Shown: piece after piece, positions 1 to 54,889 of the stretch
Layout: every line of letters begins with the position of its first letter
How positions within the stretch are numbered: the stretch's first letter is position 1
DNA from: Thermomicrobiaceae bacterium
Lineage (GTDB): Bacteria; Chloroflexota; Chloroflexia; Thermomicrobiales; Thermomicrobiaceae
Reading direction: 5' to 3'
NCBI GenBank assembly: GCA_014874455.1
Contig: JADBJL010000022.1
Location: 1-54,889, forward strand
DNA: 54,889 bases
Made by a program: the position numbers and the translations under genes
The notes under the pieces: model-generated
The model's input: the letters and a program-made list of their open reading frames with translations, nothing else
Database searches by the model: none
What the model was told of the DNA's origin: nothing

Positions 1-1
1 C

Positions 2-178
2 CCGGCGATGGTCTCGATGGGGATCCTGGCTATCTGGGCGGCGATCTGGAGCGTGCCCGGCATCGTGCGGGCCCGGCGCTTCGGCTACCGGCGGCTGGTC
101 TACGTCGGCTACGCCAGTCTCGCCGTCATCGTGGTCATGGCCGTCGTCCTGATCCTGGTCGGCATCTTCGGCCGCTAG
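2..178 (+). CDS. C-terminal end of a membrane protein (truncated by window edge)
   Basis: An open frame enters from the left edge and stops at TAG 176-178, giving 58 visible residues. It contains two hydrophobic stretches, one starting near GILAIWAAIW and one reading SLAVIVVMAVVLILVGIFG, separated by a short basic segment (RARRFGYRR). This is the topology of two membrane helices with a positively charged loop, and the chain ends four residues after the second helix. No family can be assigned from this fragment. It is convergent with the ClC gene to its right. The reading frame is supported by the clean hydrophobic pattern and by the stop lying just before the convergent gene. Confidence 0.55.
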   Translation, partial: PAMVSMGILAIWAAIWSVPGIVRARRFGYRRLVYVGYASLAVIVVMAVVLILVGIFGR

Positions 179-210
179 CTGGGTCAGCAACGACTCGAAC
201 AGCCGGCTCA

Positions 211-2271
211 TCAGGCCTGAGGCTCCGCAGCGTGTTCCGTCAGCGAGAAACGCTCGCGTACCTGGTGCTCCTGCTCGGGATGAACCAGCACGAGCACCAG
301 GTCTCCAGCCCTGAGAACAGTATCGCCGCGTGGTACCATCGTGCGACCATCGCGCTGGATCGACACCACGAGCACGCCGGGGGGCAGGCCGAGCTGCCGG
401 ATCTCTCTGCCAGCCAGCGATGATTCTGGTTCGATGACGAACTCGAGGAGCTCGGTATCGGCGGTGACGCCGCGTAGCCGGCGCACCGAGGCGCGAGCTG
501 CGTTACGATAAACCTTCAGAATCCTCGACACGCTCACGAGCCCGACGACGCGCGCACCACGCCCTTCGACCACCGGGAGCCACGCTTGCCGGTGCTCGCT
601 CAGCAGTTCCAGCGCTGTATCCAGGGTCGCCTCCAGCGGCACCGCGACAGGTGTACGCCGCATGACTGCTTCCACCGGTAGGGTGTCCGCCTGATCAGGT
701 GGAACAGCTTCGAGGTCGGCCGGCGAGACCATCCCCACGAGTCGCCCTTCGGAATCGACGACCGGTAGACCTGGGAGTCCCCGCTCCGCGAGCATGCGCT
801 TCACTTCCCTAATACGGCGCCCAACGTGGACGAGGACATTGGTCTCCTCCAGCGCCGCGCTCACCCGCAGGCTGGAGAGCAGCGGAAAGCTGAATTGCAG
901 CCGGTGCGCCGGAGAATCGGCCCGGGACGGCAACTGGTTCCGGTAAATCGTCTCGTCACGCACCACCATGACGGCCAGCCCGACCGCGAGCATGGCCGGC
1001 GCAAGCAGTGAGAGGTTACCTGTCATCTCGGCGACCATGACCATGGTCGCCAGGGGCGTGTGAGCGATACTGCCGAACAGCGCCATCATCCCGACGATCA
1101 CGAACGGCGCAGCCGTGGGCGGCAACGACGGCAGAATAGCGTAGCCGAGTCGCCAGAACGCTGCGCCAACTAACCCCCCGATGACCATGCCTGGCCCGAA
1201 AATGCCTCCGGAGCCACCTGATCCAATGCTGAGCGATGTGGTCACGATCTTCGTGAACGGCAGAACAAGCAGGAACCACCAGGGGAAATCGAAGATACGC
1301 TCGTCCATCGTCCGCTGCAGGTAGCCATACCCGGTTCCAAGCGCCTCTGGAAAGGCGAGCCCGATCAGCCCGACGGCGAGCCCGCCAACAGCCGGCTTCA
1401 GCCACACCGGAAGACGAAGGCGAGCGAAGTAATCGGTCACGCCGTAGAAGGTGCGCGCATAGACCACACCCACCGCGCCACAAAGCAGGCCCAGGGCCGC
1501 ATAATACGCGAGTTGCAGGGGGTGATCGAGGGCAAGGTTCGGTTGTGTGCCGAAGATCGGTTGCCAACCAGCCCAAGCGCCGAACACCGTATAGGCCGCG
1601 ATCGACGCAATCAGCGAGGGGAGCAGCGCCCCGACTTCGATATCGTGGATGTAGAGGATCTCGACTCCCAGAAGTGCACCACCCAACGGAGCACGAAAAA
1701 TGGCCCCGATCCCGGCCCCCATGCCGATGACCAGCATCACCCGGCGATCAGCAGGATCTAGGTGGAGAAGCTGCCCGATAAGGGACGCAACTCCCGCCGA
1801 GATCTGCGCCGTCGGCCCCTCACGACCGCCTGAGCCACCCGAGCCGATCGTGATCGCAGAGGCGAGAGCCTTGACTGGAATCACGCGTGCCCGTACCTGC
1901 CCGAACCGATGATGGAAGGCCGCGATCGCCGAATCCGTGCCGTGCCCCTCAGCCTCCGGCGCCAGTAGGAAGACAAGCAAGCCACTCAGCAGGCCACCGA
2001 GGGTGACTACCAGGGGCAACACCCATGTCCGGGAGAGGGCCGTGCCAGAATCGTTACCCTCGCCAATGGGGCTCGGAGGGACGAAGCCCGCGAGCTTCCC
2101 GAGAAACAGATGCGTCGACGTCTCAAGGAGCCAGAAGAAGATCGCAGCGAACCCGGCTACGATCCCAACGAGGAGACTCCGAGTGATCCACTGGGCAAGC
2201 CGACTGCCCTCGCTATCAAGCAGCCGAAAGCGCAGAGGCTTCCGCTGGCGCAGCAGCCGGAACCTCACCAC
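211..2271 (-). CDS. ClC-type chloride channel/transporter with CBS pair and RCK-C domain
   Basis: 686-residue membrane protein of the voltage-gated chloride channel family, moving anions across the inner membrane. The N-terminal two thirds is the ClC fold: GSGGSGGREGP (about residues 143-153) carries the gating glutamate E151, and a second GSGGSGGIFGPG lies near 355-367. Two CBS domains follow (about 480-595), then a TrkA-C/RCK-C-like domain at the C-terminus. By eye, the canonical GSGIP anion filter motif is replaced by GHGTD (109-113), and the internal proton glutamate position appears to be isoleucine (VEI, E204-I205), so coupling may differ from E. coli ClcA. The start is GTG 2271; a second GTG follows immediately. 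The CBS and RCK-C parts suggest nucleotide or ligand gating (inference). Confidence 0.9.
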   Translation of the reverse strand: MVRFRLLRQRKPLRFRLLDSEGSRLAQWITRSLLVGIVAGFAAIFFWLLETSTHLFLGKLAGFVPPSPIGEGNDSGTALSRTWVLPLVVTLGGLLSGLLVFLLAPEAEGHGTDSAIAAFHHRFGQVRARVIPVKALASAITIGSGGSGGREGPTAQISAGVASLIGQLLHLDPADRRVMLVIGMGAGIGAIFRAPLGGALLGVEILYIHDIEVGALLPSLIASIAAYTVFGAWAGWQPIFGTQPNLALDHPLQLAYYAALGLLCGAVGVVYARTFYGVTDYFARLRLPVWLKPAVGGLAVGLIGLAFPEALGTGYGYLQRTMDERIFDFPWWFLLVLPFTKIVTTSLSIGSGGSGGIFGPGMVIGGLVGAAFWRLGYAILPSLPPTAAPFVIVGMMALFGSIAHTPLATMVMVAEMTGNLSLLAPAMLAVGLAVMVVRDETIYRNQLPSRADSPAHRLQFSFPLLSSLRVSAALEETNVLVHVGRRIREVKRMLAERGLPGLPVVDSEGRLVGMVSPADLEAVPPDQADTLPVEAVMRRTPVAVPLEATLDTALELLSEHRQAWLPVVEGRGARVVGLVSVSRILKVYRNAARASVRRLRGVTADTELLEFVIEPESSLAGREIRQLGLPPGVLVVSIQRDGRTMVPRGDTVLRAGDLVLVLVHPEQEHQVRERFSLTEHAAEPQA

Positions 2272-2354
2272 TCGCTCTTTCGACTATGGCCTGCACATCC
2301 ACGACTACCGGCTCTCGGAGTGGCAACCGCTACGGCCACCCTTTCAGTGGTATA

Positions 2355-3350
2355 TTACACATCCCCGTCGCGCAGCACGTCCCGGATCTCCTCGGCCGTG
2401 GCCTGAGCATTCCCCCACTTGCCGACCACGATGCCGGCAGCGACCTGTGAGAGCCGGAGCGCGGCCGGCGGCTCCGCCCCGGCTGCCAGCGCCGCCGTGA
2501 GCACGGCGATGACGGTGTCGCCGGCACCGGTGACGTCGAAGACCTGCCGGCGCACCAGCGGCGGCACCTCGAGGTATCCCTCACCGGCCGAGGCCAGCGC
2601 CGCGCCGGCCGGGCCCAGCGTGACGACCAGCAGCTCGCATGCGAGCTCGGCCCGGAGATCGCGCAGGTGTCGCTCGCGCTCGGCCGGGCTCTCCAGCGAG
2701 ACGCCCAGGTACGCCTCGGCCTCCGCCCGGTTGCACTTGACCAGCGTGCACCCGCGAAAGCTGGCCAGCGCCCCCTGCGAGTCCACGGTGACCAGCCGGC
2801 CCGCGCGCCGCGCCGCCTCGACCACCTCTGGGATCACGACGCCGCTCCGGTAGTCGGAGAGCAAGATGGCATCGGCTCGCGGGCCGTAGCTCTCGACCGC
2901 CTCGACCAGCCGCTGCGCGACGGCGGGCGAGACCGGCCGGCGATCCTGCCGGTCGACCCGCGCCATCTGCTGGGGAAACACGTTGTAGGGCCCCTCGGCC
3001 ACGATCCGGGTCTTGGTCGTCGTCGGCCGCTCCGGGTCGACCACCAGGCCGACCGGATCGACGCCGCCCTCGGCGAGCAGCTCGCGGAGCTGCCGGCCGG
3101 CCTCGTCGTCGCCGATCACTCCGACCTGCCAGGCGGACGCCCCCAGCGCGGCCACCGCCAGGGCCGGGGCCGCGCCGCCACCGGGTCTGGCCTCCTGCCG
3201 ACGCTCCTCGAGCACCAGGATCGGCGCCTCCCGCGACAGCCGCACCGGCTCGCCGAAGATGTAGACGTCGAGGCAGAGATCCCCGACGACGAGGATCGTC
3301 CGGTCAGAGATCGCATCGAGCAGCGCCAGATGGTCTCGTCGGCTCACCAT
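2355..3350 (-). CDS. PfkB-family sugar kinase, RfaE/HldE domain I type
   Basis: 331-residue ribokinase-fold kinase. The N-terminus has the RfaE-type pattern VVGDLCLDVYIFG followed by a glycine-rich PGGGAA segment near residue 57. The C-terminal signature DVTGAGDTVIAVL contains the catalytic Asp of PfkB kinases. The length matches the kinase domain of D-glycero-beta-D-manno-heptose-7-phosphate kinase without the nucleotidylyltransferase domain of HldE. Its exact sugar phosphate substrate cannot be read from sequence. It starts six bases after the stop of the zinc-finger membrane gene upstream and follows a WecG-type glycosyltransferase, which fits a role in making an activated sugar for a surface polysaccharide (inference). 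A shorter bacterial carbohydrate kinase role is possible. Confidence 0.85.
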   Translation of the reverse strand: MVSRRDHLALLDAISDRTILVVGDLCLDVYIFGEPVRLSREAPILVLEERRQEARPGGGAAPALAVAALGASAWQVGVIGDDEAGRQLRELLAEGGVDPVGLVVDPERPTTTKTRIVAEGPYNVFPQQMARVDRQDRRPVSPAVAQRLVEAVESYGPRADAILLSDYRSGVVIPEVVEAARRAGRLVTVDSQGALASFRGCTLVKCNRAEAEAYLGVSLESPAERERHLRDLRAELACELLVVTLGPAGAALASAGEGYLEVPPLVRRQVFDVTGAGDTVIAVLTAALAAGAEPPAALRLSQVAAGIVVGKWGNAQATAEEIRDVLRDGDV

Positions 3351-3356
3351 CGGCGA

Positions 3357-3905
3357 TCACCGGAAGCGCACGTAGGGGATGACGACTGCGAGGGCCAGGA
3401 AGAGCAGGTCAGGGATCAGCCGGAGCCGATAGGCGGCGATGACCCGCGGATCCATAGCCCGGTCGAGGAGGTCGTCGAGGCCGAGACCAGGCAGTCGCTG
3501 GGCGATCAGCACGCGCGAGAGGACGATCCCGAACAGCACGCAGCCGATGGCGAGGAACTGGAGGTCTCGCCCTCGCTTGTAGTTGGCCGCCCAGGCCATC
3601 GCCTCGGCCACGCCGAAGCCCAGAGCCAGCGACATGTAGAAGCCCCAGTCCGGGAGATAGCCCCAGAGGACACCGATCACCCCGGCAACGACCAGGCCGG
3701 CCAGCACGCTGCGGGCCAGGATCCCACGGCTGGTCTCATACGTCGGCAGTCCACGCACCTGCGCACACTCCGGGCAACGGAACCCGACCGGTGTCTCGAC
3801 CGCGCAGCGGGGACAGATCGGTTTGCCACACTTGCTGCAGCGCAGCCGGGTGAGCACCTTCGGGTGGTAGGAGCACGGCTGCTCACTGATATCCGACAAC
3901 ACCAC
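3357..3905 (-). CDS. B-box-like zinc-finger membrane protein
   Basis: 182 residues. The N-terminal 50 residues carry Cys/His pairs (C..H, CSKCGKPICPRC, CPEC) typical of a B-box or double zinc-ribbon at the start of bacterial membrane proteins. About four hydrophobic helices follow, beginning at ARSVLAGLVVAGVIGVLWGY and including FYMSLALGFGVAEAMAWAA, LQFLAIGCVLFGIVLSRVLI and LLFLALAVVIPYV. The start is GTG 3905, directly followed by another GTG codon. It lies 16 bases after the WecG-type gene and 6 bases before the PfkB kinase, so the three are very probably cotranscribed. The function is unknown; the cytosolic zinc finger may mediate protein contacts. Confidence 0.75.
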   Translation of the reverse strand: MVLSDISEQPCSYHPKVLTRLRCSKCGKPICPRCAVETPVGFRCPECAQVRGLPTYETSRGILARSVLAGLVVAGVIGVLWGYLPDWGFYMSLALGFGVAEAMAWAANYKRGRDLQFLAIGCVLFGIVLSRVLIAQRLPGLGLDDLLDRAMDPRVIAAYRLRLIPDLLFLALAVVIPYVRFR

Positions 3906-3921
3906 TTCGCATCCCTGCTTC

Positions 3922-4758
3922 CTACCCCCTTAGCCGCTGCGTCACCCACTCGCGCAACACCAGCGCCGCGAACCGCGGCAGCGCCAACTGCCGGCGCCAG
4001 CGCCAGGGCTGGCGGACCAGCCGGTAGAGCCACTCCAGTCCCAGCCGCCGCAGCGGGCGTGGCGCGCGCGGCACTACGCCGGCCAGGTAATCGAACGCGC
4101 CGCCGACGCCGACGGCGAGCACCACGCCGGCCCGCTCGAGTTCGCGCCGGTGCCGCGCGATCCAGAGTTCCTGCGCCGGCGCGCCGTAGGCGACGAGCAA
4201 GACCGCCGGGCGAGCCGCGGCGATCCGGGCAAGCGCCTCGCCGCTCTCCTCCGGCTGCGGCGAGCCGGCCCACGTCCCGGCGATCCGGCATCCAGGAGAG
4301 CGCGCCGCGAGCCGTCGGGCTGCCCGCTCGGCGACACCGGGCGCGGCGCCGAGGAGGAAGAGCGCCAGTTCCGGGTCGCCAGCGGCGGCCAGCGCCTCCA
4401 CCAGGTCGACGCCGGTGATCCGTCCGCGGAGTGGACGGCCGAGCAGGCGCGCGGCCAGCACGATCCCGACGCCGTCGGCCGTGACCAGGTCGGCCTGCTC
4501 GATCGTCGCCCGGAACTCAGGGAGACGCCGGGCCGCCATCACCATCTCCGGGTTCAGGGTCACGATCTGGTGAAGTCGTCCTCGGCCAGCTCTCGCCCAG
4601 GACTGCACGAGGCCGACCAGCTCCGGAAGGGGGAGGTCGTGTACCGGAAACCGCAAGATCTGCACCTGCGCTGGAATCCCCGGCCCGCGGACGCTGGCCG
4701 GCTGCTCGTCGCCACGCACCTGAACCCTGGAATCTGCCGGCTGCTCCACCGTCGGCAT
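3922..4758 (-). CDS. WecG/TagA/CpsF family glycosyltransferase
   Basis: 278 residues from ATG 4758. The WecG/TagA signature is clear: HQIVTLNPEMVMAARR, then DLVTADGVGIVLAARLLG, then RITGVDLVEALA, and a later LLVAYGAPAQELWIARHR with the conserved G-P-Q-E region. These enzymes transfer N-acetyl-D-mannosamine or a related sugar from a UDP donor to a lipid-linked acceptor at the inner face of the membrane. The start is uncertain: the frame is open to GTG 4827, and neither position has a clear Shine-Dalgarno site; an extended -10 at 4846-4854 would allow either. First gene of a minus-strand set with the zinc-finger membrane protein and PfkB kinase. Confidence 0.88.
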   Translation of the reverse strand: MPTVEQPADSRVQVRGDEQPASVRGPGIPAQVQILRFPVHDLPLPELVGLVQSWARAGRGRLHQIVTLNPEMVMAARRLPEFRATIEQADLVTADGVGIVLAARLLGRPLRGRITGVDLVEALAAAGDPELALFLLGAAPGVAERAARRLAARSPGCRIAGTWAGSPQPEESGEALARIAAARPAVLLVAYGAPAQELWIARHRRELERAGVVLAVGVGGAFDYLAGVVPRAPRPLRRLGLEWLYRLVRQPWRWRRQLALPRFAALVLREWVTQRLRG

Positions 4759-4845
4759 GCCCGAAACGACCCGGCACCGCAACACACTCGGCCGCCCAAG
4801 AGCGTTCTTGAGAGCAAGAGGACACACCGGTCGCCGTCACGCCCA

Positions 4846-4854
4846 ACTATAGCA
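4846..4854 (-). promoter_or_regulatory. Extended -10 promoter element upstream of the WecG-type gene
   Basis: Read on the minus strand this is TGCTATAGT, an extended -10 (TGn plus TATAGT). No good -35 is seen 16-18 bases further upstream, as is common for extended -10 promoters. It would start transcription near 4839, just upstream of the glycosyltransferase frame. Confidence 0.45.
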
Positions 4855-5005
4855 GCCGCGCCAAACGGGGCATCATTGGTGTCGCTCACACCAGCGACAG
4901 GACACACAGAACACGACCAGGAGCCCCATCGATGTCAGCTCGACAGACTACTCTGACCGGGTCATCACGCCTATACTTCAGTCCATCAGCGGAGGGAGAA
5001 AGGCG

Positions 5006-6034
5006 ATGGCCAAGCGCGAACCCGAACTCCAGCGGGTAACCCGAATCCTCGACATGCTGATCCTGCTCAGCCAGCAACGGCTGAAGCGGCGTGACCTGGC
5101 CCAGCGATACAGCGTCAGCGAGCGCCAGATCACCGGCGATCTCCAGGTGCTCCGTCGAGGGCTCGGCCTCGAGATCCAGTCGACGGAGCAGGGTTACTCC
5201 ATCACCTCGCTGCCGTCGCTCCCCTCGGTGCAGTTCGAGACGGTGGAGCTGCTCGCCCTGTTGCTGGCTGCCGCGGCCGGGAGCCGCAGCCCTGGTATCC
5301 CCCGCGACAAACTCGCCGCGGCGATCGCGCGCCTGCATCAGACGCTGCCCAAGAGCCTGCGCCTGCCGATCGACCCTACCCGGTTCCCGCTGCCGTCCAC
5401 GCCAGCGGCCAGGCATCGAGAGGAGATCCTGAGAGCACTCTCCGAAGCGATCATCTGCGGTTGGACGGTCGAGATGGAATACCGGCCGCCGATGCGCAGG
5501 AGCACGCTGTACTCGCGCCTGGTCGATCCCTACGCGGTGGTACCCTACCTCCGCGGCTGGTACCTGATCGGCTGGTGCCACACCCGCCGGGCCTGGCGGA
5601 CGTTCAAGGTCGACCGGATCAAGCAGCTTCGCATCACTCGCACATCGTTCAAGCGCCGGCAGGAATTCGACTTGGGCGAGTTCCTGATGGGAAGCTGGGG
5701 GATGTTCGAGGCCGGGGGCCAGCCGGCCGAGGAGGTAGAACTCCTGTTCTCGCCGCCAGCGGCGCACTGGGTCGCCGAGGAGCAGTGGCACCACTCGCAG
5801 CGGATCGAGTGGCTGCCGGACGGTCGCCTACGCTTCACGGTCACGTTACGAGTGACGCCGGACTTCGCGCGCTGGGTGCTGAGCTACGGCGGCGCGGTCG
5901 AAGTGGTGCGGCCGGAGAGCCTTCGCGAGCAGGTGCAAGAACACGCCCGGGCCATCCTGGGACGCTACCAGGCAGTCGCCACGCCCGTGTTGCAGAACGG
6001 CGTCGCGGCGAGCGTCGAGCTGGAGCCAGCATAG
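5006..6034 (+). CDS. WYL-domain transcriptional regulator (HTH plus WYL)
   Basis: 342 residues. The N-terminal 60 residues form a winged helix of the HTH_11 type (RVTRILDMLILLSQ, then RRDLAQRYSVSERQITGDLQVLRRGLGLEI). The middle contains the WYL domain: YSRLVDPYAVVPYLRGWYLIGWCHTRRAWRTFKVDRIKQLRIT, with the tyrosine-leucine core near GWYLIG and the Arg-rich strand that binds ligand. A WCX-like C-terminal extension follows. WYL regulators bind oligonucleotides or nucleic acid-derived ligands and control DNA-damage or defence genes. ATG 5006 is preceded by GGAGGGAGAAAGGCG. It is divergent from the WecG-type operon and stands alone, so its target is not evident. Confidence 0.92.
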   Translation: MAKREPELQRVTRILDMLILLSQQRLKRRDLAQRYSVSERQITGDLQVLRRGLGLEIQSTEQGYSITSLPSLPSVQFETVELLALLLAAAAGSRSPGIPRDKLAAAIARLHQTLPKSLRLPIDPTRFPLPSTPAARHREEILRALSEAIICGWTVEMEYRPPMRRSTLYSRLVDPYAVVPYLRGWYLIGWCHTRRAWRTFKVDRIKQLRITRTSFKRRQEFDLGEFLMGSWGMFEAGGQPAEEVELLFSPPAAHWVAEEQWHHSQRIEWLPDGRLRFTVTLRVTPDFARWVLSYGGAVEVVRPESLREQVQEHARAILGRYQAVATPVLQNGVAASVELEPA

Positions 6035-6310
6035 CCGACACGGTCGGCAGGAGATGAACCGGTGAGCCTCTTCCGAGGGGCTCGGGCATTGAGCCCGCCG
6101 CTTCAGTGACAAGCAACACCGGCGCTCCACGACGAACCAGGCTGGAAGCGAGCCAGACCACGATAGGCCAGGCGACGAGCAGAGACTGGCCACGCCGAGG
6201 GCCGCGCTCCAATGTCTGCGTGCCAGTGGCGTTCACTCCACTGTGGCCAGCGCGGCCGGAAGTCCAGCCGCTGGCCTCGCGGCCTCCAGCGCCCACTTGC
6301 GGCGTCCAGG

Positions 6311-7261
6311 CTAGGCTTCGGCGACCACTGGGTTCTCCAGCGTGCCGATCCGCTCGACCGTCACCCGCACCACATCGCCAGGACGCAGGAAGCGCGGCGG
6401 CTTGCGCGCGAAGCCGACGCCGGCCGGCGTGCCGGTGGCGATCACGTCGCCCGGCTCCAGGGCGACGATCTGGGAGATGTAGGCGACCACGCGGGCGACA
6501 CCGAAGATCATCTCCCGGGTGTTCGAGTGCTGCAGCCGCTCGCCGTTGACCTCGCAAGAGATCTCCAGCGCCTGCGGGTCAGGGATCTCGTCAGCCGTCA
6601 CCACCCAGGGGCCGAGTGGGGTCGAGCGGTCGAACGTCTTGCCCTGCATCCACTGGCGCCCGCGGAACTGGAAGTCGCGCATGCTGATGTCGTTGAGGAT
6701 GGTGTAGCCCGCGACGTGCTCGAGCGCGCGCGACTCTTCCACGTAGCGCCCGGGCCGGCCGATCACCACGGCCAGCTCGGCTTCGTAGTCCACCTGCTGG
6801 CTGACCCGCGGCAAGACGATCGGCTCGCCCGGGCCGATGAGCGAGCTGGGAAACTTGTTGAACAGCTCCGGGTACTCGGGTATGGCCGCTCCGCTCTCGG
6901 CGGCGTGGTCGGCATAGTTCAACCCCAGGCAGATGATCTTGTCCGGGCGTAGCAGCGGCGGCAGGAGCCGCAGGTGCGGGTCGCTCGCACGCAAGACGAG
7001 GCCCGCGGCCTCCGCCGCCTCACGGTCTCGAGCCAGCACCTCCCGGGCGGCGGCGACCGCCTCGGCAGCCCGACCCAGCCCGTCGCGCCGCAGCAACTCG
7101 ACCAGATCCGGCGGGCACTCGGCCAGCGCCCTTCCCTCGGCAGCGGCTACGCCGCGCCGCCGCAGCAGCTCAGCATACGCCTTCGGGATATCGATCACCG
7201 TCTCGTTGTCGAACGTGCCGACACTCGACCAGCCCCGGTAGCGGTAGCTCACCAGTCGCAT
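6311..7261 (-). CDS. Fumarylacetoacetate hydrolase (FAH) family protein
   Basis: 316 residues from ATG 7261 (seven codons inside the longest frame; this start begins directly at the N-terminal FAH strand MRLVSYRYRGW). Motifs: KIICLGLNYADHA, then VDYEAELAVVIG with the metal-binding Glu pair, then NDISMRDFQFRGRQWMQGKTFD with the metal Asp, and GDVIATGTPAGVGFARKP. These are the hallmarks of the 2-hydroxyhepta-2,4-diene-1,7-dioate isomerase/acylpyruvase group, Mg-dependent enzymes cleaving or isomerising acylpyruvates in catabolism of aromatic compounds and other acids. It stands alone between a WYL regulator and a divergent decarboxylase, so the substrate is not given by context. Confidence 0.9.
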   Translation of the reverse strand: MRLVSYRYRGWSSVGTFDNETVIDIPKAYAELLRRRGVAAAEGRALAECPPDLVELLRRDGLGRAAEAVAAAREVLARDREAAEAAGLVLRASDPHLRLLPPLLRPDKIICLGLNYADHAAESGAAIPEYPELFNKFPSSLIGPGEPIVLPRVSQQVDYEAELAVVIGRPGRYVEESRALEHVAGYTILNDISMRDFQFRGRQWMQGKTFDRSTPLGPWVVTADEIPDPQALEISCEVNGERLQHSNTREMIFGVARVVAYISQIVALEPGDVIATGTPAGVGFARKPPRFLRPGDVVRVTVERIGTLENPVVAEA

Positions 7262-7553
7262 CGCCCTGCGCCCCTTCCGCATGTATGTCCCCTCAGCGAA
7301 GCTCGCCAGCGGCGGCTCCTCCGTCCAGACATTAAAGATCGCCGAGAGGTCGCCAGTCCAGACCTGTGGCGGCTGCCACAGTCAGATCGCCAAAATCGAG
7401 GTTCGCGCTCGGAGCACCACCAGCGCGTACGACCGTAAGGCGTGCAGCGCACGTGACCGGGCCGGCGACGTAGGATTGAGCCCGGCCTGGCTGGCCCTGG
7501 CCAGGGCAGGTGGCATCGATACGTCGCGCAGGCAGGGAGAGGAGGTGTCCGGC

Positions 7554-9050
7554 GTGGGGGATCGCGGGCTGGATCAGCGGCAGGCGCCGTACTTCGAGGC
7601 CTGGCTGGAGTATCGCCGCCAGGCGATCGTGTCCTTCTCGACTCCAGGCCACAAGCAGGGCCGGGGCGTCGCCCCCGAGCTGGTCGAGGCCCTGGGAGAG
7701 GCAACCCTGGAGCTGGATATCCCCCATGCCGGAGGCGTGGACGACACGCACCTCTCGCGGGATCTCCTGGGACAGGCCGAGCGGCTGGCCGCGGCGGCCT
7801 GGCAAGCGGACGACGCCATCTTCCTGCTGAACGGCAGCACCACCGGCAACCTCGCCTTCATGCTGGCTGCCTGCCGTCCGGGCGAGACGATCGTCGTCAG
7901 CCGCACGCTCCACAAGTCCCTGCTGGCCGGCTTGATCCTCAGCGGGGCGCGGCCGATCTACGTCTGCCCGGCCATCCATCCCGAGGCCAACGTCACGCTC
8001 GATATCCCACCCGCCGCCGTCCAAGAGGCCCTGGAGCGGCATCCGCAGGCCCGTGCAGTCGCTCTCGTCAGCCCGGCGTACACGGGCGTGAGCAGCGACC
8101 TGCCGGAGATCGCCCGGATCTGCCACGGGCGGGAGGTCTCGCTCTTCGTCGACGAGGCCTGGGGGCCACACTTCGCCTTCCACCCGGCGCTGCCTCGCTC
8201 CGCCATGCAGGCCGGAGCCGACGCCGCGGTCACCAGCATCCACAAGCTGCTGGGGGGACTGACCCAGACCGCGCTGCTGACGATGAAGGGAAGCCGGATC
8301 ACCCGGAGCCGGCTCGCCAGCGCCGTCGCCCTGCTGCACACCACCAGCCCGGCAGCCATGCTCTACGCTTCGATCGACGTGGCTCGGCGACGGATGGCGC
8401 TGGAGGGCGAGCGCCTGCTCTCCCGCACGCTCGAGCTGGCCTGGCAGGCTCGGGAAGCGCTGGCCCAGATCCCCGGCCTGCGCGTCCTCGGGCCCGAGCT
8501 GACCGCCGACCGCCCGGGCGCGGGGTTCGACCCGACCCGGATCCTGGTGGACGTGCACGGCCTGGGGCTGACCGGCTACCAGGCCGAGACGATCCTCCGC
8601 GACCGGTTCCGGATCGGGGTCGAGATGAGCGACCTGGTCAGCGTGATGCTGCTGGTTACGATCGGCGACACGCCGGAGACGATCCGGCACCTGATCGGCG
8701 GGTTTACCGGGCTGGCCCAGGCAGCGGAGCGCTGCCCGGCACCCGCGGTGAGCGCCGACCTGCGCTCGACCGGCGCGGTGCTGGCCACGGCGCAGCAGGT
8801 GCTGACACCCCGGGAGGCGTTCTTCGCCCCGGCCGAGGCGGTGCCGCTCGACCACGCGATCGGCCGGGTCGCGGCCGAGCCGATCACGCCGTATCCGCCG
8901 GGTATCCCGGTCGTGGCGCCGGGCGAGCTGATCACGCCGGAGGTAGTGGACTACCTGCGCGCCGGGCTGGCGGCCGGGATGTACCTGAGCGGCCCGGCCG
9001 ACCCCACCCTCCGGACGGTGCGGGTGGTGACCGAGATGGGGAGAGCCTGA
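7554..9050 (+). CDS. PLP-dependent Orn/Lys/Arg decarboxylase family protein
   Basis: 498 residues. I chose GTG 7554 because AGGAGGT at 7540-7546 lies seven bases upstream; the frame is open further left without coding character. Fold-type I decarboxylase motifs: FSTPGHKQGRG near the N-terminus, LLNGSTTGN (cofactor phosphate binding), SRTLHKS, FVDEAWGPHFAFHP (Asp and His around PLP), and AAVTSIHKLLGGLTQT with the Schiff-base lysine. The length and the lack of the N-terminal wing domain match the compact SpeA/YaaO-type enzymes found in Gram-positives and cyanobacteria. These make cadaverine, putrescine or agmatine for polyamine synthesis. Arginine versus lysine specificity cannot be decided by eye. 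Confidence 0.88.
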   Translation: MGDRGLDQRQAPYFEAWLEYRRQAIVSFSTPGHKQGRGVAPELVEALGEATLELDIPHAGGVDDTHLSRDLLGQAERLAAAAWQADDAIFLLNGSTTGNLAFMLAACRPGETIVVSRTLHKSLLAGLILSGARPIYVCPAIHPEANVTLDIPPAAVQEALERHPQARAVALVSPAYTGVSSDLPEIARICHGREVSLFVDEAWGPHFAFHPALPRSAMQAGADAAVTSIHKLLGGLTQTALLTMKGSRITRSRLASAVALLHTTSPAAMLYASIDVARRRMALEGERLLSRTLELAWQAREALAQIPGLRVLGPELTADRPGAGFDPTRILVDVHGLGLTGYQAETILRDRFRIGVEMSDLVSVMLLVTIGDTPETIRHLIGGFTGLAQAAERCPAPAVSADLRSTGAVLATAQQVLTPREAFFAPAEAVPLDHAIGRVAAEPITPYPPGIPVVAPGELITPEVVDYLRAGLAAGMYLSGPADPTLRTVRVVTEMGRA

Positions 9051-9051
9051 G

Positions 9052-9094
9052 CGGCCGGGCGAGGCAAGGGCAAACGCGCTCGCCCGCCGGGCCG
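9052..9094. terminator. Bulged GC hairpin between convergent genes
   Basis: GGGCGAG 9057-9063 pairs with CTCGCCC 9079-9085, and the outer CGGCC 9052-9056 pairs with GGCCG 9090-9094 across a four-base bulge. It sits just past the decarboxylase stop, before the convergent URO-D family gene. There is no U-tract, so it may be only a partial terminator. Confidence 0.4.
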
Positions 9095-9152
9095 TTAAAC
9101 CCGCCGGGATCCGATCGCACCGGCCGCCACCGCCATGCCCTGACTCCGCTGC

Positions 9153-10139
9153 TTAGGGAGCAGCGCCGCTCCGCACGGCGTCGACCACGGCACGGACGTT
9201 GGCCTCCGGCGTCGCAACGGGGATGACGCAGCCGGGCGCGACCATCAGCCGGCGGCCGCCGAGCTGCGCCACGGCGTCGCGCGCCTGGGCTGCGGCCTCC
9301 GCTGGCGCCATCGTCGCGATCGCGCGCTCGTCGATGCCCCCCACGACGCAGCGACCGCTCAGCCGCTGGCCTTCGGCCAGCGAGGGCCAGGTACGCCGGT
9401 CGTGCCAGTTGAGGGCATGAACCGGGTAGCGCGCGAGCTCCTCGAACATGATGCCCTGGCCGTGGATATGCAGTAGGGTGAAGCGCGAGCCGGCCACGGC
9501 TTCCAGCACCCGGAGGTCGTACAGCACGCCGAAGGCGCGGTACTCCTCGAGGGTCAAGAGCTCGGTCGTGGCGCACTGGGTGGCGAAGAAGAGGCCGGCT
9601 GCGCCGCGCTCCAGGCTGGCCCGGGCCACGGCCTGGGTCACCTCGGTGATGACAGCCAGGCCCTGGTGAACCAGATCCGGGCGCTCGCGCAGGTGGTCGA
9701 TCACCCGGCCAGCCGAGAGCTTCATCGCCACGGTCAGCGGGCTGAAGACCGTCTGGAGCACCGGCACCTCGCCGCGCAACGCCTCATTGACCAGCCGAGC
9801 GGCCTCCACCACCTCGCGGTTCATGCCGCGGTCGACCGGCACCGGCGCGAGCCGCGCCCAGTCTTCCGGCGAGGTAACCGGGTAGCGGATGGTCTCGCGG
9901 GTACCGCCCGGGCTGCCGCGGTAGACGCTCTCGGCGCCCCAGTCGATGGTGGGGTAGTCGCCCGGCGGCATCAGCTTGACGAAGTCGAAGTCGAACGCCC
10001 GCTCCCACTCCAGCGTGACCGCGGCCAGATCTTCAGCAGTCTGGTCTCGCTCGGGGAAGTGCCGCCAGAGGCTGACCGGCGGGACATCGACCTCGGCGCC
10101 GAGCAGCGCCGCCTCGATCCGTTCCCAGTGGCTCAGCAT
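9153..10139 (-). CDS. Uroporphyrinogen decarboxylase (URO-D) family protein
   Basis: 328 residues from ATG 10139, which has AGGAG about six bases upstream; the longer upstream frame looks non-coding. The pattern is that of the URO-D/CMP superfamily: FDFDFVKLMPPGDYPTIDWG near the N-terminus, ERPDLVHQGLAVITE in the middle, LLHIHGQGIMFEELARYPVHALNWHDR, and the C-terminal RLMVAPGCVIPVATPEANVRAVVDAV. Many such genes outside the haem cluster are methyltransferases acting on corrinoid-bound methyl groups or other non-HemE functions. There is no haem gene nearby, so I would not call this HemE. It is single and convergent with the decarboxylase gene. Confidence 0.85.
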   Translation of the reverse strand: MLSHWERIEAALLGAEVDVPPVSLWRHFPERDQTAEDLAAVTLEWERAFDFDFVKLMPPGDYPTIDWGAESVYRGSPGGTRETIRYPVTSPEDWARLAPVPVDRGMNREVVEAARLVNEALRGEVPVLQTVFSPLTVAMKLSAGRVIDHLRERPDLVHQGLAVITEVTQAVARASLERGAAGLFFATQCATTELLTLEEYRAFGVLYDLRVLEAVAGSRFTLLHIHGQGIMFEELARYPVHALNWHDRRTWPSLAEGQRLSGRCVVGGIDERAIATMAPAEAAAQARDAVAQLGGRRLMVAPGCVIPVATPEANVRAVVDAVRSGAAP

Positions 10140-10414
10140 ACGACTCTCCTCTCGACTGCACCGCGGCTCACCCGGCTGCGCCCGGGTTCGCGGGAGCGTT
10201 CTACCACACCGGGAAGGCATCCTACAGGCGATCGGGCACGTAGCGCCTGCCCGAAGAGATCGCGCCCGACATGGCAGTGCCTGCCGGCATGCCACTTACC
10301 GCTTTGCCCCGCCAAGCTCGTGCCGAGGAGCGGGTCTGGGACCGCAAGCCGACCACGATCGACCGGCGAGTGAGCAGGAGCGACAGGTGGAGCCTTCAGG
10401 AGGGACAGGGCATC

Positions 10415-11530
10415 TCAACTCGACTCGGCGGGGCCATCGAGCGCTGGGGATTGCGCTGGCAGCGCGGCTGGCTGCTCCGTCTCCTCGAGCATCGTCACGC
10501 TCTGGAGCCGGGCGAGCGCCCCTCGGGCAGCGCCGACGTGTCGCTGGAGGTCGCTCTGCCCGTTCTGGAGCATCGTGAGCGCGCGGGAGACCCGGCCGTT
10601 CAGCTCGGCCTCCATGTCGGCCAGTGCCTTCTCCAAAGCCTGGAACAGCGGGCTGAGCCGGGCAGGGTCGAGCTCGCTGCGCGGGGCGAAGCGGATGGCG
10701 AGCTGGAGCAGCGTGAGCAGGTAGGGCACGGCCATGCTGTAGGAGATCACGACGACGCCCTGGCGCAGCGCGTAGGCATGCGCCCGCTGCGTGTTCCGGT
10801 AGGCCGCCTCCGGTACGGCCGCCACGCCGATTCCCAGCGTCAGCTCGGGGTCGAGGTACTTCGCCACCTCGTCGACCTTCTTCTGCAGCGCCTTGTCGAT
10901 CTCCTGCACGAGCCGGTCACGCTGGGCGGGATCTTTACACGAGGCCAGTTCCTCCAGCTCGCTCGCCGCCACCCATTTCGAGTCCACTGGCACGTACTTC
11001 CCATTGGGGAGACGGAAAGCGAGCTCTACCGTTCGGCCATTGATCGAACAGTTGAAGACCTTGAAGTCAGCCGGCAGGTGCTCGACCAGCGCCTGGAGGA
11101 TGCGCTCACCGGCCGCGCCGCGGAGGTGCGCCCCGGCGATGACAGCTTCGAGGCGCGCCAGCACCTCAGCCATCCGCTGCCGGTCGTGCAAGGCGTGCTG
11201 GCTATCGCTATCGAGCTTTACCAACAGCTCGCGCGTGGCTCCGAGCGCCTGGCTCAGGTGCTGGAGCGAGCTGGCCAGCTCCTGGCCGCGCTGCTCAGTA
11301 TGTCCAAGCCCGCTCTCCAGCTTGACGATGCCCTGATGGACGAGGCCGAGGTCGCTCGCCACCCGGCGTTGCTCGGCCTGGAGCTGGGCGATCGCGTCGC
11401 GGAGCTGCTGGAGTTCTTGAGCTGGCACCGCGCCGTCCGACCGCCTCAATCCCAGGACGAGGACGAGAACCGCGATGGCCAGGGCACCCAGGCCCACGAC
11501 GAGCACGAGGACAGAGAGCGCGGAGTCCAT
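10415..11530 (-). CDS. rmuC: RmuC-family DNA recombination protein
   Basis: 371 residues from ATG 11530, preceded by AGAGGGGGATCG. A single N-terminal membrane helix (ALSVLVLVVGLGALAIAVLV) is followed by a long coiled-coil rich in Glu, Gln and Leu (about 35-140). The conserved RmuC domain then begins with AGERILQALVEHLP and includes GKYVPVDSKW, EVAKYLDPELTLGIGVAAVPEAAY and a C-terminal helical part. RmuC limits inversions at short inverted repeats in E. coli and is predicted to be a membrane-anchored nuclease-fold protein. It is not in an obvious operon; the exporter gene cluster starts to its right on the same strand with a gap of about 115 bases. Confidence 0.9.
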   Translation of the reverse strand: MDSALSVLVLVVGLGALAIAVLVLVLGLRRSDGAVPAQELQQLRDAIAQLQAEQRRVASDLGLVHQGIVKLESGLGHTEQRGQELASSLQHLSQALGATRELLVKLDSDSQHALHDRQRMAEVLARLEAVIAGAHLRGAAGERILQALVEHLPADFKVFNCSINGRTVELAFRLPNGKYVPVDSKWVAASELEELASCKDPAQRDRLVQEIDKALQKKVDEVAKYLDPELTLGIGVAAVPEAAYRNTQRAHAYALRQGVVVISYSMAVPYLLTLLQLAIRFAPRSELDPARLSPLFQALEKALADMEAELNGRVSRALTMLQNGQSDLQRHVGAARGALARLQSVTMLEETEQPAALPAQSPALDGPAESS

Positions 11531-11646
11531 CGATCCCCCTCTGCACGACGAACCCGCGATGTTGCGCGCACCCCTAGCATACCCGCTCGTGTTGCACTCG
11601 TGAAGCAGGCCGATGGTACCGATCTCGCCACTCACGCCGCGCGAGC

Positions 11647-12462
11647 TCAGTACAGATCCAGCTCGCCGCGGCGGCGGATCAGGCGGTCGATCCAGGCGAA
11701 GACGGCCGCGCCGAGCAGCGGGCAGATCAGCGCGAACAGGCCCAGTGGCAGGAGCGAGGGGGCGAGCTCGGCCAGCGTGGCGCGGTGGAGGGCTGCGGCT
11801 GCCAGTGCCTCCATACCGTAGCCGATCGGCAGCGCCCGGGCCAGCAGGCGCAGCGGGCCGGGAAGCACGGCGACCGGATAGTAGATGCCTCCCAGCAGCA
11901 TGACCACGGGGAAAACCAGGTTGGAGAGGTGGTTGGCCTTCTTAATCAGCAGGCCGAGCCCGCTGAGCGCGACGCCCAGCCCGCCCACCGAGAGCAGGTA
12001 GAGCGGCAGGGCCACGGCCAGCGAGAGCGGGTTCGGGTCGAAGCGGACGTCGAAGAGGAGCACGCCGGCCAGCCCGACGGTCAGCGCCCCGGCCACGACC
12101 TCGGTCATACCGGCAGCGGCGAAGCCGAGCAGCCAGCTCAGCCGCGAGCAGGGCGCCAGGAAGAGCGCCGGCAGCGTGCCACGCATCCGCTCGCGGTCGA
12201 GCACTTCGCCGACCCAGAACAGGCTGATCCAGAGCGCGGAGTTCGCGATCAGAGCGACAGCGACGTAGGGGAGCAGGTCACGGCGCCCGCCGACGTAGAT
12301 GAGCCCGGCGATGGCGAGGTCGAAGGCCGGTCGGATGGCCCAGATCAGCAGGTAGCCGCCCCTGGCGATGAAGTCGAGCCGCTCCCTGAGCATCACCAGC
12401 CAGGAGGCGCGGAGGGCTGCCAGCTCGTAGGCGATTCCGCTTGTCCAGCTTGCCGGTTTCAT
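11647..12462 (-). CDS. ABC-2 type exporter permease
   Basis: 271 residues from ATG 12462; the upstream frame extension has no coding character. Six membrane helices are visible, with ABC-2 features such as LRASWLVMLRERLDFIARGGYLLIWAIRPAFDLAIAGLIY, WVGEVLDRERMRGTLPALFLAP (cytosolic coupling region) and SNLVFPVVMLLGGIYYPVAVLP. It is the last gene of the DUF2089-DUF4097-ABC operon and is paralogous in layout to the permease at 12817-13656. With the ATPase encoded upstream, the two permeases probably form a heterodimeric exporter for an unknown, perhaps lipid or peptide, substrate. Confidence 0.85.
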   Translation of the reverse strand: MKPASWTSGIAYELAALRASWLVMLRERLDFIARGGYLLIWAIRPAFDLAIAGLIYVGGRRDLLPYVAVALIANSALWISLFWVGEVLDRERMRGTLPALFLAPCSRLSWLLGFAAAGMTEVVAGALTVGLAGVLLFDVRFDPNPLSLAVALPLYLLSVGGLGVALSGLGLLIKKANHLSNLVFPVVMLLGGIYYPVAVLPGPLRLLARALPIGYGMEALAAAALHRATLAELAPSLLPLGLFALICPLLGAAVFAWIDRLIRRRGELDLY

Positions 12463-12517
12463 CGCTCTGTCCAATTCTCGCAGGACGCGGCACTCAGCCT
12501 GCTCGCCCGGCGCCGGC

Positions 12518-12730
12518 TCACCTGGCCGGTATCGGCTCGCGGGCTGGGGGCAGCCCGGCGACCCGCGCCCCCAGCCGCATGAGGGCGTGTCCCAGCTCCC
12601 AGCGCACCCGCCCCGGCCGGCGCGGCTGCAGTACAGCCTCACCGGCCCGCCGCTCCCGGGCAGCCCGCTCGAGGAGTTCGTTCCGGCGATCGTCCACCAT
12701 CAACTCGGAGATCAACGGGTTCAGCGTCAT
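12518..12730 (-). CDS. 70-residue small basic protein inside the ABC exporter operon
   Basis: 70 residues from ATG 12730, with GAGAGGTGG about eight bases upstream. The chain begins MTLNPLISELMVDDRRNELL and continues as a charged amphipathic helix rich in Arg and Glu, then a basic tail (RPGRVRWELGHALMRLGARVAG). It has no membrane helix or signal peptide. It lies between the two permease genes on the same strand, with short gaps (55 and 86 bases), so it is probably cotranscribed. I recall similar 60-80 residue proteins with this helical start in GC-rich Gram-positive-type genomes, but I cannot name a family. Function unknown; a small regulatory or accessory subunit is possible. Confidence 0.6.
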   Translation of the reverse strand: MTLNPLISELMVDDRRNELLERAARERRAGEAVLQPRRPGRVRWELGHALMRLGARVAGLPPAREPIPAR

Positions 12731-12816
12731 CGCACACCACCTCTCTGCGCCGCACGAGCAGCGCTTTCGTTCCTGTCGCCAAAGCGGACGGACAAGGGCG
12801 CCTCCTTTGCGCCAGC

Positions 12817-13656
12817 TCACTCCAGCCCCAACTCGTCGCCGCGCTTGGCCGCCCGCTCCACCAGCCGCAGCCCGGCGAACCCGGCGACGAGCAGCACCGC
12901 CGAGAGCGCGGCGAGCTCGAGCAGCAGCGGGGCGACGGCGTCGAGGCCGGCGCCAGCCAGCAGGGTCAGGCGCAGGGCGTCCATCCCGGCGCTGAGGGGA
13001 AAGACGGCGGCGAACCGGTCGAGGGGCGCCGGCAGCGCGGACACCGGCACGACCATGCCGCCGAGCAGGTAGATCGGGCTCTGGAGAAAGTTGGCCAGCA
13101 GGTTGGCCCGGCGCGAGAGGACGAAGACCCCGGCGAGCGCGTAGCCGAGCGCCAGCGTGCTCCCCAACAGGCCGATCGCGGCGAGCAGCACTGCCAGCGG
13201 GTCGCGCACGGCCAGCTCCACGCCGAATGCCCAGGCCAGTAGCCCGGTCACCCCGACGCTCGGCAGCACCCAGACGGCCCAGTCGCCGAGCCCGTAGCCG
13301 AGGACGACCGCCGACCGGCCAGCAGGGGTGAGCAGGAGCGCGAGCAGCGTCCCCTCCTGCCGCTCGTGCTCGATCGCGTAGCCGCTGGCCCAGAGGTTGG
13401 ACGACCAGAGCAGGATGCCGATCGTCCCGACCAGCAGATAGCCCTCGACGTCCACGCCAGCGACGGCGCTCCGGCCGGCGGCCCGGTAGGCGATGAGCAG
13501 CGTCAGGTAGTAGAGCGCCGGGAAGACCGGGCCACGGACGATGTGGATGGTGTAGGCCGCGCGGCGCCGGGCCTCGATCACCGCAGTGGCCCAGACGACA
13601 GCCAGGAAGCCGGCCAGCGGCGAACTCGGCGGTGCGGCTCCCGCGATCAGACGCAT
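12817..13656 (-). CDS. ABC-2 type exporter permease
   Basis: 279 residues from ATG 13656. Its start overlaps the end of the ATPase gene by ten bases, indicating translational coupling. Six helices and ABC-2 signatures are seen: VWATAVIEARRRAAYTIHIVRGPVFPALYYLTLLIAYR, LWASGYAIEHERQEGTLLALLLTPAGR (coupling helix region with ERQEGTL) and LANFLQSPIYLLGGMVVPVSALP. The much longer open frame that runs upstream in the same phase crosses the ATPase gene and is an artefact of high GC. This is the first of two permeases partnered with the adjacent ATPase. Confidence 0.85.
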   Translation of the reverse strand: MRLIAGAAPPSSPLAGFLAVVWATAVIEARRRAAYTIHIVRGPVFPALYYLTLLIAYRAAGRSAVAGVDVEGYLLVGTIGILLWSSNLWASGYAIEHERQEGTLLALLLTPAGRSAVVLGYGLGDWAVWVLPSVGVTGLLAWAFGVELAVRDPLAVLLAAIGLLGSTLALGYALAGVFVLSRRANLLANFLQSPIYLLGGMVVPVSALPAPLDRFAAVFPLSAGMDALRLTLLAGAGLDAVAPLLLELAALSAVLLVAGFAGLRLVERAAKRGDELGLE

Positions 13657-14633
13657 GCGACCGCTCCGCTCGTCAGGGCCAGGAAGGCGTCCTCGAGCGT
13701 CGGCTCGAGCGCCTCGATGACCTCGATCCGTCCTCCCTGCCGGTGGACGAGGCGCACGGCCTCGTCGATGGCCTGCGCCCGGTCGTGGCACTGGAGCACC
13801 AGCTCGGCCTGGCCGTCGCGGCTCGCCGGAAGCTCGACCGAGCGCACCGCCGGGCAGGCCCCCAGCATGGCGGCCAGCATCGGCGCCGGTAGGCCGCTGA
13901 CCCGCAGCCGCAGCCGCTGGTCGGTGTCCACCCGGCGCTTGATGCCGGAGGGCGTGTCCTCCAGCACGATGCGGCCGTGGTCGATGATGGCGATCCGATC
14001 GCACAGCTCGTCCGCCTCGTGGAGGTAGTGCGTCGTGAGCAGCACTGTGTGCTCGGGCGCCAGGGCCTTGATCGTGCGCCGGAGACTGACGGCGGCCGCC
14101 GGGTCGAGGCCGATGGTGGGCTCGTCGAGGAAGATTACCGGCGGGTCGTGGAGCAGGGCCTTGGCCAGGTGCAGCCGCTGCTTCATCCCGCGGGAGAAGC
14201 CCTCCACCCGATCGCCGGCCCGGTCGGCCAGGCCGACCAGCTCGAGCAGCTCCTCGACCCGGCGCAGCAATCGCTCGCGGGGCAGGCCGTAGAGCCGGCC
14301 GAAGTAGAGCAGGTTGTCGCGCGCCGAGACCTTGCCGTAGAGGCCGCGGTCGCCCCCGAGCACCACGCCCAGTCGGCGCCGCACCTCGCGCTCCTGGCGC
14401 ACCACATCGAAGCCGGCCACGCTCGCCCGGCCACCGGTAGGGATAAGCAGCGTCGAGAGCATCTTGATCGTGGTCGTCTTCCCCGCGCCGTTGTGGCCGA
14501 GGAGGCCGTAGATCGTGCCGGCCTCGACGGCGAAGGTGACGTCGTCGACGGCGACGATCTCCGGGCCGCGGCGCCGTAGCCAACCGCGGCGCTGGAACGT
14601 GCGCCGGAGATGCTCGGCCTCGATGGCGTACAT
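13647..14633 (-). CDS. ABC transporter ATP-binding protein (drug/lipid exporter type)
   Basis: 328 residues from ATG 14633, with GGGAGGGAGGGTGCC upstream. Walker A is GLLGHNGAGKTTTIKML, the signature loop is FSRGMKQRLHLAKALL, Walker B is PVIFLDEPTIGLDP, and the switch histidine is in LLTTHYLHEADELCD. A C-terminal domain of about 100 residues (from DTPSGIKRRVDTDQRL) matches the extension of DrrA/CcmA-like exporter ATPases. It energises the two ABC-2 permeases encoded immediately downstream at the inner membrane. The linked DUF2089 and DUF4097 genes suggest the exporter responds to an envelope or autoregulatory signal (inference). Confidence 0.93.
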   Translation of the reverse strand: MYAIEAEHLRRTFQRRGWLRRRGPEIVAVDDVTFAVEAGTIYGLLGHNGAGKTTTIKMLSTLLIPTGGRASVAGFDVVRQEREVRRRLGVVLGGDRGLYGKVSARDNLLYFGRLYGLPRERLLRRVEELLELVGLADRAGDRVEGFSRGMKQRLHLAKALLHDPPVIFLDEPTIGLDPAAAVSLRRTIKALAPEHTVLLTTHYLHEADELCDRIAIIDHGRIVLEDTPSGIKRRVDTDQRLRLRVSGLPAPMLAAMLGACPAVRSVELPASRDGQAELVLQCHDRAQAIDEAVRLVHRQGGRIEVIEALEPTLEDAFLALTSGAVACV

Positions 14634-14665
14634 GGCACCCTCCCTCCCGGCCACCCTCGCTCGCC

Positions 14666-15928
14666 TCAGCGCAGCAGCCGGTCGAGCAGGAACTGGGCCT
14701 CCTCGACGGTGATCTGCCCCTGGGCCAGCGCCTCGAGGATGGCGCGCGCCTCGTCGTCAGCGGTCGTGGTGGCCTCCCCGCGCACCGGCGCGGGCTCGCC
14801 GCCACCTGCCTCGGGCGGCGGAGCCGGTGGCGGTGCGGGCCGCGCGGCCACCGGTGCCGGGCGTTCGAGCCAGTCCAGGCGGACGTCGCCCTGGTTGGAG
14901 CGGACGATCACCTCGGCCCGCTGCCCGGAGCCCTCCCCCACGCTGCCGACCAGCCGCCGGCCGAAGGCGCTGCGCGGCCCGCGCTGGCCGACCACCACCA
15001 GCGGGATTGTCGACTCGACGTCGCCGCGGGTGGTGACCTCGATCCGGGCCGGAAGGCTGCGCGGGAGCGCCACCGAGATGTCGCCGCTGCCCGTCGCGTA
15101 CTCGTGCCGGCCGATGCCGAGCCAGGCCTGGGAGGAGATATCGCCGGAACCGGCCTTGATCGTCGTCTCCGCGACCGAACTCTCGCGCACGCTCACCTGG
15201 CCGCTGCCAGCTTTGACCGAGAGCGAGGGGCAGTCGCAGGCGACGACCTGCACGTCGCCGGAGCCGACGATGACCGCGAGCGGGCCTTGACCCTCGCGGA
15301 CGGTTACGTCCCCGCTGCCGGTCTTGACTGTGACCGGGCCGGTGACGCCACGCAGGGAGACCTCGCCGGAACCCGCGGCCAGCTCGACCTCGCCGGAAAA
15401 GCCCTCGACCACCACGTCGCCACTACCGGTGGCGCCGGTAAGCTGGCCCTCTCCCCCCTGGACGACCAGATCCCCGTCATCCAGGCTGGCTTTGACCCGG
15501 CCCCGCGGCCCGTCGAGCAACAGCGCGCCGCGGCGCACCGCGGCGACCAGCTCCGGGAGCGAGCGAGGCAGCGTCAGCGCCAGCGGGTAGAGGCCAGGTA
15601 CAGCCGGCGCCTTCCTCTTGCGGCCGAGCCCTAAGCCCTCGAGTTCGATGCCCTGTGGGCCGATCGAGATCCCGCCGCGATCGCCCAGCCGGACAACGAT
15701 CCCCTGCTCGCTGACCTGCACCCGGCTACCGCCCCCGCTAGCGGGGCCGGCTGCGCCGATATAGACCTGGTCGCCGGCCGGCTCGACCGAGAGCTCGAGC
15801 TCGGGGTCGTGCTCGATCGAGATCGTGTCGGTCTCGGCCCAGCGGACGGCGACGCGAGCCTGCTCGGCCTCGAGCTCGACCAGCCGCACGCCGGCCGCCG
15901 GGATTTCACGACGCTGGCGCGTCTTCAC
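14666..15928 (-). CDS. DUF4097-type beta-repeat protein with SHOCT-like tail
   Basis: 420 residues from GTG 15928, with GGAGG six to seven bases upstream; it overlaps the DUF2089 gene by 23 bases. Residues about 140-330 consist of repeated short beta-strand units with the recurring element GSGDV/GSGEV/GSGQV (for example ATGSGDVVVEG, AAGSGEVSLRG, KTGSGDVTVRE, VGSGDVQVV). This is the DUF4097 beta-helix pattern. The tail is low-complexity Pro/Ala followed by an amphipathic segment (ILEALAQGQITVEEAQFLLDRLL) like the SHOCT motif found in DUF2089 partners. No signal peptide is seen, so it may be cytosolic. Position between a regulator and an exporter suggests a sensory or adaptor role. Confidence 0.8.
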   Translation of the reverse strand: MKTRQRREIPAAGVRLVELEAEQARVAVRWAETDTISIEHDPELELSVEPAGDQVYIGAAGPASGGGSRVQVSEQGIVVRLGDRGGISIGPQGIELEGLGLGRKRKAPAVPGLYPLALTLPRSLPELVAAVRRGALLLDGPRGRVKASLDDGDLVVQGGEGQLTGATGSGDVVVEGFSGEVELAAGSGEVSLRGVTGPVTVKTGSGDVTVREGQGPLAVIVGSGDVQVVACDCPSLSVKAGSGQVSVRESSVAETTIKAGSGDISSQAWLGIGRHEYATGSGDISVALPRSLPARIEVTTRGDVESTIPLVVVGQRGPRSAFGRRLVGSVGEGSGQRAEVIVRSNQGDVRLDWLERPAPVAARPAPPPAPPPEAGGGEPAPVRGEATTTADDEARAILEALAQGQITVEEAQFLLDRLLR

Positions 15929-16331
15929 CAGATGCCTCCTCTCCTGCCGATGCCGCCGACCGCTCGGGCGAGCGGCGCAGGAGCGCCAGCGCCTCGGCCG
16001 GGCTCAGCTCGCCGCGCGCGACGCGCTCGAGGATCTCGGAGCGGGTGGCCTGAGGGCGTTGTGCCGGCTCCGGCTCCTCCAGCGCGGCGATGACCTCTTC
16101 CAGCTTGGCGCGTACCGTCGGGTAGGACACCCCTAGCACGCGCTCGACCTCGCTCAGGTTGCCCCGGCTGCGGACGAAGAGCGCGAGGAAGGCCTGCTGG
16201 TCAGGGCTCAGCCGGCTGAAGGGACTGGCCGACCAGCGCCCGCGCACGACGGTGGCGCAGGCAGGACAGGCGAGCTCGCGGATCTCCAGGCTCTGGCCGC
16301 AGGTCGGGCACTGCTGTGGCGCGCGGTACAT
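15906..16331 (-). CDS. DUF2089-family zinc-ribbon/HTH regulator
   Basis: 141 residues. The N-terminus has two CxxC pairs (CPTCGQSLEIRELACPACATVV), a zinc ribbon. A helix-turn-helix follows: FSRLSPDQQAFLALFVRSRG, then NLSEVERVLGVSYPTVRAKLEEVIAAL. The C-terminal RSEILERVARGELSPAEALALLRR is a SHOCT-like segment mirrored at the end of the downstream protein. ATG 16331 has CCTCCTT on the plus strand (AAGGAGG in the mRNA) six bases upstream, and a near-consensus promoter lies 20-50 bases upstream. As the first gene it probably autoregulates the operon encoding the DUF4097 protein and ABC exporter. Confidence 0.88.
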   Translation of the reverse strand: MYRAPQQCPTCGQSLEIRELACPACATVVRGRWSASPFSRLSPDQQAFLALFVRSRGNLSEVERVLGVSYPTVRAKLEEVIAALEEPEPAQRPQATRSEILERVARGELSPAEALALLRRSPERSAASAGEEASGEDAPAS

Positions 16332-16351
16332 CGGCTACCTCCTTGCACACC

Positions 16352-16380
16352 AGCATAGCGCCATTGCGAACCGATGTCAA
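16352..16380 (-). promoter_or_regulatory. Near-consensus sigma-70 promoter of the DUF2089-exporter operon
   Basis: On the minus strand, TTGACA (16375-16380) and TATGCT (16352-16357) are separated by exactly 17 bases. The start codon at 16331 is 20 bases downstream of the -10, leaving a very short leader with AAGGAGG at 16338-16344. The flanking sequence 16381-16410 is unusually AT-rich for this genome and may hold an operator or UP element. Confidence 0.8.
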
Positions 16381-16576
16381 GTGATAAATCAAAAATGGTC
16401 ATTAATCCTGCAGGGGCGGTGACTTTTCGGATGTACGCCTCACCATGCCTCGGCAGCGTCGTGAGCGGCCGCAGGGCCGGCCGTGGCGGCCAGCAGCGGG
16501 CTGCGCTACGCTGGTACGGCCGCGCGGCCGGCAGCCAGGTCAGCGGCAACGCGGGCATCGACTGGGAGCGCAGGGC

Positions 16577-17233
16577 ATGGCGACCACCAGAGCGGTCTTG
16601 TTCGACCTCGACGGCGTGCTGATCGACAGCGAGCCGGCCCACTTCGCGGCGACGCGCGCCGCGCTGGAAGACCTGGGCCTGGACACGCTCGACGAGGCGG
16701 ACTACGCGCGGTGGATGCTCGGCCGGCCCGACCACCGCGCGCTGGCCGACTACCTGGCCGCCCGCGGGCTGCCGGCGGATCTCCTGCCCACGCTGCTGGA
16801 GCGCAAAGCGGCCCGCTACGCCGAGCGGTTCGCGGTCGAAGTGCGCCCGCTCGACGACGGGGTCGAGACGCTGCGGGCAGCGCACGCCGCCGGCCTGCCG
16901 CTCGGGATCGTCTCGGGCGCGCTGGCCGCGGAGATCGGCTGGGCGATCGAGCGGCTGGGGATCGCCGACCTCGTCGCCGTGGTGGTCAGCGGCGACGAGG
17001 TCGCCTGCGGCAAGCCGGATCCGGAGCCCTACCTGCTGGCGGCCCGCCGGCTGGGCCTGGAGCCGGAACTGTGCGTCGCCGTCGAGGACGCGCCGGCCGG
17101 CGTGAGCGCCGCCAGGGCAGCCGGGATGCGCTGCCTGGCCGTCGACCGCCAGGGGTGGGGAGAGCGGCTTGCGGCGGCCGACCTGGTGGTTGCCCGGCTG
17201 AGCTGGGAGGCGCTGCGCCAGCTGCTCGGGTAA
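16577..17233 (+). CDS. HAD-superfamily hydrolase, beta-phosphoglucomutase-like
   Basis: 218 residues from ATG 16577 (GGGAGCGCAGGGC upstream; the longer frame to 16445 looks non-coding). HAD motifs: motif I FDLDGVLIDSEP with nucleophile and acid Asp residues, a helical cap (about 18-80), motif II VSGALAAEI, motif III lysine in GDEVACGKPDPEPYLLAA, and motif IV VEDAPAGVSAARAAGM. This is the HAD subfamily IA variant 3 pattern of beta-phosphoglucomutases and small sugar phosphate phosphatases. The substrate cannot be read from sequence. It is divergent from the DUF2089 operon and convergent with the pterin dehydratase gene. Confidence 0.88.
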   Translation: MATTRAVLFDLDGVLIDSEPAHFAATRAALEDLGLDTLDEADYARWMLGRPDHRALADYLAARGLPADLLPTLLERKAARYAERFAVEVRPLDDGVETLRAAHAAGLPLGIVSGALAAEIGWAIERLGIADLVAVVVSGDEVACGKPDPEPYLLAARRLGLEPELCVAVEDAPAGVSAARAAGMRCLAVDRQGWGERLAAADLVVARLSWEALRQLLG

Positions 17234-17304
17234 TGGCCGCGAACCACACCCTGACAGCGGCGGCCTTCTGCTCGCTCGACCTCAGCGCCAGCCGGCACGG
17301 GCCC

Positions 17305-17610
17305 TTACACCTCTGTCGGGCCGCCGCGCGGGCGCTCGCCTGACTCGACCTGGCGCGCGAACTCGATGTCCTTCTCGGTGATGCCACCCTCGTCGTGCGT
17401 CGTCAGGCCGAGCTTGACCCGGTTGTAGTTGATGACGATCTCGGGGTGGTGACGAAGCCGGCGGGCCAGGTCGGCCACCTCGTTCACGAACGCCATCGCC
17501 TCCCGAAACGTCTTGAAGCGGAACTCCTTGACGAGCGTCTCTCCCTCCCGGCGCCAGCCGAAGAGTTCGGCCAGCGCCGCCTCGACCTGCTCCGGCGAGA
17601 GCTTGGCCAT
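17305..17610 (-). CDS. Pterin-4-alpha-carbinolamine dehydratase
   Basis: 101 residues from ATG 17610, with AGAAGGGGG just upstream. The family motif is present as RRLRHHPEIVINYNRVKLGLTTHDEGGITEKDIEFA, including the paired histidines and the H-P-x-x-x-x-x-Y/W arrangement of the active site, and the N-terminal FGWRREGETLVKEFRFKTF strands. The enzyme dehydrates 4a-hydroxytetrahydropterin to regenerate quinonoid dihydropterin after aromatic amino acid hydroxylation; other bacterial members are involved in molybdopterin or folate chemistry. No hydroxylase is seen nearby. Length matches the family (about 100 residues). Confidence 0.93.
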   Translation of the reverse strand: MAKLSPEQVEAALAELFGWRREGETLVKEFRFKTFREAMAFVNEVADLARRLRHHPEIVINYNRVKLGLTTHDEGGITEKDIEFARQVESGERPRGGPTEV

Positions 17611-17965
17611 ATCCCCCTTCTCCCTCCGCGTGGCGGGCGAGTCGATCGGATAGCAGGGCGGACTGCATAAGTATGGCCATGCCGGGCCGGTACGGCCACT
17701 CGGCGCGAGCCTCCGCGGATGTGGCCGCTCGGGTGACGTCTGGTGGTGTGCGAGCCCTCGCCAGCTCGTTTCGCTCAGCGCCGCAATAGTTGTCCGTACA
17801 GTAAGCAACGACGGATCCAGTGACTTATCCGAGCTGGATCTATACCGCAGTAGGTCATGTTCATCCATCTCTACGTACTCGGAGGCACTCGAGGGTATTC
17901 TGTTATCTCTTCTCAATTACGTTCATCCAGTGGTACTCTCGATGCTCCATTACGGATGAGTCGAC
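17611..17965. other. Non-coding, AT-richer intergenic region
   Basis: No convincing gene. It contains an inverted repeat GATCCAG (17814-17820) and CTGGATC (17834-17840), and 17780-17960 is clearly AT-richer than its surroundings. It separates divergent genes and probably holds regulatory sites for both sides. Confidence 0.5.
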
Positions 17966-17994
17966 TTGACAGCCGCATCTTTGCTCGCTAGACT
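17966..17994 (+). promoter_or_regulatory. Near-consensus sigma-70 promoter of the transglycosylase-like gene
   Basis: TTGACA at 17966-17971 and TAGACT at 17989-17994 are 17 bases apart. Transcription would start near 18001, giving a leader of roughly 118 bases before GTG 18119. This placement also argues against any start upstream of about 18000. Confidence 0.75.
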
Positions 17995-18118
17995 ACCGGC
18001 GGCCTGCAACGGGCGCGGCGTCGTGCCGGGGACACTCGGACAGGCCAGGGGGAAAGGGGCCTGTCTCGAGCGGGATGGGGAGAGGAAGCGTCCGCGCTGC
18101 GGGAAGTGGGAGGGATCC

Positions 18119-19744
18119 GTGTCGACCGCAAAAGCTATCGCCCGGCTCGTGGCCGGCTGCCTGCTGGCCGCGAGCCTTACTGGCCACCAGCCGGTGGCTG
18201 CTGCCGAGCTAGCCATCGATCCGCTGTCGCTCGCGCCACCCGTACCAGACCTGTGGTACCAGTTCGATGGTGAGATCGTGTTCGAGGGCGTCAACCGCGC
18301 GTGGCTGCTCGGCCCGGCGGTTCGAGCCGTCGCGCTCGAGCCCTATCGGGAAGCGCCTTCCGGCGCCCGCGTGGTCTACTACTTCGACAAGGGGCGCCTG
18401 GAGCTGACCCACCCGGAGCGCGCCCCTGATGACCCGGCTCGGGTCACGGTCGGGCTGCTCGTCCGCGAGATGATCTCGGGCCAGGTACAGGTCGGCGAGA
18501 CGACGTTCCTCGCGGTCGCCCCGGCTCGCGTGCCGGTCGCTGGCGACACCGTGGGCAACGCACTGGCGCCCACCTATGCGGCGCTCCAGCCACTGGCCTC
18601 GGTCGGCGAGAACGCTCAGGCGCGCCGCCAGCCGAACCGGGTCGGCCAGCCGGTCACCGCCTTCTTGCACGCCGACGGGCGGGTCGAGGAGCGTGCGGTT
18701 ACAGACAGCACGGTGACTCTCGTTCACTATGAGGAGACGCTGGGGCACAACATCCCTGACGTGTTCTGGGAGTGGATGAACCGCCAGTCGATCCCCTGGC
18801 AGCGGCTGACCGGCCTACCGCTGACCGAGCCGTACTGGATCGATACCGTCGTCGGCGGCCAGCCGCAGCGCGTGTTGATCCAGGCATTCGAGCGCCGGGT
18901 ACTGACCTATACGCCAGGCAATCCCCCGCTATGGAGGGTCGAGACGAGCAACGCCGGGCTGCACTACCGAGCCTGGCGCGGGCTGAGCGTGCCTGACGAC
19001 CACAGCCTGCTCGGGCTCGCCAGCGGGGTGCCGCTGGGGGAGGTCATCGTCGGCGCGGCAGTCGGGCAGGGAATCGACCCCTACCTGTTCGCCGCCCTCG
19101 CGTCTATTGCGAGCAACTTCGACCCGCTGGCAGTGAGACCCGGCACTGGGATGGGGCTCTTCCAGGTACCCGCCGCCGTTGTCCGGCACAGCGGGACACC
19201 CTTCCCGCTCGACCCTGCAGCCAACGCCGCGCTGGCCGCGCGCGAGCTGAAGCGCCTGGTGAGCGAGCAGAGCGACTGGAGCGCGGCGCTCGCGCTCTAC
19301 CTGCAGGCGGCACAGATCGCCAGCGGGGCCGATCAGGTTCTCCAGAAGGCACAGGAGTACCGTGCCGCCTTTCAGAGCCCACCAGCCTTCAGCACACCGG
19401 GGACGTACCGGCTCATCGGTCGGGGGCAGGCCGCTTACTACGATCCCGGCTACACGGTCGCCTGGTGGGAGCAAACGCTCCAGCTCCATGCCGGCTGGGG
19501 CGGCGCGGTGCCCGGTTGGCAGTTCGACCCGCGGGGCTACTATTGCGTCCACCCCGATTTCCGCCCGGGCCAGCGGCTCTTCCTGGCAGCCAACGGCGTG
19601 GGGCTGTGGTGCACCGTCGGCGATGCCGTGGCGGCCTCGCACGTCGCCCAGTGGCGCAGTCGCTGGGCCATCGAGCTGTCCTGGTCGGCGTTCAAGGCGC
19701 TCAAGCTCGACGAGCGCAACAGCGTCTCGGTGTGGGCGCCCTGA
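18119..19744 (+). CDS. Secreted transglycosylase-like/DPBB protein
   Basis: 541 residues from GTG 18119, with GGGAGG five bases upstream. A signal peptide is evident (AKAIARLVAGCLLAASLTG, cleavage near PVAAAELA). The middle (about 70-285) has two modules I associate with secreted Chloroflexota proteins: one with VVYYFDKGRLELTHP and GLLVREMISGQVQVGE, the second with LTEPYWIDTVVGG and FERRVLTYTPGNPP. Next comes an SLT-like domain (GQGIDPYLFAALASIASNFDP, then GTGMGLFQVP); the catalytic Glu position of lytic transglycosylases appears to be Ala in SIASNFDP, so it is probably non-catalytic. The C-terminus (from YRLIGRGQAAYYDPGYT) looks like an RlpA/double-psi beta-barrel with GDAV and ELSWSAF. Likely a peptidoglycan-binding envelope protein. 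Confidence 0.8.
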   Translation: MSTAKAIARLVAGCLLAASLTGHQPVAAAELAIDPLSLAPPVPDLWYQFDGEIVFEGVNRAWLLGPAVRAVALEPYREAPSGARVVYYFDKGRLELTHPERAPDDPARVTVGLLVREMISGQVQVGETTFLAVAPARVPVAGDTVGNALAPTYAALQPLASVGENAQARRQPNRVGQPVTAFLHADGRVEERAVTDSTVTLVHYEETLGHNIPDVFWEWMNRQSIPWQRLTGLPLTEPYWIDTVVGGQPQRVLIQAFERRVLTYTPGNPPLWRVETSNAGLHYRAWRGLSVPDDHSLLGLASGVPLGEVIVGAAVGQGIDPYLFAALASIASNFDPLAVRPGTGMGLFQVPAAVVRHSGTPFPLDPAANAALAARELKRLVSEQSDWSAALALYLQAAQIASGADQVLQKAQEYRAAFQSPPAFSTPGTYRLIGRGQAAYYDPGYTVAWWEQTLQLHAGWGGAVPGWQFDPRGYYCVHPDFRPGQRLFLAANGVGLWCTVGDAVAASHVAQWRSRWAIELSWSAFKALKLDERNSVSVWAP

Positions 19745-19768
19745 CCGCCAGCGAGCAGGCGCAAGCTC

Positions 19769-20803
19769 TTACGCACCGGTCACGACCGCACGCATGACCT
19801 CGACGGCGCGCTCGATGTCGGCGCGGGAGACGTCGAGGTGGGTGACCGCGCGCATCCGCGTGTGGCCGACCGCGCCCATGCGCACCCCGTGCGCGATCAG
19901 CGCCTGGTTGATCTCTTGCGCCGTTCGGCCGGTGCCCGCGACGTCGAAGAAGACGATGTTCGTCTCCACCTCGTCAGGGTCAATCGCGATCCCCGGGATC
20001 TCTGCGAGGCCGGTCGCGAGCAGCCGGGCATTGGCGTGATCCTCGGCTAGCCGCTCGACGTTGTGCTGGAGGGCATAGATCCCAGCCGCGGCGATGATGC
20101 CCGCCTGGCGCATGGCTCCGCCGAACATCTGCTTGTAGCGCCTGGCCCGGCGGATGGTCTCGCGGTCGCCGGCCAGGACGGCGCCGACCGGGCACCCCAG
20201 CCCCTTGGAGAGATCGACCCAGCAGGTGTCCATCTTCGCGCACCAGACGTGGGCGGGGATGCCGGTGGCCACGACGGCGTTGAGCAGGCGCGCGCCGTCG
20301 AGATGTACCTTGAGGCCCAGCGCGTGCGCCTTGTCGGCCACCTCCTCCAGTGTCTGGAGCGGCCAGATCTTGCCGCCACCGCGGTTGTGGGTGTTCTCGA
20401 TGCACACCAGTGTCGTGGGCGGGGTATGGATGCCGTCGCCCGGCTGAGCGGCCTCCTCGACCTGCTGGGCGGTGAACACGCCGCGCACGCCGTCGATCAG
20501 GTGCGTCACGACCCCGGCCAGCAGTCCTGGCCCTCCGGCCTCTGAGGTGAACGGGTGGGAGGAGCGATCCAGGATGATCTTGTCGCCGGGCTGGGTATGG
20601 AGCTTGATCCCGATCATGTTGCACATCGTGCCCGAGGGGAGGAAGAGCGCCGCTTCCTTACCCGTCAGCTCCGCCACCATCTCCTGCAGGCGGTTGACCG
20701 AGGGGTCTTCACCGAGCTGCTCGTCACCCACCGGAGCCTCAGCCATGAAGCGCCGCATCTCCGGCGAGGGCCGTGTCGCGGTATCGCTGATCAGGTCGAT
20801 CAC
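19769..20803 (-). CDS. Low-specificity L-threonine aldolase
   Basis: 344 residues from GTG 20803 (GGGAGG about seven bases upstream; this start begins right at the conserved VIDLISDTATRPSPEMR). Family motifs: GDEQLGEDPSVNRLQ, ALFLPSGTMCNMIG, CIENTHNRGGGKIW, LHLDGARLLNAVVA-type strand (HLDGARLLNA), and WVDLSKGLGCPVGAVLAG with the PLP Schiff-base lysine. The enzyme cleaves threonine or allo-threonine to glycine and acetaldehyde in the cytosol. Length fits the family. It is divergent from the MFS gene and has no operon partner. Confidence 0.94.
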   Translation of the reverse strand: MIDLISDTATRPSPEMRRFMAEAPVGDEQLGEDPSVNRLQEMVAELTGKEAALFLPSGTMCNMIGIKLHTQPGDKIILDRSSHPFTSEAGGPGLLAGVVTHLIDGVRGVFTAQQVEEAAQPGDGIHTPPTTLVCIENTHNRGGGKIWPLQTLEEVADKAHALGLKVHLDGARLLNAVVATGIPAHVWCAKMDTCWVDLSKGLGCPVGAVLAGDRETIRRARRYKQMFGGAMRQAGIIAAAGIYALQHNVERLAEDHANARLLATGLAEIPGIAIDPDEVETNIVFFDVAGTGRTAQEINQALIAHGVRMGAVGHTRMRAVTHLDVSRADIERAVEVMRAVVTGA

Positions 20804-20902
20804 CGTCGCGCCTCCCTTCAGTCGAGGACACCGTCCGCACACACCACTGACGCGTCTCCGTATACTACCGCAGGAACGTAGGCTCGGACTGGTAGGGCCG
20901 GC

Positions 20903-22105
20903 ATGCAGAGGTCACGGTGGAGCCGCTCGGCGTTGGAGTCGCCAACGGCGCGGCTCTTCGTCGCAATGCTGTTCAATGAGGGGGCCATCGGGCTGTACAT
21001 CACGCTCTGGCCCCTCTATATTGCTGAACTGGGAGCCAGCCCACCCGAAATCGGACTGGTGCTTGGCTATGCCGGCCTGATCCGGCTGCTGGCGCTGCTG
21101 CCGAGCGGCGTGCTGAGCGACCGGATACCCCCGCGCCGGCTCATCTTCGCCACACGCTGCCTGGCCGCGCTCGGCCTGGCACTGTGTGGCCTGGCGAAGG
21201 AGTGGTGGCAGTTGCTGCCGGCAACGACGATTTTCGGAGTCGGTGTGCTCGCGTTTCCGGCCCTCTCGAGCATGATCGCCGGGATGAGCGCCGAGAGCGC
21301 GCAGCGCACACGGAACTTCACGCTGGTCTACACCGTGGCGCCCTCGATCGCGTTCCTCGTCACCCCGGCCCTGGGCGGGCTGATCGCGGAACTGGTGAAC
21401 CTGCGGGCAACGCTGTTCGGCGCAGCACTGCTGACTGGTATCGCGGCCGTGATCCTCGCGACTGTCCAACCGTCGGCCGTCGAGCGAAGCGCCACGCCAG
21501 CCGTGAGCTACCTGGCCGCGCTGCGCTACCGGCCGATCCTCCTCGTCTCGTTGATGATGCTGGGCACGATCACGTTTCTGATGCTCGGCTGGGCCCTCGT
21601 CCCCAACTTTTTGCAAGAGGTTCACGGGCTCGAGTTCCAGACGATCGGCTGGTTAGGCTCCCTCGGAGCCGGTGGGAGCGTCATGCTGAGCCTGCTGATC
21701 AGCCGGGTGCGGGCGTTCCAGTCGCCGTTCCACGGCCTGGCACTGGCGCTGGCTTCGGTGATCGGCGGCTTTGCCGTGCTGCTGCTCGGCGGAGCGATTT
21801 GGGCCTTCGCGCTCGCCTATGTCTTGCGCGGCGGCTTCTTGGTCGCCTGGTCGGTCTTTTACGCGGCCTACGGGGAGGTGACACCGGAGGGGCTACGCTC
21901 GCGCGTCTTCGCTCTGGCGGAGATCCTGGGCAGCGCCGGCACGACGGCCGCCCCGTTCCTCGCGGGCTGGCTGTACGCGGTCGACCCCAGGTTACCGCTG
22001 GTGCTCGGCCTGGGAGCGGCGCTTCCGCTGCTCGTCGCTGCACTGGGGCTGGGGCGTCGATTCCACTCGCCGAGAACGGTTCCCGTCGCCGCGATGACGG
22101 ACTGA
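20903..22105 (+). CDS. MFS transporter
   Basis: 400 residues with about 12 membrane helices. The major facilitator signature between helices 2 and 3 is present as GVLSDRIPPRRLIFATRC, after ARLFVAMLFNEGAIGLYITLWPLYIAELGA (helix 1) and EIGLVLGYAGLIRLLALL (helix 2). The central loop after VILATVQPSAVERSATPA splits the two six-helix halves. The start ATG 20903 has GGTAGGG upstream. A TATACT hexamer at 20861-20866 may be its -10, though the -35 is poor. Substrate unknown; the group includes drug efflux and sugar carriers. Confidence 0.88.
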   Translation: MQRSRWSRSALESPTARLFVAMLFNEGAIGLYITLWPLYIAELGASPPEIGLVLGYAGLIRLLALLPSGVLSDRIPPRRLIFATRCLAALGLALCGLAKEWWQLLPATTIFGVGVLAFPALSSMIAGMSAESAQRTRNFTLVYTVAPSIAFLVTPALGGLIAELVNLRATLFGAALLTGIAAVILATVQPSAVERSATPAVSYLAALRYRPILLVSLMMLGTITFLMLGWALVPNFLQEVHGLEFQTIGWLGSLGAGGSVMLSLLISRVRAFQSPFHGLALALASVIGGFAVLLLGGAIWAFALAYVLRGGFLVAWSVFYAAYGEVTPEGLRSRVFALAEILGSAGTTAAPFLAGWLYAVDPRLPLVLGLGAALPLLVAALGLGRRFHSPRTVPVAAMTD

Positions 22106-22165
22106 GCTCGTTGACCTGTCCGGCGAGCGTGCTCCTTTGCGACACCTGAGCGCCTGGAGTGGGCC

Positions 22166-22693
22166 ATGCCGCTGTTGCACCGGTCATCCGATCAGCGCGA
22201 CGACTCGCGGCCGACGACGGCGATGCTGCGCGCTGCACGCTCGCGCGAGTGGGCCGCCTGCTTTCCAGGCGAAGCGAGCGAGGAGGCCTATCGCGCGACC
22301 TTGTTGCGCTACTCGCCGTTGCCCTGGCCGGTGGTACAGGCGGCCCAGGGCGACCTTTTGCGGCTGCTGATCGGCCGGGTGCCGGCCGACCTCGGGGTTC
22401 CGACGCTCCTGGCCATCACCGCGCTCACACACGGGCACCCGAAACCGGACGCGGCGGCGAAGGCCGCGCTGGCGACGATCCTCAACGACCTGAGACCGGC
22501 CCACGCCCGCACGATCCTGGCCGGGCTGGCCGATGCCTGGAACAATGCGGAGCGAGCGGCCTACGACCGACGCGGCGCGCTGGTCGCACAGGAGCTCGCG
22601 CGGACGGCGCGCCGGCTGGTGACCGCCGGGGCCGACGCGGATGGAGCGATCTCGACGCTGATGGAGCAGCTCGAGCTCGACCACTGGTGGTAG
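22166..22693 (+). CDS. Hypothetical helical protein
   Basis: 175 residues from ATG 22166 (TGGAGTGGGCC upstream). I do not recognise the family. The composition is helical and Ala/Leu-rich, without signal peptide or membrane helices; parts such as DLGVPTLLAITALTHGHPKPDAAAKAALATILNDLRPAHARTI could form HEAT-like helical pairs. The chain ends EQLELDHWW. It lies between the MFS gene (60-base gap) and the FHA gene (89-base gap) on the same strand, so it may be expressed with either. Competing frames on both strands exist, but this one has a ribosome site and plausible amino acid composition. Confidence 0.55.
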   Translation: MPLLHRSSDQRDDSRPTTAMLRAARSREWAACFPGEASEEAYRATLLRYSPLPWPVVQAAQGDLLRLLIGRVPADLGVPTLLAITALTHGHPKPDAAAKAALATILNDLRPAHARTILAGLADAWNNAERAAYDRRGALVAQELARTARRLVTAGADADGAISTLMEQLELDHWW

Positions 22694-22782
22694 TCAGCCG
22701 GCGTGGAGAGCAGGGCAAACCGAGCAGCACGACGAGCCGAACCTGACGTATACTGTCGGGTACAGGGTAGGAGGGCGGCACC

Positions 22783-23364
22783 GTGAGCGGGCAGACGTGG
22801 CTGGCCGTAGGCTTCGTCATCCTGGCCGTGATCTGGCTGGCCGAACTTGTCGCCGTCCACCGGTGGGCGCCACGCGTCGGGCGAGACCCGTTGCTGATGG
22901 TCTCCGGCGCGGCGCTCTTCTTCGTCCTGGCGCTCCCGATCGCCAAGTCTGCGCCCGACCTGGTCGAGCAGGTCGGACGTTTCTGGGAGACGCTGACCCG
23001 CCTCCTGAGCCGGAGCAGATCGCGGAGTCTCCAGGCCATGCCCCGGCTGGTCATGCCTGGCCGCACGGTTCTGCTCGTGCAGGAGCGGATCAAGATCGGG
23101 CGCTACCCGAACAACGATATTGTCATCGATCACCCGACGGTCTCGGCGTACCATGCCGAACTGATCCGCCGGCCGGACGGTCGCTACGAGCTGGTCGACC
23201 GGGAGAGCCGGAACGGGACGCGCATCAATGGCACACCAGTGCGCAGCGCTGTCCTCAAACACGGTGACCAGATCACGCTCGGGGCGATTACCGTGCACTT
23301 CTTGGCGACGTCGATGACGGAGGAGGCGCTGAACCGCGGAGGGGTGCCCCTGGGCCGGCGTTGA
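22783..23364 (+). CDS. Membrane-anchored FHA-domain protein
   Basis: 193 residues from GTG 22783, preceded by GTAGGAGGGCGGCACC. Two N-terminal hydrophobic segments (WLAVGFVILAVIWLAELVAV and LLMVSGAALFFVLALPI) anchor the protein; a basic linker follows (SRSRSRSLQ). The FHA domain spans about 100-180: VQERIKIGRYPNNDIVIDHPTVSAYHAEL, then ELVDRESRNGTRINGTPVRSAVLKHGDQITLG. It retains the GR, S..H and NGT residues that bind phosphothreonine. Such proteins recruit Ser/Thr-phosphorylated partners at the membrane. No kinase gene is in this window. A TATACT hexamer lies about 30 bases upstream of the start. Confidence 0.88.
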   Translation: MSGQTWLAVGFVILAVIWLAELVAVHRWAPRVGRDPLLMVSGAALFFVLALPIAKSAPDLVEQVGRFWETLTRLLSRSRSRSLQAMPRLVMPGRTVLLVQERIKIGRYPNNDIVIDHPTVSAYHAELIRRPDGRYELVDRESRNGTRINGTPVRSAVLKHGDQITLGAITVHFLATSMTEEALNRGGVPLGRR

Positions 23365-23403
23365 GGCAAGCGCTCGGCCCCGACGAGCCCGCGAAAAAGC
23401 GCA

Positions 23404-23434
23404 ACGCCGCCTGATGAGGGCGACCAGGCGGCGT
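23404..23434. terminator. Bidirectional hairpin between FHA and zinc-ribbon genes
   Basis: A perfect 10-base stem, ACGCCGCCTG (23404-23413) with CAGGCGGCGT (23425-23434), encloses an 11-base loop. On the minus strand it is followed a few bases on by five Ts. It lies between two convergent genes. Confidence 0.75.
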
Positions 23435-23457
23435 CTACGCGCTGAGGGGTAAACGGT

Positions 23458-23802
23458 CTAGTAGCTGGCGTTGAGCTGCCGGCGGGCTCGGAAGCAGTCC
23501 GAGCAGTAGACCGGCCGATCCTCCCGCGGGAGGAAAGGCACCATCGTCTCGCGGCCGCAGTCGCTGCAGATCGCGTGATACATCGGGCGATCTGCGCGCG
23601 GCTCGCGCGCTCGGTAGCTCGAGGCCCCCGTGTCACCGCGGCCGCTGCGGCGCGCCCGGTTCGCCTGGCGGCAGGCGGGGCACCTGGTCGGCTCGTTGGT
23701 GAAGCCCTTGTCAGCGTAGAACTGCTGCTCACCTGCGGTGAACACGAAGGTGGTGCCGCAGTCGCGACAGGTGAGGGTCTTGTCGGCGAAGGAATAACTC
23801 AT
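23458..23802 (-). CDS. Zinc-ribbon domain protein (zf-trcl type plus CxxC repeat)
   Basis: 114 residues from ATG 23802, with AAGGAG about 11 bases upstream. Two treble-clef zinc ribbons: the first is TCRDCGTTFVFTAGEQQFYADKGF followed by RCPACRQ, the second ICSDCGRETMVPF followed by YCSDCFRARR. The first matches the probable zinc-binding domain (zf-trcl) and the second resembles the C-terminal CxDC repeat of the same family, which is frequent in Chloroflexota. The linker is basic and disordered (RARRSGRGDTGASSYRAREPRAD). It may bind nucleic acid or ribosomes; no function is proven. Ends at the shared hairpin with the FHA gene. Confidence 0.85.
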   Translation of the reverse strand: MSYSFADKTLTCRDCGTTFVFTAGEQQFYADKGFTNEPTRCPACRQANRARRSGRGDTGASSYRAREPRADRPMYHAICSDCGRETMVPFLPREDRPVYCSDCFRARRQLNASY

Positions 23803-23957
23803 CTCGGCGAATACTCCTTGGGTTCCAGGCCAGAGACCTGCGTCTCTAGCCGCAACGGATCAGACTCTTCACGGCTTGGGGGTTTTCTCGCTGAGATGAG
23901 TTCGGGGAGACAGGCCCTCGCTGTCGCCTCGAGCCACGCGCGGAAACCCTTGGCCAT
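23799..23957 (-). CDS. Possible 52-residue small protein upstream of zinc-ribbon gene
   Basis: A frame from ATG 23957 ends in a TGA that overlaps the zinc-ribbon start codon by four bases (ATGA), suggesting possible coupling. It begins MAKGFRAWLEATARACLPEL and is charged, without membrane segments. The frame is open further upstream. Coding character is weak and the ribosome site (GTGGAG) is close to the ATG, so this may be chance. The remainder of the intergenic region, 23958-24231, is AT-richer and holds no other gene that I can support. Confidence 0.25.
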   Translation of the reverse strand: MAKGFRAWLEATARACLPELISARKPPSREESDPLRLETQVSGLEPKEYSPR

Positions 23958-24231
23958 CGACTCCACTTTATCATATATCTCGCCAAAGCGCAACAGAGAC
24001 CGCCGCTCATCTCTTGACGTCTGCGCATCGTTGACCGATAAGCGTTGGCAACCGGGAGGCGAGCACGACGCGGCTGCGCGCAGCACCCGCCGAGAGGCCC
24101 AGGCGCACATGATCCTCGGCCGGGGCTAGGAACAATTTCCTACACTCGCATACCCCTCAGGCGTGTAAGGTGCCACTCGGTCACGCGTTTCCCAGGGTGA
24201 GCGTTCGCTGAGCAGAGCGGGGAGGAACGCG

Positions 24232-25128
24232 ATGGTCGCGAGGAGAGACCTCGATCGGGCTGACCCGGTCATCGATGCCCTGGAGCGATCCGCGGCCCGG
24301 CTCGATGCCGACCTGCTGGCGAGACCGACACCAGCGTTTCGCTCGCATGGGCGCGCGGTGCTGCTGCGCTCGGGGGAACCTTCATCTGGCGGGAGGCCGG
24401 TTTCGCTCTCCCGGCGGCTCGCCGTGGCCGGTGTCGCCGTGCTCGCGTTCGGACTGGTCTCGATGCCGGCGCTCGCCGGGCCTGGCGGCTTCGGGAGCAC
24501 CTTCTCCACTGTAGCAGCCGGCGTCCGACTCGCCATCAGCGGCGAGAAGGGCGCTGAGCTGACCGCCGACACGGCAGCCAGCAGCACCGACCAGATCGAG
24601 CTGCTGCAGGAGGAGACTCCGACGCCGGAGCCGACGGGCACACCGGAGCCAGCAGAGACGCCTGAGTCGGCAGTACCAGAGTCCACGAACGGGCGGCCAA
24701 GCACGCATGGTCAGAGCGTGAGCCAGGTTGCGCGCGACAACCACGGCGCCCAGGTCTCGGCCGTGGCCACCTCGAACGCGAGCGGTAGCGAGGCCGACCA
24801 CGGCCAACAGGTCAGCGAAGTCGCGCAGGAGAACCATGGGGCCGAGGTCTCGGCGGTAGCGACCTCAAACGAGCCCGGCGACGAGGCCAACCACGGCCAG
24901 CAGGTGAGCGCAGTGGCGCGCGACAACCACGGGGCACAGGTCTCCGAAGTCGCGACATCGAAGGGCGATGAGCACCAGGAAGGTGAGCAGGAGGAGCAGC
25001 CTGTCCGCGATGTCGCCCGCGACAACCACGGCGCCCAGGTGAGCGAGACGGCGAAGTCCGGCAAGCCGGCTGGCCCGCCGAGCGGCGGCGAGGACGAGGA
25101 CGGGCAGGATGAGACCAGCGGGGAGTGA
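24232..25128 (+). CDS. Single-pass membrane protein with HG-x-x-V-S-x-V-A repeats, partner of ECF sigma factor
   Basis: 298 residues from ATG 24232 (GGGGAGGAACGCG upstream). Residues 1-60 are charged and probably cytosolic, resembling the N-terminus of membrane-bound anti-sigma-like proteins (LDRADPVIDALERSAARLDA). One membrane helix follows (about 62-82). After a Pro/Glu/Thr-rich stalk (129-150), residues 158-276 contain repeats built on [N/D]HG[A/Q]xVSxVA, with seven recognisable copies and one degenerate copy. The tail is acidic. The stop overlaps the start of the sigma factor gene (GTGA at 25125-25128). I infer an anti-sigma or sensor role for the cytosolic part and a surface role for the repeats; I cannot name the family. 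Confidence 0.75.
   Translation: MVARRDLDRADPVIDALERSAARLDADLLARPTPAFRSHGRAVLLRSGEPSSGGRPVSLSRRLAVAGVAVLAFGLVSMPALAGPGGFGSTFSTVAAGVRLAISGEKGAELTADTAASSTDQIELLQEETPTPEPTGTPEPAETPESAVPESTNGRPSTHGQSVSQVARDNHGAQVSAVATSNASGSEADHGQQVSEVAQENHGAEVSAVATSNEPGDEANHGQQVSAVARDNHGAQVSEVATSKGDEHQEGEQEEQPVRDVARDNHGAQVSETAKSGKPAGPPSGGEDEDGQDETSGE
24706..25059 (+). repeat. In-frame coding repeats (about 33-93 base spacing)
   Basis: Imperfect DNA repeats encoding the HG..VS.VA motif. The sequence GACAACCACGG recurs at three places within the array with few substitutions. Copies start at protein residues about 159, 171, 190, 202, 221, 233 and 266, alternating between a long (RD/QE-ending) and a short (TS-ending) version, so the true unit is a pair of about 31 residues. 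Confidence 0.7.
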
Positions 25129-25865
25129 TCGGCACGACGCGGACGGCGGGGACGATGGCACCGAGCCTTCGCCTCGGAGGTCAAGCCGGCGTGGCTGGAG
25201 CCTCTGCCGCTCCGGCTATGCCGGGAGAGCAGCGCGAGCTCGATGAGCGGGTGCTCGTCGATGCGGCGATCCAGGGGGATGTGGAGGCCTTTGCAGCGCT
25301 CTACGACCGTCACGTCGACCGCGTCTACCGGCACTGCTACTATCGCACCGGCCACCGCGCCGACGCCGAAGACTTGACCCAAGAGACCTTCCTGCGTGCC
25401 TGGCGAGCGATCGGCCGCTACCGCAGGACTGGCGCACCCTTCATCGCCTGGCTGCTGGTCATCAGCGACCGGCTGGCAGCCAGCCGGCAGCGGAAGCTCC
25501 GCCGTCTCCTCACGGTTGCTGCCGAGGAGATTCCACTCTCGCAGTGCCGGTACGAGGATCCGGAGAGGACGGTGATCACCTGGCTGGCCTGCGATGAAGT
25601 CCGCCGGGCCATCCTTCAGCTCCGGCCGGAGCGCCAGCAGGTCATCATCCTGCGCTTCATCGACGGCCTCTCGGTCGCCGAAGTGGCGGCAGCGCTGGGA
25701 AAGAGCGAAGCCAACGTTTCGGTTATCCAGCACCGGGCGCTGGCCGACCTGCGCCGGCTGCTCGAGCTGTCGCCAGACGATCAGGCCGCGCCCCGCGGGC
25801 AGAGCCGGTTCATCCGGCGGCTGGGCGAGGCGGTGATGCCGGCTGCCCGCGAGCGACAGCCGTGA
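25125..25865 (+). CDS. ECF-type RNA polymerase sigma factor
   Basis: 246 residues from GTG 25125, or shorter if ATG 25155 or 25218 is used. Region 2 lies around LVDAAIQGDVEAFAALYDRHVDRVYRHCYYRTG and RADAEDLTQETFLRAWRAIGRYR; region 4 is AILQLRPERQQVIILRFIDGLSVAEVAAALGKSEANVSVIQHRALADLRRLL with a clear helix-turn-helix. There is no region 1 or 3. The GTG start overlaps the stop of the repeat-protein gene by four bases, so the membrane protein and sigma factor are translationally coupled, with the usual order of sigma first reversed. The first 30 residues are probably dispensable, and a start at one of the ATGs is equally likely. Confidence 0.92.
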   Translation: MIGTTRTAGTMAPSLRLGGQAGVAGASAAPAMPGEQRELDERVLVDAAIQGDVEAFAALYDRHVDRVYRHCYYRTGHRADAEDLTQETFLRAWRAIGRYRRTGAPFIAWLLVISDRLAASRQRKLRRLLTVAAEEIPLSQCRYEDPERTVITWLACDEVRRAILQLRPERQQVIILRFIDGLSVAEVAAALGKSEANVSVIQHRALADLRRLLELSPDDQAAPRGQSRFIRRLGEAVMPAARERQP

Positions 25866-25878
25866 CCGGCACGGCCGG

Positions 25879-28371
25879 CTAGCGGAGTACCTCGGGCTCT
25901 CCCAGCGTCGCCTGGTAGAGGGCGTTGAACAGCAGCCGGTAGGTACCGCGCACTTGCGCGCGGAACTGCGGGCGAAAGCCGAACAGCACGGCGTTCCCTT
26001 GCCCGACGGGTACGTCGACCAGCGCGGCCTTGCCACTGAGGTGCTCGGCACCCTGAAGCCAGCCGGAGAGGAGCAGGTTGGTCAGCGGGTAGCGCGCGAC
26101 AGCCACCGCCTCTCTCTCGACGACGAAGGCCGGGCCGTCGACGAGCATGACCGTGACTTCACGGGGGTAACCATAGCCCAATGGATGCTCGGGATCGATC
26201 AGCACCTGCACCAGCGCGCCTGGGCAGGAGAAACGGCCCGGTGGCAGGCCCTCCAGCGCGTTCCTGACCGGGAGGTACAAGTGCTCGATCGCCACCTCGC
26301 TCGCCGAGCCGAGCGCGACCAGCGTCCCGCCCAGCTCGACGAACCGGCGCAGGTTGGTAAGCCCTCGCTCGCCGATGCCCCCGGCGTACTCCGCCGGATA
26401 GATGTCCGGGTCGTTACCGTGCAGGATCTCCTCGGCCGGCTGGTGGGGGAGCACGATGACGTCGAAGCGCCGCTCCAGCCGGCCCTGCCGCAGATCCTGA
26501 TCGCGCACGGTGGTGAAGGGGAGGCCGTAGCGCTCGAAGACGAAGCGCGTCCAGCCCTCGTCGATCGCGCTCGGCCGCCAGCTCCGGTAGAGCCCGACGC
26601 GAGGCTGGCGGAGTAGTTGGAACGGCACCGGCGGAGCATGTTCCAGTCCGCAAAAGAGGCAGTGCGTCTCCCGGGCGATCGACTGGACGACATCGGCCGC
26701 GAGCCCGCGAACGAGAAAGGTGCCGGCCGGCCAGTGCGCTCCCACTGCCTCGAAGTGGCCGACCGAGCGCCAGACTTGCGCCCCGGCCGCGAGCAGCCGG
26801 TTCACCGCCAGGACAGCGGCATTCGTCTCCGGACTGATGAGATAGCCAGCGGTTGCGTCACCCGCGACACGCCCCTCCGGGTAGCGAGCCTGCCGCACCG
26901 GCGAGAGTTGGGCTGCGAAGGGTCGCTCGATGAGGACGGCTTCGACGCCCATCGCGAGCGGCAACGTATGGGCGGTCGTGTCGTAGGGTGGCCTCGGCGG
27001 CCCATCGGGATAGAGCCGGACATCCGGGTAGTGCTGGACTTCGAGCAGCGTCTTGGCGAAGGCGCCGAACGGCTGCGCCAGCCGAACCACCGCGCTACCA
27101 GCCGGATAGGTGACCCCACCAGCCTGGAAGGGTGCGCTCGCCTCCTCGACCTCGACGAGGCCGGTCAGCAGCGTCTCGACCAGCTCGGCTGCCGCGAGCG
27201 GATCCGGTTGGTCGGCCGGGAGAACGAACGCGTAGGGCGACTCGCGCGAGACCGCCCGCTGCTGGACACGCCAGAAGTTGCGCACCCACTGCTCGCGGTA
27301 GCGCGCGGCGTGGCGCAGGCAGGCATAGACAGCGAGCTTCTGGTACTCGACGATGTCCTGGAGCCTCCAGGTTCCGCCGGGCCAGGGCAGCGGCTGGTTC
27401 CAGCTCGGGCGCCGGGGATCGGCGTCGTGGATCACGCGTAACGCGTCGGGCTTGAGCTCGATCGGCGAGGCGATCCGGCAGCTCGCCGCCTCGGAGAGGA
27501 GTCGCACCCCACCGTGGTAGTGCTGGTACGCACGCGACGGCGTGTAGGCATCGAAGATCACGTTCACTGCCACGCCAGCCTTCCCCGCGGCAGTCAGCTC
27601 GCAGGCGACGGCTATGCCGAGCTGGGCGATCTCGGCCTGCAAGATCGGGTCGACATTGGGATCGAACGGGTCGATATAGGGCGGCAGCACGAAGCGTGGC
27701 CCGTCCGGCGACATCTGGTGCTGGTCGAACACGATCTGGGGATGCCAGCGGTTGTGTACCAGCTCGACCACCAGCCGCGTCTCGACGAGGTTGAACATGA
27801 ACCAGTCGCGGTTGTTGTCGTGGCCGGCATAGGGGTGGTAGAGCGCTGGCGGCGCGGTTCCCTCGGCCGGGGTATCGAGCGTGCGCGCGTACCAGTCGAC
27901 GACCAGCTCGAGGCCGTCCGGGTTGAGACAGGGGATCAGGAGCAGCACGACCTCGTCGAGCATGGCGCGCAGCTCGTCGTCCGTCCTCGTCGCCAGCTCG
28001 TAGACCAGCGCGGGGGTCATCTGCGTCGAGCCGACCTCGGTGGCGTGGATGCCGCAGGTAAGCAGGACAATGCAGCGCCCTGCTCGGATCAGCCCCTCGG
28101 CTTCTCGCTCGGACAGCGCGCGGGGATCCGCCAGCCGGCGTTGGATCGCCTGGAGTTCGTCGAGCTGTGCCAGGTTGGCTGGCGACGAGACGGTGAGCAG
28201 GATCAGCGGTCGCCCCTCGGTCGTCGGCCCAAGTTCCTGGTAGAGGACGCGGTCGCTGGCAGCCGCGACCGCCTGGAAGTAGGCCAGCAGCGCGGGCCAG
28301 CCCGCCAGCCGGCGGTCAGCTCCCGGCGAGAACCCGAACCACGCCTCTGGTGACGGAACAGCCTTCGACAT
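25879..28371 (-). CDS. M14-family zinc carboxypeptidase-like protein
   Basis: 830 residues from ATG 28371. The M14 catalytic domain covers about 1-330: zinc ligands H109 and E112 in [10 protein letters not shown], the substrate Arg in [14 protein letters not shown], and the third zinc ligand region [11 protein letters not shown]. Residues about 330-830 form a long C-terminal part with a glutamine amidotransferase-like fold ([26 protein letters not shown], later [24 protein letters not shown]). This long two-domain arrangement occurs in bacterial M14-like peptidases of unknown substrate. No signal peptide is evident. It is 88 bases downstream of the FAH-type gene and on the same strand, possibly cotranscribed. 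Confidence 0.88.
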
Positions 28372-28459
28372 GAGGGACTCGTCCTTCCCACGAGGGCGGC
28401 GCACGCCCTCTCGGAAGCTCGCTCGGCCCGAACGGATGGGCGCCAGCAGCGGCGAGCGC

Positions 28460-29272
28460 TCAGACCACCGGATTGTCCAGGGTAAGCCGGCCGACCGTAA
28501 TCTGGACGCGATCGCCGGGCTGGAGCGTGAAGTCGTCCGGTGGGACGATGCCGGTGCCGGTCATCAGGAAGCCACCCCAGGGAAAGGCGAGCTCCCGACC
28601 GAGCCAGCGCACCAGCTCGTCCGGCGGGCGCTTCATCTGTGCGGTCGAGGTCTCGCCGGTGAAGAGAACTGCATCGCCGCGTTGGATCACGAGCTGGATC
28701 GGCAAAGCCATGAGTTCCGCCGACGCGGCGACCACGATCCCGGGGCCGAGCGCGGCCGCGCCGTCGTAGACCTTCGCCTGGGGCAGGTAGAGCGGGTTCG
28801 CCCCCTCGATCGAGCGCGACGACACGTCGTTGCCGACCGTGTAGCCGACGATCTCCAGCGTGCGGGTGAAGGCGACTGCGAGTTCGGGCTCCGGCACGTT
28901 CCAGGCACTGTCTCGCCGGACGCGGATCGGCTCGCCCGGGCCGGCGACGCGCCAGCCCGCGGCCTTGAAGAACAACTCCGGCCGCTCGGCCTCGTAGACC
29001 AGGTCGTAGATGTCTTTGACGACGGACTCGGCCATCCGCGCGTCCCGGCTGCGCAGGTAGGTGACGCCGCTGGCCCAGACTTCGTGCTCTGGCTCGAGCG
29101 GCGGCAGGAGCGGATCGGTCGCCGGCTCGCCGGTCGGCAGCAGAGCCAGCAGTTCCCGGGCAGCCGCGGCGGGTAGCTCCAGGGCGAGCCGCAGGCTGAA
29201 GCCAGCCGGGAGGTAGCGGCCGTCTCTGGCCCAGCGCGGCCCACCGGACGTGGCATGGCGTGTCAGATACAC
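28460..29272 (-). CDS. FAH-superfamily protein, 2-keto-3-deoxy-arabinonate dehydratase-like
   Basis: 270 residues from GTG 29272, with GGAGGAGACGACTC upstream; the frame continues far further right without coding character. Motifs: [19 protein letters not shown], then [54 protein letters not shown], then [12 protein letters not shown]. The E.E....D metal pattern and the NPLYLPQAK segment are those of the FAH branch (COG3970-like) that includes 2-keto-3-deoxy-D-arabinonate dehydratase of the oxidative pentose route. It differs from the FAH gene at 6.3-7.3 kb in both size and motifs. Substrate inferred, not proven. Confidence 0.82.
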
Positions 29273-29474
29273 GAGTCGTCTCCTCCGTGAGGTCTTCGGC
29301 TCCGACCCCGGCCACTGCCGGAAAACAGCGGCCAGGCCCGCGCAGCGACGCCGTCGTGACGAGCATGCGGGGACGCGTGCGCTGTCGGGTATGGTATACC
29401 AGAGGATGCCACCCGGGCCGCCACGGCTCGACGGGTGCCAGCCCTCGATCGGGAGCGGAGAGGTCTTCAGCCTG

Positions 29475-30356
29475 ATGTTCCGCCTCATCGTCCTGGATAT
29501 CGACGGGACACTGCTCGACCCCTCGGATATCGTCACCCCAGTCGTCCACGACGCCATCGGCCAGGCACGGGCGCTCGGTGTCGAGGTGGCGCTTGCCACG
29601 GGGCGCCGCCTCCGCTCCACCCGACCGATCGTCGACGAGGTGGGTATCGCGCTGCCGCTTGTCGTCCATAACGGCGCGCTGGTCTGGGATACCGAGCACG
29701 ACTGGCCGCTCCACGAGGCTGCCTTCGACCGTCCTGGCCTCGAGACGGTGATCGAGGCCGCGCTCGAACACGAGCTGGGGTTGCTCCTGATCAGAGGCCC
29801 GCAGTCGGGGGAGCGGATCGTCCTGACCGAGGTGCCTGGCCAGGCTGCCACGCTGCTGGAGGCAGCGATCGCAACCCGCCCAGGCGACGTCGAGCGCCTG
29901 CCGCCGCACGCGCTGCTCGACCTGCCCGACGTGCTGACGATCGACCTCTTTGCGCCAGAAGAGCGACTTCGCCCCGTTACCGCCAAGCTCGCCCAGCGCG
30001 GCCTCTCGCTGTTTCACACGGGGCCGCTCGCGTGGGAGGCGAGCCCACCGCTCTGGGCGGCGAACGTCCACATGCCTGGCACCACGAAGGCGAGTGGGGT
30101 CGCCGTGTTGGCCGATCAACTGGGGATCACGCTGGGCGAGGTGCTGGCGGTCGGCGATGGAGAGAACGACCTACCGCTGCTCGAGGCCGCCGGGCTCGGT
30201 GTCGCGATGGGGAACGCGGCACCGCACGTCAAGGCCCGAGCCGACGCTGTCGTCAGCGGGCACGATGAGGACGGGGTCGCCGAGGCGATCGAGCGCTTCG
30301 TGCTCCAGCCGCTGCGGGAGAGCGGCCTGTCACCGTCGCTCCGCCGACTGGGTTGA
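29475..30356 (+). CDS. Cof-type HAD-IIB phosphatase
   Basis: 293 residues from ATG 29475, with GGAGAGG about 12 bases upstream. HAD motifs: motif I LIVLDIDGTLLDPS, motif II VALATGRRL, a C2B cap domain (about 80-190), motif III lysine in MPGTTKASGVAVLADQLG and motif IV VGDGENDLPLLEAAGLGVAMGNA. These define the Cof/YbeY-unrelated HAD-IIB phosphatases that hydrolyse sugar phosphates, phosphonates or flavin phosphates. The gene is divergent from the FAH-type gene and ends four bases into the following glycosidase frame if a TTG start were used there. Substrate unknown. Confidence 0.92.
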   Translation: MFRLIVLDIDGTLLDPSDIVTPVVHDAIGQARALGVEVALATGRRLRSTRPIVDEVGIALPLVVHNGALVWDTEHDWPLHEAAFDRPGLETVIEAALEHELGLLLIRGPQSGERIVLTEVPGQAATLLEAAIATRPGDVERLPPHALLDLPDVLTIDLFAPEERLRPVTAKLAQRGLSLFHTGPLAWEASPPLWAANVHMPGTTKASGVAVLADQLGITLGEVLAVGDGENDLPLLEAAGLGVAMGNAAPHVKARADAVVSGHDEDGVAEAIERFVLQPLRESGLSPSLRRLG

Positions 30357-30376
30357 GGAGGGGGAAGGGAAGGAAC

Positions 30377-32170
30377 GTGGCTCTCGCTGGGAGAGGCCAG
30401 CGACTGACCCTCGTCCTGCTGCTCGGCCTTCTGCTCCTCGGACGTCCCTCGCTCGTCTGGGCAGCCCGCGACCCGGCGAACCCGCGCGACTTTTTCGGCG
30501 TCGTCGGCCGTGACCCGTGGTACGAATACAACACCGACCCGGAGCGCCACCCGCTCGACGTGAACCGCACCTTCCTCGAGGACATGATGGCCGACATCGC
30601 AGCGATGGGGGCCGGCTGGGTGCGGATCGAGATCCACGCCGAGTACGACCAGCCGGAAGGCCCTGGCTGGATCGACCCGGTCAAGCACGACTGGTACATC
30701 CAGGAGCTGGCCCCGCGCTACAGGGTCAAGGTGCTGGCTGTGATGGGCTCCGGCATCCTGGCCGACCTCGACCAGTCCTACCGGTTCCGGCACATCAACG
30801 ACCGGCCTGGCCCTGATGGCCGCAACAGCTACAGCCGCGCCTTCGTCCAGCGGGTCAGGGAGATCGTCGACCGCTACGGCGACCGGCTCGGCGCGATCGA
30901 GATCCTCAACGAACCCAACGCCAACCAGGTCTTGCACTGGGAGACGCTGGGCAGGGAGAAGGCCGTCGACCCCGAGATCTACGGCCGCATCGCGGTCGAT
31001 CTCTACGAGACGGTCAAGCCGGCGCACCCATCGGTGCAGTTCGTGGCCGGCTCCCTCCTCCACGACCGCGAGAGCGGCCAGACCGACCACCTCGACTGGC
31101 TGCGTGCCGTCTACGAGTCAGAGGCCGTACGAGACTACGTGCAGCGCACCGGGCGCTATCCCTGGGACGGCATCTCGATCCACCCGTACAACCTGCCGCC
31201 TGAGGAGACGCTCGCCGACGTCCAGCGGCTGCGCGCCCTCCAGACGGAGTACGGCGATACCTCCGGGATCTGGGTAACCGAGATCGGCTACCCGGCTGCC
31301 CCGCCGGAGTGGTCGGTCTCCGGCATCATGGATCCGACCCAGCAGGAGCTGGAGCAGGCCGCGTTCCTGCGCGAGGTCTACACCGTGTTGCGCGACCAGG
31401 CACCGTTCGTCGACCGCGTCTTCTGGTTCAAGTACGAAGACTTCGGATATGGTCACGACTACGCCAACTGGGGCCTGGTGAGGTTGCGCGACTCGGCCTT
31501 CCGCTACGGCCGGGAGGCGACGCCGTGGCCGCGCAAGCCGGCCTACATGGTCTACCAGTCGCTGGCACGGCCGGAGCTACTGCCCACTGCGCCGGCGCCC
31601 CCGCCACCCGACGCCGGGCCGGACGTCTGGTACTTCCCTGAGACCGGGCACACACTCCGCGGGCCCTTCCTGCGCTACTGGCGCGAGCGCGGTGGGCTCG
31701 CGCTGTTCGGCTATCCCAAGACCGAGGTGTTCTTCGTCGCCGGACGGGCGGTGCAGTACTTCGAGCGCGCGCGCTTCGAATACTGGCCGGAGTTCCGCGG
31801 CACGCCGTACGAGGTGCAGCTCGGCCTGCTCGGCTGGTACGTAACGCGGGGACGCCAGTTCGAGCGCCAGCCGCCGCCGAGCCCCGACCAGCCACCCGAC
31901 CCGAACCGGGTCTACTTCCCGGAGACGGGCCAGTACCTGAGCGGCGCGTTCAAGCGCTACTGGGAGCGGAACGGCGGCCTGGCGATCTTCGGCTATCCGA
32001 TCAGCGGCGAGCTGAGCGAGGTCAACCCCGAAGACGGCAAGACATACACAGTGCAGTACTTCGAGCGGGCCCGGTTCGAGTACCATCCGGAGCATGCTGG
32101 CACCGAGCACGAGGTGCAGCTCGGCCTGCTCGGCAACCAGGTGCTCGGTACCATGAGCTGGTACCGTTGA
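30377..32170 (+). CDS. Secreted clan-A glycoside hydrolase with two LGFP-like repeats
   Basis: 597 residues from GTG 30377, preceded by GGAAGGGAAGGA. A signal peptide is clear (LTLVLLLGLLLLGRPSLVWAA). The TIM-barrel domain (about 35-390) has IEILNEPNANQ, with the NEP acid/base glutamate, and IWVTEIGYPA, with the probable nucleophile glutamate; this arrangement is that of clan GH-A (GH5/GH39-like). A Pro-rich linker is followed by two repeats, each with YFPETG[H/Q]xLxGxFxRYWxRxGGLAxFGYP and VQYFERARFEYxPE plus EVQLGLLG, a cell wall-associated module common in Chloroflexota. Likely attached to or released from the envelope to degrade a polysaccharide. Substrate unknown. Confidence 0.82.
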   Translation: MALAGRGQRLTLVLLLGLLLLGRPSLVWAARDPANPRDFFGVVGRDPWYEYNTDPERHPLDVNRTFLEDMMADIAAMGAGWVRIEIHAEYDQPEGPGWIDPVKHDWYIQELAPRYRVKVLAVMGSGILADLDQSYRFRHINDRPGPDGRNSYSRAFVQRVREIVDRYGDRLGAIEILNEPNANQVLHWETLGREKAVDPEIYGRIAVDLYETVKPAHPSVQFVAGSLLHDRESGQTDHLDWLRAVYESEAVRDYVQRTGRYPWDGISIHPYNLPPEETLADVQRLRALQTEYGDTSGIWVTEIGYPAAPPEWSVSGIMDPTQQELEQAAFLREVYTVLRDQAPFVDRVFWFKYEDFGYGHDYANWGLVRLRDSAFRYGREATPWPRKPAYMVYQSLARPELLPTAPAPPPPDAGPDVWYFPETGHTLRGPFLRYWRERGGLALFGYPKTEVFFVAGRAVQYFERARFEYWPEFRGTPYEVQLGLLGWYVTRGRQFERQPPPSPDQPPDPNRVYFPETGQYLSGAFKRYWERNGGLAIFGYPISGELSEVNPEDGKTYTVQYFERARFEYHPEHAGTEHEVQLGLLGNQVLGTMSWYR

Positions 32171-32200
32171 GCGTGTGGGGGATGGAGGGAGACGGTCACC

Positions 32201-32755
32201 ATGTCCGAGCACGAGCAGCCGGCCGCTCAGCCGCTGGCCGTCCAGGCGGTAGTGGTTCCAGCTCTTCTACCGTACGGCCTGCTGGTACCCGAGGGGAGCC
32301 CGCTCCTACCGGCCGAGCGCCGGCCGACGATCGAGGCGGTAGAGCACATCGCGATCCGCGTTGCCGATATCCGCCGGGCCGAGGCGTTCTACCACGACTT
32401 CTTCGGCATGGACGTCGTCTTCCGGGCCCGCCAGGCGGGGGAGCGCTGGGAGTTCCTGCCCGCCGATTTCGATTGGGACGCCGGACTGCGGCAGGGAATC
32501 TACCCGGAGTACTGCTTCCTTCGCAACGGGCCTCTGGCGCTTCTGATCCAGGCGGCCGGTCGGGGCACGGTGTTCGTCGAGCCGCGGCTCCAGCACATCA
32601 GCCTGCGGGTCGCCCCGGAGTCGCTGGTCGAGCTGCGCGGCATGGCGCTCGTGCGGGGGTACGCGGTCAGCGAGGATCGACGCCACTCGTTCGTCTTCCG
32701 CGACCCGTTCGGGATCACCTGGCACCTGACCGACGGCCAGGCCGAGCCGGAGTGA
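32201..32755 (+). CDS. VOC-family (glyoxalase/dioxygenase) protein
   Basis: 184 residues from ATG 32201 with GGAGGGAGACGG upstream. After a poorly conserved N-terminal 40 residues, the VOC fold begins at VEHIAIRVADIRRAEAFYHDFFGMDVVFRA; a second half starts at LQHISLRVAPESLVELRGMALVRGYAV and ends DPFGITWHLTDG. One histidine and one glutamate per half at the usual metal positions are present (VEH, LQH). The gene follows the glycosidase by 30 bases and may be cotranscribed. Function could be antibiotic resistance, dioxygenase or isomerase; not decidable. Confidence 0.8.
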   Translation: MSEHEQPAAQPLAVQAVVVPALLPYGLLVPEGSPLLPAERRPTIEAVEHIAIRVADIRRAEAFYHDFFGMDVVFRARQAGERWEFLPADFDWDAGLRQGIYPEYCFLRNGPLALLIQAAGRGTVFVEPRLQHISLRVAPESLVELRGMALVRGYAVSEDRRHSFVFRDPFGITWHLTDGQAEPE

Positions 32756-33334
32756 GCCGCGCTGAGCCGCTATAGCCGAGAGTGATCGGACATCAAGGGA
32801 AGCCGTAAAGTTCTCTTCCCTGGGCGGGAGGGATGGTTGAGAGACACCCGTGCACCTTGCAGTTAGAAGTAAAGTTCGTTGACGAGCCGCCTCCGGTGCC
32901 ATCGCCGGACGCACTCTATAAGGGCCAGCATCAATTAGCTACGGATGTTCGGCAGAGATGCCGAGGCAAGCGGGAGTGCGTTATAGTGATGATGTTTCCT
33001 CGACGCGCAAATCGCGCATCAGAGTCGTGCGACAGCGAGTGTAGCGAGGGATAATCGCGAGGTACGATGACACCACTTCGGTATCCTTGCAACCAATGCT
33101 GATCCTTGCGTTACTCGGATATCCATGGCTCGGGGAAGCGATGCGGAGTATCCGTGAGGCTATCAGAGGACACAGGGGACATTCGTCTGAAGCTCTCCAA
33201 GCTTTACCCGGACATCTCGGATGACGCCACGAGACCCCTGTACAGTAGTTTTCGAAGATGATACTTGGCTGAACCTGTACTGCCCACTGTGGGAGTTCGT
33301 GAGGCGTTTGAACTAGTGGTAGGAGGCGCGGCAT
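32756..33334. other. AT-richer region without a supported gene, left flank of accessory patch
   Basis: I see no gene that I would annotate. The composition becomes distinctly less GC-rich here. A 35-codon frame from GTG 33154 to TGA 33259-33261 exists, but is too short to judge. The region probably marks the left boundary of horizontally acquired DNA that includes the DUF262 gene; no direct repeat or integrase supports a mobile element. Confidence 0.4.
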
Positions 33335-35047
33335 ATGGCCTTCGAACAGCTCACCGTACAGGAGATCGCCGCCCAGGCTGTGAGCAAGCGGATGGACATC
33401 CCCGAATTCCAACGTGATTTCGTGTGGAGCCCTCAAGACGTAGCCCTGCTGGCCGAGTCACTGTATCGAGATTACCCTGTGGGCTCGTTCCTGCTGTGGG
33501 ATTCATCGGACTATCAAGAGACCAAGACCGCCCAGGGGTCGCAGGCTTCTCTCTGGATTGTTGACGGGCAGCAGCGCACGACCGCTTTATGCTTGCTTCT
33601 GGGGCGAAAACCGTACTGGTGGCGGGACAGCGAAGCCTGGAACAAGGCCCTGGAGCGATACGATGTGGTGGTCAACTTGCTCCCAGAGAACGATGGGCAG
33701 TTGGTGTTCGGCCTCCCAAACCCCATCCGGCGGCAAGATCCGCGCTGGATCTCCTTACGCCGCGTCCTCTCCATCGAGGCCAAAAGCCAGGAGGACGGAA
33801 GCAAGGAAGACAAAATCGGAGAAGCGCTGACCGAACTGGCACAGGAGATTGCCCAAAGTATCGAGCAGCAGACAGGCCAGGCGAACCTCTTCGGCAAAAT
33901 CCACGCCCGGCTCCAGCGCCTGTCGAAAATTCGAGAACGACAGATCCTTGTCATCAAGGTGCAACACGAAGTAGAAGATGTTGCCGAAATTTTCTCCCGT
34001 CTGAACCAGGCCGGCACTCGGGTCAAGGAAGCCGATGTCATCCTCGCTCTGGCCGCCGTACGTAATCCGGGATGGGTGCGAGAAAAGTACCTTCCGTATA
34101 GAACTGCCCTAGAAGAACGAGGATGGGATCTCGATGCCGGCATCTTTATTCGTACCATGACGGCTATCGGCCTTGGGAGGGCCCGCTTGAAAGAGGTTCC
34201 CTCCGATTTCTGGAACCCTGAGTCCTTCGAAAAGGTTTGGAAAGAAGCATCGGATGCGATTTCCACGGTCATCAGGCGGTTAGCCCAATATGGAGTCCTT
34301 TCGGGGGACCTCCTACCTTCCATGAATAGCCTCATCCCGCTCTTTGCACTCCACGGCCGCTGGAAACAGCACCAGAGTTATCGATTCTCGAAGGCTCTTT
34401 GGTGGTTCTTGATGGCAAATCGAGCGGGACGATACAGTGGCTCTGCGATCGCGACACTCAATGAAGATGTTCAAGTCATCAGTACTGCTTCATCCTTCGC
34501 TGAGGCCACGAGGAAACTGATAGATCGTCTCGAGGTAGATTTTACCATAGACGAGGTTGAGTTTCTCAATCGGTATGACCGTGTGGGGAGCCGATTCTTG
34601 CGCCTGATCATGTTCTTAGTGCTTTACAACAACACTGCGGTCGATTGGGTAGATGGGACACGGCTGGGTTACGACAACACAGGGAGCGCTGTCACAAGCG
34701 GATATCAGCCACAATGGCACCATATTTATCCCCGAAGTCTCCTCCATCATCGCCGACAGGACGATGAGATTCATTCGTTAGCGAATATAACCGTGTTGAA
34801 CGAACGCACGAATGTCAACAAGCTCTCAGGCAAGCCACCGTGGCAATATATCCAGCAATTCAGCATCAGAGCGGACGTGCTGCGGCGCCATTGCATTCCG
34901 GAACTCTTCGCACAGGTTGCCGATGGGGACTTCCACGACTTGCAAGCCGCCTGGGCCGTCGAGCGTTTCGACGATTTCCTCCTCTCGCGCGCTGAACTCC
35001 TGGCGAAAGAGGCAAATATCTGGCTGTCTAGTCTACGGGAGGATTAA
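33335..35047 (+). CDS. DUF262/HNH (GmrSD-like) protein, probable defence nuclease
   Basis: 570 residues from ATG 33335 (AGGAGGCGCGGC upstream). The N-terminus is a DUF262/ParB-like domain: DIPEFQRDFVWSPQDVALLAESLYRDYPVGSFLLW, then IVDGQQRTTALCLLLG with the DGQQR motif that hydrolyses nucleotides. The C-terminal third has an HNH-type motif, QWHHIYPRSLL followed by LANITVLNERTNVNKLSGKPPWQYI, the DUF1524 nuclease pattern of GmrSD. Proteins with this layout act as modification-dependent or phage-induced nucleases. Codon usage is visibly less GC-biased than in neighbouring genes, suggesting transfer. ATG 35054 seven bases downstream begins a decayed partner gene. Confidence 0.88.
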   Translation: MAFEQLTVQEIAAQAVSKRMDIPEFQRDFVWSPQDVALLAESLYRDYPVGSFLLWDSSDYQETKTAQGSQASLWIVDGQQRTTALCLLLGRKPYWWRDSEAWNKALERYDVVVNLLPENDGQLVFGLPNPIRRQDPRWISLRRVLSIEAKSQEDGSKEDKIGEALTELAQEIAQSIEQQTGQANLFGKIHARLQRLSKIRERQILVIKVQHEVEDVAEIFSRLNQAGTRVKEADVILALAAVRNPGWVREKYLPYRTALEERGWDLDAGIFIRTMTAIGLGRARLKEVPSDFWNPESFEKVWKEASDAISTVIRRLAQYGVLSGDLLPSMNSLIPLFALHGRWKQHQSYRFSKALWWFLMANRAGRYSGSAIATLNEDVQVISTASSFAEATRKLIDRLEVDFTIDEVEFLNRYDRVGSRFLRLIMFLVLYNNTAVDWVDGTRLGYDNTGSAVTSGYQPQWHHIYPRSLLHHRRQDDEIHSLANITVLNERTNVNKLSGKPPWQYIQQFSIRADVLRRHCIPELFAQVADGDFHDLQAAWAVERFDDFLLSRAELLAKEANIWLSSLRED

Positions 35048-35053
35048 GAGGCT

Positions 35054-35700
35054 ATGCGTACCCTCCAGGACATGCTGGACGATTTGCCATGCGGGGCCTG
35101 CCTCCAGCCTGACAGGATCTGGAACTCGCAACCTTTTCGCGCACAAAGCGCCTATGGGACTAGACTACCAGCAGGACGCCCTGAAATACGCGCTCAAGGC
35201 CCTTTGGAAGTATTACGATGGCTTACGGGACTTCGCCGAGGGAGGCCTGCCGCAGTGAATGAGGAGCGCAAGATAGGGCTCTGGAACTGGTATAAGGACA
35301 ACGGACTTACAAGGAACCTGGATATCTCCATTGAACGCGGAACTTCAGTAGGCTCGATGAGACTCTCGATGATGCATACATCCTGTACTATGATTCTATA
35401 GGTACTCGGATATGCTATCTCCTTCCTGACTTCATCATCTGGCTCCACAAAGCACAGGAGTACGGCATCGTATTCGTTGGTCCCAAATGGATGCAACAGA
35501 CAGATTGTCAGTCCAAGTTGGACGGGTTTCGGGAACTCTTCTTCGAAGAGCTTGGCCACGCTGAGGGTTTCACGTATGAAGGGTTAGTCGTACAGGTACG
35601 CCTTCTTCTGTACACTGGATGCACGAACCAGGCGTCGCAGGCGTATCGCGATTACTGGTTCGATCATCCGCAAGAGATCGTGACTTACCTTGCGCGTTGA
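35054..35700 (+). pseudogene. Frameshifted remnant, possibly C-terminus of a restriction helicase/nuclease
   Basis: ATG 35054, with GGAGGA of the previous gene's end upstream, starts a frame that soon loses coding character. Coding-like sequence continues in three phases: LDYQQDALKYALKALWKYYDGL (to 35258), then NEERKIGLWNWYKDNGLTRN (about 35260-35340), then RLDETLDDAYILYYDS, LLPDFIIWLHKAQEYGIVFVGPKW and SQAYRDYWFDHPQEIVTYLAR, stopping at TGA 35698-35700. The last part resembles a PD-(D/E)XK region (PD followed by VGPK, with the usual acidic residue replaced by Gly) of type III-like Res helicases. By-eye similarity only. Two frameshifts and a probable N-terminal deletion make it non-functional unless they are sequencing errors. 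Confidence 0.55.
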
Positions 35701-35731
35701 TCCCGTCGCACTCTTGATCCCGTCGCACTCT
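35698..35731. repeat. Perfect 17-bp tandem duplication
   Basis: TGATCCCGTCGCACTCT occurs twice without a gap (35698-35714 and 35715-35731). The first copy begins with the TGA that ends the pseudogene, and the second ends immediately before an ATG of the DinB frame. It probably marks a slippage or recombination junction between low-GC accessory DNA and normal sequence. Confidence 0.85.
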
Positions 35732-35779
35732 ATGGACGTGGGTACGTCGTTAGGCCGATCGAGCGGAAGCGAGCAGCGC

Positions 35780-36235
35780 ATGCTGGATGCGTACCGTGAA
35801 CTCATCGATCTTCTCGCCGAGACGCCGAGGCGCCTCCAGGGCCTCGTCGAGGGCCGGGAACTCCCCGCGCAGCGCTCGAACGAGAACTGGGGGCCGATCG
35901 AGGTCATCGCCCATCTGGTCGACGCGGAGCGTCTCTGCCGGCAACGGATCGCGCGGATGCTGGCCGAGGACACGCCCTACTTCCGGGCTATGAACCAGCT
36001 CGAGCTGGCGCGGGCAGGCGACTACGCGAGCCGCAGCCTAGCCGAAGTCCTCGAGGCCTTCGGGCGCGAGCGCGGCGAGACCGTCTCGCTGCTGATGAAC
36101 CTTTCCCCGAAGGACTGGGCGCGCAAGGCCATCCACGAGACGCGAGACGAGATCACGGTCGAGGACATCGTCGAAGACCTGATCGAGCACGACCGCGAGC
36201 ACCTCGACCAGATCCGGGATCTGCTGGGAGCGTAG
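35780..36235 (+). CDS. DinB-superfamily protein
   Basis: 151 residues from ATG 35780; ATG 35732 (167 residues) is an alternative, neither having a strong ribosome site. The four-helix DinB fold is recognisable: MLDAYRELIDLLAETPRRL, NWGPIEVIAHLVDAERLCRQRI with the first metal histidine, and VEDIVEDLIEHDREHLDQIRDLL with the two C-terminal histidines. Such proteins are metal-dependent thiol transferases or of unknown function. GC content returns to the genome norm here. It is convergent with the beta-propeller gene. Confidence 0.82.
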   Translation: MLDAYRELIDLLAETPRRLQGLVEGRELPAQRSNENWGPIEVIAHLVDAERLCRQRIARMLAEDTPYFRAMNQLELARAGDYASRSLAEVLEAFGRERGETVSLLMNLSPKDWARKAIHETRDEITVEDIVEDLIEHDREHLDQIRDLLGA

Positions 36236-36382
36236 CGCCGACCCGGCAGCCCGGGTGCGCAACCGCCACTCGAGCGCGGGCAAGCACCTGCGATGGGCAT
36301 GGCGGCGGGAAAGAGTGGCCTGTGCTTCCGCACCAACCCGGTGCACTCGAGAAAGGCGATTGCACCACTAACCGCGCTTGGC

Positions 36383-38662
36383 TCACTCCCTGCCCACCTC
36401 GATCGTGTCGACCATGACCGGCACGACGCTGCCGTCGGCGTGCCGCATGCTCACCTCGACCCACCAGGTGCCCGCTTCCCAGAAGGTCACGTGACCCTCG
36501 TAGACACCGTGTCCGACCGGCTCGAACCGGCCGGTGGTCGCCCCGCCGTCCACCCCGAGGTAAAAGCTCGCGAGGGGCGTGAACACTCCGGACAGTGAGC
36601 CGTCGGCGATCGTGACGTCCGCTGGAAGCGGCTTCCCGGTCTCGGCGTCCACGAACGCCAGGCGGAAGAGCATCCGCTGGTGCACGACCGGCCGCTCCGG
36701 GTCGGTCGTGATCCGCAGCACGTAGGCGCGCCCATCGGTGCCGTCGAACGTCGGCAGCACGGTCACGGTTGCCGCGCGGTAGGCGCGACTGTCGAAGGAG
36801 TCGTCGCGCTCGGCGACGACCGTGAGCGTCCAGGGGCCGGCCTTTGCCAGCGCGACCTGCCCTCGGTAGCGCGCGAAGCCGGCCGGCTCCAGCTCGACGG
36901 TCACGGGGCCGTCCGAGTCGCGGTAGGCGAGCGCGGCGATCACTCGATCAGGCGGGTCGTAGCGGACGTCACCCTGGCTGCGGCGGAGCGGGCAGCCCGT
37001 CACCGGGTCGACGAAGCGCGCCTCGATCGTCACCGGATGGCCGGCGAGCACGCTGGCCGGGTCGGCCGACACCGTCAGCGCGGCGATCGGCCGGGCGTCG
37101 GCCGGAGCGTTCCGAGGGAGCGTACCGCTGGCGGGGGCGCGGCCGAAGGTGCGACGGTAGAGTTCCGCCAGCGTGGTGACGTCGGGGCTCTGAACCGGCA
37201 CCGTGAAGACCTCGACGCCGGTCGTGGCGTCGAGCACGCTCAGCTCGATCTGGCTCTGCGCTGGGCTGGTGCGCCAGAGCTGGGCGTAGAGAAAGCGGCC
37301 GTCCTGGCTGAGGAACATGCCACCCGGGCTCGTGCCCGGCAGCCAGCGATCGACGATGCGCCACGACGCCGTGTCGATGACCCAGATCCCGTCCATCCTC
37401 CCCTGCTGGGCCTCACCCTGGAACCCGATCGCGTAGAGCCGGCTCCCGTCCGGCGAGAGCTGCATACCGCCGTCCGCGAAGGAGAACTTGGCCGCGGCCT
37501 CTCGCGCGAGCAGGCCGCGCAGCGCGGCAAGGAAGCGCTCGGGCCACGACGAGCGCGCCGGCTGGGCCTCTATCTCGATGGCGACCTGCCTTTCGATCCG
37601 CTGGCGCTCCAGGTCGATGATCGCCAGCTCGCCGCTCGTCGGCGCCAGGACATAGAGCCGGCGCCCGTCGGGCGAGACGACGTGCTCGTAGGGGAAGTAG
37701 TCGGCCTGCTCGTCGAAGGCGAGGTCGAGCGACGGCCCCATCGCGCCGTTCGCCAGGTCGAGGAAGGTCACAGAGACGCGGCGCGCGCTCTGGTTGACGA
37801 TGCCGTAGAGCCAGCGACCGTCCGGCGTCGGGCGGCCGTCCCACAGCGGTACTGCCCCCGGCTGCGCTTCGACCACCGTGCGCGCCTCGACCGTGCCCTC
37901 GGGCAGCCGCAGCCGGGCGTAGAGCGTCGGGCCGAGCTCACCATCGGCGTCCTGGTCGCTCGGAAGCGCATCCCAGGTCGAGGCGAGGACGACGAGGCTC
38001 GCGCCGTCAGGGGAGGTGAGCAGGCGGGCGAACCCTGGCGCCGGCCCTCCGGTATCGACCGCCCAGCGCGCGACCTCCGCACCGGTGGAGCGATCCAGCA
38101 CAGTGATCGTGATCGGGTCCGCCGCCTGCCACACGTGGCTAGCCACGTAGACGCGGTCGGCGGTGACGGCCACGCTGTCCAGTATGAGCTGCGGGCGCTC
38201 TATGAGCTGCGGGCGCTCGTCGATCGGCCCCGAGTTCGGCGTCGCAGCACCGGCCGGGGTCGCCAGCTCCATCACGTGAGCACGCCACTGCGTCTCGAGC
38301 GTGTCGGTCGCGAGCGCGATCACCGTGCCGACCTGCCTGCCTTCGACCTCCTCGACCTGGCGGACGACGAGCTGGCGGCCGTCCGGGGAGATCGCCGCGT
38401 CGCTGGATGAGACGAAGCCAGCAGACTCGAGGATCGGCTGGGGTAGCCGGTGCCCGGGCATCAGGGCGCTGAGCATCGAGCGGCCGGTCTGCTGGTCGTA
38501 GGTGCTGAAGAGCAGCGTGTCTGGAAGCGTGACCGGGTCGGCCTCGGCCACCGTTTCACTGGGCTCATGCCTGCGGGCAGCCATCGTGGTGACGATGCCC
38601 AGCCCGGCGGTGAGCGCCAGTATGAGGATGACGGCGACGAGCGAGCGGACGCGTTGAGCCAT
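36383..38662 (-). CDS. Membrane-anchored beta-propeller (YVTN-like) protein
   Basis: 759 residues from ATG 38662 with GGAGGTTCGCC upstream. An N-terminal anchor (LVAVILILALTAGLGIVTTMAA) is followed by beta-propeller blades with repeated SPDGR/SPDGS units: AISPDGRQLVVRQV, TSPDGASLVVLAS, TPDGRWLYGIVN, VSPDGRRLYVLAP, LSPDGSRLYAIGF and LSQDGRFLYAQLW. Residues about 530-755 are two or three Ig-like beta domains (for example AGHPVTIEARFVDPVTGCPL and GVYEGHVTFWEAGTWWVEV). The protein probably faces outside the membrane. A short in-frame tandem duplication (ERPQLI twice) lies near residues 150-160. Function unknown. The 147-base gap to the DinB gene has a small hairpin (36241-36256). Confidence 0.82.
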   Translation of the reverse strand: MAQRVRSLVAVILILALTAGLGIVTTMAARRHEPSETVAEADPVTLPDTLLFSTYDQQTGRSMLSALMPGHRLPQPILESAGFVSSSDAAISPDGRQLVVRQVEEVEGRQVGTVIALATDTLETQWRAHVMELATPAGAATPNSGPIDERPQLIERPQLILDSVAVTADRVYVASHVWQAADPITITVLDRSTGAEVARWAVDTGGPAPGFARLLTSPDGASLVVLASTWDALPSDQDADGELGPTLYARLRLPEGTVEARTVVEAQPGAVPLWDGRPTPDGRWLYGIVNQSARRVSVTFLDLANGAMGPSLDLAFDEQADYFPYEHVVSPDGRRLYVLAPTSGELAIIDLERQRIERQVAIEIEAQPARSSWPERFLAALRGLLAREAAAKFSFADGGMQLSPDGSRLYAIGFQGEAQQGRMDGIWVIDTASWRIVDRWLPGTSPGGMFLSQDGRFLYAQLWRTSPAQSQIELSVLDATTGVEVFTVPVQSPDVTTLAELYRRTFGRAPASGTLPRNAPADARPIAALTVSADPASVLAGHPVTIEARFVDPVTGCPLRRSQGDVRYDPPDRVIAALAYRDSDGPVTVELEPAGFARYRGQVALAKAGPWTLTVVAERDDSFDSRAYRAATVTVLPTFDGTDGRAYVLRITTDPERPVVHQRMLFRLAFVDAETGKPLPADVTIADGSLSGVFTPLASFYLGVDGGATTGRFEPVGHGVYEGHVTFWEAGTWWVEVSMRHADGSVVPVMVDTIEVGRE
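38183..38218. repeat. Perfect 18-bp in-frame tandem duplication
   Basis: TATGAGCTGCGGGCGCTC is repeated exactly at 38183-38200 and 38201-38218 inside the propeller gene, adding six residues (ERPQLI) without breaking the frame. Looks like a recent slippage event. Confidence 0.9.
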
Positions 38663-38665
38663 GGC

Positions 38666-38730
38666 GAACCTCCGTCGGTGCGCGACCTCGACTGCCCACC
38701 GGTACTACAACGCGCAAATCGCGGAGGTTC
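38666..38730 (-). promoter_or_regulatory. Possible Shine-Dalgarno-sequestering helix in the propeller gene leader
   Basis: In the minus-strand transcript, GAACCTCCG (38722-38730) is a perfect 9-base complement of CGGAGGTTC (38666-38674), which contains the ribosome site 3 bases before ATG 38662. The loop would be 47 bases. The upstream LLM gene on the same strand could supply the transcript. No promoter is evident between them. Confidence 0.45.
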
Positions 38731-38784
38731 CCGTTCTCCTCGTCGTTCACCGGCGCTCGCCGGCAGCGGTCGCCCGCTCAGGGG

Positions 38785-39585
38785 CTAACGGGCCGGAACT
38801 CCGGGAGCCGCAGCCCGTACCAGCTCCAGTACCGGCTCCACCTCGTCGGTGGCGGCGATAGCGCGCACGACCAGCTCGTCGAGCACGTCGTCCCATACCC
38901 GGAGTGCCGCTGGCAGCTCTTCCGGTCGATCAACCGCGATCGCCGTCTGCCGGGCGCGCGCGCCCATACGGGCGAAGTGGTCGGCGTAGCCGGGGATACG
39001 CTCGTAACGCTCAGCTTCCTGCTCCAACCGCCGGATCGCGGGCGGGCCGATGGCGACGCGCACGTAGGCGTAGAGCTTCGGCCGCGGCCGCCCGGCCTGC
39101 TCTGCTCCCTCCTGCACCCAGCCGGCGGAGACGCGTGCGTGCTCGGGCGTAAGCCAGTTGAGTAACACGGCATCGGCCACCTCCCCAGCAAGCCGGCACA
39201 TCTTGGGCCCCAGCGCCGCCACGACCAGCTCGACTGGTAGCGCGTCCCGCAGCGCCCGGGCACCCTGTCGCACCCGCCGCAGGGCGCCCGGCCCCGCTCC
39301 GCTACCGATGCCCAGCCGCAGCCGGTCGAGTGGCAGCCCTAGCCGGCGTACCTGCTCGACGATGCTCTCCGCCGAGCGCCGGGACAGCGGGATGACCCCG
39401 ACGCCCAGGCCGATCTGACGGGTCACGGACGCTGCCTCAGCCAGCGCGGCCAGCCCGTCGCCGTCCGGCGTATCGTTCACCCAGAACGTTCGATACCCGT
39501 GTTGCTCCGCCGCAGCCGCTGCCGCCCGGATCACGATGGCTGGTGTCGTCGCTGCTAGCCCGAACCCTCGCGCGCCGCTACTCAT
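38785..39585 (-). CDS. LLM-class flavin-dependent oxidoreductase-like protein
   Basis: 266 residues from ATG 39585, with AAAGGAGCGAGCC upstream. It has the bacterial luciferase-like fold: GFGLAATTPAIVIRAAAAAAEQHGYRTFWVNDTPDGDGLAALAEAASVTRQIGLGVGV, then LPLDRLRLGIGSGAG, then VVAALGPKMCRLAGEVADAVLLNWLTPEHARVS, which is the pattern of F420- or FMN-dependent LLM enzymes. The length is at the short end of the family (usually 280-340). Such enzymes oxidise or reduce secondary alcohols, nitro compounds or cofactor substrates. No F420 genes are nearby. Same strand as the propeller gene, 122 bases upstream. Confidence 0.85.
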   Translation of the reverse strand: MSSGARGFGLAATTPAIVIRAAAAAAEQHGYRTFWVNDTPDGDGLAALAEAASVTRQIGLGVGVIPLSRRSAESIVEQVRRLGLPLDRLRLGIGSGAGPGALRRVRQGARALRDALPVELVVAALGPKMCRLAGEVADAVLLNWLTPEHARVSAGWVQEGAEQAGRPRPKLYAYVRVAIGPPAIRRLEQEAERYERIPGYADHFARMGARARQTAIAVDRPEELPAALRVWDDVLDELVVRAIAATDEVEPVLELVRAAAPGVPAR

Positions 39586-40093
39586 GGCTCGCTCCTTTCG
39601 GGTCACTCGCTCGCGCCCAGTGCCCGGCCGCGCCGGGCCTCTGGCACAGCATGCCGCACGCGAGCCGGCCGGCCAAGAGAGGCGAGGCTTGTCCGCGCTC
39701 GCTGGCCGCGAGCCGGCTCGGCGCGAGACACCCCACTACCTTCTCTCCCGCGCTGCGCTGAATTGGGCCCGCTTCACTGCACGCCGGGCTGAAGTTCCGC
39801 GCTCACTTCCAAGAGCCGGCTCACGCCGGCTGAGAGGCCAGGGGGCGGGCATTGCCATCAAGGAAGGCACCCAGCCCGCTTGAGCGAACGTTGTTCGCAA
39901 TTCAGCGCGCTGCGAGCGGCCACGAGGTAAGGGGGAACGTGATGAAGCTTTAGGCGATTCGCCTGTTGTCAAATGTCCCGCTCAGCGCTAGCATGAGCGT
40001 GTGATTCCCAGCACAGCGACTGGCCGCATGGTTCGGCTGGCGTCACGGAGGACTCCGCTCGTCGCCGGTGCCCATTCGTCGAAAGGGGATCCC
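39586..40093. other. Intergenic region with inverted repeats
   Basis: No gene is supported. An 11-bp inverted repeat GCGCTGAATTG (39755-39765) and CAATTCAGCGC (39898-39908) encloses about 130 bases, with an inner hairpin AGCCGGC/GCCGGCT (39814-39831) and a near-terminal hairpin GCGAAC/GTTCGC (39884-39898). This looks like a small element remnant or structured RNA, but the flanks show no target duplication. Confidence 0.4.
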
Positions 40094-40945
40094 ATGGCAA
40101 CTATCGAGCAGGTTCCAGACCGCGCCCAGTGGGATGCCACCAACTACAGCAACAAGGATCGGCTCCTCGGCGTGGTGCGCGAGGAGGCCAGGCGCGTCAT
40201 GGAGTTGGCCGAGCGCCCTGAACATTGGGAGGCGCCGACCGCCTGTGGTCACTGGCAGGTACGGGATATCGTCGGCCATATGGTCGATGTGACCGAGGGC
40301 TACTTGAAGGCCTTCGATATTGCGCACAGGGGCGGCCAGGCGGAGCCAGCCCTCGGGTTGCGCGTGATGGCCAAGCGGCTCGACGAGCGCGCCTTGACTT
40401 TTCGCTCGGTGCCACAGGCCGAGCTACTTCAGCGCCTGCGCGACGACTTCGAGCGGGTAATGGCGATCTTCGAGGGGTTGAGCGCCGACGAGTGGACGGG
40501 GCTGCAGGTACCGCACGCCTATATGGGCCCGCTGCCAGCGTTCATCTACCCCGTCTTCCAGCTCATGGATTACGGCGTGCACGGCTGGGATATCCGCGAG
40601 GGACTCGGCCTGCCCAACGGGCTGCCGGGTGACGTGGCCGACTTCCTCGCGCCGTTCATGTTCATCCTCTGGCAGGTGACGACGGACACCGAGCGGGTCG
40701 GCTCGGAGCCGATCCAGGTCGGCTTCCGGGTATCCGGCCGGAACGGCGGCGCCTGGCGCGTCACCGTCACCGCGGGCGGCTACACCTACGAGCCATGCTC
40801 GCTCGCTGAGCTGAACGCGCCGACCGTGTTCGAGTTCGACCCGGGGAGCCTCGTCCTCACCGCTTTCGGGCGGGTGCGCGCCGGCACCGCCTACGGCGAT
40901 CAACGGCTCGCCGACCGTTACCGCTCGCTCTTCTTCTCGATCTGA
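40094..40945 (+). CDS. Maleylpyruvate isomerase-type/MDMPI N-terminal family protein
   Basis: 283 residues from ATG 40094 (AAAGGGGA upstream). The N-terminal half is a DinB-like four-helix metal domain: ACGHWQVRDIVGHMVDVTEGYLKAF with the first histidine of the MDMPI N-terminal motif, and FQLMDYGVHGWDIREGLGLP with the later histidine. The C-terminal half is an SCP2-like beta domain (RVTVTAGGYTYEPCSLAELNAPTVFEFDPGSLVLTAFGRVRAGTAYGD). This two-domain layout is the actinobacterial mycothiol-dependent maleylpyruvate isomerase type, although Chloroflexota are not known to make mycothiol, so the thiol cofactor is uncertain. Single gene. Confidence 0.82.
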   Translation: MATIEQVPDRAQWDATNYSNKDRLLGVVREEARRVMELAERPEHWEAPTACGHWQVRDIVGHMVDVTEGYLKAFDIAHRGGQAEPALGLRVMAKRLDERALTFRSVPQAELLQRLRDDFERVMAIFEGLSADEWTGLQVPHAYMGPLPAFIYPVFQLMDYGVHGWDIREGLGLPNGLPGDVADFLAPFMFILWQVTTDTERVGSEPIQVGFRVSGRNGGAWRVTVTAGGYTYEPCSLAELNAPTVFEFDPGSLVLTAFGRVRAGTAYGDQRLADRYRSLFFSI

Positions 40946-40983
40946 GGGGTCTCCGCGGGGCCTACCAGGGCGCTCGGTCGAGG

Positions 40984-42051
40984 CTAGAACGGTACTGGCA
41001 TCGCGAGCTCAGTGGCGATGACCCGGAGTTCCTGGAGCACCTTGGGGTGCACCGGAATCCCGTTGGCGCGCCGGTCAGCCTCCGCTTCGAACTCGGGGTC
41101 GCCGGGCACCAGCACGCGCTCGACCCCGGCGACGGGCTGGGCGGTGCGCAGCTCGTGGAGCATCTCGTCCATATGCGCCAGGAACTCGTCGAGCGGGCGG
41201 AAGGCGTCGATCCGCCAGGCGAGGAAGGCGTGCCCGGTGTTCGAAGGACGAGGCTCGGATCGCGAGCCGGCCACGTACTTGGCCCAGGCTGCACCGGCGA
41301 GCTGCCCGCAGAGCACCTCGATGAACAGGGCCAGGCCGTACCCCTTGTGACTGCGCAGCTCGGGGAATGCGCCCAGCGGCGTCAGCGCCACCGCGGCGAA
41401 GGGGTCAGTGGTCACTTTCCCGTCACGATCCAGTGCCCAGCCGGCCGGGATCGGCTTCTCTTCCCGCTGGGCGATCTCGATCTTGCCCCAGGCCACGGTG
41501 CTGGTTGCCATATCGAGCACGAATGGCCGCTCCTTGCCGGCCGGGATGGCGACGGCGATCGGCGCCGTGCTCAGGTACGGCTCGCGGGCGTTGGTGGGCA
41601 CGACGAGCGGCGTGGCGTTACTCATCGCGACGCCGCAGAGTCCCGGCTCTTCGAGGGCCATGGTGGCGTAGTAGCCAGCGATGCCGAAATGGTTGCTCTG
41701 GCGAACCGTGGCCATGCAGAGGCCCGTCTCCTTGGCCTTCTCGATACAGCGGCGCATGGCCCGATAGGCGGCTGGGTGGCCCATGCCGTTGTCGGCGTCG
41801 AAGGCGATGGTCGCCAGCGTCTCAGCGATCACCCGGAAGTTCGGCCGCAGGTTGACCAGTCCGCTCCGGATCCGGTTGACGTACATCGGGATACGCGCCA
41901 ACCCGTGGGAATCGAGCCCGCGGATATCGGCTGCCAGGAGGACATCCGCGGAGATCGTCGCCTCTTCCTCGGTCAGCCCTAACCGGAGGAAGAGGTCGGT
42001 GACGAACCGCTGGAGCGTGGACACTGGTAGCCGGACTGCAGCCTGCGTCAT
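40984..42051 (-). CDS. Ldh family (malate/L-lactate/ureidoglycolate) oxidoreductase
   Basis: 355 residues from ATG 42051 (GAGGGAACG upstream); the frame is open further right, but the first 35 codons look non-coding. Family motifs: VLLAADIRGLDSHGLARIPMYVNRI, NHFGIAGYYATMALEEPGLCGVAMSNATPLVVP, and APIAVAIPAGKERPFVLDMATSTVAWGKI with a conserved arginine/lysine active site around HGLAR. Members reduce or oxidise 2-hydroxy acids with NAD(P), including malate and ureidoglycolate dehydrogenases. No uric acid or lactate genes are adjacent, so the substrate is open. Divergent from the UspA gene. Confidence 0.9.
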   Translation of the reverse strand: MTQAAVRLPVSTLQRFVTDLFLRLGLTEEEATISADVLLAADIRGLDSHGLARIPMYVNRIRSGLVNLRPNFRVIAETLATIAFDADNGMGHPAAYRAMRRCIEKAKETGLCMATVRQSNHFGIAGYYATMALEEPGLCGVAMSNATPLVVPTNAREPYLSTAPIAVAIPAGKERPFVLDMATSTVAWGKIEIAQREEKPIPAGWALDRDGKVTTDPFAAVALTPLGAFPELRSHKGYGLALFIEVLCGQLAGAAWAKYVAGSRSEPRPSNTGHAFLAWRIDAFRPLDEFLAHMDEMLHELRTAQPVAGVERVLVPGDPEFEAEADRRANGIPVHPKVLQELRVIATELAMPVPF

Positions 42052-42169
42052 CGTTCCCTCCCGCTCGTACCGATCCTCTTCGAGCGTGCCACCACCATGC
42101 ACACGGGAGACACCACCGCCCGAGAGCGCGCTGGTCTGAAGAACGCCCAGCGCCAAGCGAACGCGGCGT

Positions 42170-42181
42170 CATGGTACCATG
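42170..42181. promoter_or_regulatory. 12-bp palindrome CATGGTACCATG between divergent genes
   Basis: A perfect palindrome in the 171-bp divergent intergenic region, 41 bases upstream of the UspA start. It may be an operator for either gene. No clear -35/-10 pair overlaps it. Confidence 0.3.
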
Positions 42182-42222
42182 CTGCTAGTCGGTCGGTCGG
42201 CGGGAAGCGAGAGGAGTCGACG

Positions 42223-43098
42223 ATGTTCGCCACTGTGCTCGTTCCACTCGATGGCTCGGAGCTGGCTGAGGCCGCCCTACCCTATGCGAAAGGGATCGCC
42301 GAGAAGACAGGCGCAGTGCTCCACCTGGTGCGAGTGGTGCCGATCGAAGCCTCACCGGACGAGGCCACCGAAGCACGGGAATATCTCTCGCGCCTGAGCG
42401 GGCAACTCGGCGAACGTGTGCAGCTCAGCGTGCGCTACGGACACCCAGCGGCAGAGATCATCGATCTGGTTCAGGAGCTGGCCGAGCCCTTGATCGTGAT
42501 GACCACACATGGTCGGGGCGGGCTGGGACGCTGGCTCTACGGCAGTGTAGCCGATCGCGTCGTCCGGGGGGCCGGAGCGCCTGTCCTGTTGATCCGGTCA
42601 GGGATTCCCGCGCGGGAACCGGGCGTGCTCCGCAGCATCGTGGTGCCGCTCGACGGCTCGGTACTCGCTGAAGCGGCGCTGCCCGCTGCCGTCGAGCTGG
42701 CGCGCCGGTTCGGCGCTGACCTCCACCTGGTTCGGGTCGTGGAGACCCCCGAAGTCTACGCCTTGCTGGGCGCGCACGGTACGGCGACCGTCTCGGCAGA
42801 CCTGATCGCCGATGTAACCCGGCAGATGGTCGAGAGCGCGTCGACGTACTTGAGCGAGGTGGCCGAGCGAGTGCGGGGGGAGGGGATCCGAGTCGAGAGC
42901 CATGTGCTGGAAGGGCTGGCGATCGAGCAGCTCCTCGCGTTCGAGCGGGAGCAGCAGCCGGATCTGGTGGTCATGGCGACGCACGGGCGCGGTGGGCTCA
43001 GCCGGGTGATCTTCGGGAGCGTGGCGGAGCGCGTCCTCCGCGAAGGGAACGCCCCGGTGATGCTGATCCGCCCACCGGAGCCAGAGGAGCAGGGCTGA
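42223..43098 (+). CDS. Tandem UspA universal stress protein
   Basis: 291 residues from ATG 42223 with GAGAGGAG upstream. Two UspA domains: 1-148 starting FATVLVPLDGSELAEAALPYA, with the ATP-binding G-x2-G-x9-GS pattern in HGRGGLGRWLYGSVADRV, and 149-291 starting LRSIVVPLDGSVLAEAALPAAVELA with HGRGGLSRVIFGSVAERVL. Both copies therefore keep the ATP-binding motif. Such fused UspA proteins act in resting or stress survival, in the cytosol. It is followed by a strong hairpin pair and is convergent with the E1 beta gene. Confidence 0.93.
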   Translation: MFATVLVPLDGSELAEAALPYAKGIAEKTGAVLHLVRVVPIEASPDEATEAREYLSRLSGQLGERVQLSVRYGHPAAEIIDLVQELAEPLIVMTTHGRGGLGRWLYGSVADRVVRGAGAPVLLIRSGIPAREPGVLRSIVVPLDGSVLAEAALPAAVELARRFGADLHLVRVVETPEVYALLGAHGTATVSADLIADVTRQMVESASTYLSEVAERVRGEGIRVESHVLEGLAIEQLLAFEREQQPDLVVMATHGRGGLSRVIFGSVAERVLREGNAPVMLIRPPEPEEQG

Positions 43099-43125
43099 TC
43101 CGCGCTCGTGAGCGAGCAGCGAACG

Positions 43126-43175
43126 CGAGAGGGGACGGCCAGATGGCCGTCCCCTCTCGTCTGCCGTGTGGCAGA
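43126..43175. terminator. Tandem terminator hairpins between UspA and E1 beta genes
   Basis: A perfect 15-base stem (CGAGAGGGGACGGCC 43126-43140 with its complement 43145-43159, loop AGAT) is followed by a 6-base stem (TCTGCC 43160-43165 / GGCAGA 43170-43175). Between convergent genes, so likely bidirectional; there is no U-tract. Confidence 0.8.
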
Positions 43176-43178
43176 GAT

Positions 43179-44198
43179 CTAGGCGGTTCGGGCGGGAGCG
43201 GTGACGAGGGCGCGAGCCTCCTCGTAGATCCGATCGACGCTGGGGATCACCGCGCGCTCCAGCGGCTCCGAGAACGGGATCGGCACGTCGGGCACCGCCA
43301 GCCGGCGGATCGGGGTCTTGAGCGCGTCGAAGGCGCCCTCCTGGATCCGGAAGGCCAGCTCGCCAGTCATCCCGTAGCTGCGGTAGTCCTCGTCCACGAT
43401 CAGCACGCGCCCGGTCTTGCGCGCCGAGGCGACCAGCGTGTCGGCATCGAGCGGCACCAGCGTGCGGACGTCGATCACCTCGGCGGCGATGCCGTCCTGG
43501 GCCAGCCGCTCGGCGGCGCGCAGGCAGCGATGCACCATCAGCCCGGCGGCGACCATCGTCAGGTCGGAGCCCTCGCGGCGAACCGCCGCTTTACCGAACT
43601 CGACGGTGTAGCGCTCTTCCGGGACGTCCTCTTCCTGCCCCTCGAACGGTAAGAAGGGCAGGCCAGTCAGCAGCTTGTGGCCGAAAATGACCACCGGGTT
43701 CTGGTCGCGCAGCGCGCTGATGGTCAGCCCCTTGGCGTCGTAGGCCGTCGCCGGTACCACGACCTTGAAGCCCGGCACATGGGCGAACAGGCCGTAGAGC
43801 ACCTGGGAGTGCTGCTCGGCGTCGCCGTAGCCGCCGCCGATCGCGGTGAGCACCGTGACCGGCATGGCGAACTGGCCGCCCGACATGTAGTGGTTCTTGG
43901 CCATGTGGTTGTACATCTGGTCGAAGCCGGCGCCGAGGAAGTCGACGAACATCAGCGAGACCACCGGGTGCATCCCGACGGCCGCCGCGCCGACCGTCAT
44001 CCCGAAGAATGTTTGTTCAGTGATCGGCGTGTCGACCACGCGGTCACGGCCGTACTTCTGGTGCAGGCCGATGGTGAAGCCGAAGACCGCGCCCCAGTAG
44101 GTGACGTCCTCACCCAGCACGACGATGTCCTGCCGCTCGGCCATCTCCTGGTCGATGGCCTCAGCGATCGCGAAGGCGATCCCTTTCATCTTTCTCAT
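43179..44198 (-). CDS. 2-oxoacid dehydrogenase E1 component, beta subunit
   Basis: 339 residues, ATG 44198 overlapping the alpha gene stop by four bases. TPP E1-beta features: VVLGEDVTYWGAVFGFTIGL, VVDTPITEQTFFGMTVGAAAVGMHPV with the conserved glutamate that activates thiamine, and the C-terminal transketolase domain (SDLTMVAAGLMVHRCLRAAERL, EVIDVRTLVPLDADTL, IVDEDYRSYGMTGELAFRI). Combines with the E1 alpha subunit encoded upstream to decarboxylate pyruvate, acetoin or a branched-chain 2-oxoacid. No E2 or E3 gene is seen in the window on this strand; the operon ends at the hairpins. Close to acetoin and pyruvate dehydrogenase E1 by eye. Confidence 0.92.
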   Translation of the reverse strand: MRKMKGIAFAIAEAIDQEMAERQDIVVLGEDVTYWGAVFGFTIGLHQKYGRDRVVDTPITEQTFFGMTVGAAAVGMHPVVSLMFVDFLGAGFDQMYNHMAKNHYMSGGQFAMPVTVLTAIGGGYGDAEQHSQVLYGLFAHVPGFKVVVPATAYDAKGLTISALRDQNPVVIFGHKLLTGLPFLPFEGQEEDVPEERYTVEFGKAAVRREGSDLTMVAAGLMVHRCLRAAERLAQDGIAAEVIDVRTLVPLDADTLVASARKTGRVLIVDEDYRSYGMTGELAFRIQEGAFDALKTPIRRLAVPDVPIPFSEPLERAVIPSVDRIYEEARALVTAPARTA

Positions 44199-45232
44199 CG
44201 GAACACCCCCGTCAGTGCTTCAGCCGGATCGGGCAGCGGGCTCTGCTCGGCGAAGGCCACCGCCGCCTCGACCGCACGCTTGGCCTCGGCGCGGAGCGCC
44301 TCCAGCGTAGCGTCGTCGGCCCAGCCCAGCTTCTTGAGCCGGTTGCCGAGGCGCGGGATCGGGTCGAGCGCGCGCCAGAGCTCGACTTCCTCTTTGGTTC
44401 GGTACTCCTCGGCGTCGCCCTCGAAGTGCCCGCGGTAGCGGTAGCAGATGGCCTCGATCAAGGCAGGGCCTTGCCCGTCGCGCGCCCGCTGGATCGCTGT
44501 CCTGGCCGCGCGGTAGACGTCGATCACGTCCATGCCGTCGACGAGGTACGAGGGCACGTTGTAGCCCAGCGCCCGCTGGAACTGGTGCGGCTGGGCGAGT
44601 GCGGCCCACTTGGGCGTCGAGTCGGCGTACATGTTGTCCTCGACGACGATGACCAGCGGAAGCTGCCAGAGCACAGCCGCGTTGAGCGTCTCGGCGAAGG
44701 TACCGTGGTTCGCCGCGCCTTCGCCAGCGAAGGCGACCGCCACGTTGCGCTGGCCGCGCTGGCGGAAGGCGAAGGCAGCGCCGGCCGCCTGGGGGAAGGA
44801 GGCACCCACGATGCCGCTGCAGGAGAAGTTCTTCTCCTTGTCGAACAGGTGCATGTGGCCGCCCTTGCCGCGGCAGAGCCCTGTCTGCTTGCCGAAGATC
44901 TCTGCCGCCAGCTTGCTTGCATCGACGCCTTTGGCGAGCGCGTGGTGGTGCGGCCGGTGAGTGCTGACCACCACGTCCTGGCTCTCGAGGAGCGAGCAGA
45001 CACCGACAGCGACGGCTTCTTGCCCGACCGCCAGGTGCATCTCACCGCGGATCGGCCCGGCCGCCATGTTGAACTCCGGGGTCTTGCCGATGTAGTAGCG
45101 GTCAGCGATGGTCTCTTCGAAGTGGCGGATCAGGCTCATCTGGCGGTAGGCGGAGAGGAGCGCGTCGCGGGTCAGGCCAGCTTTCTCGACGAGGTACTGG
45201 AGATCCGCAAGACTCGGCTCCGGTTTCCACAT
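44195..45232 (-). CDS. 2-oxoacid dehydrogenase E1 component, alpha subunit
   Basis: 345 residues from ATG 45232 with GAGGGAGGTGAG upstream. The TPP-binding motif is seen in VAVAFAGEGAANHGTFAETLNAAVLWQLPLVIVVEDNMYA (GEG to NHG and the EDN end). Other E1-alpha marks: MSLIRHFEETIADRYY, RGEMHLAVGQEAVAVGV, STHRPHHHALAKGVD and GKGGHMHLFDKEKNFSCSGIVGASFP. It heads a two-gene operon with the beta subunit (ATGA overlap) under a near-consensus promoter. The paired HH and the short C-terminus fit pyruvate/acetoin-type E1 rather than the branched-chain type, but this is only by eye. Confidence 0.93.
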   Translation of the reverse strand: MWKPEPSLADLQYLVEKAGLTRDALLSAYRQMSLIRHFEETIADRYYIGKTPEFNMAAGPIRGEMHLAVGQEAVAVGVCSLLESQDVVVSTHRPHHHALAKGVDASKLAAEIFGKQTGLCRGKGGHMHLFDKEKNFSCSGIVGASFPQAAGAAFAFRQRGQRNVAVAFAGEGAANHGTFAETLNAAVLWQLPLVIVVEDNMYADSTPKWAALAQPHQFQRALGYNVPSYLVDGMDVIDVYRAARTAIQRARDGQGPALIEAICYRYRGHFEGDAEEYRTKEEVELWRALDPIPRLGNRLKKLGWADDATLEALRAEAKRAVEAAVAFAEQSPLPDPAEALTGVFR

Positions 45233-45290
45233 GCCTCACCTCCCTCGCTGGCACGGGCACCGCTCTTGTGTTGTCGCGGACTCTACCCCC

Positions 45291-45319
45291 AGCATAGTCA
45301 CCGGCCCGATCGGTGTCAA
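45291..45319 (-). promoter_or_regulatory. Near-consensus sigma-70 promoter of the E1 alpha/beta operon
   Basis: On the minus strand, TTGACA (45314-45319) and TATGCT (45291-45296) are 17 bases apart, the same hexamers as in the DUF2089 operon promoter. The leader to ATG 45232 would be about 50 bases. Confidence 0.8.
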
Positions 45320-45476
45320 TCGGTCAATAGGAGGAATTGTGAAGGCTAGCCCGGCTTTCTGGATGTTCGTGAGCTTCAGAATCCGTTTTGGCCTGTGAGT
45401 CGTTTCCCTGTCTCCAGGCGCGGGCTACCCGCGCGCCGTGCTCACGACCGCGCAGTACAATGGGTGTTGAGATGGA

Positions 45477-45488
45477 GATGTATACATC
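45477..45488. promoter_or_regulatory. 12-bp palindrome GATGTATACATC, probable VapB operator
   Basis: A perfect palindrome lies 16 bases upstream of the antitoxin start. Ribbon-helix-helix antitoxins bind such palindromes to repress their own operon. A TACAAT hexamer (45456-45461) lies just upstream as a possible -10, but lacks a good -35. Confidence 0.5.
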
Positions 45489-45503
45489 ACTGGAGGCGAG
45501 AGC

Positions 45504-45830
45504 GTGAGGCAGCGGATGCAGCGGACGCAAATCCTGCTGGAGCCGGAGCAGTATCGAGCACTGGTCGAGCTGGCCCGGCTCGAGGGGCGCAGCCTGTCCG
45601 AGCTGCTGAGGGAGCTGGTTCGCGACTACCTGGCTCAGCGGGATCAGGCTGCCGACATGATCCGGGCACGGCAAATGGCCGCCCTCGAGCGAATCCGCCA
45701 GCACCGGCAGGCGGTGCTCGAGCGTCGCGGTGGCGTGCCGCTCGACATCGACGTGGCGGCACTCGTCGCGGCGGTACGGGAGGAGCGAGATGCAGACATC
45801 TTGGCCGGCTCGACGGACGGTCGTCGTTGA
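45504..45830 (+). CDS. vapB: Ribbon-helix-helix antitoxin (VapB type)
   Basis: 108 residues from GTG 45504 with TGGAGGCGAGAGC upstream. The N-terminal 45 residues form the RHH fold: RTQILLEPEQYRALVELARLEGRSLSELLRELVRDYLAQ, a DNA-binding beta strand plus two helices. The C-terminal half is a helical, Arg-rich toxin-neutralising region (MIRARQMAALERIRQHRQAVLERRGG). The toxin gene overlaps its end by 41 bases. A 12-bp palindrome upstream fits autoregulation. The pair forms a type II toxin-antitoxin system. Confidence 0.88.
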   Translation: MRQRMQRTQILLEPEQYRALVELARLEGRSLSELLRELVRDYLAQRDQAADMIRARQMAALERIRQHRQAVLERRGGVPLDIDVAALVAAVREERDADILAGSTDGRR

Positions 45831-46248
45831 CGCCAGCCTCGCGATCTGGGTCGTGGTGCCGGTCGTCTCTCCGGTTGACCCCCTCGATTTCCTTATCCAG
45901 TGGCGGCGCGAGGGGGTCAGGGTAGTGGCGCCGATGCTCTGGTTGGCTGAGAGCGCATCGGCACTGCGGGCGCTCGTTCACACTGGTGCCATCTCCCTGG
46001 AAGAAGGCCGCCGCGCGTTACACGACCTGCTGGCGTTGGAGGTAGAGCTCCTGCCGATGACATCTGAGCAAACGCGCGCTGCGTTCGAATGGGCCACACG
46101 ACTCGGGCAGCGGCGGGCCTACGATGCCTTCTACCTCGCGCTCGCCGAGGAGTTGGGGGCTGAACTCTGGTGTGCGGATCAGCGCCTGGCCACTAGCGCT
46201 CGGCAAGCGGGCGCAACCTGGGTTCAGTCGATCGCCCATAGGCTTTGA
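45790..46248 (+). CDS. vapC: PIN-domain toxin (VapC type)
   Basis: 152 residues from ATG 45790 with GGAGGAGCG upstream. The PIN nuclease acidic residues are visible: VVVDASLAIWVVVP (first Asp), LWLAESASALRALV (Glu), RRAYDAFYLALAEELGAELWCADQRLA (two Asp residues). The length and motif order match VapC endoribonucleases, which cut initiator tRNA or other RNA when freed from VapB. Its start lies inside the antitoxin gene, so translation is coupled. The frame is open further upstream (to 45730), but that start has no support. Confidence 0.92.
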   Translation: MQTSWPARRTVVVDASLAIWVVVPVVSPVDPLDFLIQWRREGVRVVAPMLWLAESASALRALVHTGAISLEEGRRALHDLLALEVELLPMTSEQTRAAFEWATRLGQRRAYDAFYLALAEELGAELWCADQRLATSARQAGATWVQSIAHRL

Positions 46249-46300
46249 CCCCCATGAAGCGCACCAGACTGAGCCAGCACCCCTGACGCAGCGGAGCCCC

Positions 46301-46329
46301 TCGCCAGCGGAGGCGAAATCGGCTATACT
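46301..46329 (+). promoter_or_regulatory. Probable promoter of the serine-leader/serA unit
   Basis: TATACT at 46324-46329 with a weak -35 (TCGCCA, 46301-46306) at 17-base spacing. Transcription would start near 46336 and produce a 240-base leader before serA. Confidence 0.5.
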
Positions 46330-46406
46330 CCGACTCGACAGTTGCCGATCGTCAAGAGTGAGCGCGGATACTGGCGCGCCGCTTGGACGACCGCAAGGAG
46401 GATCGA

Positions 46407-46613
46407 ATGCAGCGCCTGTGCTCTTTCGCTTCGCTGCCCTACAGCATGCCGCTCAGCGGATGGTGCTCGGTGTCCTCCCGCTCCGGTCGCGGCGCCAGTA
46501 GTCCCTCCGGATCCAGTCGCCGTCCGGGGTTCCCGGACATGTCGATGAAGTCTAGACTGGACTGGAGGGAACGACGTGCAGAAGCCAATCATCCGTCTCG
46601 CGCTCGATCTTGA
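46407..46613 (+). CDS. Serine-rich leader peptide overlapping the start of serA (candidate)
   Basis: 68 codons from ATG 46407, with AAGGAGG at 46395-46401 five bases upstream, a stronger ribosome site than that of serA itself. It begins MQRLCSFASLPYSMPLSGWC and 13 of the first 37 residues are serine (TCT, TCG, TCC, AGC and AGT codons are all used). The frame continues past the serA start and stops at TGA 46611-46613. The serine codons at 31-37 overlap a perfect complement of the serA ribosome site (46502-46508). I read this as a candidate serine-sensing leader ORF that controls the downstream phosphoglycerate dehydrogenase gene; it has no recognisable domain. Confidence 0.6.
   Translation: MQRLCSFASLPYSMPLSGWCSVSSRSGRGASSPSGSSRRPGFPDMSMKSRLDWRERRAEANHPSRARS
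46502..46570 (+). promoter_or_regulatory. Mutually exclusive RNA helices controlling serA (predicted attenuator)
   Basis: TCCCTCC (46502-46508) is the exact complement of the serA Shine-Dalgarno GGAGGGA (46564-46570); with neighbours the helix reaches nine pairs including one G-U. The segment 46505-46511 can instead pair with 46523-46529 (one G-U), and 46522-46528 with 46532-46538 (7-base stem, 3-base loop). These helices share bases and cannot all form. A ribosome paused at serine codons 31-34 of the leader would cover the anti-Shine-Dalgarno segment. Confidence 0.55.
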
Positions 46614-48828
46614 CGGTGTATTGACAGAACACCCCGCCCCGCTCGCCCAGGCGGCGAACCGCGCGCTGGGGATGCAGCTTCCAGACCACGCCTTCGTCGA
46701 CTCCGCCGGGTGCAACGTGCCGGTCGCCGTGCGCGAGTGGGTCTACGGGCCTGGCGGCCCGGCGAGCCTGCTCGAGCCCGCCCCGCGGGCTCAGCAGCTC
46801 CTCCAGCGCCTGCTGGAAACCCTCGACCCGGACAACGTGTGGATCGTCACCGCCCGGCCAGCACGCTCCCGCCCGGTGGCCGAGGAGTGGCTCCGGCGCC
46901 ACCGGTTCCCAGCCTGCCGCATCGAGTTCGCCGACGACAAAGTCGCCGTCGCTCGTTCGCTCGGCATCACGCACGCGATCGAGGACAGCCAGCGCCACGC
47001 CGTGAGCTACGCCCGTGCCGGTATCGCCTGCTTCCTGCTCAGCGACGCGCCTGCGCCGGCCGACGAGCCGCCGTTCATTGTGCGGGTACCGGATCTGGAA
47101 CGCGCGGTCGAGCAGATTCTGGCACTGGCCGGCACCACGACCGCAGCGCCGGCCCGCCCGCAGGAGCGCTGGCGCGAGGGCAGCGACAGCGAGCCGCGGC
47201 GCAAGCGCATCGTCGTCAGCGACCTGATCGACGAGAAGGCACGCCAGCGACTGGCAGCCGAAGCCGAGGTCATCGACGTCGATGGGCGAGACCGCACGGC
47301 GCTACTGGCGGCTCTCGAGGACGCCGATGCGTTAATCGTGCGGAGCGAGACCCAGGTCACGCGGGAGGTGCTGGCAGCGGCACCGAAACTCCGGGTTATC
47401 GCTCGAGCGGGCACCGGAGTCGACAACATCGACCTCGATGCGGCCACCGAGGCGGGTATCCTGGTGCTCAACGCGCCCGGGGCGAACGCCGTCTCGGCGG
47501 GCGAGCATACCATCGCGCTGATCCTGGCGATCGCGCGCTGCTTGCCAGAAGCCAACGCCAGCACCCATAGCGGCCGGTGGGAGCGCAAGCGCTTCAAGCC
47601 GTTCGACCTCAAGGGCAAGACCGTCGGTATCGTCGGGCTGGGGCGTGTCGGCTCGGTCGTCGCGCAGCGCCTGCGTGCCTTCGAGGTTCGCTTGCTCGGC
47701 TACGACCCGTACATCACGCGCGAGCGCTTCCTCCAGCTCGGCGTCGAGCCTGTCGACTACGAGACGCTGCTGGAAAACGTCGATATCGTCACCTTCCACG
47801 TGCCGGCGACTGCAGAGACGTACCACATGCTCGACGCCGAGGCGATCGCCCGGCTGAAGCCCGGCGCGATCGTGATCAACTGTGCCCGCGGCGATGTCGT
47901 GGACACAGTGGCGCTGGCAGAGGCCCTCAAGCGTGGGCACCTCGCTGCCGCCGGCCTCGACGTGTTTCCGGAGGAGCCTGCCTACACCAGCCCGCTCTTC
48001 GGGCTGCCCAACGTCGTGCTGACGCCGCATATCGGTGGCTCCAGCAAGGAAGCGCTGGAGGCGGTGGGGGAGATCATCAGCGCCACCACACTGGCTGCCT
48101 TGCGCGGTGAGGTCGTGCCCAACGCGGTCAACCTGCCGGCCGCGTCGCTCCAGGCGCCCGAGCTGCTCCGCCTGACCCAGGTGGCCGACGCCGCCGGGCA
48201 TCTGATCGCCGTCCTCCAGCCCAACCGGCCGAGCACCTTCGCCGTCACGGTACGAGGGCAGGTGGCGGCTGACATCGCGGAGCACGTGACGGCGGCTGCG
48301 CTCAGCTCGGCGCTGCGCCGCTGGTCGGATCGCCGGGTAACACCGGTGAACGCCAGGCTGGTAGCTGCCGAGCTCAACCTGCTCGTCAGCGTGCGCTTCG
48401 ATCCGAGCGCGGCGGTGATCCCGGAGTTCAGCTTCGAGGTCGACGGCGAGTCGCCGCACCACGTCACGGTGCGCTGGGATCGTAAGGACGCTGGCATCAT
48501 GGAGGTCGACCGCTTCTCGCTGGAGCGACCTCTCGCCGGGCACATGCTGATCACGCACCACTACGATCGCCCAGGGATCGTGGGCCGGATCGGGACGATC
48601 CTCGGCCGCTACGAGGTCAACATCGCCGGGATGCAGGTCGGACGGCACCACCGGGGCGGCGAGGCGATCATGGTGCTCAACGTGGACGACCCGATCCCGG
48701 AAGAGGCGCTGGCTGAGATCCTGACCATCCCCTTTATCTCGACGGCCTACGTGGTCTCGCTGCCTGAGCCGGTGCCGCAGATGGCCGGGCGCCCGGTCAG
48801 GACGGCGTTCAGCCGTCCTGCGGACTGA
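46576..48828 (+). CDS. serA: HAD-phosphatase/D-3-phosphoglycerate dehydrogenase fusion
   Basis: 750 residues from GTG 46576 with GGAGGGA five bases upstream. Residues 1-160 are an HAD fold: motif I LALDLDGVLTEH (D11, D13), motif II VTAR (T92), motif III lysine K122, motif IV IEDS (D137); closest in look to 5'(3')-nucleotidase-like HADs. After a low-complexity linker (185-209), residues 210-750 are long-type SerA: AGTGVDNIDLDAAT, Rossmann GIVGLGRVGSVVAQR, NCARGDVVD, catalytic His in LTPHIGGSS, an allosteric substrate-binding domain and a C-terminal ACT domain (HHYDRPGIVGRIGTILG) for serine feedback. The first enzyme of serine synthesis, oxidising 3-phosphoglycerate with NAD. The HAD part could be a phosphoserine phosphatase or proofreading phosphatase (inference). 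Confidence 0.93.
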   Translation: MQKPIIRLALDLDGVLTEHPAPLAQAANRALGMQLPDHAFVDSAGCNVPVAVREWVYGPGGPASLLEPAPRAQQLLQRLLETLDPDNVWIVTARPARSRPVAEEWLRRHRFPACRIEFADDKVAVARSLGITHAIEDSQRHAVSYARAGIACFLLSDAPAPADEPPFIVRVPDLERAVEQILALAGTTTAAPARPQERWREGSDSEPRRKRIVVSDLIDEKARQRLAAEAEVIDVDGRDRTALLAALEDADALIVRSETQVTREVLAAAPKLRVIARAGTGVDNIDLDAATEAGILVLNAPGANAVSAGEHTIALILAIARCLPEANASTHSGRWERKRFKPFDLKGKTVGIVGLGRVGSVVAQRLRAFEVRLLGYDPYITRERFLQLGVEPVDYETLLENVDIVTFHVPATAETYHMLDAEAIARLKPGAIVINCARGDVVDTVALAEALKRGHLAAAGLDVFPEEPAYTSPLFGLPNVVLTPHIGGSSKEALEAVGEIISATTLAALRGEVVPNAVNLPAASLQAPELLRLTQVADAAGHLIAVLQPNRPSTFAVTVRGQVAADIAEHVTAAALSSALRRWSDRRVTPVNARLVAAELNLLVSVRFDPSAAVIPEFSFEVDGESPHHVTVRWDRKDAGIMEVDRFSLERPLAGHMLITHHYDRPGIVGRIGTILGRYEVNIAGMQVGRHHRGGEAIMVLNVDDPIPEEALAEILTIPFISTAYVVSLPEPVPQMAGRPVRTAFSRPAD

Positions 48829-48888
48829 GGGCCGCACCGCCCTGGTGTGGAGCGGGTGGTCGGCCACGGCGGTTACCGGGAACGCGAC

Positions 48889-50124
48889 TCAGCCGGTCGA
48901 GCCCCTGAACGTCGCGGCGACGCTGCGGTACAGCTCGAGGGTCTGCCGCGCGACGCTTTCCCAGCTAAAGGCGCGCTCCACGTGTTCCCGGCCACGCTTT
49001 CCCATCCGCTGCCGCAGCTCCGGGTCGCGCGCGATCCGGTTGATCGCTTCAGCCAGCGCCCGCGAGAACCCGTCGGGGTCGACCGGGTCGAAGGTGCCCG
49101 GCTTCAGCTCCAGGTCGACGAGGAAACCGGTCTGGCCCGGGACGACGACCTCCGGGATACCACCCACGTTAGAGGCCACGACCGGGGTTTCGCAGGCCAT
49201 CGCTTCCAGGTTGATGATACCGAACGGCTCGTAGACCGAGGGGCAACAGAAGACGGTCGCGTGGGAGTAAAACTGGATCACCTCGGATCGTGGCAGCATC
49301 TCCTGGATCCAGATCACGCCGGGCCGGCCGGCACTGACGGCGGCCACCCGCTCCGCCATCTCCCGGCCGATCTCCTCGGTGTCGGGTGCGCCAGCGCAGA
49401 GCACGACCTGGAGTGCCGGATCGAGGTAGGGGACAGCGTTCACGAGGTGGATGATTCCCTTCTGCCGCGTGATGCGGCCCACGAAGAGGACGTACGGACG
49501 GGTGGGATCGACCCCGTGACGCAGGAGCGCGTCAGTCGCCTCCGTCTTCCGGTACTGGTCGGTGTCGATGCCGTTGTGGATCACGTGCACCCGCTCGGGG
49601 GCGACGGGGAAGAGACGCAGCACATCTGCGCGAGTCGCTCGGGAGACGGCGATCACCGCGTCGGCATGCTCGATGCCAGTGCGTTCCATCCAGCTACTCA
49701 GCCGGTAGCCGGCCCCGAGCTGCTCCGCCTTCCAGGGCCGCAGCGGCTCCAGAGAGTGGATGGTCACAACGAGCGGGATATCCCAGAGGAGCCTCGCCCA
49801 GAAGCCGGCCAGATCGGTGTACCAGGTGTGGCAGTGGACGATGTCGGCATCCAGCGGATCCTTCGCCATCGCCAGGCTGCGCGAGAGCGCGTCGAGCACG
49901 CTCGCAAAACGCGGGTCGGTGTTGCGCTTCGCTTCCGGCCAGCCAGCGTAGCCCCGTACGCGCAAGGTGCCCTCGAGGACGTCTTGATCCCCGAAGCAGC
50001 GCACTTCGACCTCGATGTGGCGAGCGAGGGCGCGGCTGAGGTACTCGACGTGGACACCAGCACCGCCGTAGACGTGTGGCGGGTACTCGTTCGTGAACAA
50101 TGCGACCTTCTTGACTGCGCCCAT
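48889..50124 (-). CDS. Glycogen synthase, corynebacterial GlgA/GlgM type (GT4)
   Basis: 411 residues from ATG 50124 with AGGAGG about nine bases upstream. GT-B fold: N-terminal YPPHVYGGAGVHVEYLSRALARH, then HCHTWYTDLAGFWARLLWDIPLVVTIHSLEPLRPWK, VIAVSRATRADVLRLF, VHVIHNGIDTDQY, LFVGRITRQKGIIHLV, and the EPFGIINLEAMA motif with the two catalytic-site glutamates of retaining GT4 enzymes. This matches the actinobacterial-type glycogen synthase that is now known to make maltose-1-phosphate for alpha-glucan (GlgM). No other glycogen gene is adjacent. Convergent with serA. Confidence 0.9.
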   Translation of the reverse strand: MGAVKKVALFTNEYPPHVYGGAGVHVEYLSRALARHIEVEVRCFGDQDVLEGTLRVRGYAGWPEAKRNTDPRFASVLDALSRSLAMAKDPLDADIVHCHTWYTDLAGFWARLLWDIPLVVTIHSLEPLRPWKAEQLGAGYRLSSWMERTGIEHADAVIAVSRATRADVLRLFPVAPERVHVIHNGIDTDQYRKTEATDALLRHGVDPTRPYVLFVGRITRQKGIIHLVNAVPYLDPALQVVLCAGAPDTEEIGREMAERVAAVSAGRPGVIWIQEMLPRSEVIQFYSHATVFCCPSVYEPFGIINLEAMACETPVVASNVGGIPEVVVPGQTGFLVDLELKPGTFDPVDPDGFSRALAEAINRIARDPELRQRMGKRGREHVERAFSWESVARQTLELYRSVAATFRGSTG

Positions 50125-50199
50125 GGGCGGCCTCCTACCAGGAAGGATGCTACCACCGCAGGAAGCGCGGTACGGGTGAGGAGCCGCGCGCGATGATGG

Positions 50200-52473
50200 T
50201 CAGCGAGACGGAGCGGCCGGTACGGCGTTGCGGTCACGAGCAGGGCGTGCCGCGTGCCGAGGCCGGAACCCGAGGAGCCGTAGCCCGTTCAGCACGACGA
50301 CGATCGTGCTCCCCTCGTGACCGATGACCGCCAGCGGCAAGGGAATTCCGCTCACCAGCACAGTCGTGACCAGCACGAGGATCACCAAGAGGGCGAAGCC
50401 GAGGTTCTGAGCGATGACCCGGCGCGCCCGGCGCGACAGCTCGATGGCGTAGGGAATCTTTTCGAGATCATCCGCCATCAGGACGATATCGGCGGTCTCG
50501 AGCGCGACGTCGGTACCAGCGGCACCCATCGCAATGCCGACGTCGGCCAGCGCCAGTGCTGGGGCATCGTTCACACCGTCGCCCACCATCGCTACCCGCA
50601 AGCCGGCGCGCTTCAGCTCCTGGATGACCTCCACTTTCTCTGCCGGCAGCAGGCCTGCGCGCCACTCGTCGATACCGACCTGTTGGCTGATCGTGCGCGC
50701 AGCACGCTCGTTATCGCCGGTAAGCATGAGGAGGCGGCGAATGCCGAGCCGGTGGAGCGAGTCGATGACAGAAGGAGAGACCGGCCTGATGACATCGGCG
50801 ATGCCGACGATCCCGAGGACTCGGTCATCGACCGCGACGAAGACGACCGTGCGCGCCTGCTCGCGCAAGTCGTTCGCCGCTCGCAGGAGTTCGGCAGGCA
50901 GCGGCGGGCCGAAGGTGTGGAACAACTGCTCGTTGCCGATCAGCACGGTCGACCTGCCGACTCTGGCCCGTACTCCATGCCCGGGAAGGGATTGCAGCTC
51001 GCTGACCCGGTCGACGTCGGCGGCGTCGAACCAGCCGCGCTCGGTAGCGTAGGCGACGATAGCCAGACCGAGCGGGTGCTCCGAACGGTACTCCACTGGG
51101 GCGGCGGCACGGAGCAGTTCCTCGGGGCTGGAGTCCGGGTGGCAGACGACGTCGGTGACGAACGGCTGCCCCCGCGTAAGCGTGCCGGTCTTGTCGAAGA
51201 CGAGGGCATCGACGACCCCGAGAGTCTCGAGCTGCAGCGCACCCTTGAACAGCACGCCGCGACGGGCAGCGTTGGCCAGCGCCGAGAGGATGGACGCCGG
51301 GGTCGAGATGACGAGCGCGCAGGGCGAGGCAGCGACCAGTAGCGTCATTGCCCGGTAGAACGCTTCACCGAACGGCTCCCCGGCTACGGCGACCGGCGCC
51401 ACGGTGGCGATGGCAGCGCCAGCCAGCACTCCTACCGCGTACTTCCCCTGGAACGCGTCGGCGAACCGCTGGGCTCGCGATTTTTGCTCCCTCGCCTCTT
51501 CGACGATCTGGATAATCTTGGCCAGCGTGCTCTCCCGAGCCACGCGGTCGACTCGGACGCGCAGCAGCCCGTTGGTGTTGAGGGTGCCACTGAAGACCGG
51601 ATCACCGTTCCTCTTGTACACCGGTAGCGCCTCACCGGTGATGGCGGACTGATCGACACTCGCCTCGCCCATCAGCACTGTGCCGTCGACCGGGATCCGC
51701 TCGCCGGGCTTCACGATGACGACGTCCCCGACGCCCAGTTCCTCGACAGGCACGACCTGCTCGGCGCCGTCGCGCACGACGAGCGCCGATTCCGGCCGCA
51801 TCTCCAGGAGCGAGCGAACTGCCCGGTGCGTGCGGCCGAGCGCGTAGTGCTCGAGCGCGTTACCCAGAGAGAACAGGAAAAGCAGTATGCCGCCCTCGGC
51901 CCAGGCATCGATCACCGCCGCTCCCGCCGCAGCCACGATCATCAGGACATCGATATCGACCGTCCGCCGGAGGACTGCAGCGACGGCGCGATAGGTGGCG
52001 TAAGCGCCGCCGGCGATGTAGGCGAGCACGTACAGGAGAAGAGGCAGCCAGGGGAGCTGTCCCGCCGTGCGGTCGAGCGACCAGGCCGCCAGCAGGAAGA
52101 GCCCGTTGAGGGCAGTGGCGATCAGCAACCCGTGCTCGCGCCACCACAACATCCGCTCTTCGGCGCGTCTGCGGGCCGCCCCGCTCGCTGCTCCTTCCGC
52201 GGCTGCCGGTGACACTGCAGCGGATGCCGTCCGGGCAGAACCGTCTACTCGAGGCTCACCGCGGATGGCTCCGGTATGTTGAGCGGTGCGGACTCGCTCG
52301 GGCAGGCGCCCATCTGGCCAGACGGATCCTGGCTGCGCGCCGTCGGGGGCGGTCAGCCAGCCAGCGATCACGCTGCGACGAGCTGCCGTCTCGTGCCCAG
52401 TTCCCCGCTTTCCAGAAGTTCGGGTCTCCTGCTCGTCCACGTTGGCCTGGTATCCCTCCACTCGGTATGTCAT
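50200..52473 (-). CDS. Heavy-metal P-type ATPase, P1B-4 type (Co/Zn/Fe)
   Basis: 757 residues if ATG 52473 is used. The ion-site SPC motif is in VAASPCALVISTPASIL, the phosphorylated Asp in FDKTGTLT, the hinge in MVGDGVNDAPALALADVGIAMG, TGES-like TGEALPV and the HP motif in EYRSEHPLG. The last helix has HEGSTIVVVLNGLRLL, the HEG[G/S]T signature of P1B-4 ATPases that export Co, Zn or Fe; there is no CxxC heavy-metal domain at the N-terminus. The first 100 residues are low-complexity, so the true start is uncertain and could be further in. The -10 at 52511-52519 excludes starts upstream of about 52505. An inverted repeat at 52470-52484 may be a metal-regulated operator. Confidence 0.9.
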   Translation of the reverse strand: MTYRVEGYQANVDEQETRTSGKRGTGHETAARRSVIAGWLTAPDGAQPGSVWPDGRLPERVRTAQHTGAIRGEPRVDGSARTASAAVSPAAAEGAASGAARRRAEERMLWWREHGLLIATALNGLFLLAAWSLDRTAGQLPWLPLLLYVLAYIAGGAYATYRAVAAVLRRTVDIDVLMIVAAAGAAVIDAWAEGGILLFLFSLGNALEHYALGRTHRAVRSLLEMRPESALVVRDGAEQVVPVEELGVGDVVIVKPGERIPVDGTVLMGEASVDQSAITGEALPVYKRNGDPVFSGTLNTNGLLRVRVDRVARESTLAKIIQIVEEAREQKSRAQRFADAFQGKYAVGVLAGAAIATVAPVAVAGEPFGEAFYRAMTLLVAASPCALVISTPASILSALANAARRGVLFKGALQLETLGVVDALVFDKTGTLTRGQPFVTDVVCHPDSSPEELLRAAAPVEYRSEHPLGLAIVAYATERGWFDAADVDRVSELQSLPGHGVRARVGRSTVLIGNEQLFHTFGPPLPAELLRAANDLREQARTVVFVAVDDRVLGIVGIADVIRPVSPSVIDSLHRLGIRRLLMLTGDNERAARTISQQVGIDEWRAGLLPAEKVEVIQELKRAGLRVAMVGDGVNDAPALALADVGIAMGAAGTDVALETADIVLMADDLEKIPYAIELSRRARRVIAQNLGFALLVILVLVTTVLVSGIPLPLAVIGHEGSTIVVVLNGLRLLGFRPRHAARPARDRNAVPAAPSR

Positions 52474-52484
52474 TTTGAGAATGA
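52470..52484 (-). promoter_or_regulatory. Possible metalloregulator operator TCATT-N5-AATGA
   Basis: An imperfect inverted repeat (TCATTTTGAGAATGA) lies about 20-35 bases downstream of the predicted transcription start of the P-type ATPase and overlaps the assumed start codon. Such a site is a candidate for a Zur/Fur- or ArsR-type repressor, but it matches no consensus that I can name exactly. Confidence 0.35.
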
Positions 52485-52510
52485 GTCCTATTTGCGACGC
52501 AACGCAGCAG

Positions 52511-52519
52511 ATTATAGCA
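52511..52519 (-). promoter_or_regulatory. Extended -10 promoter TGCTATAAT of the metal ATPase gene
   Basis: A consensus TATAAT with TGn extension. TTGCCG lies about 19 bases upstream as a weak -35. Transcription would start near 52504, in the direction of the ATPase. Confidence 0.7.
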
Positions 52520-52641
52520 CAGGTCGCAGCGACGCCGGCAAGCACCGCCCGGCCGGTAACCGGGGCGGTAGGGCCGGCCTCTGCCGCAGGCGTGCCTGCC
52601 GGGCAGACCAGAAGCCGGTGAAGCGTGCGCGCTCGGTGGGC

Positions 52642-52829
52642 TGTTGATAATTCCCGCCGCCCTGTGGATAACCAGCCCTAGTTGTCCACCGCTTCCGGGT
52701 ATGACGGAACACCAGACTGCGGACAACCGGCCGCCTCGCGCTCCACGATCCGTGGACAACTCGCCCTGGGACGGTGAGTCACAGGGACGGTGGGAATCTT
52801 CAGCGCAACGCGGAGGCCACTCGTCCACA
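52642..52829. other. Cluster of six DnaA-box-like sites (candidate oriC)
   Basis: In about 190 bases: TGTTGATAA (52642-52650, reverse of TTATCAACA), TGTGGATAA (52663-52671, reverse of the perfect box TTATCCACA), TTGTCCACC (52682-52690), TGCGGACAA (52718-52726, reverse of TTGTCCGCA), CGTGGACAA (52751-52759, reverse of TTGTCCACG) and TCGTCCACA (52821-52829). Each non-perfect site is one mismatch from TTATCCACA or from TTGTCCACA, the box used in many GC-rich genomes. Spacings are 21, 19, 36, 33 and 70 bases. The only AT-rich patch nearby is 52465-52516, the promoter side of the ATPase. No gene fits the region. Confidence 0.6.
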
Positions 52830-53195
52830 TCCTCGTCATCGCGTCCTTCCGGTGTAGATGCGGGAACCACCGCAATCCCCACACTCCAGAGCCGCTACTA
52901 ACGGCGGCGATCTTTCCCCATATGCGTACGTCAGGTTTCCCCAATCCTAGCTGTCCGCGCTCCAGCACGTCGTGTGACTCAGGGGACTGTGGGTGCACGG
53001 GAGTGTCAGGGCAGAGGGTGAACAGCCAGGACAACGGAGATAGCGGTAGGGCGGCGGTCGCTGGCGAGCGTTGGGCGAGGTGCCACTTTCCACCCGAGCC
53101 GCCACTCTGCGATGATGGCGAAGAGGGCAAAAGTGATGGACGGCGGGACAGCGTCTGAGCGAGCGCCGCGGTATGGGCGAGAGGAGGGGAGCCGC
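52830..53195. other. Intergenic region right of the DnaA-box cluster
   Basis: I see no supported gene, terminator or promoter. Two weaker box-like words (such as GGACAAC near 53028) are too degenerate to count. It separates the box cluster from the sarcosine oxidase gene. Confidence 0.5.
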
Positions 53196-54365
53196 ATGGG
53201 GCAGTGGGACGCAATCGTTCTCGGGCTGGGAGGCATGGGAAGCGCGGCGGCCGCGATGCTCGCACGCCGCGGCGTGCGCGTCCTCGGCTTAGAAGCGTTC
53301 GAGCCGTTGCACGCGAGAGGATCATCGCACGGGCGCAGCCGGATCATTCGCGAGGCCTACTTCGAATCGCCGGATTACGTGCCGCTCGTCCGGCGGGCCT
53401 ACGAGCTCTGGCGCGAGCTGGAGGGGCTGACGGGGCAGCATCTGCTGCGCATCACGGGAGGCCTCAACATCGGTCAGCCAGAGAGCGCCTTCGTCGCCGG
53501 CGCACTCGAAAGCGCGCGCCGGCACGCTATCCCGCACGAAGTGCTGGACGCTGAGGCGACCGCCAGTCGCTTCCCCGCGCTGCGGCTGCCGCCGGACTTC
53601 GTCGCCGTCTACGAGCCGCACGCGGGCATCCTCGATCCGGAGGCCTGCGTGGGCGCGTTTCACTCGGTCGCGCTGGAGGCGGGTGCGTCGCTCCGCTTCC
53701 AAGAGCCGGTCAGGCGCTGGCGGGTGGAGGGCGACGGCGTCCTGGTGGAGACAGATCGTGGCATCGAGCGTGCCGAGCGGCTCGTGATCACTCCCGGGCC
53801 GTGGGCACCGCAGGTGCTCGGTGGGCTGGGTGTGCCTCTCAGGGTGCAGCGAGTCGTGAACGTGCACTTCGAGCCGGACGACCCGGCTCGCTTCGCGCCG
53901 GAGCGGCTGCCCGTCTACCTGCTGGACGTCACTGAGGGTGACTACTATGGCTTTCCAGCCCTGCCCGGACAGGGGATCAAGTTCGGCCGGCATGACGGCG
54001 GCGAGACCTGTACCGCCGACACCATCAGGCGGGAGGTGTCGGCTGAAGAGGTGACGGCGCTCCAGGATGTACTGAACCGCTACTTGCCTGGCGCGGCGAC
54101 GTCGGTATCGCGTGTCGTCACCTGTATGTACACGATGACGCCGGATGCACACTTCGTGATCGACCGGCATCCCGAGTGGCCGCAGGTCGTGATCGGCTGT
54201 GGGTTTTCCGGACACGGGTTCAAGTTCGCCAGCGTCGTGGGCGAGATCCTGGCTGACCTGGCGCTCGACGGGTGGACGAGGCACCCGATCGGCTTCCTGT
54301 CACTGCGCCGCTTCGCCGCGCGCGATCCGGGCGCGACTCACGCGCGCGACGTGGGCGGTCAGTAG
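53196..54365 (+). CDS. Monomeric sarcosine oxidase/N-methyltryptophan oxidase-type FAD enzyme
   Basis: 389 residues from ATG 53196 with GAGGAGGGGAGCCGC upstream; the frame is open to 53112 without coding character. Dinucleotide-binding motif [27 protein letters not shown] at the N-terminus, [28 protein letters not shown] with conserved Arg, then [21 protein letters not shown] with the cysteine that covalently holds FAD in MSOX/MTOX, and the C-terminal [22 protein letters not shown]. The enzyme demethylates N-methyl amino acids, giving formaldehyde and hydrogen peroxide. The length matches MSOX (about 390). It overlaps the convergent DUF2419 gene by seven bases. Confidence 0.92.
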
Positions 54366-54889
54366 AAGACAGTTCGGGTACGGTGGTACGGCGGGGCATC
54401 CGGCGGGAGCTCCTGGCCGAGGTTCCAGAGTGCCCAGTCGATCTGCCAGGCCGGCATCGGCCGCCCGGCAGCAGCGAGCCGGCCACTGATTTCCTCGACG
54501 GCCCACACCGTGGCCGCCCGGATCTCGATCTCTTCGGGACTCCCGGCCGGGAGCTCGGTGCGCTGGTCGATCCGTGCTGCGAGGTCGCGCGAGTAGACGA
54601 GCGCCCCGTAGTAGCGGAGGACTTGTGGCAGCTTGTAGTCGGCGAAGGCAGTGAGCTGGTCGAGGTCGTCGAACTCACCCAGGTCGCGGCCATGAAAGGC
54701 GCCAGCGAGGTCGGTGACCAGGAGCTGGGCACGCTTGTAGAAGCGCACGAGCTGTCCACGATAGCTCGCGGCGTCGTTGAACGAGGGGAAGCGGTGGACG
54801 ACGAGCCTGACGAGGCTTGCGGCGCTGCGGCTTGCCTGCTCGATGGCCTGGCTGAAGTGGCCATCGAAGTGTTCGAGCAGACCCTCCCC
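54359..54889 (-). CDS. Queuosine-salvage DUF2419 (Qng1-type) protein, N-terminus cut off
   Basis: The visible 176 residues are the C-terminal part of a queuosine 5'-phosphate N-glycosylase family protein; the frame runs off the right edge, so the start lies outside the window. Motifs: [76 protein letters not shown] and a C-terminal IDWALWNLG followed by YHRTRTVFY. These enzymes release queuine from queuosine monophosphate, allowing salvage for tRNA. It overlaps the sarcosine oxidase stop by seven bases in convergent orientation. Confidence 0.88.

Follow-up and report, generated by a model that had tools for sequence, protein, structure and literature searches.

The serA locus of this genome raises the question of whether a gene of serine synthesis can be controlled by the translation of a short serine-rich leader open reading frame (ORF) that precedes it and runs into it. 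The window, that is, the whole stretch of DNA analysed, is a 54.9-kb contig from the 3.37-Mb genome of a hot-spring bacterium (G000) belonging to the family Thermomicrobiaceae. The SerA protein encoded there shows 88–96% identity to its counterparts in three congeneric genomes, including Thermalbibacter longus.

The leader ORF, serA and the regulatory elements of the region lie on the forward strand. The leader comprises 68 codons (46407–46613, with ATG at 46407) and has the translation MQRLCSFASLPYSMPLSGWCSVSSRSGRGASSPSGSSRRPGFPDMSMKSRLDWRERRAEANHPSRARS. It is preceded by the Shine-Dalgarno (SD) sequence AAGGAGG at 46395–46401, with a predicted anti-SD pairing energy of −11.2 kcal/mol, and by a probable sigma-70-type promoter at 46301–46329, consisting of TCGCCA and, after 17 nt, TATACT at 46324–46329. 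This was the single promoter-like match in a scan of positions 46200–46700, against 0.1 expected. The first 37 leader residues include 13 serines, located at codons 6, 9, 13, 17, 21, 23, 24, 26, 31, 32, 34, 36 and 37, and codons 21–37 (46467–46517), which include AGT AGT CCC TCC, make up the putative regulatory serine-codon run. The TGA stop codon of the leader (46611–46613) lies within serA, which starts with GTG at 46576 and extends to 48828, the two frames overlapping out of phase by 38 nt. The first-pass annotation, made from sequence alone, had claimed a 68-codon ORF with a ribosome site and 13 serines in 37 residues, placed before serA and ending inside it. All of these claims held, and the downstream gene was confirmed at the equivalog level as encoding phosphoglycerate dehydrogenase. 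No protein family matched the leader itself.

The profile matches of SerA include TIGR01327 (528 bits, with a cut-off of 454), PF02826, PF00389 and PF01842, and the protein is composed of an N-terminal HAD-like domain, the phosphoglycerate dehydrogenase part and a C-terminal ACT domain. Residues 1–195 (46576–47160) have a HAD-like fold, modelled by AlphaFold with a pLDDT of 93, but no Pfam match. The nearest folds are the class B acid phosphatase AphA and deoxyribonucleotidase, with SerB ranking lower. The invariant residues D11, D13, T92, K122, E136 and D137 suggest an active phosphatase, which remains a prediction from these residues. The fusion of HAD-like and SerA domains was seen in three families of Thermomicrobiales (f1, which is Thermomicrobiaceae, f3 and f5) and in no other families of the class; it might possibly join the first and the last steps of serine synthesis. 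Just 5′ of the leader, two overlapping ORFs at 45504–46248 resemble, judged by eye, a VapBC-like pair with an antitoxin of the ribbon-helix-helix type and a toxin of the PIN-domain type.

The single genome provides only weak, suggestive evidence that the leader is genuine. The occurrence of 13 serines in 36 residues has a probability of about 1e-8 with a 5% serine background and about 2e-5 with the 10% rate of alternative frames. However, spurious serine-rich ORFs are common in the GC-rich DNA of the window: four of its 46 short SD-led ORFs contain at least eight serines per 20 codons, the leader being the only one to reach nine. It is the comparison across the family that is decisive.

The order-level search covered 61 genomes. 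Within the family, six genera were represented, namely the genus of the window (g1), Thermomicrobium (g5), Sphaerobacter (g4), and the genera g2, g3 and g6, with 19 serA loci having a readable upstream region; the family genomes G012 and G024, which lack a full serA match, are incomplete assemblies. A serine-rich leader with an SD sequence and an ATG start was present in all 19 loci and in all six genera, with 8–14 serines in its densest 20 codons. TATACT or TATCAT was also found 61–96 nt upstream of the leader ATG in 19 of 19 loci. Ten different leader-to-serA distances occur (151–205 nt), each of them 1 mod 3, and the leader invariably ends 26–41 nt past the serA start (19/19). An open leader frame in all six genera was estimated to have a chance probability of about 2e-5 over the full leader length, and of 0.009 over the part that follows the serine run. 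Beside serA, no comparable leader was found in other families of the order or in 17 scanned loci from other families of the class. A DNA search with 400 nt gave matches at serA loci only, and a search for copies at other genes with a 17-mer pattern allowing two mismatches gave no more matches than its reversed control, the pattern being uninformative. The serine-rich leader before serA is thus real and conserved in the family. A lack of conservation of the ORF or of the SD complement in close relatives had been set beforehand as a finding that would refute the proposal; this test was passed, with conservation in 19 of 19 loci and co-variation between genera, and the end of the leader inside serA proved universal in the family.

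The codon composition of the leaders differs markedly from that of the gene they precede. Serine accounts for 21–36% of leader codons versus 3–5% of serA codons. AGT reaches 23–40% in leaders versus 0–6% in serA (g1, g2, g4, g5 and g6), and in g3 it is TCA that is preferred (59% versus 9%). In the window, AGT and TCC are over-used in the serine run and uncommon in serA. Leaders of attenuation systems typically show biased regulatory codons (PMC1183508). No conservation of the peptide is seen from one genus to another, and the leader dN/dS amounts to 0.8–1.06 in g1, g4 and g5. In g3, a dN/dS of 0.20 (32, 33 and 96 changes at the three codon positions) indicates purifying selection, falling on the N-terminal stretch MVRTMFLNSTAVAGLTPRMTTAG, which argues for translation of the leader in that genus. 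The restriction of such selection to g3 suggests that the frame, the serine codons and the RNA weigh more than the peptide.

The serine run is complementary to the ribosome-binding site of serA. The sequence TCCCTCC at 46502–46508 is perfectly complementary to the serA SD sequence GGAGGGA at 46564–46570, as had been claimed previously, though it falls in codons 32–34 and not 32–35. The claimed spacing of 56 bases was about right, with 55 bases lying between the two, and the pairing is longer than was supposed. The anti-SD arm UCCCUCCGGAUCCAGUC (46502–46518), inside the serine run, and the SD arm GACUGGACUGGAGGGA (46555–46570), which contains GGAGGGA, form a helix of 16 pairs with one bulged A, and the folding model pairs the SD arm of the window with the serine run at a probability of 1.00. 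According to the same model, the serA SD pairs with codons 28–38 in the serine run in 18 of the 19 loci. In g1, g5 and g6 a common block, AGUAGYCCCUCC, pairs with GGAGGG, the helices containing 16, 12 and 11 pairs, respectively, and both sides have changed at three helix positions (U-A/U-G/C-G; G-U/G-C/A-U; C-G/U-A). The local SD of g4, g3 and g2 pairs with different portions of the serine run.

UCC-rich serine runs by their nature resemble anti-SD sequences, which counts against the attenuator reading given below. Two kinds of comparison addressed the pairing. In a swap test, with row and column effects taken out, the pairing of each leader with the SD of its genus was ranked against reassignments to the SDs of other genera. 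The own-genus assignment was the best of 720; it still came first of 120 whichever genus was omitted, and was the best of 6 when g2, g3 and g4 were taken alone. In the same-peptide control, the peptide was kept and synonymous codons were redrawn. Pairing exceeded these controls in g1 (p 0.002), g6 (0.002), g5 (0.002–0.015) and g2 (0.015), as well as in one g3 species (0.027), but not in g4 (0.30–0.47) or in the other three of four g3 species (0.27–0.45). The covariation count on the nine-pair core was not significant (102 of 500 shuffles), because seven of the nine pairs never vary. On this comparative and computational evidence alone, the lock on the SD has good support in four genera; in Sphaerobacter it is no more than plausible and unproven.

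In the minimum free energy structure, the hairpin GUCCGGG-GUU-CCCGGAC (46522–46538) is situated in the loop that the sequestering helix closes, and its sequence is kept in the four genomes of the genus of the window. A segment of the 5′ UTR (46369–46382) is able to base-pair with the 5′ half of the serine run (46485–46500), enclosing the leader SD. The own-genus pairing of this helix ranks 17 of 720 swaps, which is weaker support than that for the serA SD helix. It is possible that the long-range helix of 46369–46401 with 46485–46500 controls initiation of the leader. No intrinsic terminator, sought as a stem-loop followed by a U run, was detected in 46200–46700.

The effect of a ribosome on this folding was modelled by a walk in silico, in which, for every transcript, a stretch the size of a ribosome was kept unpaired at one codon after another during folding. 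In the free RNA, the accessibility of the serA SD was 0.00–0.04 in g1, g5 and g6, and the SD was closed in two g3 species too; g4, g2 and some of g3 had values of about 0.3 or more, the SD being partly open already. The SD opened mainly when the A site was in or beside the serine run or when the ribosome was on the SD itself. Serine codons occupied 69 of 144 opening positions versus 91 of 503 others, although the sequences are related and a p value cannot be taken literally. In this model alone, the dependence on ribosome position was clear in most g1, g5 and g6 sequences and in two g3 sequences, and partial elsewhere, including g4 and g2. In Thermalbibacter there was almost no opening at the serine codons themselves, which accounted for none of its six opening positions. 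A walk at 65 °C gave a broadly similar picture.

It is likely that the leader is a serine-responsive, ribosome-mediated translational attenuator. The promoter-like site, the SD-led leader, the serine run with its SD complement and the frame extending past the serA start are shown by sequence and comparison; that ribosomes stall, in which direction this acts and that serine is the signal are inferences, made without expression, ribosome-profiling or mutational data. When seryl-tRNA is charged, ribosomes would read the leader without a pause, run over the serA start out of frame and finish 26–41 nt inside serA, and behind them the serine run would re-pair with the serA SD and keep it closed. When charged seryl-tRNA is scarce, a ribosome would stall in the serine run and cover the anti-SD arm, so that a second ribosome could initiate serA at the freed SD; the stalled ribosome would also block later ribosomes from sweeping over the serA start. 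The serine codons would then act both as the sensor and as the sequestering strand. The earlier claim that stalling at serine codons covers the anti-SD and allows serA to be translated is supported to this extent, by comparative and computational evidence. The universal overlap with serA suggests, but does not prove, that ribosomes finishing the leader help to keep serA off. The bolder reading, in which the sensor codons are the anti-SD and the overlap is also functional, with leader-finishing ribosomes occluding the serA start and stalling relieving both effects, may be correct, but we would not at present favour it.

Several rival explanations deserve consideration. Translational coupling without serine sensing would mean that the SD helix is opened, and serA licensed, simply by ribosomes passing along the leader, the serine run being merely a sequence that pairs with the SD. 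In its favour, the walk exposes the SD also when a ribosome reaches the codons just 5′ of it, UCC codons resemble an anti-SD, and the leader ends so close to the serA start (26–41 nt past it) that re-initiation is conceivable. On the other hand, serine is enriched outside the paired arm as well, in codons that do not pair with the SD core (AGT, TCA and TCG), the g3 serine run is mostly TCA, and such leaders were encountered only ahead of a gene for serine synthesis; this reading is therefore considered unlikely. Transcriptional control, in which stalling or fast passage on the leader alters Rho access or RNA polymerase pausing and not serA initiation, is compatible with the lack of an intrinsic terminator in the serA region, and Rho has been proposed for the terminator-less cysteine leaders of Actinobacteria (PMC1262725). 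However, the conserved pairing involves the SD itself, which points to initiation, and this possibility seems very unlikely. Hungry-codon frameshifting into serA, suggested by the constant +1 relation, was rejected because almost every locus has a stop codon in the serA frame after the serine run and ahead of the serA start, the exception being g6.

The leader might also code for a small protein with a function of its own, or for an arrest peptide that senses something besides seryl-tRNA. The purifying selection on the g3 N-terminal peptide (dN/dS 0.20) speaks for this, but the lack of conservation between genera, the values of 0.8–1.06 in g1, g4 and g5 and the absence of a family match make it highly improbable. 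A chance serine-rich ORF with a chance SD complement could be considered, since serine-rich short ORFs are not rare in the DNA of the window (4/46). It is contradicted by the comparison (19/19 loci, six genera, a constant frame and co-varying pairing) and can be practically ruled out. Known RNA elements were sought at serA as well, and neither T-box RF00230 nor serC RNA RF00517 matched there, even at E values up to 5. A T-box leader was observed upstream of leuA in the same genome (L117:3266-3492, reverse strand), matching RF00230 with 77.5 bits and an E value of 5.6e-17, under the gathering score of 93 bits; this match indicates that the permissive search was able to detect a T-box, had serA one. 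A leucine version of the serA leader at leuA of this genome was considered and rejected, the T-box being present instead.

Attenuators based on leader peptides have been described for many amino acids, and the serA leader, if the attenuator reading is true, fills the serine gap. It would also place ribosome-mediated attenuation in Chloroflexota, a phylum for which no report was found in the literature searched, and would represent a compact design in which one RNA stretch is both codon sensor and ribosome-site lock. The resemblance of UCC (serine) and CUC (leucine) codons to an anti-SD suggests that the genetic code eases the evolution of such switches. One genome would then use two mechanisms for the same task, apparently a T-box for leucine and a leader peptide for serine.

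A serine leader peptide, or one overlapping its target gene, was not found in the literature searched, which largely excluded subscription papers, so that absence is unproven; the earlier statement that no serine-sensing version was known is consistent with this. The serine starvation response of SinR in Bacillus subtilis relies on serine codons (PMC3862929), but these are in the regulated gene itself, with no leader and no RNA switch. The serine T-box upstream of serA in Paenibacillus polymyxa raises serA expression with uncharged seryl-tRNA (PMC8002221); unlike the proposed leader, it binds tRNA directly and controls a terminator, and serA of the window has no T-box. The serC RNA motif (RF00517) of alphaproteobacteria is a hairpin for which a role in masking the ribosome-binding site of an operon for serine synthesis has been proposed (PMC1273637), but no leader ORF is described for it and serA of the window has no Rfam match. 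In the classical transcription attenuation of trp, his, leu, thr and ilv, starvation-sensitive leader codons choose between two RNA structures, as is proposed here, whereas the serA switch sequesters the SD and no terminator was found. In antibiotic-induced translational attenuation of the ermC and cat type, a ribosome stalled on the leader frees a downstream SD. The signal for the serA leader would instead be the supply of seryl-tRNA, and the serA leader ends inside its target gene. The closest known system is the LEU element upstream of leuA in Actinobacteria, where a run of leucine codons pairs with the leuA SD (PMC1262725). The two systems share a leader ORF whose codon run specifies the amino acid being made and base-pairs with the SD of the regulated gene, and both lack a classical terminator. 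The LEU element serves leucine and leuA in another phylum, whereas the serA leader has serine codons; the LEU element also has a pseudoknot or an alternative hairpin, and an overlap of leader and leuA is not described in the sections bearing on it (PMC1262725). The type of mechanism is already known, while the serine version and the overlap with the target gene appear, within the literature searched, to be new.
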